Of a DNA stretch of 58,937 nucleotides, positions 1-58,937 are shown one piece after another. The position numbers and the translations under genes were made by a program. Origin of the DNA: Candidatus Dadabacteria bacterium (lineage in GTDB: Bacteria > Desulfobacterota_D > UBA1144 > Nemesobacterales > JADFKM01); the NCBI GenBank assembly GCA_022564935.1, contig JADFKM010000005.1:1-58937 (forward strand). The letters run 5' to 3'. Positions within the stretch are counted from its first letter, which is position 1; each line of letters opens with the position of its first letter. The notes beneath the pieces were generated by a model. The model did not search any database. It saw only the letters and a list, made by a program, of their open reading frames with translations, and had not been told where the DNA came from.

Positions 1-290
1 ATACATCCCGAACCCGCCTGCGGATTAGTCGAATCATTGAAATCCCAGGCGCCCGCCACTATAGATGTCGCCCATTGCTGCACCGTTGCCGAATCCCCTC
101 CGTCATGTATGAGCGACGGTATGCCGCTAAAAGCTATGTTCTGATTCATCGCCGTTCCGAAATCATCATTTAAGAATGGGTGAAACTCTGGTCTAAACTG
201 TAAGAACCTCTCATTTAATACAATCGCACCAACATGCCTACCACTAGCAGTCGTAAAAGGATGAACGTGTTGTTCCACCTCTTTAGCTCC
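1..290 (-). CDS. Partial ORF running off the window start; phage/virion-like structural protein fragment (tentative)
   Basis: Manual translation of the minus strand gives an open frame EGKGAKEVEQHVHPFTTASGRHVGAIVLNERFLQFRPEFHPFLNDDFGTAMNQNIAFSGIPSLIHDGGDSATVQQWATSIVAGAWDFNDSTNPQAGSG. It is absent from the ORF track because it has no end in the window. The MNQNxxFSGxPxxIHxGG...W...WDF pattern resembles marine phage/metagenomic structural proteins from memory. Confidence 0.4.
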
Positions 291-403
291 CTTTCCTTCC
301 CGACGGCCCGTATCTTACCCTCCGCGATGAGCACGGCGCCCTTGCTTATGGGTTTTGAGCTTATGGGAAGCACGGTTCCTGCCGTTATTAATGTATGGTT
401 CAT
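215..403 (-). pseudogene. N-terminal fragment of an amidohydrolase (cytosine deaminase/chlorohydrolase-like)
   Basis: MNHTLITAGTVLPISSKPISKGAVLIAEGKIRAVGKEREL matches the typical amidohydrolase N-terminal beta-sandwich; homology stops abruptly after GKEREL and no HxH metal site follows. Confidence 0.6.
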
Positions 404-440
404 TACTGCAATTTTAGCATGGAAGTCGGCACGGATGCGG

Positions 441-1307
441 TTATAGCTTTTCGAGAAGCTCGTCGCTGATTACCCCGCCCATCACCTCCTCGACCGGCCC
501 CCTCATCTTTATCGACCAGTCTTCCCTTACCTCTATATCCAGCTCGCCGCCGGGCATCGACACGGTCAGGCTCTTATCGGTAAGGCCGTTCTTGACGCAG
601 GCCGCCGCCACTGCGCAGGAGCTGCTCCCTGAGGCAAGAGTATAACCGGCGCCGCGCTCCCAAATGAGTATCTCTACGCGCCGTGTGGTGCGTACCTTTG
701 CGAACTGTACATTTATGCGCTCCGGGAATAGCCGGTGTGTTTCGAGCAGGGGGGCCATCTTGCGAAGGCGCCCCTCGTCAAGCACCTCAATGAACACAAC
801 GCAGTGGGGGTTCCCGACCGATACCCCCGTAAATATCATAACATCGCCATCCACCGTTATCTCTTCCCCGACCACTTCCCTTTCGGCCCCTGTTACGGGA
901 ATGAGTTTGCTGTTAAAAGTGGCTTTACCCATCTCCACAGTAACGAATTTTACCTTCCCGCCGGATACCTCGAGGGCTGCCTCTACCCTGCCCCCGGGAG
1001 TGTCTATAGTGAAAATCTCTTTATCCGTGTAGCCGTGCTCGTAGAGGAACTTGGCGAGAATCCTGATACCGTTTCCGCTCTTTTGCGCTTCGCTCCCGTC
1101 GGGGTTGAGGATTCTGAGTCCGAAATCCGCCTCCTCGGAACGGGTAAGGAGCAGGATTCCGTCCGAGCCGATGCCGTAGTTCCTCGAGCATAGTAGCTCG
1201 ATCGAGGAGCGTGTTAATTGGAACGACAGTTTTTCGCCGTCGAGTACTATGTAGTCATTTCCCAAACCGTGGGACTTTACAAACTGGTTCATATCGGCTC
1301 TCGTCAA
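441..1307 (-). CDS. dapF: Diaminopimelate epimerase family protein (both catalytic Cys positions read as Ser)
   Basis: DapF-like fold motifs HGLGNDYIVLD, NPDGSEAQKSGNGIR, ERGAGYTLASGSSSCAVAAA; alternative start at the second Met. Confidence 0.8.
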   Translation of the reverse strand: MTRADMNQFVKSHGLGNDYIVLDGEKLSFQLTRSSIELLCSRNYGIGSDGILLLTRSEEADFGLRILNPDGSEAQKSGNGIRILAKFLYEHGYTDKEIFTIDTPGGRVEAALEVSGGKVKFVTVEMGKATFNSKLIPVTGAEREVVGEEITVDGDVMIFTGVSVGNPHCVVFIEVLDEGRLRKMAPLLETHRLFPERINVQFAKVRTTRRVEILIWERGAGYTLASGSSSCAVAAACVKNGLTDKSLTVSMPGGELDIEVREDWSIKMRGPVEEVMGGVISDELLEKL

Positions 1308-1517
1308 TGCGGGATTACCCGGTCGGGGGAAGCCGGAGAACTCATTATATCGTAATAGCTTCCCTTAGAATATGACGAAACAAAATCCTAAAACATTTAT
1401 CCGAAATTTCAACCTGGCACGCTGCGCAGCGGCGGCCCCGGGAATTTGACAAATTATCAAATGACGTTAAATATCTACTGTTCGTTCATGACAACAAATT
1501 CAGTAGGAGGAGACGAG

Positions 1518-2276
1518 ATGATAAAAGACCTTTATGACGTGAGCGGGAAAGTCGCCGTAGTAACCGGGAGCTCAAGAGGCATTGGCAAGGCCATTGCTCT
1601 AGCCCTTGCCGAGGGAGGAGCGGACATAGTGGTCAATTACAACAGGAGCGATGAACAGGCCGACGCGGTGAAAAAAGATATAGAAGCCATGGGCAGAAAG
1701 TGTATCACGGTAAGGGGAAACGTAGGGAACTTCCAGCAGGCTCAGGCCATAGGCAAGGCGGCCCTAACCCATTTCGGCAAAGTGGACATTCTGATTAACA
1801 ATGCGGGGGTCAACCGAGATAGGACCATCAGGAGGATGACCCCGGAGCAGTGGAACGAGGTTATTGAAACCAACCTCTCGAGCTGCTTTAACTGTACCAA
1901 GGCGGTTCTTGAGTCGATGCTCGAGCAGGGGGAAGGGGTGATAGTATCTGTGTCTTCGATCATAGGAGAAATGGGCAACCCCGGACAGGCCAACTACGCC
2001 TCTACAAAGGCGGGTATTATGGGCTTCACAAAGAGCCTCGCCAAGGAGCTTGCCAGAAACAACATCAGGGTCAACGCCATTGCCCCGGGCTTTGTAGAGA
2101 CCGATATGCTCAGCACTGTGCCTAAGGATATAAGGGAGCAGATTAAAAAGGACATTGCTCTGGGCAGGTTCGGCTCGCCTGAGGAAGTAGCGCTTGCGGT
2201 GCTTTTCCTGTGCTCTCCCGCGGCGAAGTGGATTACCGGAATTACGCTGAGGATGAACGGCGGACATTATATTTAA
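1518..2276 (+). CDS. SDR-family 3-oxoacyl-ACP / acetoacetyl-CoA reductase (FabG/PhaB-like)
   Basis: TGSSRGIGKA Rossmann motif, NNAG, YxxxK (YASTK), C-terminal MNGGHYI; start chosen at ATG 1518 after AGGAGGAGA. The ORF track begins at 1446. Confidence 0.88.
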   Translation: MIKDLYDVSGKVAVVTGSSRGIGKAIALALAEGGADIVVNYNRSDEQADAVKKDIEAMGRKCITVRGNVGNFQQAQAIGKAALTHFGKVDILINNAGVNRDRTIRRMTPEQWNEVIETNLSSCFNCTKAVLESMLEQGEGVIVSVSSIIGEMGNPGQANYASTKAGIMGFTKSLAKELARNNIRVNAIAPGFVETDMLSTVPKDIREQIKKDIALGRFGSPEEVALAVLFLCSPAAKWITGITLRMNGGHYI

Positions 2277-2353
2277 TCAGCATACGCTCAAGTGAATGTG
2301 TGTTCCCTAAAATAGGGTTGGTTCGAGGTGTGAGCGCACAAACGCTTGCTTCT

Positions 2354-3418
2354 TTATACCGACCTTTCACCCACCCACCCTGCGACTTCGGGCCAGAGGG
2401 TCTTCAGGCACCTGCTGCTTACGGAAAGCCCTATGTGGCCTGAGGGGAAAACGATCGTTTTTGAATCTTTACTCGACGTAAGGTCGTTGAAGCCGATGCT
2501 GGACTCGGGAGGCACCAAGTGGTCTTTTTCGGCCACAAGGTTTAGAACCGGACACGTTATGTTCCCTAAATTCACCGTCCGTCCGTTGATTTTCAGCTTG
2601 TTCTGAATTAAAAGGTTGTCCTGGTAGCAGTATTTGATGAACTCTCTGAATACCTCGCCCGCAACGGGTATGTTGTCGCCGAGCCACGCTTCCATCGCAA
2701 GGAAGTTTTCAACGAAGTTGTCGTTCTCTATGTTCTCGTAAAAGCTTAAGTACTTTGACACCAGGTTCTGCACCGGCTTCATGAAGAGGAAACCGATCTG
2801 GAGGAACTCGGGCGGGACGTTCCCGTGGGCGTCGACGAACTTATCGACGTCAAAGTTGGGCTTGTCCCCCCAGAGCTTAAGCATTCCGTCCACTTTGAAA
2901 TCGATCCCCGCCGCCATGAGAATCAGGGTGTTGATGTCTTCGGGATGGAGAGCGGTGTACATGGCCGACATTGTTCCGCCCATGCAGTATCCAAGGAGGT
3001 TCACCTTATCGCTTCCCGAAATACGTTTGGCCTTCTCCACAGCCTTCTTGATATAGCGGTTCACATAGTGGTTCATATTGAGGTGACAGTCTTCATCTCC
3101 GGGCACTCCCCAGTCGATGAGATACGTGTCCATTCCGTGCTTCAGAAGCACTTCCACGACACTTTTTCCGGGCTTCAGGTCGAGTATATACGAACGGTTA
3201 ATCAAGGCGAAGACCATTACCAGCGGAACGGGGCACTGTTCTTCAGTCTGGGACGTGTAGTGGAGGAGCTTCATTTTGTTCTCTGTGAATACTACCTCGT
3301 GAGGTGTGATTCCGAGCTTGAGGTCCGGGGGATTAAGAACCAGCTCCGCCCCTTTCGACAGCTTGTGTTTCAGTTTTTCTGCTTCAGCGACCAAGAATTC
3401 CCAATTCTTTGTGGACAT
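2354..3418 (-). CDS. phaC: Class III poly(R)-hydroxyalkanoate synthase subunit PhaC
   Basis: Lipase-like box GYCMGG, DWGVPGDED, VAEKDHLVPP, SGHIGL; length about 354 aa, typical of class III/IV PhaC. Confidence 0.9.
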   Translation of the reverse strand: MSTKNWEFLVAEAEKLKHKLSKGAELVLNPPDLKLGITPHEVVFTENKMKLLHYTSQTEEQCPVPLVMVFALINRSYILDLKPGKSVVEVLLKHGMDTYLIDWGVPGDEDCHLNMNHYVNRYIKKAVEKAKRISGSDKVNLLGYCMGGTMSAMYTALHPEDINTLILMAAGIDFKVDGMLKLWGDKPNFDVDKFVDAHGNVPPEFLQIGFLFMKPVQNLVSKYLSFYENIENDNFVENFLAMEAWLGDNIPVAGEVFREFIKYCYQDNLLIQNKLKINGRTVNLGNITCPVLNLVAEKDHLVPPESSIGFNDLTSSKDSKTIVFPSGHIGLSVSSRCLKTLWPEVAGWVGERSV

Positions 3419-3623
3419 TTTTTATTCTCACCTCCAAATCGTTAGCGGCCTCCAATATGAATATTAAACCTAATACCATCGACATTATCAAAACGCTGAG
3501 TCGGCAAAATAGAGAGGAATCTTTGGGATACCCGAGTTCTTGCGCCGGAATGGAGCGAACTTGGTGCACTCTTTGAAGTATCCGGGAAGTATCCGGGCAC
3601 CTTGCATGTCCCCCACAGGAAAG

Positions 3624-4061
3624 CTATTTCTTTCTATAGGAGTTCAATTCATCCACTTTGTCAATGAGGTCATTGACCTTCTCTTCTATCTTATTTATCG
3701 CCGCCAGCGCCTTGTTGACGTCTCCTTTTGTGGGCATATGCATGGTCTTGAGGCTTCGTTCGATAACCTGGTCAAAGTACTTTTTGAGCTCAGAAGATCT
3801 TTCAATCCCTTTTCCGACTGTGGCCGAGAAATAAGGCGTTTTTAGCCACGATTCCAGCGCCTCAGACAGGTTCTGTTCCCAAACACTATAGAACTTCTTG
3901 TAATATGATTTGGGGTCTACCTCAGAGTTCCCGTCTTTATTTGAGGGTGATTCGGTAAAAGGGCTTTTAGACCACAACTTAAACGTTTCGTCTATGGTCT
4001 TTTCCCATATCCCAAATAAGTTCTTATAAAACTGTTTCTGATCGAAATTTTCGGTGCTCAT
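3624..4061 (-). CDS. Small PhaE-like protein with an internally duplicated WE...W module
   Basis: Upstream of phaC on the same strand; contains FYKNLFGIWEKTIDETFKLWSKSPF and YYKKFYSVWEQNLSEALESWLKTPYF; C-terminal MPTKGDVNKALAAINKIEEKVNDLIDKVDEL is PhaE-like. Confidence 0.55.
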   Translation of the reverse strand: MSTENFDQKQFYKNLFGIWEKTIDETFKLWSKSPFTESPSNKDGNSEVDPKSYYKKFYSVWEQNLSEALESWLKTPYFSATVGKGIERSSELKKYFDQVIERSLKTMHMPTKGDVNKALAAINKIEEKVNDLIDKVDELNSYRKK

Positions 4062-4573
4062 TCGCTCTTCCTCCGTGTTTTCGGTGTTTTGGCTTTGCTT
4101 TTTGGTTTCGCAGCGGCGGGCTTTGCCTGCTCTAGATTTGCTTTTGTTTTCTTTGCCGTCTTCGCTTCGGTTGATTTAGAGCCTTTCCTGGATTTTTTGG
4201 CGGGCTCTTTTACTTTTAAGGTTTCAATATCTTCGATCCTCTCCGAGAGTCTCGATAGCTTGTCCTCCAGGTTGTCAAGCGACTCGGCTATCCTGTCGAA
4301 ATCATTTTTCATCGGCAGGTACTTATTTTTAAGCGTGCGCTCCATGATCTCATACATGTAGTCCTTAAATTCCTGGGCTTTCTTTACGGCGCTCTGGGCG
4401 CTCGCGGCGCTTGCCGGACTCTTTAACCAAAGCTCCAGGGCATTGGACATGGACTTTTCCCAGCTTTCGTAAAGCTTTTTGAAGTAATTGAGATAATAAG
4501 TTTCCCCTTCCGTTCTTTTATCAGCCATTGGCCCCTCCTTAATGTGTGTTTGCAGGATAGTTTCCCTATTCAT
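4058..4573 (-). CDS. Small PhaE-like protein with a Lys/Ala/Pro-rich C-terminal tail
   Basis: YYLNYFKKLYESWEKSMSNALELWLKSPAS module, coiled-coil region, then AKKSRKGSKSTEAKTAKKTKANLEQAKPAAAKPKSKAKTPKTRRKSE (histone H1/PhaF-like tail); overlaps the next gene by 4 nt. Confidence 0.55.
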   Translation of the reverse strand: MNRETILQTHIKEGPMADKRTEGETYYLNYFKKLYESWEKSMSNALELWLKSPASAASAQSAVKKAQEFKDYMYEIMERTLKNKYLPMKNDFDRIAESLDNLEDKLSRLSERIEDIETLKVKEPAKKSRKGSKSTEAKTAKKTKANLEQAKPAAAKPKSKAKTPKTRRKSE

Positions 4574-4633
4574 TAAGAGCGTATATAGCCTGAATGTTTG
4601 AAGCGCGTACAGGGAAATTCTACCCTTTAAACA

Positions 4634-5032
4634 TCATACATTAAAGAGCTTCAGGTAACCCTCAAGCACTCCGATAGCCCTTTCAGCCGTTTTTTGTGTG
4701 ATGGCTAAGGAGTTCTTTGTAGCCACGTCTGAAGCGCGTCTCAGCACACCCACGAAGTTGTTCTGTGCGTTGAGGATGTTGTCCAGGTTTGCACTGAACT
4801 GCTCTGCGTTTAGCTCCTTGGGGAGTTTGTCGTAAGCGACCTTCAGCCCGCCGGCGCCTTCTTTCTGTATAGAAAGTAGGTAATCAAACTGGGTGTTCAG
4901 CAGCTTCTGGTTTTCCTCCATAAGGGAAACCGCGGTCTTGAGGCTAAGGAGGTAATTGTCCTTCACAAGACCGCTGAAGTCTTTAAAAGCCTCCGTGAAC
5001 TCATCTACTTTTGTTTCTTTTTGTACAGCCAC
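4634..5032 (-). CDS. Phasin family protein
   Basis: NYLLSLKTAVSLMEENQKLLNTQFDYLL...NFVGVLRRASDVATKNSLAITQKTAERAIGVLEGYLKLF amphipathic helical protein; GTG start at 5032 preceded by AGGAGGT. Confidence 0.65.
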   Translation of the reverse strand: MAVQKETKVDEFTEAFKDFSGLVKDNYLLSLKTAVSLMEENQKLLNTQFDYLLSIQKEGAGGLKVAYDKLPKELNAEQFSANLDNILNAQNNFVGVLRRASDVATKNSLAITQKTAERAIGVLEGYLKLFNV

Positions 5033-5058
5033 TGTTCTGTACCTCCTGCTTTTTGTAA

Positions 5059-5088
5059 ATAATATAACCAGCATTGAAAGATTGTCAA
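5059..5088 (-). promoter_or_regulatory. Putative sigma70 promoter of the phasin/PhaE-like/PhaC gene set
   Basis: Minus-strand TTGACA (5083-5088), 18-nt spacer, TATTAT (5059-5064), about 27 nt upstream of the GTG start at 5032. Confidence 0.65.
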
Positions 5089-5380
5089 GGGTATTTCTTC
5101 GCAGTTGCAATATATTATAAACCAATTATAACAGTTGGTTAGAATTTTTTTGCTAAAAAATATTGGCACTTGCAAAATGAGTCGCCCCTGCTCTCAGCTT
5201 TTTCAGTAGTTCTTTGCCAGGTTTTCTCATTGAACGGGCTCAGCTCATTATCGCTTTTAGTCACCACTGTCCGAATCGAAGCACTGCCTTTCCGTAGCCG
5301 AGCGTAAAGTGCCCGGTGCGAGGTGCTGAGGTGTTGCCGGCTTAATATTTGTAGCTGTAAAGGGAGGCGGTCTGAACTAA

Positions 5381-6700
5381 TTGTCCATAAATGTTATAAT
5401 ACGCCCAGAGATGAATTTAGACCCTAAGACCTTCTCATTGTGTCGCGGGTTCCGATGGCTTGGGATGCTGGTGGGCTCCTTTGTTTTCTTAGTATGTTTT
5501 CAGGGTTTAGGATTTTCCCAGGGTCTGACCCCCTCCTGGCCGGGCGGCTCCAAGCGCAGCGGAAACGAATCGCTCAAGACGGCGACAAAATACTACAACA
5601 CTGGGGAGGTACCCAGGGCGAGAATTAATAAGAAGGTATTGGGCTGCCTCCTGCCCCTCTCAGGCAAGTATGAATCCATTGGAAGGAGGGCTTTAAAGGG
5701 AATAATTGCCGCCTCGGAGGTACTTACGTCCTCTAACGGTATGGAAGTAATCGTTATGGATTACGGGGAGAACGAGGCGGTCTTGAAGAAATCGCTAAGA
5801 GATATGGTGCTTCGGGATAGGGTGTCAGTTGTCATAGGCCCATTCTTGAGCTCATCGGTAAGGGAAGTTAACGGTACAATAAAGGATTTAAGGGTTCCTA
5901 CGGTAGTTTTCCCCCTTTCGGAAAGAGAATTTCTAGGGAACCCCAACCTTATCAAATTCGGTTATTCCCTCCAGAAACAGGCCCGCGTTATGGCCCAGTT
6001 CGCTGCAGGGGACCTTCATACGAACACCTTTGCAGTGCTTTATCCGAGTACCAGGCCCGGAGAGATAATGAAGGACGCGTTCACTGGAGCGGTCAAGCTG
6101 CTGGGAGGCAGCATCGGGTATGTTAATTCTCATGACGGGTTTATTTGGAACTTCTCGAGGGAGCTTGCATGGTTAAAAGCCGTCCGTCCCGGCGCAATTT
6201 TCATTCCCGACGGCGCTAGGTCTTCAGCCGAGTTGATTATGAAGCTCAAACGGGAAAAGGAGTTCGAAGAGACCGTATTCCTGGGCCCCAATACGTGGAA
6301 CAGCACTACATTTGCAAGGGGCATCGGCAAAAATATAACCGGGATATATTTCACGGACTATTTCTTCCCGGGCAGCGTACGGTGGGTTGACTTCGTAAAC
6401 ATTTACAAAGAGGCATTCGGCGATGAGCCCGGCTTTCTTGAGTACCAGGTTTTTGAGGCCGTGACCATAATTATGGAAGCTTTGAGGAGCTCGGGTGTCC
6501 GCAAGTCTGATGAAATTATCGAACGGATTCTTAGAAAGGGAACCGGTTCGTTTTATGACATCAGCAACGATCATGAAGACGGGATAACAATTTCTCCCAA
6601 CCCGTACATCCTTTCTTTAAAACGGGGCGAGATCACCGCGCTGTATCCCTACAGCACTCAATTCGGGACGACCACTTCGTATTTCCCGGGTGTAAGGTAG
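5381..6700 (+). CDS. Periplasmic leucine-binding-like / penicillin-binding protein activator (LpoA-like)
   Basis: Hydrophobic N-terminus, then VLGCLLPLSGKYESIGRRALKGIIAASE...VIGPFLSSSVREV typical of Peripla_BP_6. Confidence 0.7.
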   Translation: MSINVIIRPEMNLDPKTFSLCRGFRWLGMLVGSFVFLVCFQGLGFSQGLTPSWPGGSKRSGNESLKTATKYYNTGEVPRARINKKVLGCLLPLSGKYESIGRRALKGIIAASEVLTSSNGMEVIVMDYGENEAVLKKSLRDMVLRDRVSVVIGPFLSSSVREVNGTIKDLRVPTVVFPLSEREFLGNPNLIKFGYSLQKQARVMAQFAAGDLHTNTFAVLYPSTRPGEIMKDAFTGAVKLLGGSIGYVNSHDGFIWNFSRELAWLKAVRPGAIFIPDGARSSAELIMKLKREKEFEETVFLGPNTWNSTTFARGIGKNITGIYFTDYFFPGSVRWVDFVNIYKEAFGDEPGFLEYQVFEAVTIIMEALRSSGVRKSDEIIERILRKGTGSFYDISNDHEDGITISPNPYILSLKRGEITALYPYSTQFGTTTSYFPGVR

Positions 6701-7473
6701 CTGATTACGAACATGGTGGCTATGATAACTGCGAACCCTAAAATCGCACCCACAGCCGCTCTTCTCCCCTTCCAGCTGAACATAAGCCTTCCGTGCATAA
6801 GGACTCCGAACAAAAACCATGTCCCAAGCGCCCAGACCTCTTTGTAGTCCCATTTCCAAAAAACTCCCCAGATTTGCTTTGCCGATAACACCCCCAGCGC
6901 TAAGCCGACGGTGAGGATGGGAAACCCGATGAGAAGACAGAGGTGATTGAGCCTGTCTAGCCTGGTTAGGGAAGGCAGTTTCATTAAAAAGCTTCCTATG
7001 CGTTTGGATTTGAGCCTCCTTTCCTGGAATATGTAGAGGAAGCCTGCCACGAAAGCGACGGTAAATATGGCTTCGCCCAGAAACACTATCATTACATGGA
7101 GCAAAATCCACGGGTTTCTTATGGAGGGGTTAGCTTCGATAATGCCGTGGGGGATTATAATGATCGGCACGGTTAGGAGGAATATCAGCGGGGCCACGAA
7201 TGTCCCAAGCACCGAGACCTTGAGCTTCAGATCAGACGCGATGAAGGCTATGGCAATGAACCAGGCGAATAGAAAGAGCGACCTCTCGATGCCTGTAAAA
7301 ACGGGCTTGTCCATCATGAACACCTTGACTAAGATGATGGTCTGAGCAAGCGCGCCGATCACAATCAGGTAATAACCCAATTTGGAAGGCCTTGGGCTCT
7401 GTGTCCATAAATGGGTCCAGTACAATAGGGTGGAAGCCAGGTAAAAGAGCGGTATTGTCCAATAGAAGTTCAT
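6658..7473 (-). CDS. Cytochrome c biogenesis protein CcsA/HemX-like
   Basis: Multi-spanning membrane protein with LLHVMIVFLGEA and WGVFWKWDYKEVWAL (WWD-domain-like) motifs. Confidence 0.8.
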   Translation of the reverse strand: MNFYWTIPLFYLASTLLYWTHLWTQSPRPSKLGYYLIVIGALAQTIILVKVFMMDKPVFTGIERSLFLFAWFIAIAFIASDLKLKVSVLGTFVAPLIFLLTVPIIIIPHGIIEANPSIRNPWILLHVMIVFLGEAIFTVAFVAGFLYIFQERRLKSKRIGSFLMKLPSLTRLDRLNHLCLLIGFPILTVGLALGVLSAKQIWGVFWKWDYKEVWALGTWFLFGVLMHGRLMFSWKGRRAAVGAILGFAVIIATMFVISYLTPGKYEVVVPN

Positions 7474-7748
7474 ATATATACCTTAATTTAATTCATGCAA
7501 CAGTTAAAGGAACTCAACCGTTCGCTTATAATGATATTTTACCTGAGCACGGGCGATTCGCTCGAAACGGCTCTCATGGAAGTGGACGGATCTAAGACTG
7601 CGAATGGGTGATTGGTCCCTCTGCAGCGTCTTTTTGATTTGCGTTTTTCGAATCTGTAGCGGAGATAGGAAACGTAACGGTACGAGCGCAATCCCGCCCC
7701 AATGTGAGCAGTGTTTATCCCCGTCTTTTGAGCGCTGTTGGCGGAGGC

Positions 7749-8825
7749 TTAGGATTCAGGGGCTTGGTTCATGACCTTGGCCTTGTAGTGTGAGTTGAGG
7801 GCTTGTGTGATCTCTTCGAGGTCGCCGTCAAGTATGGCCTCTATCTTGTGCAGCGTCAGTCCAATTCTGTGGTCTGTGATCCTGCCCTGTGGGAAATTGT
7901 AGGTTCTTATCTTTTCGCTCCTGTCGCCGCTTCCGACATGCGAGCGTCTCAGGTCAGAGATTTCGCTTTGCCTTTTCTCTTCTTCGAGCTCGAAGAGCTT
8001 GGCTCTTAGCATTCTCATACATTTTGAGCGGTTCTTGTGCTGCGACCTTTCATCCTGGCACTGAACCACGATACCCGTGGGCAGGTGCGTGACCCTGACG
8101 GCCGAGTCGGTTTTATTAACATGCTGGCCTCCGGGTCCCGACGCCCTGTACGTGTCGATTCTCAGGTCCCTTTCGTCGATATCCAATTCGTCCATCTCAT
8201 CGGGCTCCGGGATGACGACAACGGTCGAGGTGGAGGTATGGATTCTGCCGCCCGCCTCCGTCGAAGGTATTCGCTGTACCCTGTGGACTCCGCTTTCGTA
8301 TTTCAGCTTACCGTACACGCTACTGCCCTCTATGGCGGCAATTACCTCTTTTATTCCCCCAATCTCCGTTTCATTGATGTTCATGACCTCAACGCGCCAG
8401 CCGGTGCGCTCGGCAAAGCGTGAGTACATTCGAAACAGGTCGGAGGCAAAAAGCGCCGCCTCTTCCCCCCCGGTGCCGGCTCGAATCTCTAGGAAAACGT
8501 TCTTGGAATCGTTCGGGTCTTTGGGGAGCATAAGCTCCCTGAGCTGCTCCTGGAGGATGGAGCGTCTTTGCAGGAGCTCCCCCAGCTCTTCTTTTGCAAG
8601 CTCGCCCAGCTCCGGGTCAGCGAGCAGAGTCCTGTTTTTTTCAATCTCCTCGAGGGTTTGCTTGTACTCCCGGTACGTCTCGACTATTTCTATAATTTCC
8701 GAGCGCTGCTTTGAATAACGGTGGATTTCGGTGGGTGAGATATCGGGCTGGCTTAGGATTTCCTCAATATGAAGGTACTTTTTTTCTATCTCCTCAAGAC
8801 GCCTCAACATTCCATTTTCACTCAT
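7749..8825 (-). CDS. prfA: Peptide chain release factor 1
   Basis: [23 protein letters not shown] (GGQ), [24 protein letters not shown]; about 358 aa. Confidence 0.93.
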
Positions 8826-8892
8826 TTTCGAGTATTATGATTACATAACTTGAATAAATTTCAAGATAAGATTAAACTCTTGCCTTATCAGT

Positions 8893-9102
8893 GTGGAAAA
8901 GATAGATATCCTAGAAAACAAAATCAAAGTCGCTCTCTCGATGAAGGCGAAACTGGAGGCTGAAAGGAGAGAGATGTTGGAAGAGTTAAATAGGCTGCGA
9001 CATTTTGTGCGCATTCTGGAAACGGAAAAGGGAGAAGTGAAGTCCAGGTTGGAAGAGATTATCGATAAGATTGAGATTTATCTGAGCAGAGAGGGAAAGT
9101 AG
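8893..9102 (+). CDS. Small coiled-coil cell-division protein (ZapB-like)
   Basis: 70 aa heptad-rich coiled coil with GTG start, immediately upstream of zapA. Confidence 0.5.
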   Translation: MEKIDILENKIKVALSMKAKLEAERREMLEELNRLRHFVRILETEKGEVKSRLEEIIDKIEIYLSREGK

Positions 9103-9106
9103 TTTA

Positions 9107-9472
9107 ATGAAAAGCGTTAAGATCAGTTTTCTAGGCAACGAATATCTCGTAAAGACCGATGCCGAAGAGGACTATGTGAAACAAATCGCCAATTATATGG
9201 AAGAAATCGTCAGAGATACCTCTCCTAACCTGGGAAGTATAAAAATTCCTCTTCCCCTATTTCTCTCCACTCTCAAAATCGCCGACGACCTGTTTAGGTT
9301 GAAGAGTGAGTACGAGGAGTACAAAAGCAGTGCTGAGGAAAAAACAAGAAGATTGGTTGCCATGTTCGATGACGCACTCGGGGAAACTGATCCTACAGAG
9401 ATTGGGTCAGGCGGGGAAACAGAATCCGAAGAAGATCAGAGAAAACCCGGTACGTTTAAAAGCTGGAGTTGA
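9107..9472 (+). CDS. zapA: Cell division protein ZapA
   Basis: MKSVKISFLGNEYLVKTDAEEDYVKQIANYMEE... typical ZapA N-terminus. Confidence 0.82.
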   Translation: MKSVKISFLGNEYLVKTDAEEDYVKQIANYMEEIVRDTSPNLGSIKIPLPLFLSTLKIADDLFRLKSEYEEYKSSAEEKTRRLVAMFDDALGETDPTEIGSGGETESEEDQRKPGTFKSWS

Positions 9473-9476
9473 TGAA

Positions 9477-10094
9477 GTTGCTGTTAGCGGTTCAATTGGT
9501 TTAATCGAAAATCCCGACGTATTAACTCGAAAGGGCGAGATAAGGGCTGTGTTCAGAAAACGGAGAATGCAGCTTTCAGGGGCCCGTCGCTCCGTACTCA
9601 GCGGTTTAGTAGCCGAGAATCTATTTAGCCTCGAGCGTTACAGAGCGGCCCGTACCGTAGCCCTTTATTCCCCAATAGCGGGTGAGGTAAGCACTCTAGA
9701 GATATTCGAGAACTCCGTGCGTTTCGGGAAAGCCGTTTACTTCCCGAGAGTGGAGGGCTCTGAGCTTGAGTTCGGACGTGTATGCGAGATGAGTGAGCTC
9801 GCAGTAGAGAGTTACGGAATCCCCGAGCCCCCCCGTAGCTCCCCATCGATAAGCATAAATGACATAGACCTCGCAATCATACCTTGCGTGGCCTTCGACC
9901 GCTCAGGCGGGAGGCTTGGCTACGGCCATGGGTATTACGACCGTTCGATAGGCGGCGTTGAGCGCAGGAGAAGGGTGGCCTTAGCCTACGGTTTTCAGGT
10001 GGTTGACGCTCTGCCTAATGAGAAGAGCGATGTGGAGATGGGACTTGTGGTGACTGATGAGGGGACGATTTTTTGCGAAGGAGGAAGAACATGA
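9477..10094 (+). CDS. 5-formyltetrahydrofolate cyclo-ligase (start uncertain)
   Basis: RKRRMQLSGARRSVLSG..., PCVAFDRSGGRLGYGHGYYDR signature; same frame as ORF 9306..10094; no ATG directly after zapA. Confidence 0.82.
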   Translation, partial: VAVSGSIGLIENPDVLTRKGEIRAVFRKRRMQLSGARRSVLSGLVAENLFSLERYRAARTVALYSPIAGEVSTLEIFENSVRFGKAVYFPRVEGSELEFGRVCEMSELAVESYGIPEPPRSSPSISINDIDLAIIPCVAFDRSGGRLGYGHGYYDRSIGGVERRRRVALAYGFQVVDALPNEKSDVEMGLVVTDEGTIFCEGGRT

Positions 10095-11647
10095 TTATAT
10101 GGTATGCGTTTACAGGAATAGTTGCAATGGCCATAGGCGCCGGAGCGCATTTTGCTTATAGGGCTTTGATAGAGGGTAGAGACGCTGCCGTGAAGAAGAC
10201 CGAAGGGCAGAAGATTGTGGATGAAGCCAGGGCTGAGGCGGAAAAGATCCGTAAGGAGGGGGAGCTCAAGGCTAAAGAGATCGTGGCTGATAAGAAATCC
10301 GAAATGGATAGAGAGATCAGGGAGAGCCAGAAGGAGTTTGCGAAAATGGAAAAGAGGATTCTCTCCAGGGAAGAGAACCTTGATAAAAAATACGAAGCCT
10401 TGGAGAGACGTGACGCCAATTTCGCAAGGAAAGAACAGGAGGTTCGGGAGCGGGAAGCCCAGATAGAGAGCAAGCAGGCAGAACTCGATGCAGTTGTGGA
10501 AGAGGCGAGGAGAAAGATTGAGTATATAGCGGGAATGAGCAGGGAGGACGCTAAAAACGAGCTTGTTAACATCATAGAAGACGAGGCCAGGGTTGAGGCC
10601 GCCAAGAGACTTAAGCAGATCGAAGACGACCTGAACGACAAGAGCGAAGAGTTGGCCAAGAACATAATCTCCATTGCCATACAGAGGTATGCTGGCGAGT
10701 ACACGAGCGAGAAGACCATAACCGTTGTTAATCTGCCCTCAGACGATATGAAGGGAAGGATTATCGGACGGGAAGGCAGAAACATCCGCTCAATCGAGGC
10801 ACGCACAGGGGTGGACATCATAATTGACGACACTCCGGAGACGGTCGTGCTTTCCTCTCTCAATCCCATCAGGCGTGAGGTGGCCAGAATCTCCCTTGAG
10901 AAGCTGATTGCGGACGGACGCATACACCCGGCTAGGATAGAAGACGTGGTTACAGAGGTCGAGGGGGAAGTGGATAGAGAGATACAGAAGGTAGGCGAGC
11001 GGGCGGTGTTCGATGTCGGCGCCTCAGGTATGCATCCCGACCTCGTTAAGCTCATAGGTAAGCTTAAGTTCAGGACCAGTTACTCCCAGAACATCCTCAA
11101 CCATTCCCTAGAGGTCGCGTTTATCTCCGGGATCATAGCGTCTCAGCTCGGCGTCAACCCCAAGCTGGCTAAAAGGGCGGGGCTGCTCCACGATATAGGC
11201 AAGTCCGTCGACCATGAGGTGGAGGGCTCCCATGTCGATATAGGAGCCAATCTGGTGAGAAAGTATGGCGAAATCCCTGAAATTGTTGAAGCCGTAACTT
11301 CAAACCATAACCCGAACTCGAACTCCATTCTTGCCGTGATTATCCACGCGGCCGACGCAATATCCGCCGCTAGGCCCGGAGCCAGGCTGGAGATGTACGA
11401 GTCGTATGTGCAAAGGATAAATGATATGGAGAACATTGCGGCCAGTTTCAAGGGTGTGGAGAAGTGCTATGCCATACAGGCAGGCAGAGAGGTGCGGGTG
11501 ATAGTGGAGAGCTCTAAGATAAACGACGATGAGGCGGTGCTGCTTTCTATGGAGATTGCCAAGAGAATACAGAGCGAGGTCGCATATCCTGGGCAGGTGA
11601 AGATCACGGTGATCAGGGAAGTGCGCTCAAGCGCCTATGCATCATAA
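10091..11647 (+). CDS. rny: Ribonuclease Y
   Basis: N-terminal TM helix, long coiled coil, KH domain (IIGREGRNIRSIEARTGVDIIIDDTP), HD domain (LLHDIGK). Confidence 0.95.
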   Translation: MIIWYAFTGIVAMAIGAGAHFAYRALIEGRDAAVKKTEGQKIVDEARAEAEKIRKEGELKAKEIVADKKSEMDREIRESQKEFAKMEKRILSREENLDKKYEALERRDANFARKEQEVREREAQIESKQAELDAVVEEARRKIEYIAGMSREDAKNELVNIIEDEARVEAAKRLKQIEDDLNDKSEELAKNIISIAIQRYAGEYTSEKTITVVNLPSDDMKGRIIGREGRNIRSIEARTGVDIIIDDTPETVVLSSLNPIRREVARISLEKLIADGRIHPARIEDVVTEVEGEVDREIQKVGERAVFDVGASGMHPDLVKLIGKLKFRTSYSQNILNHSLEVAFISGIIASQLGVNPKLAKRAGLLHDIGKSVDHEVEGSHVDIGANLVRKYGEIPEIVEAVTSNHNPNSNSILAVIIHAADAISAARPGARLEMYESYVQRINDMENIAASFKGVEKCYAIQAGREVRVIVESSKINDDEAVLLSMEIAKRIQSEVAYPGQVKITVIREVRSSAYAS

Positions 11648-11677
11648 TCTGTGTAGAGAAGTTTGTTGCTGATTACT

Positions 11678-11716
11678 CCCGGGGGGGCGAGATAAAATAT
11701 CCTCCTCCGGGTTTTT
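11678..11716 (+). terminator. Rho-independent terminator after rny
   Basis: CCCGGGGGGGC ... CCTCCTCCGGG GC-rich stem (two G-U pairs) followed by TTTTT. Confidence 0.6.
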
Positions 11717-11745
11717 GGTGTTTTCTTAAAAACTTACAGAGGACA

Positions 11746-12534
11746 ATGCGCATTTTTTTCATCGGGGACATTGTGGGCGCTCCCGGCAGGAGCGCAGTGC
11801 GCGACATCGTGCCTGTATACGCCGAGCGAATGGGGGTGGATTTCGTAATTGCCAACTGCGAAAATTCTGCCTCAGGCAGGGGAGTGACCCCCAAAATTGT
11901 CGAATTCCTCCTCGGGGCCGGAATCGATGTCCTCACCTCCGGCAACCACATCTGGGACAGGCCCGAGATCATTCCCTACATCGACGGCGAGCCGCGCCTT
12001 ATCCGCCCTGCTAATTACCCGGAGGGCGCTCCCGGCAGGGGTGTAGGGGTGTTTATTTCCAGGGGCGGGGTAAAGGTGGCGGTGCTCAACCTGTGCGGCA
12101 AGCTGTTTATGGATTCGTATGAAAACCCATTTGCCGCGGCCGACGGACTGGTGGAAAAAGCTGCCGATAATACGCCTATTGTGATCCTCGATTTTCACGC
12201 AGAGGCCACCTCCGAGAAGCTCTCGATGGGCTGGTACCTCGACGGCAGGGTTAGCGCCGTGCTGGGGACGCACACACACGTGCAGACCGCGGACGATAGG
12301 GTTCTGCCCGGGGGCACGGCATACATCACAGACGTCGGTATGACAGGGAGCATGGACTCTGTTATCGGTATGGACAGGGAAAAGGCCATGGCTAAGTTCC
12401 TCACCCTCATGCCCCAGCGTCTTGAGCCTGCCACGGAAAACGTAGTGTTGCAAGGGGTTTTGATGGACATAGACCCCGAATCGGGAAGGGCGCTTGGTAT
12501 CGAAAGGATGAACTTGAGAGAGGGGGGTATTTAG
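11746..12534 (+). CDS. ymdB: YmdB-family metallophosphoesterase
   Basis: MRIFFIGDIVGAPGRSAVRDIVP, NCENSASGRG, TSGNHIWD, DFHAEATSEK, GTHTHVQTAD. Confidence 0.92.
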   Translation: MRIFFIGDIVGAPGRSAVRDIVPVYAERMGVDFVIANCENSASGRGVTPKIVEFLLGAGIDVLTSGNHIWDRPEIIPYIDGEPRLIRPANYPEGAPGRGVGVFISRGGVKVAVLNLCGKLFMDSYENPFAAADGLVEKAADNTPIVILDFHAEATSEKLSMGWYLDGRVSAVLGTHTHVQTADDRVLPGGTAYITDVGMTGSMDSVIGMDREKAMAKFLTLMPQRLEPATENVVLQGVLMDIDPESGRALGIERMNLREGGI

Positions 12535-12553
12535 GTGGATGTTTGAGGAGGAA

Positions 12554-12805
12554 TTAACCGCGCTGGAGCGCAAACACCTCGACAAACGGGGTGATCCTGA
12601 ATGAACCTGTCACGAAAGGGTCGCTTGCCGTAGCGACCCTTCTCCATTCCTTCTCGGACATGAAGTGCATAAAACCGGGGGTGAAGGCGATGAAATTGGG
12701 GATGTCGCGAATGTGCTCCACCAATACCATCCTGCCTTCGGCGGCTAACACCCTTTTCGGCTCCCCGTTCACTGGCGTCAGCGGATTTCCCCTTATTTGG
12801 TGCAC
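12554..12805 (-). pseudogene. C-terminal remnant of a SAM-dependent methyltransferase
   Basis: KRVLAAEGRMVLVEHIRDIPNFIAFTPGFMHFMSEKEWRRVATAS...VTGSFRITPFVEVFALQRG matches the C-terminal third of class I methyltransferases; a stop lies upstream and no SAM-binding motif I is present. Confidence 0.65.
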
Positions 12806-12850
12806 GGGTTATATTAATACCTTGTTAATACAAGAGGGGGTGAATCGGGA

Positions 12851-13891
12851 ATGGACGAGGTGAGGTTTATAGCGGCGGCCGTTCAGGCGGCGCCTGTGTT
12901 CTTGAATGGGGAAGAGTCGGTGGGCAAGGCGTGCGCTCTGATAGAAGAGGCGGCTGATAGCGGCGCGAGGCTGATAGTGTTTCCCGAAGCGTTTATCCCC
13001 GCTTACCCCTACTGGCCCAAAGACCTGGGCACGGCCTCAGGCAGGAAGCTCGTCCTCGACGCATACACGGAGCTTTTCAAGAACTCCGTTGAAGTCCCAA
13101 GCCCCTCCACCGATAAAATTTCAAAGGCCGCAAAAGACGCCGGAGCATGCGTTGTAATAGGCGTTAACGAGAGGGAAGGGGGCACGTTGTACAACACGAT
13201 GCTCTTTTTCGGAAGCGAAGGGGGGATAATTGGCAGGCACAGGAAGCTCATGTCCATAGACAGTGAGAAGTGCATCTGGGGTATGGGCGGGGCGGAAGAC
13301 CTGACGGTGGTCGACACGGAGCTCGGCAGGCTGGGCGGGTTCTTCTGCTATGAGCACCACATGACCCTTGCGAAATACGCCATGTTCACCAAGGGAGAGC
13401 AGGTTCACGCCGGCCTTTGGGTGGGCCACGGCTTCGTCAAGCCCACGATGGACTTTGCGAGCAGACAGTACGCCTTCGAGGGTCAGGTGTTCGTTATCGC
13501 CGCGTCCCAGTACCTCGATGAAAGCATGATTCCCGACGGCTTCCCCCTCAAGGAGCAAACCGCTTGGGACTACCCCGGCGGCAGTGGCATCATCAGCCCC
13601 CGCGGCGAATACATAGCAGGGCCCCTATATGACAAGGAGGGCATCGTTTATGCGGAGATCGACATGGATATGATCATCCGGGCGAAGGCGGTCATAGACG
13701 GCGTGGGGCACTTCTCACGCCCCGACATACTGAGGCTGGATATGGCTCCCTCAAGCGGCGCAACAGCGTCAGGTGAGCTGGAGGAGATGAGGAAATCGAT
13801 CGATGAGCTGAGGGACGCTCAGGCACGGCTCGAAGCCAAGATCGAGGGGCTGGTTGACAGCCTTTCTGCCGGTAAGAAGTGGGTGAGGTAG
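12851..13891 (+). CDS. Nitrilase/carbon-nitrogen hydrolase family protein
   Basis: Catalytic triad E (VFPEAFIPAYPYWP), K (RHRKLMS), C (GGFFCYEHHMTLAKYAM). Confidence 0.88.
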   Translation: MDEVRFIAAAVQAAPVFLNGEESVGKACALIEEAADSGARLIVFPEAFIPAYPYWPKDLGTASGRKLVLDAYTELFKNSVEVPSPSTDKISKAAKDAGACVVIGVNEREGGTLYNTMLFFGSEGGIIGRHRKLMSIDSEKCIWGMGGAEDLTVVDTELGRLGGFFCYEHHMTLAKYAMFTKGEQVHAGLWVGHGFVKPTMDFASRQYAFEGQVFVIAASQYLDESMIPDGFPLKEQTAWDYPGGSGIISPRGEYIAGPLYDKEGIVYAEIDMDMIIRAKAVIDGVGHFSRPDILRLDMAPSSGATASGELEEMRKSIDELRDAQARLEAKIEGLVDSLSAGKKWVR

Positions 13892-14004
13892 AGAGGCCAT
13901 AAAATAAAAAACGAATACATGTATGAGTATCGGGAGTAGCTGTTCCGTAGGTGGTGAGTTTCTTAAATGAGCTTGTTATAGTTATATGTTAGCATTGAAT
14001 TATA

Positions 14005-16791
14005 TCAACCCCCTTCCAGCTTCTCCTTGATCGCGGCCCTTGCAGCGGCGAGGCGCGCTATGGGCACGCGGTACGGGGAGCAGCTAACGTAGTCGATGCC
14101 CAACCCGTGACAGAACTCGATTGAGGCGGGGTCACCTCCGTGCTCGCCGCAGATGCCCACCTTGAGGTTAGGCCTTGCTTCCTTGCCCTTCTGATAGGCG
14201 TAGCGCATGAAGGCCCCAACGCCCTTTACATCGATCGTCGAGAAGGGGTCTTTTTCCAGCATATCCACCTCTTTGTCTCCGAAAGACACCTTCATTTGCA
14301 TGTACGGTATGATGAACTTTGCGGCGTCGTCGCGCGAGAAGGCAAACACGGCCTGCGTCAGGTCATTCGTGCCGAACGAGAAGAACTCGGCCTCTTTGGC
14401 TATATTGTCCGCCACAAGCACCGCGCGGGGGACTTCAATCATCGTGCCCACGCGGTATCTGATTTTCTTTTTGTACTTTTTGATCACGTCCTTGGCCACT
14501 TCTTCGATTATGTTCTTCTGCGCTTTAAATTCGTTGAGCATTCCCACGAGCGGTACCATGATCTCGGGGATTACCTTTATGCCTTCGGCCGTCGCCTCGC
14601 AGGCGGCTTCCATAATGGCGCGAGTCTGCATGCGCGTTATCTCGGGCATCAGGATGCCGAGCCTGCATCCCCTGAACCCCAGCATCGGGTTGAACTCGTG
14701 AAGTTCCTCAACCCTCTTTAGAACGGTGAGTTTTTCTTTCAGCTTCCTTTTCGAGCCCCCCTTGAGCTTGATCTCCTTTATATCCATCAATAGGTCGGTG
14801 TGCTTGGGCAGGAACTCGTGCAGGGGCGGGTCGAGCAGCCTTATGGTGACGGGGTAGCCGTTCATCTCCCTGAATATGCCCTTGAAGTCCTCTTTTTGCA
14901 TGGGGAGCAGTTTGTCTAGGAACTTGATCCTCTTCTCGGTTGTCTCGGCCATTATCATCCCCTGCATCAACGGGACGCGGTCTTCATGGAAGAACATGTG
15001 CTCCGTGCGGCAGAGCCCAATGCCATGGGCGCCGAATTTCACTGCAATGGCAGATTCGTACGGGGTGTCGGCGTTTGTGCGGATGCCGAGCCTCCTGGCC
15101 CTGTCCGCCCACTTGAGGATGGTGGTGAATACAACGTACTTCTCCGACTTTTCGGGGGGAATTTTGCCTTCGATGACCTGAATGACCTCTGATGAGATCA
15201 CGGGGATGTCTCCCGGGCACACCGTTCCGTCGAACCCGTCGATGGAGATGTAGTCACCTTCTTTTACTTCCAGGCTGCCGACCCTGAACAGCTTCGAGCT
15301 TTCTTTAACCTCGATGTTTTCCACGCCGACGACGCACACCTTGCCCATCTGCCTCCCCACCACGGCGGCGTGGCTGGTGCGTCCTCCCCTGGCGGTGAGT
15401 ATTCCTTCGGATACCGCCATTCCGTGTATGTCGTCGGGGCTCGTTTCCCTTCTAACCAGTATCGCCCTCTCGCCCTTGTCCTTAAATTTGATAGCGGTGT
15501 CGGGGTCGAAGCACACCCGGCCTGCGGCGGCCCCTGGTGAGGCTGGCAGGCCCACTGCGATAACATCGAAGTTCTTTTTTTCCTCCGGGTTGAATATCGG
15601 GAAAAGGAACTGCTCGATGTGCTCGGGCTCGATTCTCATAAGGGCCTCTTCGGTATTAATAACCCTTTCCCTGACCATATCGTATGCTATTTTGGCTGCC
15701 GCAATGCCGGTGCGTTTGCCCGTCCTTGTCTGGAGCAGGTAGAGCCTCCCATCCTCGATGGTGAATTCGAAGTCCTGCATATCGTGGAAGTGCTTTTCGA
15801 GTCTTTTTGCAGTGTTGCAGATCTGTTTGTAAACGTCGGGAAGCTCATACTCCATCGTTTCTATCAGCTTGGGTGTTCTAGTGCCCGCGACAACGTCCTC
15901 TCCCTGGGCGTTAATCAGGTACTCGGCGTAGAGCTTCTTTTCCCCCGATGACGGGTCTCGTGTGAAGCCCACGCCCGTGGCGCAGTTGCCGCCTTTGTTC
16001 CCGAATACCATCGTCTGCACGTTTACCGCCGTGCCTATGTCGTGGGGGATATTGTACTGCTTCCTGTAGAAGACCGCCCGGGGGTTGTGCCATGATAGTA
16101 ATACCGCCGTTATGGCCATGTAGAGCTGCTTTTTGGGCTCCTGTGGGAAGCTTTTCCCCGTTTGTTTCTTCACCAGCGCTTTGAATCTGTCCACTAATTT
16201 TTTAAGGGCCACCACGTCCAGGTCGATGTCCTGCTTGGCTCCGTATTTCTTTTTCATCGAGTCGATGATGTTTTCGAAGAGGTCCTTATCGACCCTCTCT
16301 ACGACGCTGGCGAACATCTGGATGAACCTCCGGTAAGCGTCCCAGGCAAACCGAGGGTTCCCTGTTTTCTCGGCCAGGCCCTCGACGCTCTTGTCGTTGA
16401 GACCGAGGTTAAGGATGGTGTCCATCATTCCGGGCATCGAAAATTTTGCCCCGGAGCGCACCGAGACCAGTAGCGGGTCGCTCGTGTCGCCCAGCGCTTT
16501 CTTGTTGATTTTCTCAAGGGAGCGGATGTTCTTTTCAATTTCGGCTCTTACGCTCGTTGGGATGTGTTTTCTGCTGTCGTAGAAGAGCCTGCACACCTCG
16601 GTCGAAATGGTGAACCCGTGAGGAACCGGGATGCCGATGTTAGTCATTTCGGCAAGCCCGGCGCCCTTGCCGCCGAGCACATCTTTCATATCCCCTGTGC
16701 CCGCCGCCCTCCCGCCGCCGAAGGGATAAACGTATCGGGCATTGAGCGGTTTCGGCGAGGCTTGTTTTTTCACTGCGGTCTTGGCACTCAT
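14005..16791 (-). CDS. ppdK: Pyruvate, phosphate dikinase
   Basis: GGKGAGLAEMTNIGIPVPHGFTI, TARGGRTSHAAVVGRQMG (catalytic His), CGEHGGDPASIEFCHGLGIDYVSCSPYRVPIARLAAA. Confidence 0.96.
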   Translation of the reverse strand: MSAKTAVKKQASPKPLNARYVYPFGGGRAAGTGDMKDVLGGKGAGLAEMTNIGIPVPHGFTISTEVCRLFYDSRKHIPTSVRAEIEKNIRSLEKINKKALGDTSDPLLVSVRSGAKFSMPGMMDTILNLGLNDKSVEGLAEKTGNPRFAWDAYRRFIQMFASVVERVDKDLFENIIDSMKKKYGAKQDIDLDVVALKKLVDRFKALVKKQTGKSFPQEPKKQLYMAITAVLLSWHNPRAVFYRKQYNIPHDIGTAVNVQTMVFGNKGGNCATGVGFTRDPSSGEKKLYAEYLINAQGEDVVAGTRTPKLIETMEYELPDVYKQICNTAKRLEKHFHDMQDFEFTIEDGRLYLLQTRTGKRTGIAAAKIAYDMVRERVINTEEALMRIEPEHIEQFLFPIFNPEEKKNFDVIAVGLPASPGAAAGRVCFDPDTAIKFKDKGERAILVRRETSPDDIHGMAVSEGILTARGGRTSHAAVVGRQMGKVCVVGVENIEVKESSKLFRVGSLEVKEGDYISIDGFDGTVCPGDIPVISSEVIQVIEGKIPPEKSEKYVVFTTILKWADRARRLGIRTNADTPYESAIAVKFGAHGIGLCRTEHMFFHEDRVPLMQGMIMAETTEKRIKFLDKLLPMQKEDFKGIFREMNGYPVTIRLLDPPLHEFLPKHTDLLMDIKEIKLKGGSKRKLKEKLTVLKRVEELHEFNPMLGFRGCRLGILMPEITRMQTRAIMEAACEATAEGIKVIPEIMVPLVGMLNEFKAQKNIIEEVAKDVIKKYKKKIRYRVGTMIEVPRAVLVADNIAKEAEFFSFGTNDLTQAVFAFSRDDAAKFIIPYMQMKVSFGDKEVDMLEKDPFSTIDVKGVGAFMRYAYQKGKEARPNLKVGICGEHGGDPASIEFCHGLGIDYVSCSPYRVPIARLAAARAAIKEKLEGG

Positions 16792-16811
16792 TTTAAGGCG
16801 TTCTTTTCCCG

Positions 16812-18914
16812 TTAGGTGCTGATTTTAGAGAAATTGGCTACTGTAAAGAACAGCTCCCTTATGCCCCACAGAAGGGCGAGTCGGTTCGTACGCAACACTT
16901 CGTCTTTTTCCATTACCAGTACGTTATCAAAAAAAGCGTCGATGGGCTTTTTCAAACCTTTCATGAGCGAGAGTATTTGAGGGTAGTCTCCGTCATCTGC
17001 AATTTTTTGTACGTCCGCTTTCACTGCGCAGTAGCTCTCATAGAGCGAAAGCTCGGACTGCTCGCTCATCAGCTCTTTGCTTGCCCCTTGGTTTTGTGCG
17101 CCTTCCACAATATTTACCACACGCTTGAAAGCTATGGCGAGGGAATCGAAATCGGGCATGTTCATGAATTCAACAAGGGCTTGTATTTTCCTTTTGGTGT
17201 CAAGGAGGTCGTCGCAGCCGCAAGAGAGCACGGCGTCGACAACATCGGCAGGAAAACCTTCTGCGGTCAAGATATTCCTGTACCTCTCTTTGACGAAATC
17301 GGTTATCAGGTTCAGAGCTTCTTCGGGGCTTGAGAATTTCTTCGCCCTTTTATTGCCCGCTTCTATTTGATGCTGTATCAGCTCCAGGCCGTTTTCGAAT
17401 ATTTCCTTCAAGCTCAGGCGGTACTCCCAGTCGAGAATTATGTTGATAATTCCTATGGCCTGCCGTCTGAGCGCGTAGGGGTCGGAGGCTCCCGTGGGGA
17501 TAAGACCCCGTGTGAAGCAGGCCGATATGTTGTCCGCCTTGTCGCAGATGCTCAGCACCGAGCCCACATCGGTGCTCGGTATTGCACCGTCGCGCGTTCT
17601 GGGCATGTAGTGCTCTTCGATGGCGATGCCCACCGTGTCGTCTTCTCCCGACGCGCGTGCATAGTACTTGCCCATAGTCCCTTCGAGCTCTGGGAATTCG
17701 AACACCATTTGTGTTGCAAGGTCTGCCTTTGCGAGCTCTGCGGCACGAACCAGGTTCCGACGCGATTCCTGCTCGAAGTCGAGCTTCTTGCCGAGCAGTG
17801 AAGCCAGCTTCGCAATGCGCCTGGTTTTATCGTGGTAATTTCCAAGCTCTGAGAGATACACCATTCCCTTGAGAGCCTCTTTCTTTTCCGAAAGGGGTGT
17901 TTTTGTGTCTTCGTCGTAGAAGAATTTTGCGTCGTTAAAGCGGGCCCTTATCACCCTTTCATTTCCTTCTATTACCAGCCTGGGGTCTTTTACTTTCGTA
18001 CCGGAAACGAAAATGAAATTCGGCAAAAGTCTCTCGCCTCCGTCGGCGTAGAGGGGGAAGTACTTCTGGTGGTGCTTCATCACGCTTATGAGGACTTCTT
18101 TCGGCAGGGAAAGGTATTCTTCCTCGAAGCTCCCTACCAAAACGACCGGATATTCTACCAGGTTTGTAACGGTCTCTAAGAGCTCTTCGTCCTCTTCCAA
18201 ATGCCCGCCCACCTCCGCCGCCAGTTTTTGCGTTTGTTTCCTGATAAGGGATTTTCTCTTGTCCTGGTCAAGAACCACAAACCTGCTCTCAAGGCCGCTC
18301 GTATAGTCGTCCCATCCCGAGACCCGAAACTGCCGGGGGCTTAAGAACCTGTGCCCGTAGGAAAGCTTGGCTGTTTTGATGTCTCCGATGGAGAACGGAA
18401 CTGTTTTACCTCCGAACAGGGCCAGAAGCCACCGGATGGGCCTTACGAAATCGATCTCCACCACTCCCCAGCGCATCGATTTCCTAAACGGGATACTCAA
18501 GATCACGCCGGGTAGGATGCTTTCAAGGAGCTTTACGGTCTTTTCTCCCTTTACCCTCTTTCTTGCGCCTGCGAACTCGCCCTTATCGTTTTTCAGGAGA
18601 ACAAGCTCCCCGGGGCTAACGCCCTGCGATTTGGCAAACCCTATGGCGGCCTTAGTGGGGTTTCCCTCCCGGTCGTACGCAATCCTTTTTGGAGGGCCCA
18701 GGCTCTCGACGGTTTTGTCGGGCTGCTTGTCCAGGACGCCGGTTATGTGCAGAGTGAGCCGCCTTGGGGTGCCGAAGGAGCGCGCCTCTTTGAAAGCGAT
18801 GTCTTTGGCCCGTAGTTCACGAACGGCTATGTCCTTTAAGTCGGTCAGGGCTTGATTGAGGAAACCGGCCGGGATTTCTTCGGTGCCTATCTCTAGAATC
18901 AGGTCTTGTTCCAT
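16812..18914 (-). CDS. glyS: Glycyl-tRNA synthetase beta subunit
   Basis: [18 protein letters not shown]... typical GlyS; true start likely ATG at 18914, not 19073. Confidence 0.94.
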
Positions 18915-19819
18915 GGGTTGTTCTTCAACAAGGGGTAGCCGAGATCTTCCCTTTCTTCCAAATACGCCTCGGCGCACTGTTTGGCGAGCGCCCGCACCCT
19001 GGCTATGTATGAAGCCCTTTCGGCAACACCTATGGCTCCGCGGGCGTCCAGCAGGTTGAAGGTGTGGGAGCATTTAAGGCAGTAGTCGTACGCCGGAAGG
19101 GGCAGCTTCAATTCGGCGAGCTTCGCGCACTCACCCTCGAACATCTCGAACATGTCTCTTAGCATTTGCACATTGGAATGCTCGAAGTTGTACTTGGAGA
19201 AAGTAAACTCTGTGCGGTGGTGTATCTCTCCGTACGTTACCCCGCTTGTCCACTCGAGCTCAAAGACGTTCTCAACCCCCTGAAGGTACATCGCTATCCT
19301 TTCCGTACCGTACGTTATCTCCCCCGAGACGGGGTTGAGGTCAAATCCACCCGCCTGCTGGAAGTAAGTGAACTGGGTAATCTCCATGCCGTCGAGCCAT
19401 ACCTCCCATCCCATCCCCCAAGCTCCGAGGGTAGGGGAGTCCCAGTCGTCCTCCACAAATCTAATATCGTGAGCAAGCAGGTCGATTCCAAGGGATTTGA
19501 GGCTTTCAAGATAGAGCTCCTGTATGTCGTCGGGCGATGGCTTGAGGAGTACCTGGAACTGGTAGTAGTGCTGCAGCCTGTTGGGGTTTTCTCCGTACCT
19601 CCCGTCGGTTGGGCGTCTCGACGGCTCAACGTAGGCGACGTTCCAGGGCTCTGGGCCGAGGCAGCGAAGGAAGGTGGCGGGGTTGAATGTGCCCGCGCCG
19701 ACCTCGATGTCGTACGGCTGCGCGATCAGACACCCCTGCTGCGCCCAAAAATCCTGCAGGGCCAGTATTAACTCCTGGAATGTAGCGGCCGGTTTCCGAG
19801 CGATTCTTTGTCTGCCCAT
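18899..19819 (-). CDS. glyQ: Glycyl-tRNA synthetase alpha subunit
   Basis: [47 protein letters not shown]; 16-nt overlap with glyS. Confidence 0.95.
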
Positions 19820-19986
19820 TGTTTGAAGGTTTACAAATAATACCATTATTTTTTGGAATTCAAATCGTATCCGCTGAGGGTTCGGAACACTGTACGATTG
19901 ATATATACTAAGGTTCCTTAAGCCTGAAAATGAGCCCTTTTATCCACCGTTGAGTGTTGATTTTTAAGGAAGCGGCCGATTTAGGT

Positions 19987-21384
19987 TTAAGGTATTCTAG
20001 TCTCGCCTCCGGCGCTGAGTTGGCTTTTCGTCCCGATACCATCGGAGTTAATGTGCCCGAAGGCAGCGTGGGCAAATTCCTCAAGGCGCTCCAAAGCCTT
20101 TTTGGCAATGTAGCTTCGCTTCTCGGACTTCGGCATGCGCTTTTGCGGCTGGGGGAACAGCCCGAAATTGATGTTCATCGGCTGGAAGTCCCTAATCTGT
20201 TCATCGGTGATGTAGCTGAGGAGAGACCCAATTGCCGTAGTGGGCGGGAAAACGACCGGGCTCATCCCCATTGCGCAGAGCGCGGCGTTGCGTCCGGCCA
20301 CGATTCCCATCGCCGCGGACTCCACGTAGCCCTCGACCCCCACGATCTGGCCTGCGAAAAAAACGTTCTGCCGTTTTTTCAGCTCAAGCGTGGGGCGCAG
20401 CAAACCGGGTGAGTGGATATAGGTGTTTCTGTGGATGCTCCCGTACCTCAGGAATTCGGCACTCTCAAGTCCGGGTATAGCCTTGAAGAGACTTCTCTGC
20501 TCCGGGTATTTGAGCTTGGTTTGAAAGCCAACGATGTTGTACATCGTGCGACCCGTGTTCTCGGTTCGAAGCTGCACTACGGCATAAGGTCTTCTCCCGG
20601 TTTTCGGGTCGGTAAGGCCCACGGGCCTCATGGGCCCGTATCGAAGCGAGTCGACGCCCCTGCTGGCCATGACCTCTATCGGGAGGCAACTCTCGAAGTA
20701 AAGCTCCTTCTCAAACTCTTTAACGCTCACCTGCTCGGCGCTCAACAGGGCCTTTACGAAGTCCTGATACTGCTGTCTAGACAGCGGGCAGTTCAGATAA
20801 TCCCCTTCGGGCTCAGACCCCTTGGAGTATCTTGAAGCCCTGAACACCTTCGAATAGTCGATTGTTTCGCCGTCCACTATGGGTGAGATGGAGTCGAAGA
20901 AATACAGATGCTCGGAGCCTGTGATCTCCCTTATTTGCTCGGTAAACTTCGGGGAAGTGAGCGGCCCTGTGGCTATGATGACCGGCCCCTGCGTAGCGGG
21001 AGGGAGCTCGGATACCTCTTCCCTTACTACCTCGATCAGGGGGTTTCCCTCAAGCTCTCTGCTTATTCGGCCTGAGAACTTGGCGCGGTCTACGGCAAGT
21101 GCCTTTCCGGCCGGTACTCTGCACCGGAGCGCGGCGGCGATTGTGATGGAGCGCAGGAGCAGCATTTCTTCCTTAAGTATTCCGCTTGCGTTCTCGGTTG
21201 AGGCGGATTTCAGTGAGTTGCTGCATACAAGCTCTGCGAAGTCCGGCGTTTGGTGGGCGGGCGTAGTGGTATTGGGTCTCATCTCGTAGAGGCGGACCCT
21301 GAGTCCGAATTTGGCAGCCTGGTGGGCGGCCTCTGAGCCTGCCAGTCCCGCCCCTATAACCGTTACCGTTCCACAGTCGTGCAT
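19987..21384 (-). CDS. trmFO: Methylenetetrahydrofolate-tRNA-(uracil-5-)-methyltransferase
   Basis: VIGAGLAGSEAAHQAAKFGLRVRLYEMRP, FAELVCSNSLKS, GQIVGVEGYVESAAMGIVAGRNAA. Confidence 0.94.
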   Translation of the reverse strand: MHDCGTVTVIGAGLAGSEAAHQAAKFGLRVRLYEMRPNTTTPAHQTPDFAELVCSNSLKSASTENASGILKEEMLLLRSITIAAALRCRVPAGKALAVDRAKFSGRISRELEGNPLIEVVREEVSELPPATQGPVIIATGPLTSPKFTEQIREITGSEHLYFFDSISPIVDGETIDYSKVFRASRYSKGSEPEGDYLNCPLSRQQYQDFVKALLSAEQVSVKEFEKELYFESCLPIEVMASRGVDSLRYGPMRPVGLTDPKTGRRPYAVVQLRTENTGRTMYNIVGFQTKLKYPEQRSLFKAIPGLESAEFLRYGSIHRNTYIHSPGLLRPTLELKKRQNVFFAGQIVGVEGYVESAAMGIVAGRNAALCAMGMSPVVFPPTTAIGSLLSYITDEQIRDFQPMNINFGLFPQPQKRMPKSEKRSYIAKKALERLEEFAHAAFGHINSDGIGTKSQLSAGGETRIP

Positions 21385-21406
21385 ATGAATCTAGAGGTTA
21401 CCAGAC

Positions 21407-21431
21407 CCCGGGGATTGTACCAATCCCCGGG
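21407..21431. promoter_or_regulatory. Strong intergenic hairpin upstream of trmFO
   Basis: CCCGGGGATT-GTACC-AATCCCCGGG 10-bp stem, with an outer AGGTTA/TAACCT pairing; no flanking U tract. Confidence 0.5.
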
Positions 21432-21830
21432 TTAACCTGCGGCTCTGGGAGCGAGGTTTTTCCGTGCGGGTGCATGTAGCCGAGTTTCTTGACTATTATA
21501 ACAAACAGATGTAGATTTTACTATAAGATAGATTAAGGATACGTGTGCTTTGTGCGATAAGATTTAGTTGATCTTGAGCACTTTTTTTAATTATTGACCG
21601 GTTTCCATTGCGTCCGGTTCAAAGTTCGAAAGTTTTTTTATACTTTTGTTAATTCACCGGAGGCTTGTATATTTGAGTTTTCTTTTCTTATCACTAGGGT
21701 GGGTGGTTGATATAAAAATCTCAGGACATCAAATCTCTTTATCTGTTTTTTTTAAGTTAAAGACACTCTTGCATAAAAAGTTGTTTGCAATACGCGGCCT
21801 TTATGATTTAATTAGTGTAAGGTTTGGTCT

Positions 21831-23573
21831 ATGAGCAGCCGTCTTGGCGACATATTAATTAAAGAAGATATCATCAGTCTTGACCAGTTGAAGACTGCTA
21901 TTGAAGAGCAGCGCAAGACGGGCAAGAGACTCGGCGAAGCCCTCCTTAATCTCGGCTATATTAACGAATACCAGCTGGTCGAATTTCTGAGCAAGCAATA
22001 CGGAGTGCCGGCGGTCAATCTGGACGAATTTGAGATCGGCCATGATATAATAAATACCGTTTCAAAGGATACGGCTATAAAGCACAACCTTATCCCGATC
22101 AATAGAACCGATTCAACCCTCGTTCTGGCCATGTCAGATCCTTCAAACATTTTTGCCGTTGATGACCTCAAATTTGCCACCGGAAACAATATAGAGGTCG
22201 TTGTCGCTTCGGAGAGAGCCGTTCAGACCGCTATTGAGAAGTATTACGACACGGCCGATGAGCAGTGGGATGACTTTTCGGGTGAGAGCGTGACAAGTGG
22301 TGAAGACCTTGACCAGATGATGCATGACCTCGAGGATTATGTGGTCGAGATCGGACAGGAAGAAACAATGGAGGGGGTCACCGAGCTTGAGAAGGCATCC
22401 GAAGAAGCCCCCGTGGTTAAGCTCGTAAATCACATGCTTTTCGATTCGGTCAGGAAAGGGGCAAGCGACATTCACATCGAGCCGTATGAGAAGGAGTACC
22501 GCGTCAGGTACAGGATTGACGGCGTGCTCTACAACGTCATGCGTCCGCCGGCACAGCTCAGGAATGCAGTTGTGTCCAGGGTCAAGATCATGTCCAATCT
22601 CGATATTGCCGAAAGAAGGCTCCCTCAGGACGGCCGTATCAAGGTCAGGCTGGGTAAGAACCGCACCATGGAGTATCGTGTTTCTATCTGCCCGACGATT
22701 TATGGAGAAAAGGTCGTCATGAGGCTCCTCGATAAGGAGGCCCTCCAGCTTGACTTGACAAAGCTCGGGTTTGAAGAGCTTCAGCTTGAGGAGTTTAAAA
22801 AATCCATCCACATGCCCTATGGGATGGTTCTTATTACCGGGCCTACGGGAAGCGGTAAGACCACCACGCTATACTCGAGTTTGATGGAGATAAACAAGCC
22901 CGAAGTGAATATTTCAACGGCTGAAGACCCGGTGGAGTACAGCCTGCAGGGTGTTAACCAGGTTCAGATGCACGAGCGGATCGGTTTGACGTTTTCCGCG
23001 GCGTTGAGATCTTTCCTCAGGCAGGACCCGGACATCATACTCGTAGGTGAGGTAAGGGACTATGAGACCGGGGAGATTGCGATCAAGGCGGCTTTGACCG
23101 GTCACCTTGTTCTGTCTACCCTTCACACAAACGACGCACCTTCAACTATAACAAGACTCCTGAACATGGGTATTGAGCCCTTCCTCGTAACGGCGTCTCT
23201 TAATGCTATTGTGGCACAAAGGCTTGTTAGAAAGGTGTGCCTGGATTGTCAAGAGGAGATAGAGACCCTGCCACAGGTACTCATTGACCTGGGCGTTAAT
23301 CCCAAAGAGGTCTCTGAGTATAAGACTCTTCGGGGTCAGGGTTGTAATACCTGTAATGATACGGGATACAAGGGCAGGCTGGCCGTTCACGAGGTTATGA
23401 CGATGACCGAGGAGCTAAAAGAGTTCGTTCTGAGTGGCGCTTCCGCACTCGATCTGAAAAGAGAGGCTATCAGGCAGGGGATGTCAACGCTGAGGCAAAG
23501 CGCTCTTAAAAAGTTGAAGAAGGGAATAACGACCATAGATGAGGTGGTACGAAACACCGCTCCTGATGATTAA
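21831..23573 (+). CDS. pilB: Type IV pilus assembly ATPase PilB (GspE family)
   Basis: Walker A GPTGSGKTTTLY, SDIHIEPYEKEYRVRYRIDG, CxxC...CNTCNDTGYKGR zinc-binding region. Confidence 0.92.
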   Translation: MSSRLGDILIKEDIISLDQLKTAIEEQRKTGKRLGEALLNLGYINEYQLVEFLSKQYGVPAVNLDEFEIGHDIINTVSKDTAIKHNLIPINRTDSTLVLAMSDPSNIFAVDDLKFATGNNIEVVVASERAVQTAIEKYYDTADEQWDDFSGESVTSGEDLDQMMHDLEDYVVEIGQEETMEGVTELEKASEEAPVVKLVNHMLFDSVRKGASDIHIEPYEKEYRVRYRIDGVLYNVMRPPAQLRNAVVSRVKIMSNLDIAERRLPQDGRIKVRLGKNRTMEYRVSICPTIYGEKVVMRLLDKEALQLDLTKLGFEELQLEEFKKSIHMPYGMVLITGPTGSGKTTTLYSSLMEINKPEVNISTAEDPVEYSLQGVNQVQMHERIGLTFSAALRSFLRQDPDIILVGEVRDYETGEIAIKAALTGHLVLSTLHTNDAPSTITRLLNMGIEPFLVTASLNAIVAQRLVRKVCLDCQEEIETLPQVLIDLGVNPKEVSEYKTLRGQGCNTCNDTGYKGRLAVHEVMTMTEELKEFVLSGASALDLKREAIRQGMSTLRQSALKKLKKGITTIDEVVRNTAPDD

Positions 23574-23612
23574 TTAGTATGAGATATAGCTTACGGAGGT
23601 TATGTACAAAGA

Positions 23613-24716
23613 ATGGCTGCTAACCTGCAACAGCTCTTAAAATCAATGGCGGAGAACAACGCATCAGACCTCCACATCACTCAAGCTTCGCCTCCAATGC
23701 TTAGAATTGACGGGAAGCTGGTTTCTATCAAACACCCCCCTCTTACCCCAGCCGATACAAAGGACCTATGCTACGGTGTTCTAACCGATATGCAGAGACA
23801 CAGGTTCGAAGAGAATTGGGAGCTGGATTTTTCCTTCGGTCTTCAGGGAATAGGAAGGTTTAGAGGAAACGTTTTTTTCCAGAAAGGGGCTGTTGCCGGT
23901 GCCTTTCGAATTATCCCTTTTAAAATAAGATCGTCTCAGGAGCTTGGACTTCCTAAAGTTGTTATGGACCTTGCCAGAAAACCCAGGGGACTCGTCCTGG
24001 TTACGGGGCCTACGGGCTCTGGCAAAACTACTACCCTTGCGGCTCTTATTGATCAAATCAATCACGAGCGTCATGAGCATATTATAACAATTGAGGATCC
24101 GATTGAATATATTTACGAACATAACACCTGCCTGGTCAACCAGAGGGAAATCGGCTCGGACACAAAGGGCTTCCAAGAGGCGCTGAGAAGTGTCCTTAGG
24201 GAAGACCCTGATATTGTGTTAATAGGTGAGATGAGAGACTTAGAAACCATCAAGATCGCCCTTACACTCGCCGAAACCGGTCATCTTACATTCGCTACGC
24301 TTCACACCAACACGGCAGTGCAGACTATTAACCGTATTATCGATGTCTTTCCTCCTCACGAGCAGGCCCAGGTCAGGGCGCAGCTTTCGATGGTTCTCGA
24401 GGGGGTCCTGTGTCAGGCCCTTATCCCCAAGTTAGGAGGGGGAAGGGTGCTTTGCCTAGAGATCATGGTTCTGAACGCCGCCATAAGGAATCTGATAAGA
24501 GAGGATAAGGTTCACCAGATCTATTCGCAGCAGCAGATGGGACAGGAAAAATACGGCATGCAGACTTTAAATCAATCCCTCGCCGATCTGTATTTAAGAA
24601 GGCAGATATCCCTTGAGGATGCGATCGGCAAAAGCCAGGAGCCCGACGAGCTGAAGAGAATAATAGATGAGACGGGCGTTGCGCAGCCAAAGATGGACAG
24701 GGCTGCGAGGAGATAG
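23613..24716 (+). CDS. pilT: Twitching motility ATPase PilT
   Basis: ASDLHIT, GPTGSGKTTTLAALID, LREDPDIVLIGEMRD, Asp/His boxes. Confidence 0.93.
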   Translation: MAANLQQLLKSMAENNASDLHITQASPPMLRIDGKLVSIKHPPLTPADTKDLCYGVLTDMQRHRFEENWELDFSFGLQGIGRFRGNVFFQKGAVAGAFRIIPFKIRSSQELGLPKVVMDLARKPRGLVLVTGPTGSGKTTTLAALIDQINHERHEHIITIEDPIEYIYEHNTCLVNQREIGSDTKGFQEALRSVLREDPDIVLIGEMRDLETIKIALTLAETGHLTFATLHTNTAVQTINRIIDVFPPHEQAQVRAQLSMVLEGVLCQALIPKLGGGRVLCLEIMVLNAAIRNLIREDKVHQIYSQQQMGQEKYGMQTLNQSLADLYLRRQISLEDAIGKSQEPDELKRIIDETGVAQPKMDRAARR

Positions 24717-24751
24717 AATAACACTTTGTTTTCTAATCAAGGAGTTTAAAT

Positions 24752-25978
24752 ATGCCAGTATTTGTTTGGGAAGGTAGAGCAAACGGACGTCTCCAAAAGG
24801 GGGAAATAGAAGCTCCGAACAAATCTGCGGTAATTGCCCGTCTCCGGCAGATGCGTGTTACCCCTGTTCCGGAAAGGATTAAGGAAAAGGGAAGGCTGTT
24901 TGATCTGTCTAAGATATTTGCGGCTATGGGAGGGGGGGTTGGAACCAAAGACCTGGTTATATTTACGAGGCAGCTTTCCGTTATGGTAAACGCGGGTCTG
25001 CCCCTTGTTCGCTCACTTGACATACTGGCCTCTCAGAACCAAAACCTAAAATTCGCCGGTATACTTCGGAGCGTGAAGGAATCGGTGGAAAGCGGCACCA
25101 CTTTTGCCGAAGCCCTGGCCAAGCACCCTTCGGCTTTTGACATACTGTATGTGAACCTTGTGAGGGCCGGTGAAACCGGCGGTGTTCTCGATACCATTCT
25201 TCAGAGACTCGCCACCTTCCTTGAGAAGATAGAGGCCATTAAAAGGAGAATTAAGGGCGCAATGATCTACCCGGCTGTTGTGATTACAGTCGCGATAACA
25301 GTCATCGCCGTTATTATGATCTTTGTTGTGCCTACGTTCGCCGAGATGTTTAAAGACATGGGAACAACCCTTCCCGGACTTACTCTCATGATCATGGGTA
25401 TCAGCACGTTTTTGAAAAACAACATCATATACATTCTTATTGCTATTTTTCTGACGTTTATGGCTATAACGTACGTATATAGAAATACGTACAGAGGAAG
25501 AAAGCTTATAGACGCTTTTAAACTGAGATTTCCCTTGATGGGTGACTTGATCCTTAAAACCGTTCTGGCAAGGTTCTGCAGAACTCTCGCCACCCTCATA
25601 ACCGGTGGTATCTCCATTCTGGACGCCCTTGAAATCACGGCAAAAGCATCCGGCAACGTCATTACCGAAGAGGCCATTATGGGCGCGAGAAAAGCTGTCT
25701 CCGAAGGTAAGACGCTTGCAGACCCCCTTGCTCGTCACCCAAGGATTTTCCCTCCCATAGTCGTGCAGATGATAGCCGTCGGAGAGCAGACCGGCGCCTT
25801 GGATGAGATGCTCAACAAAATAGCCGATTTTTACGAGGATGAGGTCGATGTTGCGGTAGCCTCGCTTCTCCAGGCGCTTGAGCCGATAATGATAGCGGGT
25901 TTGGGCGGAACGGTTGGAGTCATCGTTATTGCTATGTATCTGCCCATGTTTAAGATGATCGGTGCAATGTCCGAATAG
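24752..25978 (+). CDS. pilC: Type IV pilus inner membrane platform protein PilC
   Basis: GspF/PilC family: FTRQLSVMVNAGLPLVRSLDIL..., duplicated T2SSF domains. Confidence 0.92.
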   Translation: MPVFVWEGRANGRLQKGEIEAPNKSAVIARLRQMRVTPVPERIKEKGRLFDLSKIFAAMGGGVGTKDLVIFTRQLSVMVNAGLPLVRSLDILASQNQNLKFAGILRSVKESVESGTTFAEALAKHPSAFDILYVNLVRAGETGGVLDTILQRLATFLEKIEAIKRRIKGAMIYPAVVITVAITVIAVIMIFVVPTFAEMFKDMGTTLPGLTLMIMGISTFLKNNIIYILIAIFLTFMAITYVYRNTYRGRKLIDAFKLRFPLMGDLILKTVLARFCRTLATLITGGISILDALEITAKASGNVITEEAIMGARKAVSEGKTLADPLARHPRIFPPIVVQMIAVGEQTGALDEMLNKIADFYEDEVDVAVASLLQALEPIMIAGLGGTVGVIVIAMYLPMFKMIGAMSE

Positions 25979-26273
25979 AGCCTGAGTCGGTCAGGCAGTT
26001 AAGGTAAGCTTGCCCGTAGAGTAGGGGGGCAGGTTTTAGCCTCTCTGAGAGCCCGGCTTTAGGACTTAGTCTTTTCGGCTCGTTCGATACCTTGCTGGGT
26101 GCACACGAGTTCCTGCGTAAACAAATTCTAAGACTTCATTTACTAGGTTTTTATCATTCCGGGGATCTATGCGCTTTGGAAACAAACCTTCTTTTCTAAG
26201 AGCATTTCAACGGATCTATTTGTTCTTAGCTTGTTCTGTACCTATAATTTATATATCCTTAGTCTTCTAGGAC

Positions 26274-27956
26274 ATGATGCTCGCGGCCTGGCTGCGGCGT
26301 TCAATATATATTGTTATGCAGACCGTTACTCAAATTGAGCCCGGACTTAAAAGGTACCTGACACTGAGATTGATTGTCGCCACTCTGCTTCTAGGAGCAG
26401 GGGCGATATTGTATTTCAAATACGGCGGAAAAAATGAAGCCTTCTTCCTGCTTTTTACTATTACTATTGTGTACCTCCATACGCTTCTTTATTTCTTGCT
26501 GTTTCCAATCCTCTCTCGCTATCTGCAGTGGTCGAAAATCGCTTTAATCGGCTCTGAGTTTATTATAGCCTCTGCCGTTGTGGCTCTCACCGGAGGGCAA
26601 TCCAGCCCCTTCATATTCCTTTACGCAATAATAATAATCGTTACGGGCATAATGTTTTCAAAGGTTGCCTGTTATATATCTGCCGGTGTGTCCTGGGCGC
26701 TTTACCTTTTAATCGCGATATACCAATTTAACCTCGAATTTTCTTCCTCTTCTTTGGTGACCTCTCAAGATCTATTTCTGGATGAGAGTATGGTCACCCA
26801 TACGGTTTTTAATCTCGCCGGTTTTTTGCTGATCGGGATGCTGAGCGGATATTTATCTGAAAGGATAAGGGAAACGGGGATGAAGCTTATTGAGAGCAGC
26901 AAGAGCTTGAGAAAGCTGCAAAATCTGCATGAGAACATTTTACAGAGCATCACAAGCGGCGTTATCACACTGGATTTCGAAGGGGGCATAATTTCTGTAA
27001 ACAGAATGGCCCTTGAAATTCTGGGCAAAGACGGTGAGGATAGCGTGCTTGGGAGAGATTTCAGCTCTATTTTCTCAAACACCAAGATAGAAGATATTAT
27101 TTTCCTAAGCAGGATTGAGATCGACTACATCAACTCGGAGGGCAGTGAACTGATTCTCGGTTTATCCGCATCTACCTTAAGGGATGAAGAAGGGGAAAGT
27201 ATGGGCTACATAATAGTTTTTCAGGACCTTACAGATATTAAGGAGCTTGAGAAGCGTTTGCGTATATCCGAGAAGCTGGCTCTTTTCGGACAGCTTGCCG
27301 CTGGACTTGCGCATGAAATAAGAAACCCCCTGTCTGCTATAAGCGGGGCGCTTGAGATTATCGGTGACGATATCGTAAAATCAGAGGAGAACCAGCGTTT
27401 GATGAATATTGCCACAAATGAGGTTGAGAAGCTCAACTACCTGGTCGAAGATTTCCTTATATTAACCAGACCCAATAATAATCCTGACGGGCCGGTTGAT
27501 GTAAACGGTATTGTTCATGAAACCATAGATTTTTTTTTAACGGCGGTCAGGAGAAAAGACCTGGTTGTTAACGCCGACTGTTGCGAGGAGCAGCTCTTTG
27601 TTATGGGCAATCCTCACAGGCTCAAGCAGGTTATGTGGAACCTTCTACAAAACGCTTTGCAGGCGATGCCCGACGGCGGCTCCATTGTTGTTGAGACAGG
27701 GATCGATGACGGTACTAAAGTGTTTGTAAAAGTTAAGGATGAGGGGGTGGGGATAAACGATGAAATAAAAAGTCAGATTTTTGAGCCCTTTTTCACCACC
27801 AAGGAGGTAGGCACCGGATTGGGGCTTGCTATCGTGCAAAAAGTGGTTGACGGGTGCCAAGGGAGCGTCAATGTGCTAAGTTCGGTGGGTAACGGCACTA
27901 CGTTTGTTATTACTCTTCCGAGATACTTCGGTCCTGATCCCGATGGGAAACAGTGA
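26274..27956 (+). CDS. pilS: PilS-like membrane sensor histidine kinase
   Basis: N-terminal TM helices, PAS domain, HisKA motif AAGLAHEIRNPLSAISGALE, HATPase N/G boxes. Confidence 0.85.
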   Translation: MMLAAWLRRSIYIVMQTVTQIEPGLKRYLTLRLIVATLLLGAGAILYFKYGGKNEAFFLLFTITIVYLHTLLYFLLFPILSRYLQWSKIALIGSEFIIASAVVALTGGQSSPFIFLYAIIIIVTGIMFSKVACYISAGVSWALYLLIAIYQFNLEFSSSSLVTSQDLFLDESMVTHTVFNLAGFLLIGMLSGYLSERIRETGMKLIESSKSLRKLQNLHENILQSITSGVITLDFEGGIISVNRMALEILGKDGEDSVLGRDFSSIFSNTKIEDIIFLSRIEIDYINSEGSELILGLSASTLRDEEGESMGYIIVFQDLTDIKELEKRLRISEKLALFGQLAAGLAHEIRNPLSAISGALEIIGDDIVKSEENQRLMNIATNEVEKLNYLVEDFLILTRPNNNPDGPVDVNGIVHETIDFFLTAVRRKDLVVNADCCEEQLFVMGNPHRLKQVMWNLLQNALQAMPDGGSIVVETGIDDGTKVFVKVKDEGVGINDEIKSQIFEPFFTTKEVGTGLGLAIVQKVVDGCQGSVNVLSSVGNGTTFVITLPRYFGPDPDGKQ

Positions 27957-28020
27957 ACCTAAATACACCGATTGGTGCAAATAAGTTTTTATGAAAAGAT
28001 GTTTAAAGGGAGGTTTTTAG

Positions 28021-29424
28021 TTGAAGACTAAGGCAGAGATTTTAGTAGTGGATGATGAGCCCGGACTCAGGGACTTCCTTGAGATTATGTTGAATAAGCA
28101 GGGCTACGGCGTAGAAACCGCAGTCGATGGAGTGGATGCGATGGAAAAGGTTCAGAACTCCAATTTTGATCTCGTGGTGACCGATATGAAGATGCCGAGG
28201 ATGAACGGTATAGAGTTTCTACGAGAAATTAAGCAAAGAGAGCCGAATTTAACGGTGATCATTATTACCGCTTACGCCTCTCATCAGTCGGCTATAGAAG
28301 CAATGAAGCTGGGTGCTTACGACTATATAACGAAACCGTTCAAAATAGATGAGATTAAGCTTGTAATCCAAAAAGCGCTCGATAAGAAGCTCCTCGAATA
28401 TGAAAATCAAAGGCTCAAAAAGGAGCTGGAATCAAAGTATGGATTTGGGAATATGATAGGGCGGAGCCCTGTTATCGAGCGCGTGTTCGAGCTTATCAAA
28501 CGCGTTTCTGAATTGAACGTGAATGTTCTGATTACCGGAGAGAGCGGTACGGGCAAGGAGCTTGTGGCCCGTGCAATTCATTACAGCGGGAACAGGAGTG
28601 AGGAGCCGTTTGTGCCGATAAATTGCGGGGCAATTCCCGAGAACCTGATGGAAAGCGAGCTGTTCGGATATAAGAAGGGTGCCTTCACGGGCGCATCGAA
28701 GGATAAAAGGGGGTTGTTTGAGGAAGGAGACGGCGGAAGCATTTTCTTAGACGAGATCGGAGAACTTCCTATTCACATGCAGGTAAAGCTCCTTAGAGTG
28801 ATTGAGGATAAGACCATAAGGCCGCTTGGAGGCACAGAGCCTGTCTCTATTGATGTGAGAATAATCTCGGCAACCAACAAAAAGCTGGAGGATCAGGTTG
28901 CCGACAACAAGTTCAGGGAGGATCTTTTCTATAGATTGAACGTTATTGTTATGGATATACCACCCCTTAGGGAAAGAAGAGAGGATATACCCCCTCTGGC
29001 AATTCACTTTATAGAAAAATGCTCCAAAGAGATGGACAAAGATATCGAGGGAATTTCTCCCCAAGCGATGGAGATTCTTGAGAATTACAATTTTCCGGGA
29101 AATGTGAGGGAGCTTGAGAATATCATTGCCAGGTGCGTGGCTCTTGAGGGCTCGAATGTAATTCGCAGGGAGTCTCTCCCTCAGAACCTTGTCGGAGGAG
29201 AAGTGATTGGCTTCGAGCCACCGCTTTTAACTGGCATAGACCTCGATAGCGTTATAGGCAATGTGGAGAGGCGGATGATAGAAAAGGCGCTGAAGGAGAC
29301 CGAAGGGAACAAGACCGAGGCGGCAAAGCTGCTGGGCATCACCATGCGCTCACTTCGGTATCGGCTGACCAAGCATGGAATATATGACGATGAGTCCCCG
29401 GCCATAGTGGAAGAGATAAGTTAG
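28021..29424 (+). CDS. pilR: PilR-like sigma54-dependent response regulator
   Basis: Receiver domain, AAA+ domain with GAFTGA, C-terminal Fis HTH; TTG start. Confidence 0.88.
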   Translation: MKTKAEILVVDDEPGLRDFLEIMLNKQGYGVETAVDGVDAMEKVQNSNFDLVVTDMKMPRMNGIEFLREIKQREPNLTVIIITAYASHQSAIEAMKLGAYDYITKPFKIDEIKLVIQKALDKKLLEYENQRLKKELESKYGFGNMIGRSPVIERVFELIKRVSELNVNVLITGESGTGKELVARAIHYSGNRSEEPFVPINCGAIPENLMESELFGYKKGAFTGASKDKRGLFEEGDGGSIFLDEIGELPIHMQVKLLRVIEDKTIRPLGGTEPVSIDVRIISATNKKLEDQVADNKFREDLFYRLNVIVMDIPPLRERREDIPPLAIHFIEKCSKEMDKDIEGISPQAMEILENYNFPGNVRELENIIARCVALEGSNVIRRESLPQNLVGGEVIGFEPPLLTGIDLDSVIGNVERRMIEKALKETEGNKTEAAKLLGITMRSLRYRLTKHGIYDDESPAIVEEIS

Positions 29425-29456
29425 GCAGCGGGGTGATGGGAAATAGGAGTGCATGT

Positions 29457-29654
29457 ATGAGTGAGAAGCAAAAACTATATATAGTTGACTGTACACATTG
29501 CGGAATACATATTGAAGTTGTGAATCCTAGGATAAATGAAGAGCCTAAGAGAGTATATGCTTCTAGTTTTGGTTTGAAAACTACAAATGAACAAGTAATC
29601 GAAATTGGATGTCCATCATGTGGTGAAAGTCAACGTGCACAATTCTATTACTAA
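29457..29654 (+). CDS. Small zinc-ribbon-like protein (CTHC / CPSC)
   Basis: MSEKQKLYIVDCTHCGIHIEVVNPRINEEPKRVYASSFGLKTTNEQVIEIGCPSCGESQRAQFYY; two CxxC knuckles; AT-rich relative to neighbours. Confidence 0.5.
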   Translation: MSEKQKLYIVDCTHCGIHIEVVNPRINEEPKRVYASSFGLKTTNEQVIEIGCPSCGESQRAQFYY

Positions 29655-30043
29655 TTTATGTATTAAGATGTATTTGCTGTTTTCGTAATTCAAATTGAAT
29701 AAACTTCAATCGAAGCTTGAGCTTGTAAATGAGAATATAGAGAAAAACAGAGGCTCTAAAAACATCGCGCAAAGGAGGGCCGCTTAAATGTGTTTTGTCT
29801 CCTCTACGTTAAACCAACTAAAAACGTGACATGCTCCCGACTGTGTAAGTGCGCTAGGTTCAGTTCAATACCTGCATAACTTTATTTCTCAGACTCAAGG
29901 AATATCCCAATGATATTGCTTCACACATGACTATGGGTTTGAAACCAAAACCACAAATCGCTGGTTATAACATTTGATGCCCCATGCAACACGTGTGAAT
30001 CGATGTGGAGGTAAAGGCATCGAAGTATTAAGGGAGTTGTATC

Positions 30044-31255
30044 ATGCTTAAAATACAAGCTGCCAGGGAGCTAATTGATGATTTTACTGCCTTGGGTATT
30101 GAACATTCAGAAGGCGGCGAGGAATATACGATTGAATTGGGATCACAGTTTTTAGGTGAAGAAGCTGAAACCGAATCTCAAAACGCCTATTATTCCAATA
30201 AAAATTCCTTGAATTCCGATATTACAGATCTGGATTTTAGGCTGATTAATTCATATTTCAAAGAGCTGGGCTCCGAACCGCTTCTGAAGCCGAGGGAGGA
30301 GTTCGTGTTTGCCGCTAAGATCCAGCAGTGTGAGCTTAAAGCGCAAGCCGCGCTCGGTATGTTAACGGGGTTTTCCGGGGATACTTTATCAACCGACGAA
30401 ACAGTATCTTTTGCCCGGCTCAAAAAGCAGGTGCTCAACAGGGCCGTTAACGGCGGCGGTAATGAGAGGAGAAAGCTTATACTAGAACTCTTTGCGGTAT
30501 ACAAGACCTCTAAAGAGAAGGCGGATTTGTTTCGCAAGAGATTCATAAAAGCCAACCTGCGTCTAGTGGCGAAGATAGCTAAAGACTATCTTGGCCGCGG
30601 ACTTCCCTTTCTCGATCTCGTACAAGAGGGGAACATAGGTCTTATCAAAGCCGTTGAAAAGTACGATTACAGGAAAGGCTTCAGGTTTTCCACATATGCG
30701 TGCTGGTGGATCAACCAGGCCATGAGCAGGGCTGTGTTTTATCAGACGAGGACTGTAAGGATTCCTGCATATGTATTTGAAAAGTACTCCAGCGTAAAAA
30801 ACGTCTATAACGCTATGAAAAAAGAGATGGGAAGAAAAGCACTCCCGTTTGAAGTGGCGTATAAATTAAATATGTCCGTTGAGGGCGTAAAGAGAGTGCT
30901 GAATGTGAACGAAAAGATTTTCAGGCTGGATTCGCCTGTTCATTATGACGGTTCGTTAACGCACATGGACCTTGTGGAAGACCTGAACAACCATAGCCAG
31001 GACACCATAATTGCCGAGGCGATGCTTCCTAAAAGCATCGACGACGCCCTTTTGCATTTAAGTCCGAGGGAGAGGGAAGTTTTGAGGATGAGATTCGGGA
31101 TAGGATACGACAACCCTCTTACTCTGGACAGCGTTGGGAAAAACCTCGGTCTAACGAGGGAGAGGATAAGGCAGATTGAGAAAGAGGCCTTAAAGAGGCT
31201 TAAGAAGTCAAAATCCGCTCCCGCGCTCAGGAGTTTACTGACCCGTTACCAGTAA
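30044..31255 (+). CDS. Group 2 sigma-70 family RNA polymerase sigma factor (RpoS-like)
   Basis: Region 2 (NLRLVAKIAKDYLGRGLPFLDLVQEGNIGLIKAVEKYDYRKGFRFSTYACWWINQAMSRA) and region 4 (LTRERIRQIEKEALKRLKK). Confidence 0.85.
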   Translation: MLKIQAARELIDDFTALGIEHSEGGEEYTIELGSQFLGEEAETESQNAYYSNKNSLNSDITDLDFRLINSYFKELGSEPLLKPREEFVFAAKIQQCELKAQAALGMLTGFSGDTLSTDETVSFARLKKQVLNRAVNGGGNERRKLILELFAVYKTSKEKADLFRKRFIKANLRLVAKIAKDYLGRGLPFLDLVQEGNIGLIKAVEKYDYRKGFRFSTYACWWINQAMSRAVFYQTRTVRIPAYVFEKYSSVKNVYNAMKKEMGRKALPFEVAYKLNMSVEGVKRVLNVNEKIFRLDSPVHYDGSLTHMDLVEDLNNHSQDTIIAEAMLPKSIDDALLHLSPREREVLRMRFGIGYDNPLTLDSVGKNLGLTRERIRQIEKEALKRLKKSKSAPALRSLLTRYQ

Positions 31256-31503
31256 GACCACCGGGATTTTCGAATCACAAGTATTTACATCTTTGATAGT
31301 TATCGGTTGCCGGGGGTGTTGCGTGCTCTCTGTGCGAGGGTTCATTTCTACTTTTGAGTACTCGTATGTGTGCACATTAGTAATTGCGTGTTGTGGGCTT
31401 AAATTTGGAAACCCTCTCGCTTGGCTGTCATTTTTTCTCCAATATCGGGCCGTCTAATTATACAAGTTTCCTATGGCTGGTATTATAGATTTGGGGGGGG
31501 GGT

Positions 31504-32169
31504 GTGAAGGAGTTGAGACAGGGCGATATCCATGCCGTAGTGCGGACACTTAGAGAAAAGAAAGAAATGTGGGATGTTCCCATCGTAACTCTCATGGCGC
31601 AGAGTACGAAAGACCCTTTTAAGGTCTTAATATCCACCATTCTCAGCTTGAGAACGCTTGACTCAACCACAGCCGAGGTGTCCAAGAGGCTTTTTTCATA
31701 TGTTAACTGTCCCGATGACGTTCTTAAATTGAGCTTGAATGAGCTAGAAAATGCCATATATCCTGTAGGCTTTTATAAGACCAAGGCGAGAACAATAAGG
31801 AGGTTGTGCACGGAGCTGGTCGAAAAATACGGCTCTAGAGTGCCCGACGACTTAGATGAGCTCCTCAAGTTTAAGGGCGTTGGTAGAAAGACGGCAAACC
31901 TGGTTGTTACGCTGGGTTACGGGAAGCCTGGGATTTGCGTGGATACGCATGTGCACAGGATTTCAAACAGGCTGGGGTATGTGAAAACGCAAAGTCCTGA
32001 AGGTACCGAAACCGCCTTAAGAAAGCGACTTCCAAAAGAATACTGGATTGAGTATAATGACATACTTGTTTCCTTCGGCCAGCACCTGTGCAGGCCCATT
32101 TCTCCTAAATGCAGCGTTTGTCCTGTTGAACAATATTGCGATAAAGTCGGTGTAACGCGTAGCAGATAA
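31504..32169 (+). CDS. nth: Endonuclease III
   Basis: HhH motif FKGVGRKTANLV, catalytic Asp (VDTHVHRISNRLG), 4Fe-4S motif CX6CX2CX5C (CRPISPKCSVCPVEQYC); GTG start. Confidence 0.92.
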   Translation: MKELRQGDIHAVVRTLREKKEMWDVPIVTLMAQSTKDPFKVLISTILSLRTLDSTTAEVSKRLFSYVNCPDDVLKLSLNELENAIYPVGFYKTKARTIRRLCTELVEKYGSRVPDDLDELLKFKGVGRKTANLVVTLGYGKPGICVDTHVHRISNRLGYVKTQSPEGTETALRKRLPKEYWIEYNDILVSFGQHLCRPISPKCSVCPVEQYCDKVGVTRSR

Positions 32170-32186
32170 ATCAGGAGGCTTAAGGG

Positions 32187-32549
32187 ATGAAGGTTGTTAT
32201 AGGGGAGATACTTAAGTTTAAAGAAGGTGAGCAGATAAGCGGATATGAGGGGTATAAACACTGCGTCTGCGTTCACACCGGAGTTCTTGAAGAAATAGGG
32301 GTTTTGCCGAGCGACCTGATGATGAACGGATGGCAGTATTTCCAGTGGCAGATTCAGGGGAGCAAGCAAAAGCACCTATGGAGGATGTTTTTCACCAAGG
32401 ATGAGGCTGCCGAATATGTAGGACACTTTTTCCACGGTTTTGAGATGGCAATGAGATGGGTCGACGAGCTGCCAGGTACGCTCACGCCCGCGCCAGGAAC
32501 CGTTACCCTAAATCCCAAGATGAGGGATTTGAGAAAGAAGAGGTCGTAG
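32187..32549 (+). CDS. Conserved-looking hypothetical protein between nth and nuoJ
   Basis: MKVVIGEILKFKEGEQISGYEGYKHCVCVHTGVLEEIGVLPSD...; intact frame, tightly packed with neighbours; family not recognised. Confidence 0.6.
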   Translation: MKVVIGEILKFKEGEQISGYEGYKHCVCVHTGVLEEIGVLPSDLMMNGWQYFQWQIQGSKQKHLWRMFFTKDEAAEYVGHFFHGFEMAMRWVDELPGTLTPAPGTVTLNPKMRDLRKKRS

Positions 32550-32553
32550 TTCC

Positions 32554-33060
32554 TTGGAAACAGTCCTGTTCTATATCTTTGCCGCCCTAGCAGTTATAGG
32601 CGCTATGGCAGTGGTGTCCAATACCAACCCTGTGACCGGTGTCGTATCCCTGGTCTTAACCCTGTTTTCCACCGCCGTCCTTTTTGTGCTGCTTATCGCA
32701 CATTTCATTGCAGTTATCCAGGTTCTGATTTATGCGGGGGCGATATTGGTCCTGTTTCTCTTTACGGTGATGTTCCTCAACCTGCGCCCAGAGGGACTCG
32801 TGTTTGACGTAGGGAGGTTTTATGAAAAATTGGGTGTTTTAATAATCCTTATGGTTGTAACCGGGGCGTTTTCTATGGAGCTTTTCAGTAATTCTATCGG
32901 TTCTGCGAATGGAGGGACGCAGCTTCCTGAGGAGTTTGGCACTGTAGAAGGGGTGTCCAGGCTCCTCTTTACCCAATATCTGCTGCCTTTTGAGCTGACG
33001 TCAATACTTATTATAGTGGCTATTTTAGGTGTAGTTGCGATAGCAAAAAGGAGGGTGTAG
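32554..33060 (+). CDS. nuoJ: NADH-quinone oxidoreductase subunit J
   Basis: Membrane protein with NPVTGVVSLVLTLFSTAVLFVLL...QVLIYAGAILVLFLFTVMFLNLR; TTG start. Confidence 0.92.
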   Translation: METVLFYIFAALAVIGAMAVVSNTNPVTGVVSLVLTLFSTAVLFVLLIAHFIAVIQVLIYAGAILVLFLFTVMFLNLRPEGLVFDVGRFYEKLGVLIILMVVTGAFSMELFSNSIGSANGGTQLPEEFGTVEGVSRLLFTQYLLPFELTSILIIVAILGVVAIAKRRV

Positions 33061-33064
33061 GTCA

Positions 33065-33370
33065 ATGAACGTCGACGTTACGCACTATCTTGTATTAGGC
33101 GCCGTGCTGTTTGTCATTGGGGGGTACGGGGTAATTGCGAGGAAGAATATCATAATTGTGCTCTTGAGCCTGGAGCTGATGCTAAACGCCGTGAATCTAA
33201 CGTTTGTGACGTTTTCTCGTATGCATGGGGATATGATTGGGCACGTATTTATGATAATGGCGCTTACTGTAGCCGCCGCTGAGGTTGCAGTCGGGCTTGC
33301 ATTAATAGTTGCCATCTATGCTCACCGTGAAACGGTCGACATCGATGTGCTGAAGATGTTAAAAGGGTAA
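33065..33370 (+). CDS. nuoK: NADH-quinone oxidoreductase subunit K
   Basis: GVIARKNIIIVLLSLELMLNAVNLTFVTFS...AAAEVAVGLALIVAIY. Confidence 0.94.
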   Translation: MNVDVTHYLVLGAVLFVIGGYGVIARKNIIIVLLSLELMLNAVNLTFVTFSRMHGDMIGHVFMIMALTVAAAEVAVGLALIVAIYAHRETVDIDVLKMLKG

Positions 33371-33463
33371 TGGGTAAATAAATTGATTAGGAATCGGTGT
33401 GCAGGGGAATAAACGGGTCTTGATCATTACACACTCGTTACGGCCTTCCAAATTGAGCGGTAT

Positions 33464-35467
33464 ATGTCAGGTTTGTCGGGAGGTATGTCTTTAATGCTTC
33501 TGTGGATCGTGCTTGCGCCTTTAGTGGGAGCGGTAGTAAACGGCCTTGTTTTCGCCACAGGGTTTTGGAGGAGGAGTGTAGGCGGGAGCGAAAATGTTGA
33601 GAGAAAAATTGTAAGCGCCCTCGGCCCCGGAGTCATACTGGTCTCGGCAGTTCTGTCATCGATTTTGTTTTTCCGCTTGCTGGGGCTCGAAGGGGATAAC
33701 AGGCGCTTTATTGAAGAGATGTTCGTGTGGATTCCTTCCGGCTCGTTCACCGCTTCGTTTGAGCTTCTCTTGGACCCCATATCGGCTGTTATGGTTCTAG
33801 TGGTAACGTGGGTTAGCTTTTTGATACACGTTTATTCCATAGGTTATATGCACGCCGATAGGTCATACTCCCGGTACTTTACGTACTTGAACATCTTTGT
33901 GTTTTTCATGCTGATTCTTGTTCTTGCAAACAATTTTGTCCTCATGTTTGTGGGCTGGGAAGGGGTGGGACTCGCCTCTTATCTGCTCATCGGGTTCTGG
34001 TATGAGGATTCGACAAAGGCCTATGCCGGCCGGAAGGCCTTTATCGTTAACAGGATAGGGGATTTCGGGTTCATACTGGGCATACTGCTCATATTCTTTG
34101 TGTTCAGCTCCGTGAACTACCAGGAGGTTTTCGCCAAAGCGTCTGCCCCGGGGTTTGTCGCCGCTGCGCCGGACGGGATTATCACTATAATAGCGCTGCT
34201 TCTGTTTATAGGCGCCGTGGGAAAATCGGCTCAGTTCCCCCTATTCGTGTGGCTTCCTGACGCTATGGCCGGCCCGACGCCTGTGAGCGCGCTCATACAT
34301 GCCGCAACGATGGTAACGGCCGGGGTGTATATGCTAGCGAGGTGCAACGTGTTCTATTCCGCCTCACCCGAAGCTCAGCTTATCGTTGTTTCGGTAGCCG
34401 CGTTTACGGCGTTTATGGCCGCTACTATTGCTCTTACACAAAACGACATAAAAAAAATTCTTGCCTATTCTACCGTCAGTCAGCTGGGGTATATGTTCAT
34501 GGGTGTAGGCTCCGGCGCGTACGCAGCAGGTATGTTCCACCTCCTCACGCACGCCTTCTTCAAGGCGCTGCTTTTCCTTGGGGCGGGAAGTGTCATTCAT
34601 GCTCTTGCGCAGGAACAGGACATCAGGAAAATGGGCGGTATAAGGAAAGACCTTCCAATTACCGCGCTGACATTTCTGGTGGGAACTCTGGCCATATCAG
34701 GCTTCCCTTTTCTGTCCGGCTTTTTCAGCAAAGACGAGATACTATCAAACCTTTATCTAAGGGGATACACCGTGCATTGGATAATTGGAATCGTTACAGC
34801 CGTGTTAACGGCTTTTTACATGTTGAGGCTTTATTTACTTACATTTGAAGGGAGATCGAGAGTGCCGGGTGAATTGAGACTCAAGGTGCACGAATCACCC
34901 AGATCTATGTGGCTGCCGCTGGTCATTCTGGCATTTTTTTCCTTAATTGGGGGAATATTTGGAATCCCGGAGTTTATGGGCAAATCCCTCGGGCTTGAGC
35001 ACTCCAACCTGTTTGAGGGTTTTATTTCTTCTGCGCTGCATTCTTACCCCTCTTCGCACATAACAGGGCAGATGTTCGGCCACTGGACGCTCCTTATGTT
35101 TTCCGTTATTGCGGGCTTTGTAGGTTTGCTCCTAGCCTACAACCTCTATTTCAAAAAGACCTCGATACCGGATGAAATCGTTAAGAGCATATTGCTGAAA
35201 CCCCTCTATAAATTCAGCCTCGGCAGATGGTTTGTAGATGAGATTTATGACTTCTTAATCCTGAGACCTTACCGAGAATTAAGCAAACTATCTGCGTATT
35301 TCGACAATTTCGTAATCGACGGCCTTGTGGGAGGGGTTGGATATGTGGTAAGGGAGTCTTCTTACGTTCTCCGGGCCGCGCAAAGCGGGATACTGAGATT
35401 ATATGTCGGAGTCATGGCAATGGGCGTTGTTGCGATTATTGTGTACATGCTGTTTAGGGCTTTATAG
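33464..35467 (+). CDS. nuoL: NADH-quinone oxidoreductase subunit L
   Basis: VGWEGVGLASYLLIGFWYE, GAVGKSAQFPLFVWLPDAMAGPTPVSALIHAATMVTAGVYMLAR, C-terminal extension consistent with a lateral helix. Confidence 0.95.
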   Translation: MSGLSGGMSLMLLWIVLAPLVGAVVNGLVFATGFWRRSVGGSENVERKIVSALGPGVILVSAVLSSILFFRLLGLEGDNRRFIEEMFVWIPSGSFTASFELLLDPISAVMVLVVTWVSFLIHVYSIGYMHADRSYSRYFTYLNIFVFFMLILVLANNFVLMFVGWEGVGLASYLLIGFWYEDSTKAYAGRKAFIVNRIGDFGFILGILLIFFVFSSVNYQEVFAKASAPGFVAAAPDGIITIIALLLFIGAVGKSAQFPLFVWLPDAMAGPTPVSALIHAATMVTAGVYMLARCNVFYSASPEAQLIVVSVAAFTAFMAATIALTQNDIKKILAYSTVSQLGYMFMGVGSGAYAAGMFHLLTHAFFKALLFLGAGSVIHALAQEQDIRKMGGIRKDLPITALTFLVGTLAISGFPFLSGFFSKDEILSNLYLRGYTVHWIIGIVTAVLTAFYMLRLYLLTFEGRSRVPGELRLKVHESPRSMWLPLVILAFFSLIGGIFGIPEFMGKSLGLEHSNLFEGFISSALHSYPSSHITGQMFGHWTLLMFSVIAGFVGLLLAYNLYFKKTSIPDEIVKSILLKPLYKFSLGRWFVDEIYDFLILRPYRELSKLSAYFDNFVIDGLVGGVGYVVRESSYVLRAAQSGILRLYVGVMAMGVVAIIVYMLFRAL

Positions 35468-35620
35468 AGGTGCTAAACACCGAGTGGCAATTTCTTACCT
35501 TGTTACGTTCCAAATACGCAGTTAAACGATTGTTCATGAATTCAAGTGTGTTAGAGGGGGTTAGAGCCCCCGGATAAATTTATCGGTTAAGAGGGTCAGA
35601 GTTTGATATTTCAATAAAAA

Positions 35621-35649
35621 AGGGCGGGATTAATTACACGTCCCGCCCT
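35621..35649. terminator. Bidirectional rho-independent terminator between convergent nuoL and glnA
   Basis: AGGGCGGGA-TTAATTACACG-TCCCGCCCT 9-bp stem flanked by an A-run upstream and an AT-rich tract downstream. Confidence 0.75.
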
Positions 35650-35672
35650 CTAAAATTTGTCTCCTAAGAATT

Positions 35673-37085
35673 CTAGACGTCGTAATACAATATGAACTCG
35701 TAGGGCGTAGGTCTGAGCCTCATCGGGTCGACCTCGTTTTCGATCTTATAGTCGATCCAGGTTTGAATGGCATCGTCTGTAAAAACGTCCCCTTTGAGGA
35801 GGAACTCGTGATCATCTTCAAGCGCCTGGAGTGCATCTTCCAAAGACCCTGGGACGGACGGTATGCCTGCCATCTCTTCCGGACCCAGAGCATAGATGTC
35901 TTTGTCCATAGGCTCTCCCGGGTTGATTTTCTTCTCAATCCCGTCGAGGCCGGCCATAAGCATAGAGGAGAAGGCGAGGTAGCCGTTGCATGCGGGGTCA
36001 GGGAACCTTACCTCAAGCCTTTTTGTTTTAGGGCTTGGGGAATACATCGGGATCCTAACCCCTGCGCTCCTGTTTCTGGCCGAGTATGCCAGATTCACAG
36101 GGGCCTCAAAGCCGGGTACCAGTCTTTTGTATGAATTAGTTGTGGGGTTGCTAAAGGCGCACAGAGCTGGGGCATGTTTCAATATCCCGCCTATATAGTG
36201 CATCGCCATCTCACTCAGTCCCGCATAGCCCTTTCCCGCGAAAAGAGGCTTTTTCTTCTTCCAAAGCGACTGGTGTACGTGCATACCCGAGCCGTTGTCG
36301 TCGAAAACGGGTTTGGGCATGAAAGTCACGGTCTTACCGTGTGCAAGGGCCACGCTCCTGCAAATATATTTGTACCACATCATACTGTCGCCCATTTCCA
36401 CCAGCGGGGCGTAAACCATGTCGATTTCCGCCTGGCCGGCGGTGGAAACTTCGTGGTGGTGCTTATCAATCTTTATTCCCAGTTTCTCAAAAATCGTTAC
36501 CATCTCGGACCTGATGTCCTGGAAACTGTCTGTTGGAGGGGCTGGGAAGTACCCCTCTTTGTGTCTGGGTTTGTATCCCAAGTTGGGGTGTTCCTCTTTG
36601 CCCGAGTTCCATATACCCTCGACTGAGTCTATGTAGTAATAACCGCTGTGGGCATTCTGGTCATACCGAACGTCGTCCAGGATAAAGAACTCTAGCTCCG
36701 GGCCGAAATAAGCCGTGTCCGCTATACCTGTGCTGGAGAGATAAGCCGTGGCCTTTTTTGCGATATTTCTGGGGTCGCGTGAATAATTCTCGCGTGTTAT
36801 AGGGTCTACGATATCGCAGATAAGAACAAGAGTAATGCTTTTAAGGAATGGGTCGATCTTAGCCGTCTGGGCGTCGGGGACTACCAGCATGTCGCTAACG
36901 TTGATGGACTGCCATCCGCGTATGCTCGAGCCGTCGAAGCCGAGTCCTTCCTCGAAAGTTGCTGCTGCTAACATATGAGGGGGAGTACTGAAGTGCTGCC
37001 AGGTTCCCAAAAAATCCAGGAACCTGAAATCGATAATCTCTACTTTTTGGTCTTTGACCAGTTTTAAAACTTGGGACGGGGTCAT
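35673..37085 (-). CDS. glnA: Glutamine synthetase type I
   Basis: [38 protein letters not shown] (adenylylation-type Tyr). Confidence 0.96.
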
Positions 37086-37159
37086 AGTGGCGAATTCCTC
37101 CTTTCATTTGTTGTCAATAAAACTAGGTTGTATTATTCGTGTTTATTTATCGTCGGAGT

Positions 37160-37543
<384 letters not shown>

Positions 37544-37549
37544 CTATAG

Positions 37550-37565
37550 TGCAATATGTATACCA
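37550..37565 (-). promoter_or_regulatory. Putative sigma54 promoter (-24/-12) of glnB-glnA
   Basis: Minus strand TGGTATACATATTGCA: GG-N10-GC spacing, close to TGGCAC-N5-TTGCA, 52 nt upstream of the glnB start. Confidence 0.65.
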
Positions 37566-37809
37566 GATATTTATGGGTCTAGGGCCTAAAAAAATATAAA
37601 AATCAATGTAATCATAATGTTTTAATGCCTAAATTAAAAGCATATGTGTTTAAATAATAGGCATGCGACTAACATATGAATTGTACGAGAATTTACCTTG
37701 AGTTAACTAAAAGCCCGGAACAGGTACACATACTCTGCGTCGTCTAATTTCAGTTGATTATTGCACAAAGCTCAACTGGAGGGCATATCATATTTGGTGT
37801 AATATAAAG

Positions 37810-39537
37810 CTATTTCCTCGTGCTGAACCTAATGCCCACTTTGTTTCGGTCCCAAGTGTTATCCGTTAATTCCTTAAGCTCGGGAACTTTTACCTTTTGG
37901 GTCGCGGTCATGGGAAACCCTTCGGTATACACTTCTATAAACCTTGGAACCATGGCAACTATTACCTGATCAGCCATCCAATGGCAGAACTCTACCGGGT
38001 CAAACGTCTCTCCGGGTTTTGTCGTGATGTTCAGTTTAATTTCATCGTCGGAAACGTTGGGAAGCCTTACTCCAACCGCTATAGCTTCCTGCACCGCCGG
38101 GTGTTTCATCGCCAATGCGCTTACGGCTACAGGGTCAACGTTTTCTCCAGATACCCTTATCCTGCTGTATCTGCCGACAAAGTAATACCTCCCGTCTATG
38201 CCCCTTGCAAATATGTCGTCTGAGTTAAAGAAACCTTCCACGTCGAAAGCCTCAGCCGTTCTCTCTTTGTCCTTGAAGTATTCGTTGAGCGTTGTGTGAG
38301 GTATTAAGGGTTTTATGAAAAGTAGTCCCTTGGCCTCTTCGGGTGGTGTGGGCTCTTCGCTCGGGTCCCAGAATGGACGAACTACGACGCCGGGCTGGTG
38401 CGGGTCTCGAAGCTCGACGTAGTAGCCCTCCATGGGGTAGCCCGAGGAGCCGGATCTGTGGTCTTCGGGGTCTTTCCATAGAACCATGCCCATTTCGGTG
38501 GAGCCGTATCCGTCTATCACCCGAACCCCAAATCTCTCCTGGAACTCTTTTAAGTTTCTCGGGGCGGGAGAGCCGAGCATAATGCGTATGCTGTGCTTTT
38601 TGTCCCACTCACTCGGCGGAGCGGCCCAAAGGTATTCTGCCACCGCTCCCAGCATGTTTACACAGGTTGTTGAGCAGTTTGCAGCCCATTTCCAAAAGTT
38701 GGACGCCGAGAACCGCGTGAAAAACACGGCCGTTGCGCCTGCTGCGATGGCACTGAAAAGACACATGACCTGCGCATTGGCGTGACCGAGAGAAAGTACG
38801 CTCATAAGTGTATCTTCGCTTCTGACGCCCTGCTGCTGGAGATAGCCCCTAACGGTCATAATCACCCCACCGTGGTCTCTAACTACGCCCTTAGGCATCC
38901 CCGTTGTGCCGGAAGTAAACATGCAGCGCTCAAGGTCATGGGTTGTAATGTCGAGGCCGGGATTGTCGCTTGAGTAGCTGTCGAAGTGGTTTAAAGGTAG
39001 TGTCCTGATACCGCCTATATTGTCTGGAACATCGCTCTTGGGCCCTGTTACGAATATGGTCTTAAGATTGGTAAGCTCGCCTGATATGTCCTGAATAAAA
39101 GCTATGCTGCCCGGGTCGATGATAAGAGCTACGGCTTCGGAAAAGTTAATTACGTAAGCGAGTCTCTCGCCCTTCTCGTCCTTATTGATAGGCACCTGCA
39201 CCGCGCCTGCTTTGTGAATGGCCAGAATGGATATGACAAATTCGGGGCAGTTTAACATGTAAATGCCGACCATGCTTCCCTTGGCTACTTGAAAATCCTG
39301 CCTCAAGCCGTTTGCGATTTTATTGGCCCATTCGTTGGTTTCTTGATACGAGTAGCTGTTGGTAATGTTTCCGTCCCTATCGGCGACTTTAAACAGAATC
39401 TTCTCGGGGAATTGCTCTGCGGCTTTCTCGAGGTATCTCGTGATTGGAAGCCACTCTTTGGTGTCTTCGAGTTGTCCCAGCGGCAGAGTGCCTTCCCCAG
39501 TGTACTTTGAATCTCTCGGCTTAAATAAAAGCTGCAT
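37810..39537 (-). CDS. AMP-dependent acyl-CoA synthetase/ligase
   Basis: FTSGTTGMPKGVVRDHGG, DGYGSTEMG, GRYSRIRVSGENVDP; start at ATG 39537 after AAGGAG. Confidence 0.85.
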   Translation of the reverse strand: MQLLFKPRDSKYTGEGTLPLGQLEDTKEWLPITRYLEKAAEQFPEKILFKVADRDGNITNSYSYQETNEWANKIANGLRQDFQVAKGSMVGIYMLNCPEFVISILAIHKAGAVQVPINKDEKGERLAYVINFSEAVALIIDPGSIAFIQDISGELTNLKTIFVTGPKSDVPDNIGGIRTLPLNHFDSYSSDNPGLDITTHDLERCMFTSGTTGMPKGVVRDHGGVIMTVRGYLQQQGVRSEDTLMSVLSLGHANAQVMCLFSAIAAGATAVFFTRFSASNFWKWAANCSTTCVNMLGAVAEYLWAAPPSEWDKKHSIRIMLGSPAPRNLKEFQERFGVRVIDGYGSTEMGMVLWKDPEDHRSGSSGYPMEGYYVELRDPHQPGVVVRPFWDPSEEPTPPEEAKGLLFIKPLIPHTTLNEYFKDKERTAEAFDVEGFFNSDDIFARGIDGRYYFVGRYSRIRVSGENVDPVAVSALAMKHPAVQEAIAVGVRLPNVSDDEIKLNITTKPGETFDPVEFCHWMADQVIVAMVPRFIEVYTEGFPMTATQKVKVPELKELTDNTWDRNKVGIRFSTRK

Positions 39538-39829
39538 AGGAATTCTCCTTATACATTTTGAGTTGTCATATTGGCTTGTATATTTGCAAAAAACAAAATG
39601 AGTAGGTGAAAACGTAACTATTATAAATGAATTAGTTTTTGTAGGCAATAAGAAGTCCTGATATTTTTTCAAACTTTTAATCGGAGTCCGAGAATTCTTG
39701 CCCTTGGTTTTGGGTAGAGTAATTCTTCGAAATATTAGGTCTCGGATTTCTCCATTGATCAAGAATATTCCAAATTACGGGAGATTAAGTGTATGTTGAT
39801 TTTCAAAGTTCCTGTGATAGTTTTAACTC

Positions 39830-40495
39830 ATGATTGAGGAAAAGCTTGGATATAAGTTCAAAAATCCCCAATTGCTGAGTATGGCTCTCGCTCACAGCTC
39901 TTATGCGAACGAGTTGAGTATTGAGAGCAATGAAAGGCTTGAGTTCCTGGGTGACGCAGTGCTGGGATGTGTTGTTTCAAGGTTTTTATACGACAACTAT
40001 CACGACTCCTCCGAGGGTGTGCTCTCTAAGATGAAGGGAGCAATCGTGAGCAGGACGTATATTGCCCGGTTCGCCAGGGAATTGGGCATGGATAAGATTA
40101 TCATGCTTGGCAGAGGAGAGGAGCAGACCGGCGGAAGGGAAAGGGATTCAAACCTCGGCGGCACATTCGAGGCCCTGCTTGGAGCAGTTTATCTCGACGG
40201 TGGATTTAAAAGGGCATCCGATATAGTCACAAAGCTTCTTAAGAGGTCGCTTAAAGAGTTAGAAATCTTCGAGGACCATAAGACAAGGTTGCAGGAATTT
40301 GTTCAAAAGCAGTTCAAGGTTATACCCAAATACAGAGTTATTAGAGAAGAAGGCCCTCCGCATGATAAGAGCTTTGTTGTGGAGGTTAAGATTGGCAAAA
40401 AGCCTGTCGGCAAGGGCAGTGGGAAGAATAAGAAGGAAGCCGAGCAGGAAGCTGCAAAAGAAGCTCTGCATAACCTAAGCTCCGCTCAAAGATAG
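39830..40495 (+). CDS. rnc: Ribonuclease III
   Basis: NERLEFLGDAVLG signature, C-terminal dsRBD. Confidence 0.95.
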   Translation: MIEEKLGYKFKNPQLLSMALAHSSYANELSIESNERLEFLGDAVLGCVVSRFLYDNYHDSSEGVLSKMKGAIVSRTYIARFARELGMDKIIMLGRGEEQTGGRERDSNLGGTFEALLGAVYLDGGFKRASDIVTKLLKRSLKELEIFEDHKTRLQEFVQKQFKVIPKYRVIREEGPPHDKSFVVEVKIGKKPVGKGSGKNKKEAEQEAAKEALHNLSSAQR

Positions 40496-40551
40496 AAAGA
40501 GTCATGATTGTATGTACTCTCGTAGTAGGACGGGGATTATTTTAGTGGGGC

Positions 40552-42021
40552 TTAATCGCCTTTGCTTGCGGAGCGCGCAGAATTTAAGTCTCCGATACCG
40601 AGCTCATCTATTTTCTTTGAGAGCGTATTCCTATTGATTCCGAGCACTGACGCCGCCTTTTTCTTATTTCCGCTCGTCATTCTAAGTGCGGTTTCGATGA
40701 GGGGTTTTTCAACCTGTTTCATTATTATTTCAAAAATACCATGCTCAGAGTCTGATTCTACGGACTCCATTACCCCGGGAAGAACCTGATTTAACAGCTC
40801 GTCAAGCGATTGGGGCTGATTTTGTGTTGTCATGCCTAAATAAGGGGCCGCTTCCAGCAGTATGTCCTTTGTTATTATCGAATCGGAGGTGAGCACAAGT
40901 ACGCGTTTCAAGGTATTTTCAAGCTCCCTGACGTTTCCCGGCCAGTCGTAGTCGAACATCAGCTGTTTTGCTTCATTAGATACTGTCCTCTCCTCTTCAC
41001 CAAGTTCTTGAATATACTTAGCTATGAAGTGCTCAATTAGAACAGGAATGTCTTCTCGTCTTTCTCTCAGCGGGGGAATGTAGATAGAGATTGTACTTAA
41101 CCTGTAATAAAGGTCTTTTCTTAATCTACACTCATCCACCTCTTTTGGGAGATATTTGTTGGTGGATGCAATAAGCCTTATATCGACTTCAATGGGATTC
41201 TCTGCGCCGAGACGGTAGAAGCTTTTTTCTTCAAGCACCCTTAGGAGCTTTGCCTGAAGATCTATGGGCATTTCACCAATCTCGTCTAAGTGCAGGGTTC
41301 CAAGGTGGGCCTCTTCGAACCTGCCCTGTTTCCTCGTAGTAGCCCCGGTGAATGCTCCCTTTTCATACCCGAACAGCTCGCTTTCTATTAAATCTCTAGG
41401 TATAGCGGTGATGTTTACGGACACGAGTTTATGATTTTTCCTTTTACTGTTGTAGTGAATTGCCCTTGTAACCAGCTCCTTTCCGGTACCGCTCTCGCCC
41501 GATATAAGAACCGAATATTCATTTTCTGCAATGCGTCCTATGGATTTGTATATCTTTAACATTTCGGGGGAGCTGCCAATCAGGTCCTGTGTGAGCTCAA
41601 AGCCGGCGGACTCATTAAGCTCACCACGGAGTATTTTCAGCTTTTTGGAGTTTTCATAGCTTGATATCGCTCGCTGTGAGGTGATTGCAATTTCGTCCAG
41701 ATCGAATGGTTTTGCAATATAGTCATAGGCTCCCAGTTTCATGGCTTCAATGGCGTTCTTCATGGTGTTTTGAGCCGTTATAATGATTACAGGGGTTTGT
41801 ACCTCGGCGGTCCTCAACTCTTCAAACACCTCAAGTCCGCCCATATCGGGAAGTTTTAGATCGAGAATAATGAGCGAGAGGGATCTGTCGGTTCCCTTTT
41901 TAAGAGCCTCATTTCCGCTTGAGGCGTATTCTATGGAGTAACCTGCTTTTTCCATATGCCGGCCGATTACCCAGCGAATGCTCTCTTCGTCGTCTACTAC
42001 AAGTATTTTTTTATTCACCAT
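40552..42021 (-). CDS. ntrC: Nitrogen regulation response regulator NtrC
   Basis: Receiver + AAA+ (GAFTGA) + Fis HTH; paired with the adjacent ntrB. Confidence 0.88.
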
Positions 42022-42074
42022 ATATATTTGTACGGCGTGTTGTTAGATTTTAACCGTTCATTATAAATAAACGG

Positions 42075-43145
42075 CTACTTTGTATTTTCAAATACCGGCA
42101 TATAAACTTTGAAAGTCGTTCCGATCCCGGGTTCGCTCTCAACTATAATAGCCCCCTCGTGTTTGGAGATAATTTGATAGGCCGAGAACAGTCCTAGTCC
42201 GGTCCCGTTTGATTTTGTGCTGTAAAAGGGCTCATAGATCTTTGAGAGGAGCTTGCTAGGTATGCCGATGCCGTTATCTTTTATTTCGATCGATATAGAG
42301 TTTTTTCCGTTCAGCTTATAATCGCTTACCCACCTGGTGGTTATCTCCACCTTTCCTTTGCCGTTTACAGCGTGAATGGAGTTTTGGATTAAATTTAAAA
42401 ATACCTGCTTTAAAGAGTCCCTATCTGCGTGTATTGGAGGAAGTGTTACATCAAAGTTTAGCACGAATTCTATATGCTCGTTTTCAGCTGAGCGGGATTC
42501 AAGGTACTCAATCTCTCTTATAAACTCATGAACATCTACCTTATCGAATTTCTCCACCGAGAAAGGCTCAAGGTTTTTAAGCGAATTCAAAAGGGATACG
42601 AGCCTGTCGGTTTCTTTCATTATAATCGTCGCGCAGTCAGAAGTGTTTATACTGTCATCTTCAACTGAGAGCATTTGCGCGGCGCCCCTGATTCCGCTAA
42701 GGGGGTTTTTGAGTTCATGTGCCAGTCCCCAAATAAGCTCCGGGAGTGCGGAGGTCTGAGATTTCTGTAGGTTCTTTTCCGCTAAGAACTTGATGGCCTG
42801 GTAATCCTTAATCTGCAGTACAGCCCCTATAGGGACGCCGGCGGAGGAAAATATCGGACCTGCAATAGGCTGGATGGAAAACTTGGCTCCGCCTTTAAAG
42901 ACAGGGCTCATAACGTCGCCGAATAGGGTGCGCTCCTCCCTCATGGCTTTGATAACCAACTCTTCAATTTCTTCGGGAATAATTTCTCGCGAAGGCCTGC
43001 CTATGGCTTTTGTCCTCGAGGTCATGAACATCGTTTCAGCTGGATCGTTGAGGTTTAGAATGAAAAGGTCTTTATCAAAAACCACTATTGCGTCGGGCAG
43101 CGAGTCGAATATCTTTTCAAGGGTGATTTCGCCGTTTTTTACCAT
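42075..43145 (-). CDS. ntrB: Nitrogen regulation sensor kinase NtrB
   Basis: PAS domain, IWGLAHELKNPLSGIRGAAQML HisKA motif typical of NtrB, HATPase; no TM segments. Confidence 0.88.
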   Translation of the reverse strand: MVKNGEITLEKIFDSLPDAIVVFDKDLFILNLNDPAETMFMTSRTKAIGRPSREIIPEEIEELVIKAMREERTLFGDVMSPVFKGGAKFSIQPIAGPIFSSAGVPIGAVLQIKDYQAIKFLAEKNLQKSQTSALPELIWGLAHELKNPLSGIRGAAQMLSVEDDSINTSDCATIIMKETDRLVSLLNSLKNLEPFSVEKFDKVDVHEFIREIEYLESRSAENEHIEFVLNFDVTLPPIHADRDSLKQVFLNLIQNSIHAVNGKGKVEITTRWVSDYKLNGKNSISIEIKDNGIGIPSKLLSKIYEPFYSTKSNGTGLGLFSAYQIISKHEGAIIVESEPGIGTTFKVYMPVFENTK

Positions 43146-43434
43146 GACACTATTATACTTAAATATGAGATAAAGATATTCAAGTTAGTAATAGCTAATA
43201 TCCATCGTGTAAATAACTTTTTTAACATACCGGCGTTAAGTTTATAGAAACCGTATTAAAATCCTTCTTCACATAAATAAGCTGTGCCTTGGAATTAGAT
43301 TTTCTAATTTTTTAAATTAATATTTCGTAATAGTACATTGTTATCATTCAAAAAATAATTTTCAGCCAAGTATTGACTTAAGACAAAAACGAACATTATA
43401 ATTTCGGTAAATTTAATAAATGTAGGCATACATC

Positions 43435-43566
43435 ATGAGTGCAGATTCAATCGTGGATAGATGTATGAAGGAAATACCTAAGTGTGTAGCTGCCGGAGTG
43501 GTAGATATGGAGACCGGCATAGGGGTGTCAATCTTCATTTACAGAATACCAACCTTAACCACCTGA
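43435..43566 (+). pseudogene. Truncated remnant of a roadblock/LC7-like small protein
   Basis: Manual translation MSADSIVDRCMKEIPKCVAAGVVDMETGIGVSIFIYRIPTLTT*; the N-terminus resembles small 'CVAAGxVDxxTGMLL' proteins and is then disrupted. Confidence 0.4.
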
Positions 43567-43642
43567 TTTGGCATTAGAGCAGCTCCTCAGAAAAAAACCG
43601 TTATTAGGGCTAACTATTTGTCAGATGACGCATTAAAAACTC

Positions 43643-44950
43643 TCAAACGTCAACGATCCTTAGAAATACGTTTTTGCCCTTACTAATTTCCAGCTTTTCT
43701 ATTTCCGCTAAAGCTGCTAGCAGATTTTTCTCGACGATATCGTGAGTCATTATCACCACCGGCACATCGCCTCCGCCATGGTGTCTGCCCTTCTGGATGA
43801 CGGATTCGATACCGACATGGTTCTTCCCCAGTATGTTCGCGACTCTGCCAAGCTCACCCGGAGTGTCTTCGAGCTGGAATCTCACGTAGAACCTGGAAAC
43901 TAAATCTCCAGGGTCAAGCAATGTCGTCTTTGAGGTCGGGGTGTCTTGAAAAAATTTAGGGATTGATGAGTGGGTTTTGTTATGATGGATATTTTTTGCT
44001 ATCTGAACGTCATCACTTACCACTGCGCTTGCAGTAGGCATCATGCCCGCTCCGAGGCCGTAGAGCATGGTTGGGCCCACGACATCTCCCTCGATGTGTA
44101 TGGCGTTAAACGCGCCTGATACGTCCGCGAGGGGGGTGGCTTTTTTTATCAGGGCCGGGTGAACGCCGATTTCAATACCCTCCTCCACGGCTTTTGCGAT
44201 GGACAGGAGCTTTATTGCGTATCCGAATTCATCCGCGAACGATATATCGAGCGGAGTTATGTGACGAATCCCTTCGACGGGGATGGTGTCGAATTCGAGG
44301 AAGACCCCGAACGAGAGCATAGCAAGGATGGAAATTTTGTGTGCGGCATCTATACCGTCGATATCGAATGTCGGGTCTGCTTCTGCATAGCCCTGCTCTT
44401 GTGCCTGTTTCAGTACTTCGGCAAAGTCACTTCCATCTTGAGTCATTTTGGAAAGTATATAGTTTGTGGTGCCGTTCAGAATTCCATATATTGATTTAAT
44501 GTGGTTTGCCACGTAGCCCTCGCGCACTACCCTTATAACGGGGATTCCACCGCCGACGCTGGCCTCAAAGCCCACATCAACGCCTTTTTCAGAGGCAGCG
44601 GTGAATATTTCTTTTCCATGGTGAGCGAGAAGGGCTTTATTAGCCGTAACCACGTGTTTGTTGTTCTTTATTGATTCGATGATGAAGTCTTTGGCAACGG
44701 TAGTGCCTCCTATCAGCTCGATAATGATATGTATAGAGTCGTCATGAATAAGCTCCGCTGCGTCGGTAGTGAATTGCGATCTTGGGATTTCAACCGGCCT
44801 CTTTCTATCGGGGTCGATATCGGCGATTTTCTTGATCGCTAATTCCGCGCCGAGTCTTTTTTCGATTATCTGCTTATTTTCGGTGAGGACTTTATATACG
44901 CCGCATCCCACTGTGCCTGCTCCAATTAAGCCTATGTTAATAACGCCCAT
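43643..44950 (-). CDS. hom: Homoserine dehydrogenase
   Basis: GLIGAGTVGCGVYKVL, GILNGTTNYILSKM, C-terminal ACT domain. Confidence 0.95.
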   Translation of the reverse strand: MGVINIGLIGAGTVGCGVYKVLTENKQIIEKRLGAELAIKKIADIDPDRKRPVEIPRSQFTTDAAELIHDDSIHIIIELIGGTTVAKDFIIESIKNNKHVVTANKALLAHHGKEIFTAASEKGVDVGFEASVGGGIPVIRVVREGYVANHIKSIYGILNGTTNYILSKMTQDGSDFAEVLKQAQEQGYAEADPTFDIDGIDAAHKISILAMLSFGVFLEFDTIPVEGIRHITPLDISFADEFGYAIKLLSIAKAVEEGIEIGVHPALIKKATPLADVSGAFNAIHIEGDVVGPTMLYGLGAGMMPTASAVVSDDVQIAKNIHHNKTHSSIPKFFQDTPTSKTTLLDPGDLVSRFYVRFQLEDTPGELGRVANILGKNHVGIESVIQKGRHHGGGDVPVVIMTHDIVEKNLLAALAEIEKLEISKGKNVFLRIVDV

Positions 44951-45031
44951 TAAACATTTCTCCTTAAATGACTATCAAACGTAAAATATCTTGAACACGC
45001 CAGGTTGTGTATTCTAACAAATTCAGTGCAA

Positions 45032-45060
45032 TTGACAATAAATTATACTAGGCTAATTTA
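45032..45060 (+). promoter_or_regulatory. Putative promoter of tRNA-Ala
   Basis: TTGACA at 45032-45037 with an AT-rich -10-like region (AATTTA) after 17 nt, 30 nt upstream of the tRNA. Confidence 0.4.
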
Positions 45061-45090
45061 TATGAAATTATTTAGCGGGACTCTGATTGT

Positions 45091-45166
45091 GGGGCCGTAG
45101 CTCAGATGGGAGAGCGCCTGAATGGCATTCAGGAGGTCGAGGGTTCGAGCCCCTTCGGCTCCACCA
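45091..45166 (+). tRNA. tRNA-Ala (anticodon GGC), CCA encoded
   Basis: Cloverleaf: GGGGCCG acceptor, D-arm GCTC..GAGC, anticodon stem CCTGA-ATGGCAT-TCAGG, T-arm GAGGG-TTCGAGC-CCCTT, CGGCTCC, ACCA. Confidence 0.95.
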
Positions 45167-45266
45167 ATGATTTCAAGGGGTTACGTAACACCTACTTTAA
45201 ACTGAATTTTCATTGTTACAGTTATTGCTACAGTAAAGGGTGAAATTTCTCACTATCAGGCAGTCC

Positions 45267-45320
45267 TAACACCCTGCAAATACGAAAAAAACCGGAGCAC
45301 TTTTCGGAGAGCGCCCCGGT
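45267..45320 (-). terminator. Rho-independent terminator after the longer secreted paralogue (copy A of a 54-bp repeat)
   Basis: Minus strand ACCGGGGCGC-TCTCCGAAAA-GTGCTCCGGT-TTTTTTCG; 52/54 identical to 48217-48270. Confidence 0.75.
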
Positions 45321-45380
45321 TTAATATCAATTAAGGAGGAAGAATAATCTAACTCGTTAATCTCATGCTTATATTCAGTC

Positions 45381-46853
45381 TCAGTCCTCGTCCCTCCTGC
45401 GAATAACAGCCCGCAGGCCTATGCCGAGAAGCGGAATCAATACTACGAGCGCGTTAGCCGCCGCTGTGCCTGCTGTTGCCGTTGAGGCTATGGCGCATCC
45501 GCCGCCGCCGCCCCCCGGGTCGGCTATGCAAATTCCTAGCGCGCATACCTGGCCCTCGGCGCAATCGGTATCAACGGTACACTCGGGCGGCGCCTCAACA
45601 CAAGCTCCCGCCTCGCATACCTCGCCCTCTGCGCAGTCTGCATCAACGGTACACTCAGGCGCCGGAACACAAGTTCCTGCCTCGCATACCTCGCCCTCTG
45701 CGCAATCTGCATCAACGGTACACTCGGGGAGAGGCGCAACGGGGGTCGTCGGCCCTTCGGCGTACATCCATGTGGCAAATCCATACTCCTCATTGTCGTC
45801 ATCGTCATCATGTGCAAGAAAGGCCACTAAACCAATCTCGTTCTCGAGGCCCTCAAGCCCCCCGATTGCCATCTTGACCCAGCCGTCAGAAGTGCTATTG
45901 CCTGGGCAAAGGTCCTGGACAGCCAGAAGCTGATTAATCTGCTCAAATTCATTGTTCAACCCAATATTAAAGAAACAGTTCTGAGGTATTGTCGAACACG
46001 ATACGGGTTGCTCGTCCTCGTCGAAAATAAGCGGCGTCCATGTGGCGTCTGCGGGCTCGGCGACGTAGCCGAAAACCCCCTCGTAGTTGTCTCTGAACAC
46101 TATGCTGACTATGTCTATTCTGTCCAAAAACTCGTCATTTCCGATGTTGGCAGTGGTGTTGAAATTAAACTTCAATATCTCAGGCTGTATAAGAACGTAG
46201 CCGTTCGATACCCCGTCGAGTATGGTGCCGTCGGGAACCACATTGCCAGTGGAGAAACTCACCGCGTCCCTTCCCATGGCATTCAAGCCAAACCCGTATT
46301 CATCGTTGCCGTCGGCGAGTATATACGAGGTGCCCATCATGTGCTGGTGGGCTATGGCGTTGCGTGTGCTGGGGCCGTCAATAGGGGTTATAACAACAAA
46401 CCCCTTGGTGTCGGTGAAGTCGGCGACAACCGCTGTGTTGTTCAACGGGTCGTTTCTAGTCAAGGGGTTATCAAAATCGTAGAAATGTGCGTCGTTTGGT
46501 GTGAAGAAGTCGTTGAAATTGGTCTCCGCACAGATCACTGATGCACCCGGTTGACAAATGCCGCTGCTGAAATCAGTACAGAAGCTCCTAAACACCTGCA
46601 CGTGAACGTTAACGGGGGTGTCGTTGCTTGTATTTACTACCATTATAAAAGTGTCCAGGTCACCTAGAGCGGCGTTGGAGGTCTCATCGGAGTCGTACCA
46701 CAGTATAAGCTGGCTCGACAGTTGCTCCGTCTTACCCGAAGGAACCACCCGGGGCTCCACCGGCTGTGAAATTGCGGAGGGTGCTATAAGCCCCGCCAGC
46801 ATTATTACCGCCAGCCCTCCTAAGAATTTGTCTATAAGTTTAACTTTCATCAT
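45381..46853 (-). CDS. Secreted protein with Cys-rich CTxDxDCAxGxVC repeats and a C-terminal sorting-like signal
   Basis: Signal peptide; globular region paralogous to 46906..47961; three CTVDADCAEGEVCEAGTC repeats; C-terminus GGGGGGCAIASTATAGTAAANALVVLIPLLGIGLRAVIRRRDED (Gly-Cys, TM, Arg-rich). Confidence 0.75.
   Translation of the reverse strand: MMKVKLIDKFLGGLAVIMLAGLIAPSAISQPVEPRVVPSGKTEQLSSQLILWYDSDETSNAALGDLDTFIMVVNTSNDTPVNVHVQVFRSFCTDFSSGICQPGASVICAETNFNDFFTPNDAHFYDFDNPLTRNDPLNNTAVVADFTDTKGFVVITPIDGPSTRNAIAHQHMMGTSYILADGNDEYGFGLNAMGRDAVSFSTGNVVPDGTILDGVSNGYVLIQPEILKFNFNTTANIGNDEFLDRIDIVSIVFRDNYEGVFGYVAEPADATWTPLIFDEDEQPVSCSTIPQNCFFNIGLNNEFEQINQLLAVQDLCPGNSTSDGWVKMAIGGLEGLENEIGLVAFLAHDDDDDNEEYGFATWMYAEGPTTPVAPLPECTVDADCAEGEVCEAGTCVPAPECTVDADCAEGEVCEAGACVEAPPECTVDTDCAEGQVCALGICIADPGGGGGGCAIASTATAGTAAANALVVLIPLLGIGLRAVIRRRDED
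45530..45737 (-). repeat. Three tandem repeats (69-72 bp units) encoding Cys-rich modules
   Basis: TCAACGGTACACTC recurs at 45571, 45643 and 45712; protein unit PECTVDADCAEGEVCEAGTCVPA. Confidence 0.9.
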
Positions 46854-46905
46854 TCTTTTCCTCCTTTTTCATTATTTGAAAATTCAATGGTTGATACAAA
46901 CCCTC

Positions 46906-47961
46906 TCAATCCCCATACATCCAGCTCGCCACACCCTCCTCGTCGCTGAGATCAGCCTGGAGCACGATAGCCATCTCGTTCTCAAGCCCTTCCAGCCCTC
47001 CAACGGCGATCTTCATAAATCCCCTGTTGATATTATTGTTGGGGCATATCGAAAAATCATCTACAGGGTTGAGAAGGTCGTTAATCGGATCAAGAAGGCT
47101 GTTCAGCCCGATGTTGAAGAAGCAGTCTTGCTCTACAGCGCCGCAGGAGATGGGGTTCTCCTCGTCGTCGAAAATAAGCGGAGTCCACGTGGCGTCGGCA
47201 GGCTCTGCGACGTAGCCGAAAACCCCCTCGTAGTTGTCCCTGAACGCTATGCTGATAAGGTCTGCAGTGTCTAACTCATCTTGATGATCGAATGTAAACA
47301 TAAGGAGCTTGGGCTGGATTAGCACGTAGCCGTTCGTAACGCCGTCGAGTATGGTGCCGTCGTCTTCCACAACTCCGGATGGAAAGCTCACGGCGTCCCT
47401 GCCCATCGAGCTCACACCGAAACCGAGTTCTTCGTCGTCATTGAATACAAAGGAGGTGCCGAACATGTGCTGGTGGGATATGGCTTTCCTCGTGCCGGGG
47501 CCGTCTATAGGCGTTACGACAACGAACCCTTTAGTGCCGTCAAAGTTGCCTACAACAAGAGGTGACACCAAAAAGGGATCGTTTGTCTTAACATTTTCCA
47601 TCACATAGACGTGTGTGTCGTTGGGTGTGAAGAAGTCGTTAAAATTGGTCTCGGAGCACAGAACAAGGTCGGCAGGAGCGCATGCGTTGTCTTTAAAATT
47701 GAGACAGGTGCTCGCAAATATCTGCACATGAACCCACACGGGGGTGTCCACGCTGGCGTTGGTCACCTGAATGAACGAATCGTTATCCTCATCGATTTCA
47801 TCCTCGTCGTACCACAGCACGAGCTGGCTCGACTGCTGCGTGGTCTTTCCCGTAGGCCTTATGTGGTTTGAGGCCTGCGAGATTGTCGGGTTATACATAA
47901 TCCCGAAAAGAAGAGCTGCCGCAATAGCTCCAAAAACTGTGTTGATCAATTTGGTTTTCAT
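46906..47961 (-). CDS. Secreted protein, paralogue of 45381..46853 lacking the repeats and C-terminal anchor
   Basis: Signal peptide; shared blocks SSQLVLWYDxDE, CxETNFNDFFTPND, GTKGFVVVTPIDGPxTRxAIxHQHMxGTS, FRDNYEGVFGYVAEPADATWTPLIFDxxExPxSC, IGLN. Confidence 0.75.
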   Translation of the reverse strand: MKTKLINTVFGAIAAALLFGIMYNPTISQASNHIRPTGKTTQQSSQLVLWYDEDEIDEDNDSFIQVTNASVDTPVWVHVQIFASTCLNFKDNACAPADLVLCSETNFNDFFTPNDTHVYVMENVKTNDPFLVSPLVVGNFDGTKGFVVVTPIDGPGTRKAISHQHMFGTSFVFNDDEELGFGVSSMGRDAVSFPSGVVEDDGTILDGVTNGYVLIQPKLLMFTFDHQDELDTADLISIAFRDNYEGVFGYVAEPADATWTPLIFDDEENPISCGAVEQDCFFNIGLNSLLDPINDLLNPVDDFSICPNNNINRGFMKIAVGGLEGLENEMAIVLQADLSDEEGVASWMYGD

Positions 47962-48216
47962 TGATCCATCCTCCTTATTTTGAAGTGTTTTTAATAGTTT
48001 TCGTTTAAATTCGCATCCTTTCCGCCGTGATAGCTGCGCAACCGATACTCGAGGCTACAAAAGTGCAGCCGCCAGGTCCCTTTTGCCTTCCGGTATGTTC
48101 CAAATTTGTCCCACTATGATAAAGAGGTGCTACCCGCCGCCTCCTTGCACCCTTATTCAATTAAAACACAGTTGAAAATTTATGTCAACTGGAAAATTCC
48201 CGCAATTAAGCCGCAA

Positions 48217-48270
48217 TAACACCCTGCAAATACGAAAAAAACCGAAGCGCTTTTCGGAGAGCGCCCCGGT
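48217..48270 (-). terminator. Orphan copy B of the 54-bp terminator repeat
   Basis: TAACACCCTGCAAATACGAAAAAAACCGAAGCGCTTTTCGGAGAGCGCCCCGGT on +; minus-strand hairpin + T-run, but no minus-strand gene lies between it and ychF. Confidence 0.7.
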
Positions 48271-48392
48271 CATTTTTCATATCAAAGTGGGGTGTTTGTT
48301 ATCTCATAAATAACTCATTCACGTTCTAAACTGATTTCCCTTTTGATCCTAACTTTTCGACAACCCTATAAGCTGATATTATTTAGTGCTAC

Positions 48393-49490
48393 ATGGGACT
48401 CAAATGCGGCATAGTGGGGCTTCCGAACGTCGGCAAATCCACTCTTTTCAACGCACTGACAAGCGGGGGAGCGGACACGGCCAACTTCCCGTTCTGCACG
48501 ATTGACCCGAATATCGGCACAGTGCCCGTTCAGGATGGAAGGCTGCAATCGATCGCGGATATCATCAAGCCCAAGAAGGTCATCCCTGTTTTTGTCGAGG
48601 TAGTGGACATTGCGGGGCTTGTAAAGGGGGCGTCAGAGGGAAAGGGCAGGGGGAACGCATTCCTATCACATATACGAGATGTAGACCTCATTTTACACGT
48701 TGTGAGGTGCTTTCATGACGACAATGTCGCCCATGTGGAGGAGGATATAAACCCTTTGAGGGACATCAGGACAATAGAGGACGAGCTAATCCTCAAAGAC
48801 CTTGAGACTATCGAAAAACGAGAGAGGCGTCTCTTGACTCAGTCAAAAAGTGGGGATAAAGACGTAAGAAGTGAGCTTCAAAAGGTGACGGGGTTGAGAG
48901 AGTTCATTGAGCGGGGAAACGCTGCGAGGAGTTACCGGGTCGCAGAAGATGACGCATACATGAGAGAGCTTTTCTTGCTTACTACGAAGCCGATGGTTTA
49001 TGTGTGCAACATCTCGGAGGATGACATACCGGACGGAGCCGGAAGCGAGATCGTGGATGCGGTAAGAGAATTCGCCAAAGAGCATGGGGCGCAACTGATC
49101 GTCGTTTGCACAAAATTGGAGGAAGAGCTTTCCGAGCTGGCCGAAGAAGACAGGGCTGTGTTTTTAAAGGAAATGGGGATAGAGGTCTCAGGTCTCGAAA
49201 GGCTGGTCGAGACCGCATACAGGGAGCTGGGGCTGGTAACTTATTTCACAACCGAGTCTTCGGAGCTTCGCGCATGGACGATAAAAAGCGGTACCAAGGC
49301 CCCGCAGGCCGCAGGCGTTATTCACACCGACTTCGAACGCGGGTTCATTAAGGCTGAGGTGATAAAGTGCGATGCTTTCTTTGCTCTGGGCTCGGAGACC
49401 GCCGCAAGGGAAGCCGGAAAAATGCGCTCTGAGGGAAAGGGCTACGTTGTGCAAGACGGGGACATAATCCTTTTCAGGTTCAATGTGTAG
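48393..49490 (+). CDS. ychF: Redox-regulated ATPase YchF (Obg family)
   Basis: MGLKCGIVGLPNVGKSTLFNALTSGGADTANFPFCTIDPNIG; TGS domain at the C-terminus. Confidence 0.95.
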   Translation: MGLKCGIVGLPNVGKSTLFNALTSGGADTANFPFCTIDPNIGTVPVQDGRLQSIADIIKPKKVIPVFVEVVDIAGLVKGASEGKGRGNAFLSHIRDVDLILHVVRCFHDDNVAHVEEDINPLRDIRTIEDELILKDLETIEKRERRLLTQSKSGDKDVRSELQKVTGLREFIERGNAARSYRVAEDDAYMRELFLLTTKPMVYVCNISEDDIPDGAGSEIVDAVREFAKEHGAQLIVVCTKLEEELSELAEEDRAVFLKEMGIEVSGLERLVETAYRELGLVTYFTTESSELRAWTIKSGTKAPQAAGVIHTDFERGFIKAEVIKCDAFFALGSETAAREAGKMRSEGKGYVVQDGDIILFRFNV

Positions 49491-49667
49491 GGCTCTAATC
49501 ACTTTAAGTTTTGGTGGACGCAGAGCAGCTTATTATTGACCTGGAACTAACATTCCAGATAATATTAGAAAAACAAAATTAAATGACTGACAATCTTTCG
49601 AGACGCTTTATCAATATAAGGGCTTAATTACCACACGGTTAAACGTTTATTTAAACAGGGGGTAAAT

Positions 49668-50474
49668 TTGAGTTACATACGAGTCGCGGAAAAGGCAGCC
49701 AGGGAGGCGGGAGCGCATCTTCTTAGAGAGCTCAAGAGAGAGAAAGAGTACGAATATAAATACAAAAACAGTATGGTCACCGAGGTTGACATCAGCTCGG
49801 AGGATTTGATTATCGACATTATTCAAACCAAATACCCTTTGCACAGCATCATTGCGGAGGAGAGGGGAGAGCTTGAGAACGACTCAAGCTTCAGGTGGAT
49901 AATCGACCCTATAGACGGAACCACCAATTACCTCCATAGATACCCTTTTTTTTCCGTCTCTATTGGGCTTGAGATAGACGGCGTCATAAGCGCGGGGGTA
50001 GTGTACAACCCGATGCGTGATGAGTTGTTTACCGCCGAAATCGGTAAAGGGGCTTATATGAACGGGAGTCCCATCAAACCTTCCCGGATAAACACGATTG
50101 AAGAGAGCCTGCTCACCACCGGGTTTACCCATAAAGAGGGATGGATGGTCGATGAGGGCATTTTCCATCTCGAGAAGTTCATTTACAGGGCGCAGGGATT
50201 CAGGCGCGACGGCTCAGCCGCCCTCGACCTGAGTTATGTCGCGATGGGCAGAGTGGACGGGTTTTGGGAAATCGGGCTTCATTGCTGGGACGTTGCAGCG
50301 GGTTCGCTGATTCTAACCGAAGCCGGTGGCGCGATTTCAGACTTCTCAGACGCCGAGTATGATATTTACGGTATCGAGCTTCTTGCCACAAACGGCCTGA
50401 TACACGACGAAATGATAGAAGTGTTGTTGTTGGGAAGGGAGCTGCGGGGCGTAAAGGAAGGGTATAAAAAGTAG
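49668..50474 (+). CDS. Inositol monophosphatase family protein (SuhB-like)
   Basis: WIIDPIDGTTNYLHRYPFFSVSIG and WDVAAGSLILTEAGG motifs; TTG start. Confidence 0.9.
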   Translation: MSYIRVAEKAAREAGAHLLRELKREKEYEYKYKNSMVTEVDISSEDLIIDIIQTKYPLHSIIAEERGELENDSSFRWIIDPIDGTTNYLHRYPFFSVSIGLEIDGVISAGVVYNPMRDELFTAEIGKGAYMNGSPIKPSRINTIEESLLTTGFTHKEGWMVDEGIFHLEKFIYRAQGFRRDGSAALDLSYVAMGRVDGFWEIGLHCWDVAAGSLILTEAGGAISDFSDAEYDIYGIELLATNGLIHDEMIEVLLLGRELRGVKEGYKK

Positions 50475-50664
50475 ACATTGTGTTGTTATTAGTATTCGCT
50501 CATAAACACGGGCTGAGGGGTTATTGTCAACTCCCCCCTACTCGAATATAATTATATTTCAGATAGTTACATATGGCTCTACTAAGGGAAGGTTGAATAT
50601 TTAAGTCATATTGCGTTTAGACCTATAACGTCTGATTCCGCAGGAAATATTAGAGGTCACGGAT

Positions 50665-52704
50665 ATGGATGGAGAAAATTCTAGACACCGCATCTATAAC
50701 GAAGACGGCGAAGCGGTGAAAGACCGTCCTTGGATCTTCCGCACCTATGCCGGGCACACAAGCGCAAAGGCCTCAAACGAGCTTTATCGCTCCAATCTGG
50801 AGAAGGGCCAGACGGGACTTTCGATAGCTTTCGACCTACCTACCCAATGCGGCTATTCCTCCGACGACCCTATCGCTGGACCCGAAATTGGCAAGGTCGG
50901 TGTCCCCATAAACTCTCTCGATGATTTCCGTATCCTCTTCGAGGGGATTCACCTTGAGAAAATGAATACGTCTATGACGATAAACGCTACGGCTATGTGG
51001 CTCCTTTCTCTGTATATAGCGCTTGCAAGGGAGAGGGGGGAAGACGAATCTAAACTGTTGGGTACGACTCAGAACGATATCATAAAGGAGTATCTTGCCA
51101 GGGGGACGTACATATTTCCTCCGGAGGCGAGCCTCCGTATGATTGCCCAGATGTATGAGTACTGCTTGGAAAACACCCCTCAATGGAACGCCTCAAATAT
51201 TTGCTCATACCACCTGCAGGAAGCTGGCGCAACGCCCTCTCAAGAGCTTGCCTTTGCCCTGTCGAATGCGATATGCATACTGGATCTGGTAAGGGAAAGG
51301 GGGCACTTCAACGCAGAGCAGTTCGAGAGGTGCGTTGGGAGGATCAGCTTTTTCGTTAACTCAGGCATAAGGTTCATAGAAGAATTGAGCAAGATGAGGG
51401 CTTTTGTCGAGCTCTGGGATGAGATCACACTGGAGCGGTACGGGGTAAAAAACCCGAAATACAGACGGTTCAGGTACGGAGTGCAGGTAAACTCACTGAG
51501 TCTTACGGAAAGCCAGCCGGAGAACAACGCATGGAGAATACTGATCGAGACCCTCGGTGTAACTTTAAGCAAAAAAGCCCGCTGCAGGGCGCTCCAGCTT
51601 CCCGCCTGGAACGAGGCACTTTCTCTGCCGCGTCCCTGGGACCAGCAGTGGTCGCTGCGCCTTCAGCAAATCCTGGCTTACGAGACCGACCTGCTGGAGT
51701 ATCCCGACATATTCGACGGCAGCCCTGTTATTGAGTCGAAGGTAGGTGAGTTGAAAGAGCAGGCAAGGCAAGAAATCGATAAGATAATCCGGATGGGTGG
51801 GGTAAGGGTCGCTGTTGAGTCCGGGTATTTGAAATCTTCGCTTGTGAGGTCGATGTCCGAGCGTGTCAGTAAGATCAACACCGGAGATATGGTGGTGGTG
51901 GGTGTCAACAGGTGGACCGAGGCGATAGAGTCTCCTCTGCTTTCCGGAGACGACGGGGGTACGTTCCAAATAGATGCAGATGAGGTAGAAGAGACTCTTA
52001 GGAATTTGGAAAGAACGAAGAAAGACCGCGACGGCTCTAGAGTTCAGGAGGTCCTCGAAAGCCTTAAAGAAGCCGCTGGGAGCGGAGAGAATATGATGGA
52101 GCCTTCTATTCAATGCGCCCTGGCCGGGGTTACAACCGGTGAATGGGCCGGCGTGCTCCGGGAAGTGTTCGGTGAATACCGCCCGGTAACGGGCGTTGAA
52201 GGCCAAAAGCTCAATCTTGAGAACGACCGCGTCGAAGCGCTAAGAAAGAGGGTCGACGAGTACGAAAAAACCTCAGGCCACCGCCCCAGGATCCTTGTCG
52301 GAAAGCCCGGTCTCGACGGCCATTCCAACGGCGCCGAGATCATCGCAGTAGCGGCCCGGCATAGCGGCTTTGACGTGATTTACACCGGAATCCGCCTTAG
52401 CCCCGATGAGATAGCTCAGAGCGCAGTCGAGGAGGACGCAGACGTCATTGGACTCTCCGTGCTCAGCGGCTCCCATGTTGAAATGGCAAAGCAGGTGGTT
52501 GAAAAACTACGTGAGGCCGGTGCTCACCCCCATATCCCCGTTGTTTTGGGAGGGATCGTTCCTGCTCAGGACATGCAGGCGTTGGAAGCGGTGGGAATAA
52601 AACGGATCTTCACCCCATCGGACTTCAAGCTTATGGACATAATGGAGAGTATTATGGACATAGTTGATGAAGGCAGCGGAGTCCGGGAAAGAATTTCATC
52701 ATAA
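50665..52704 (+). CDS. MeaA-like B12-dependent acyl-CoA mutase (methylmalonyl/ethylmalonyl-CoA mutase superfamily)
   Basis: PWIFRTYAGHTSAKASNELYRSNLEKGQTGLSIAFDLPTQCGY, GTTQNDIIKEYLARGTYIFPP, C-terminal B12 motif GLDGHSNG. Confidence 0.88.
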   Translation: MDGENSRHRIYNEDGEAVKDRPWIFRTYAGHTSAKASNELYRSNLEKGQTGLSIAFDLPTQCGYSSDDPIAGPEIGKVGVPINSLDDFRILFEGIHLEKMNTSMTINATAMWLLSLYIALARERGEDESKLLGTTQNDIIKEYLARGTYIFPPEASLRMIAQMYEYCLENTPQWNASNICSYHLQEAGATPSQELAFALSNAICILDLVRERGHFNAEQFERCVGRISFFVNSGIRFIEELSKMRAFVELWDEITLERYGVKNPKYRRFRYGVQVNSLSLTESQPENNAWRILIETLGVTLSKKARCRALQLPAWNEALSLPRPWDQQWSLRLQQILAYETDLLEYPDIFDGSPVIESKVGELKEQARQEIDKIIRMGGVRVAVESGYLKSSLVRSMSERVSKINTGDMVVVGVNRWTEAIESPLLSGDDGGTFQIDADEVEETLRNLERTKKDRDGSRVQEVLESLKEAAGSGENMMEPSIQCALAGVTTGEWAGVLREVFGEYRPVTGVEGQKLNLENDRVEALRKRVDEYEKTSGHRPRILVGKPGLDGHSNGAEIIAVAARHSGFDVIYTGIRLSPDEIAQSAVEEDADVIGLSVLSGSHVEMAKQVVEKLREAGAHPHIPVVLGGIVPAQDMQALEAVGIKRIFTPSDFKLMDIMESIMDIVDEGSGVRERISS

Positions 52705-52847
52705 ATACGCTTCTAACGACTCACAACCTTCATAACCTGAGTGCATTTGCTATTACCGTCAAACTACCAACCTCCACATTAAGCGTCGGACTAAATTGAG
52801 GTGACTTGGCGATTGATACGTACACGCGCGTGTGTTAATTTGTTTCT

Positions 52848-54383
52848 ATGCTCCTGCGACCCAGTCCTGCCGCAAATGTAGAGACCGACTCTTTGGACAG
52901 GGAGATCTTCAACGAACTTCTCGAGTCCTCCAGGGAGCTTTCCGATTTGATGGACAGGGGGTCAAACCTTCTTCCGGATTTCAAATTCCTTTTACAGGAC
53001 ATATTTGCGACCTTTTTCAAATACAACATTATTTTGTTCCCGCCCGAAGAGGTGAAGAGAAGCTCCAGGCTGGGACGAAAGCTCATTGAAAAGGCGATTG
53101 TCTCTGAGCTTTACAACGAGTTAAGGGAAGAAACGGTTCTCGATAAGTTCAATTCCGCGCTCGCCACTGTAACTATGGCGGGGAGCATGCTCGAGTGGAT
53201 AAAATCCGATGAAGGCCTAAGCGACAAAAAGCTCATAAAGCAATGGGAGATCGATGAGGCTGAGGAGAGGTACGAAGAGCTCGCAATGGAGAACGAGACC
53301 TGGAAGGAGGTTGAGGAGAACGAGGACATAGACGATTCTCTCGATGAGTCATTCGAGAAGGGGAAAAAGGAAAACGAAATGACACTGTCCCGACAACAAG
53401 AGGAGCTGGAGGAGCTTGAAGAGGCACAGGATAAACGTCTTGATAATATCGATATTAAGTTAGACAAGCTGGTCGACTCCTCTATGAGAAAGGCTGAGGA
53501 AAGGATAAATGATGCTGAAAAGGAGCTGATGCAGTGGGGAGCCGCTATAGGAAGCTCCGAGAGCGATAAGCCGGTTGGAGAAAAATTAGACCTTGCCGAG
53601 AGTTTGTCTAAAAACGAGAAATTGAAAAGAATATCCCTAATGCTTGGAGCGCTGAACCAGGAGATGTTTAATGCCCGCAGGAAGGTGTGGTCAAAGCGGG
53701 GGAGCGAGGTATACGGCATTTCATACGGCAGCGAGCTCGGCTATATCATCCCCTCAGAGCTTGTAACTCTCCGGCACCCGGTTCTCAGAAAGGATTTCCT
53801 GAAGAGGTATGTGGAACAAAGGCTGTTGCGCTACTATCTTAAAGATGAGACGGGAAGGGGCCCTGTTATTGTGTGCCTTGACTGTAGCAGTTCAATGGCG
53901 GGGGATAAAGAGCTGTGGTCAAAGGCCCTTTGCCTGAGCATTCACGAGTTGGCTAAGAGGCAGAAAAGGAAGTTCAGCGTTGTTGTGTTTTCCTCCAGCG
54001 AGTACGACTTGCGTGTGTTCAGCTCAAGTGTCGGGGCGGGGAAGACATTGACCGAGCCGCAGCTGCTCGAGCTTGCCGATTATTTTCCCGGCGGCGGAAC
54101 GGATTTTGAATTACCCCTTCAAAAAGCCCTCTATTTGCTGAGTGAGGAAGTATACGGTAGAAGCGACGTGCTGTTTATAACGGACGGGGAGTGTGACGTT
54201 ACTGAGCCGTGGCTTGAGCACTTCTTGACTGAAAAGTCCAGGCTTGACTTCCAGGTATTTTCCGTATTGATCGACCTCAATAAGACCGAGACGCCGCGCA
54301 CCCTGATGAAGTTCAGTGACAAGGTTACGACAATATCTCAGCTACAATCCAAGGATGCTAGGGATATATTTCTCAGTTTTTAG
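52848..54383 (+). CDS. VWA domain-containing protein (ViaA/CoxE-like)
   Basis: C-terminal VWA with MIDAS DCSSSM, FPGGGTDFELPL, FITDGECD; acidic coiled-coil middle region. Confidence 0.8.
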   Translation: MLLRPSPAANVETDSLDREIFNELLESSRELSDLMDRGSNLLPDFKFLLQDIFATFFKYNIILFPPEEVKRSSRLGRKLIEKAIVSELYNELREETVLDKFNSALATVTMAGSMLEWIKSDEGLSDKKLIKQWEIDEAEERYEELAMENETWKEVEENEDIDDSLDESFEKGKKENEMTLSRQQEELEELEEAQDKRLDNIDIKLDKLVDSSMRKAEERINDAEKELMQWGAAIGSSESDKPVGEKLDLAESLSKNEKLKRISLMLGALNQEMFNARRKVWSKRGSEVYGISYGSELGYIIPSELVTLRHPVLRKDFLKRYVEQRLLRYYLKDETGRGPVIVCLDCSSSMAGDKELWSKALCLSIHELAKRQKRKFSVVVFSSSEYDLRVFSSSVGAGKTLTEPQLLELADYFPGGGTDFELPLQKALYLLSEEVYGRSDVLFITDGECDVTEPWLEHFLTEKSRLDFQVFSVLIDLNKTETPRTLMKFSDKVTTISQLQSKDARDIFLSF

Positions 54384-54436
54384 ATGACAGTTTCGAGCCA
54401 TAGTTAGAAAGGCGGATATATAAATGATTTATTAAT

Positions 54437-55531
54437 ATGAGACCGACCTGGGCTGAGATCGATCTAAATTCCCTCAGGGAGAATTTTCGATATGTTAAGT
54501 CTGCTGTTGGGGCGGGGATGGACATACTGTCGGTTGTTAAGGCCGATGCATACGGTCACGGAGCCGTACCCATAAGCAGGGCGCTTGTGAACGAAGGCAC
54601 GTACATGCTGGGGGTTGCTACGGTTAATGAAGCCCTTGAGCTTAGGGGAGCGGGTATAACCAAGCCGATTGTGATGCTTGGTGGTGTAGTGGAAGAAGAG
54701 GCTGAAGCAGTGGTTGGGAACGACCTGATACCTGCCGTGTTTTCAGTTTCGGTTGCTCGCGCATTGAACAGCGCCGCACGGAAAAGAGAAAAATCGCTAG
54801 GATTTCATTTAAAAGTCGATACGGGGATGAACAGACTCGGGGTGTATGTTGATGAGATTGCCGACTTTCTCGATGGAATTTCAGGACTGGATAACATCAG
54901 GATGGAGGGCCTATTCAGCCATTTTGCAAGCGCAGAGCTTGATGACGCTACCCATACAATGAAACAACTCGAGCAATTTACAAAGATTGCGGCTATCGTG
55001 AAGAAAGTCGGTTTTCGCCCCCGGTATCTTCACCTTGCAAACAGCGCGGCAATACAACGATTCCCCGAAACACATCTGAACATGGTTCGCCCCGGCATAA
55101 TGCTCTACGGCTCTTCACAGCTGCCCGGCCACGCACTCAGGCCAGTTATGAAGCTGAAATCCAGAGTCGTTCAAATCAAAAAGGCTCCAAAGGGCTCCGC
55201 CGTGAGTTATGGAGGGACATTCCTCACTCAAAGACCAACGCTTTTGGCCGTTCTCCCGATCGGATATGCGGATGGTTATATGAGAACCCTTTCCAATAAC
55301 GCCTCGGTTTCGGTCAGGGGACAGAGGGCGCCGGTGGTAGGGGCCGTCTGCATGGACCTGACCATAATTGACGTTACGGACGTGCCGGGTGTGGAAGTGG
55401 GAGAGGAAGTCGTTCTGTTTGGGGACGCAGTAGTTACTGTAGACGACGTTTCCACGTGGGCGGGGACCATTTCTTACGAATTGTTGTCTAATACGGGGAG
55501 GCGCGTGTCGAGAAAGTACGTCTGTGAATAA
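54437..55531 (+). CDS. alr: Alanine racemase
   Basis: RPTWAEIDLNSLRENFRYVK, VVKADAYGHGA (PLP Lys), VGAVCMDLTIIDVTD. Confidence 0.95.
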   Translation: MRPTWAEIDLNSLRENFRYVKSAVGAGMDILSVVKADAYGHGAVPISRALVNEGTYMLGVATVNEALELRGAGITKPIVMLGGVVEEEAEAVVGNDLIPAVFSVSVARALNSAARKREKSLGFHLKVDTGMNRLGVYVDEIADFLDGISGLDNIRMEGLFSHFASAELDDATHTMKQLEQFTKIAAIVKKVGFRPRYLHLANSAAIQRFPETHLNMVRPGIMLYGSSQLPGHALRPVMKLKSRVVQIKKAPKGSAVSYGGTFLTQRPTLLAVLPIGYADGYMRTLSNNASVSVRGQRAPVVGAVCMDLTIIDVTDVPGVEVGEEVVLFGDAVVTVDDVSTWAGTISYELLSNTGRRVSRKYVCE

Positions 55532-55585
55532 AATGGGCTTTGGATGCTATATTTTTAATATCTTCTGTTATCGGTATGATGTGCC

Positions 55586-57067
55586 ATGAAAAACCTCAGT
55601 TTTTTTTATCCCTGTGCCCTGATCATGCTGCTCATGTTTCATACGACTTCATACGCCGGCTGGGAGTTCAGTCTCGGACCTCTCGTGGATATTGAGAAGG
55701 ACGAGGAAGCTCATTCCATAGATATAGAAATGCTCGGCCCCGTTATTAAGTACAGAGCCGGCCCGGAGGGAATGGAGCTCGGGATCAAGCCCCTTTTTCA
55801 TTACTCTAGCGATAGCGGCAAAAAATCAAAGCGTTTTACGTTGATGTTCCCCTTTGCGGGCTTCAGGAAGAAGCCTGACGCGCTTTACATCCATGCGTTA
55901 TTTCACCTTATGGAGCTTAACGTCACGACTACCAAAACGGGGTTTAAGGAAAAGGAATTTGCCCTGTACCCCTTCTTGTTTAAAAAAAGTGCCGAGAATA
56001 AAGAAAATAACTATTTGGCGCTGTTCCCGATCGCGGGCCGGCTTAAGAACAAGTTCTTTAAGGACGAGATAACTTTTATCATGTTCCCCCTCTTTATGGA
56101 GACGAGGAAAGACGGGGAAGTTAATAGAAACTTTTTATGGCCCATACTGGCATTTTACGGCGGAAAGGGGCAGAGGGGAATGAGAATATGGCCACTGTTC
56201 GGATTTAGAGAGAAGAAGGATCAGCTCGATGAAAAGTTTGCCCTGTGGCCTATCTTCGCATCAAAAAGAGGGGTTTTTTACGGAGAGGAGGTAAAATCAT
56301 TATCGATCCTGCCTTTCTACTCGTCTGTTCAAACGGAGAACAAGAAGTACACGACATACATGTGGCCTTTCATAAATCACATCGTTGATAAGAACAAGGA
56401 CATTGAAAGGTGGGATGTTCCCTGGCCCATTCTAAACGTCACGAGGGGCTCGAAGAGACAGAACAGGTTCTTCCCGATTTATTCAAAAGAAGTGGGCAAA
56501 CATGACAAAGACGGGTTTATTCTGTGGCCTATATACAGGTATAGCGAGGCATATTTCGCCGACTATAAAAGAAGGCGCGACAGGGTGCTACTATTTATAT
56601 ACTCCGATATAAAAGAAGAGCCCATTATAGAAGGCGGGAGGAGCGGGAGAAGAATTGACCTGTGGCCGCTGTTCACATACTCAAGAGATGCGACCGGAGA
56701 GAGGCGACTGCACTTCCTCTCGATATTCGAGCCGTTCTTACACTCCAACGAAGGCATCGAGAAAAACTACTCTTCCCTCTGGAGGATATTTACGTGGAGG
56801 AGCGAGCCCGATGGCACAAAGGAGTCTGAGTTTCTGTGGAATATGTTCAAAACCCACAAGAGCAAAAAAGGGATAAAGGTGAGCTTCAGACCTATAGTTC
56901 CCGTGTTTTCATACAGCAACATAGACAGCGAAAAGAAGATTTCGTTTCTTGGGGGCTTGTTTGGGTATTCTCGTGACGAGCAAAAAACCACCGTGAGGTT
57001 TTTGTTTATCCCGATTAAGATTTCATCTACTAAAAATTCTAACGGCCGGGAAGGAGAAGGGCGGTGA
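55586..57067 (+). CDS. Exported protein with many WP[LI]F-type repeats, unknown function
   Basis: Signal peptide (MKNLSFFYPCALIMLLMFHTTSYAG); repeated [FWY]P[FLI][FLY] motifs about every 20-30 aa; stop overlaps the mlaE start (GTGA). Confidence 0.75.
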   Translation: MKNLSFFYPCALIMLLMFHTTSYAGWEFSLGPLVDIEKDEEAHSIDIEMLGPVIKYRAGPEGMELGIKPLFHYSSDSGKKSKRFTLMFPFAGFRKKPDALYIHALFHLMELNVTTTKTGFKEKEFALYPFLFKKSAENKENNYLALFPIAGRLKNKFFKDEITFIMFPLFMETRKDGEVNRNFLWPILAFYGGKGQRGMRIWPLFGFREKKDQLDEKFALWPIFASKRGVFYGEEVKSLSILPFYSSVQTENKKYTTYMWPFINHIVDKNKDIERWDVPWPILNVTRGSKRQNRFFPIYSKEVGKHDKDGFILWPIYRYSEAYFADYKRRRDRVLLFIYSDIKEEPIIEGGRSGRRIDLWPLFTYSRDATGERRLHFLSIFEPFLHSNEGIEKNYSSLWRIFTWRSEPDGTKESEFLWNMFKTHKSKKGIKVSFRPIVPVFSYSNIDSEKKISFLGGLFGYSRDEQKTTVRFLFIPIKISSTKNSNGREGEGR

Positions 57068-57831
57068 ACGCCGTTTACCTTTTTTTTCAAACAACCGGGG
57101 AGCTGATAGCGCTTTTTCTAGAAAGCATGTACTGGTCTAAGGCCGCTGTGCGGAACAGGGATAAAGTGTTCGCCCATATGGTTGAGATAGGCAACAAGAC
57201 CCTTCCCGTAGCCGCCCTTATATCTCTGTTTATCGGGGGTGTGATTGCACTACAATCCGGCCCGCAGCTGGCCCAATACGGGATTCAGGAAAACCTGGGT
57301 GGGATCATAGGCTTATCTCTGGTAAAGGAGCTCGGCCCTGTGATGGGCTCGATCTTAATCGCGGGCAGGGTGGGCTCTGCGATGACGGCTGAGATAGGCT
57401 CGATGAGCGTATACGACGAGATTGACGCCTTGAGAACCATGGACATCAATCCCGTCAGGTACCTTGTGATGCCTAGGCTGCTTGCCGCCATCATAGCACT
57501 TCCGCTTCTCGTGATATACATGGACGTTATCGGGTGGCTGGGGGGAGCGATTGTAGCTTCAACTAATCCCTCGATAAACGTCTCGTTCCAGATTTACTAC
57601 AACAATCTTTCAAGCCTCGTCGAGTTCAAAGACGTAATCAACGGCTTGGTCAAGTCATTGGTGTTTGGTATTATAATTACAACCGTATGCTGCTATATCG
57701 GGCTTAGGACCAGGGGGGGGCCAAGGGAAATAGGCACAGCTGTTACGCGCGCCGTTGTCCTCTCGTTTGTTTTAATACTCGTATCCGATTATCTCATGAC
57801 AAGTGCTTTGTTAAGTTTAGGATTGGGTTAG
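57064..57831 (+). CDS. mlaE: MlaE-family lipid ABC transporter permease
   Basis: ALQSGPQLAQYG, LVKELGPVMGSILIAGRVGSAMTAEIGSMSVYDEIDAL typical MlaE. Confidence 0.93.
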   Translation: MNAVYLFFQTTGELIALFLESMYWSKAAVRNRDKVFAHMVEIGNKTLPVAALISLFIGGVIALQSGPQLAQYGIQENLGGIIGLSLVKELGPVMGSILIAGRVGSAMTAEIGSMSVYDEIDALRTMDINPVRYLVMPRLLAAIIALPLLVIYMDVIGWLGGAIVASTNPSINVSFQIYYNNLSSLVEFKDVINGLVKSLVFGIIITTVCCYIGLRTRGGPREIGTAVTRAVVLSFVLILVSDYLMTSALLSLGLG

Positions 57832-57857
57832 GAAATAATCACACCTAAGGTGCCCGC

Positions 57858-58637
57858 ATGACGCAACCCGTAAATGAGCCTTTTGTCTGGGAAAAATATC
57901 GGCAGGGAAGAAGCGTTGAAGCCGTTGGAGTGGTAATTAGAAGTCTTAACAAGAGTTTTGGTGACAACCTCGTCCTGAGAGACCTCAATCTTGAAGTTAC
58001 TCCTGGCGAAACTCTGGTTATTCTCGGCAAAAGCGGCACCGGCAAGAGTGTGCTCCTAAGGCATATCATCGGTCTTATGAAGCCCGATTCGGGAGCCGTT
58101 ACAGTAGGGGAAATCGATGTCGAAGACCAGGAGTTCAGGAAGAAGCACACTCTCGCCATTGTGTTTCAATCTGCGGCTTTGTTCAATTCCCTGTCTGTGG
58201 GTGATAATGTGGCGCTTTACCTGAGGGAGCATCGCATCTACGGGGAAGAGGAAATTAGGGATGTTGTGAGAGAAACTCTCACCGTAGTCGGTCTTGAGGG
58301 AAAAGAGGACGTGATGCCCTCGGAGCTGAGCGGCGGAATGAAGAAAAGGGTTGCGATTGCCAGGGCGCTTGCGATGAGTCCCGAGCTGATTTTATACGAT
58401 GAGCCCACTGGAGAGCTCGACCCGATGATGACCCACACGATTGGAGACGAAATACTGAAACTCCGAAAGCGGTTTGTGGTGACACAAATAGTCGTCACTC
58501 ATGACGTATATCTTGCTTTCTATGTAGCCGATAGGATAGCGGTTTTGGACGAAGGCAGTATAATTGAAATAGGCGCGCCCGAGAAGCTAAGACGCAGTAC
58601 TAACTCAATAACCAGGGATTTTTTAAGGAGTCTATAA
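57858..58637 (+). CDS. mlaF: MlaF-family lipid ABC transporter ATP-binding protein
   Basis: Walker A GKSGTGKSVLLRH, signature LSGGMKKRVAIARALA, Walker B LILYDEPTGELDP. Confidence 0.94.
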   Translation: MTQPVNEPFVWEKYRQGRSVEAVGVVIRSLNKSFGDNLVLRDLNLEVTPGETLVILGKSGTGKSVLLRHIIGLMKPDSGAVTVGEIDVEDQEFRKKHTLAIVFQSAALFNSLSVGDNVALYLREHRIYGEEEIRDVVRETLTVVGLEGKEDVMPSELSGGMKKRVAIARALAMSPELILYDEPTGELDPMMTHTIGDEILKLRKRFVVTQIVVTHDVYLAFYVADRIAVLDEGSIIEIGAPEKLRRSTNSITRDFLRSL

Positions 58638-58658
58638 ATCAAAGGGGGTATGGTATCT

Positions 58659-58937
58659 ATGAGTAAAGAAATTCAGCTGGGAATTTTCTTTTTCATTGCG
58701 TTGGTAATACTGGGGGTAGTGTTTGAGCTCTTGAACGGAATACCCTTTTTACAGCGGCACTACACATTAAAAACTTATTTTTCAGCTATCGGCGAGCTTA
58801 AGCCCGGCAACCCGGTTAAGCTTGCCGGACTCGAGGTAGGTAAGGTTTCCGCCGTAAAGCTTGGAAATAACAACATAGCGGTCGAGATAGAGATAGAGCG
58901 GGGAACTCCCGTAAAGAAGGATTCCGTGGCCACAATA
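58659..58937 (+). CDS. mlaD: MlaD-family MCE domain protein (partial, runs off the window end)
   Basis: Manual translation MSKEIQLGIFFFIALVILGVVFELLNGIPFLQRHYTLKTYFSAIGELKPGNPVKLAGLEVGKVSAVKLGNNNIAVEIEIERGTPVKKDSVATI; missed by the ORF track because it is truncated. Confidence 0.9.
   Translation, partial: MSKEIQLGIFFFIALVILGVVFELLNGIPFLQRHYTLKTYFSAIGELKPGNPVKLAGLEVGKVSAVKLGNNNIAVEIEIERGTPVKKDSVATI

Follow-up and report, generated by a model that had tools for sequence, protein, structure and literature searches.

We identified in the window (the whole 58,937-nucleotide stretch of DNA analysed) a dapF-like gene whose predicted product carries serine at the two positions that are catalytic cysteines in diaminopimelate (DAP) epimerase, and comparison with related sequences indicates that this Ser/Ser DapF is a real, ancient and widespread variant. 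Canonical DapF works with a thiol/thiolate pair flanking the alpha carbon (PMC12039745, PMC8142540). We consider it probable, though well short of certain, that the clade to which the window protein belongs is a working DAP epimerase in which a serine pair, or serine-assisted catalysis, replaces the thiols.

Results

Both catalytic cysteines are replaced by serine in a DapF homologue

The Ser/Ser-type dapF-like gene was assigned by profile matches to positions 441..1292 of the minus strand, on which all codons given below also lie, and encodes 283 amino acids from an ATG. The open frame itself covers 441-1307 of the same strand and yields 288 amino acids if read from an upstream TTG; however, the ATG at 1290-1292 is probably the start because homologues begin at the Met of MNxFVKSHG, and a GAGAG lies just 5' of this ATG. 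Residues of the window protein (Ser77, Ser226 and so on) are numbered from the TTG, that is, in the 288-amino-acid version. The window protein matched the TIGR00652 DapF profile over its full length with 243 bits, about twice the cut-off of 114.65, and PF01678 with 193 bits in two stretches representing two repeats, while searching the PDB sequences with it returned 17 DapF-type matches.

The protein departs from DapF at the two catalytic cysteines of [M]CGNG and ACGTG, where it has Ser77 and Ser226. Alignment to H. influenzae DapF (PDB 2q9h and 2q9j, both engineered Ser mutants of that enzyme) placed Ser77 (codon AGC, 1077..1079) opposite Cys73 and Ser226 (codon TCA, 630..632) opposite Cys217, and the wild-type PDB entries 2otn, 3ejx and 9mro had Cys at both positions in the three printed alignments. 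The reading of both catalytic cysteines as serine in the 441-1307 homologue, proposed in the initial annotation, was thus borne out by alignment and profiles, and so was its position for the first serine codon (1077-1079), but the second had been placed at 627-629, which encodes Gly227. The alignments left no shift by which other cysteines could take the catalytic positions, as had been envisaged there, and no Cys substitutes. A displaced catalytic Cys was rejected as a candidate, given that the sole cysteine near the second site, Cys231, occupies a position that is Cys in many Cys/Cys DapFs as well. As far as sequence can tell, the window protein is probably a Ser/Ser variant working like DapF rather than a canonical two-cysteine DapF.

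The serine pair was present in all 49 sequences read from the window's class (the window protein and 48 others, with identity down to about 47%), every one of which also contained the motifs KSGNG and ASGSSSC. Ser77 was always encoded by AGY and Ser226 always by TCN in these 49 sequences, with third bases varying, and the codons of both residues are one base away from a Cys codon. This pattern is consistent with one ancient change per site and strong selection since. By contrast, Ser77 is encoded by TCC instead of AGY in L079, a clade member from outside the class; moving between the two codon types takes two base changes, which suggests selection for serine itself.

The Ser/Ser form defines a single clade within and beyond the class

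Of the 58 genomes in the window's class, 55 gave a DapF match, each as a single copy. A search of 386 genomes with the clade profile, the majority not belonging to the class, recovered the same Ser/Ser form from nine outside genomes (L079-L083 and L085-L088). These nine sequences and those of the class formed one clade with a support of 100/99 in the full-alignment tree, and support remained at 100/97 once the columns surrounding the two catalytic positions had been taken out, so that the distinct subfamily argued for in the initial annotation corresponds to a single well-supported clade. Some outside members nested beside subgroups of the class, suggesting horizontal transfer of the Ser/Ser dapF. 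The Ser/Ser form was the sole DapF match in eight of the nine outside genomes; the exception was the cyanobacterium-like G103, which also has a Cys/Cys DapF (L196) closely resembling that of Anabaena (562 bits). A 2-isopropylmalate synthase gene lies about 0.5 kb from the Ser/Ser dapF of G103, and this genome represents a natural case of both forms together.

Serine at the catalytic positions was also seen in DapFs read from further lineages, namely six natural Cys/Ser forms (L092, L118, L126, L120, L133 and L128), the Ser/Cys forms L189 and L192, and the further Ser/Ser forms L188 and L190 with a different signature. Each of these other Ser variants was the sole DapF match in its genome, and all seven tested passed the DapF model. 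They occupied separate tree branches and possessed neither Lys76 nor Ser229. The tree requires 7 to 8 state changes in all, a number made inexact by long branches, and on this topology natural loss of catalytic Cys in DapF is a repeated event. L190 also has Gln at the conserved His168.

Residues beside the catalytic pair are changed while DAP-binding residues are kept

To define the signature of the clade, its 58 sequences were compared with 70 Cys/Cys DapFs. Lys76 (1080..1082), beside the first catalytic position, was found in 58/58 clade sequences and in 0/70 Cys/Cys DapFs, 57 of which have Met there. Gln201 (705..707) was likewise common to all 58 clade sequences, against Glu in 56 of the 70. 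In the stretch Ser228-Ser229-Ser230 (618..626), Ser229 was present throughout the clade (58/58) whereas Gly was present in 70/70 Cys/Cys DapFs, Ser228 took the place of a Thr found in 61/70, and position 230 was mostly Ser in contrast to Ala in 64/70. Finally, the clade has Ile83 where 68/70 Cys/Cys DapFs have Cys. The alpha-carboxylate is bound in solved DapFs by the Thr at position 228 (PMC12039745). With few positions differing from Cys/Cys DapFs, the catalytic site of the clade appears to have been re-tuned around the Ser pair.

Distal DAP is bound in Anabaena DapF by Asn66, Asn164, Asn197, Glu215 and Arg216 (PMC12039745). The equivalent residues, mapped from that paper, are Asn68 (1104..1106), Asn166 (810-812), Asn199 (711-713) and the pair Glu217-Arg218 (654..659); all of these predicted distal-DAP binders are kept in the window protein and invariant in the clade, which argues against a change of substrate. 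Asn17 and His168 were kept across the clade as well, save one unresolved X each. The scaffold, which the initial annotation called intact, is therefore so with respect to substrate binding, but several positions beside the catalytic pair have been altered too.

The Ser/Ser protein is the only visible candidate epimerase in a meso-DAP pathway

DapA was present in the class, although it was not found in the incomplete genome G000, and LL-DAP aminotransferase (DapL) scored above its curated cut-off in most class genomes, G000 among them. LysA was found in 57/58 class genomes. MurE was also present, and its DNPR motif, which we take to be that of meso-DAP-adding MurE, appeared in 5/5 sequences read, including that of G000. 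By contrast, meso-DAP dehydrogenase (Ddh) was absent from 61/61 genomes under a search that gave matches in control genomes known to have it. No second DapF was found in the window genome, where only one PF01678 protein was detected, in agreement with the earlier supposition of a sole copy, and a check of 11 class genomes revealed no proline-racemase paralogue, weak matches being to the DapF-like family itself. MurI was present in 11/11 class genomes checked and retained its Cys pair in 2/2 read, indicating that the replacement of Cys by Ser is confined to DapF and does not reflect a general avoidance of catalytic Cys.

DapL produces LL-DAP and LysA requires meso-DAP, so an epimerase is required unless Ddh is present. 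Within the genomes searched, no candidate other than the Ser/Ser protein is visible for converting LL-DAP to meso-DAP in the class, where it stands alongside a DAP/lysine route of DapA, DapL, LysA and MurE. The check for a second DapF or a DapL that had been proposed thus yielded DapL, yet no bypass of DapF, because the LL-DAP that DapL makes would still need an epimerase and the true bypass, Ddh, is missing. To state that the meso-DAP route needs rethinking went too far: the route itself appears ordinary, and it is the epimerase whose chemistry has to be reconsidered. A LysA match also accompanied the Ser/Ser DapF in 9/9 outside genomes, above cut-off in 7; lysA, dapA and dapB lie close together in G260, and lysA lies with dapA in G140. 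In G290 (L087:4557-7008) the next gene after the Ser/Ser dapF is lysA-like and scores just below the LysA cut-off.

Genes flanking dapF

The gene 3' of dapF in relatives encodes an amidohydrolase, and its first 42 codons were recognised at 278..403 on the minus strand of the window. It starts at 401-403 and matches its family for these 42 codons until the frame departs from the family at about 278, beyond which the remaining sequence up to the contig end gives an unrelated frame; the break reflects an insertion or else a chimera at the end of the contig. This amidohydrolase is nearest the aminofutalosine deaminase family, below the cut-off of that family, and is consistently found next to dapF on its downstream side in the class (e.g. 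L004:175-1416 and L040:3726-4961). Its neighbourhood gave no functional lead. An apparent polyhydroxyalkanoate cluster occupies 1446-5125 of the window, of which the FabG/PhaB-type reductase alone was profile-scanned, a PhaC-like frame (2354-3418) and small phasin-like frames (3624-5125) having been recognised by sequence reading.

Discussion

There is a good case for a DAP epimerase role of the Ser/Ser protein. As we picture it, the enzyme would convert LL-DAP to meso-DAP, which would feed lysine via LysA and peptidoglycan via MurE, with a normal DapF fold (predicted by profile) and a normal DAP-binding site retained. The thiol/thiolate Cys pair would have been swapped in the clade ancestor for two serines at the same positions, and these would remove and return the alpha proton while the changed neighbours do the tuning. 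An altered mechanism in the Ser/Ser subfamily, as the initial annotation proposed, is plausible. We favour two-base proton transfer by the serine pair; its main rival is catalysis by another group with the serines assisting. That serine is the direct acid/base is among the least certain points, a little better than evenly placed, and so is the tuning of the serine pair by Lys76, Ser228-Ser229 and Gln201. The fullest form of the proposal is evenly poised between right and wrong: a thiol-free, cofactor-free DapF lineage in which the hydroxyls of two serines, set in a re-tuned site, would move the DAP alpha proton and serve cell wall and lysine in the whole class and several other lineages. An AlphaFold2 single-sequence model (pLDDT 43, pTM 0.30) was too poor for active-site geometry.

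Engineered enzymes count against the epimerase reading. Single Cys-to-Ser mutants of PddB have <0.1% activity (PMC8225329), the same near-loss applies to M. tuberculosis DapF as cited by the PddB authors (PMC8225329), and activity of Cys-to-Ser mutants of HisR is strongly reduced (PMC11602996). In nature, a 4-hydroxyproline 2-epimerase with a Ser/Cys pair performs the two-base reaction (PMC4113996), and an aspartate/glutamate racemase with one Cys replaced by Thr works, irreversibly (PMC8142540). Further points against our best reading are the presence of both DapF forms in G103, where the Ser/Ser protein may do something else, and the finding of an amidohydrolase, not a DAP gene, as the neighbour in the class.

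The alternative that fares best keeps the protein as a DAP epimerase but assigns proton transfer to Lys76, His168, Glu217 or ordered water, leaving the serines only to hold the substrate; we regard it as unlikely. As an acid/base, the hydroxyl of serine is much inferior to a thiol, and this poor basicity speaks for such a transfer, as do the strict association of Lys76 with the clade, right beside Ser77, and the alteration of Ser229 and Gln201 along with the Ser pair. However, His168 and Glu217 are identical in Cys/Cys enzymes and thus represent no new solution, the independent Ser/Ser DapFs L188 and L190 do without Lys76 and Ser229, and the loop that carries position 76 bends round the substrate in solved DapFs with no direct contact to it (PMC12039745).

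It is quite doubtful that the protein has departed from DAP chemistry to become a different racemase, epimerase or isomerase, as was suggested in the initial annotation. All distal-DAP-specific residues are kept, the lysine/meso-DAP route is present around the gene, and the LysA and MurE of the class would otherwise have no DAP epimerase in view. Models of other racemases scored poorly: the CntK/HisR model NF033599 (CntK being a histidine racemase) gave no match to the window protein at E 0.001 and 18.9 bits versus 300 on the G103 copy, and the bifunctional DapF/glutamate racemase model NF038284 gave 62 bits versus 350, with MurI present in the class. A different enzyme would nevertheless agree with the loss of both catalytic cysteines, the second, Cys/Cys DapF of G103, the resemblance of the class neighbour to aminofutalosine deaminase and the neighbouring 2-isopropylmalate synthase in G103 and G189.

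An inactive or barely active relic, in a class living without an epimerase (with an LL-DAP wall and imported lysine) or with an unrelated one, is improbable. The near-dead engineered Ser mutants of relatives described above would fit such a relic, but the gene is intact and conserved in 49/49 class sequences to about 47% identity with invariant active-site residues, LysA and DNPR-type MurE are retained, and the TCC codon for Ser77 in one clade member points to selection for serine. Sequencing or assembly error at both codons, which the fragmented assembly of the window genome (88.6% completeness) might have invited and the initial annotation had named as a risk, is already refuted, together with a pseudogene, by the same residues in 58 consistent clade sequences, each from its own genome, of several lineages.

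Standard teaching presents amino-acid racemases that need no cofactor as thiol/thiolate enzymes, and Cys-to-Ser mutants serve as near-dead controls. A working Ser/Ser DapF would challenge this textbook two-cysteine mechanism and, if true, would mean that serine can do racemase chemistry when the site is tuned for serine. Thiol-directed DapF inhibitors such as aziDAP should then fail on Ser/Ser enzymes, annotation by cysteine motif would overlook real enzymes, and the natural series of Cys/Cys, Cys/Ser, Ser/Cys and Ser/Ser forms would make the removal of a proton of pKa about 29 testable. No description of a natural Ser-type DapF was found in the open-access literature searched.

Among known systems, the proline racemase superfamily (4-hydroxyproline epimerase B9JQV3, Ser/Cys; trans-3-hydroxyproline dehydratase B9K4G4; Ser/Cys and Ser/Thr pairs) resembles the clade in having natural Ser at the first catalytic position, but it is another family with another substrate, and its pairs in the accessible portion of that source are Ser/Cys and Ser/Thr, with no Ser/Ser seen (PMC4113996). 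The proline racemase profile PF05544 matched residues 50-129 only, with 29 bits against a cut-off of 27, and thus not the full length of the window protein. CntK, HisR, O-ureidoserine racemase and the Dab racemase PddB have the DapF-like fold and cofactor-free racemisation in common with the clade while acting on other substrates; unlike the Ser/Ser clade, HisR (PMC11602996) and PddB (PMC8225329) need their own Cys pair. DapF itself (EC 5.1.1.7; H. influenzae 1gqz/2gke, Anabaena 9mro, chloroplast 3ejx, and 2otn) shares with the clade its profile family, a full-length alignment, the DAP-binding residues and the pathway context, and differs from it by the serines at both cysteine positions together with Lys76, Ile83, Gln201 and Ser228-229.
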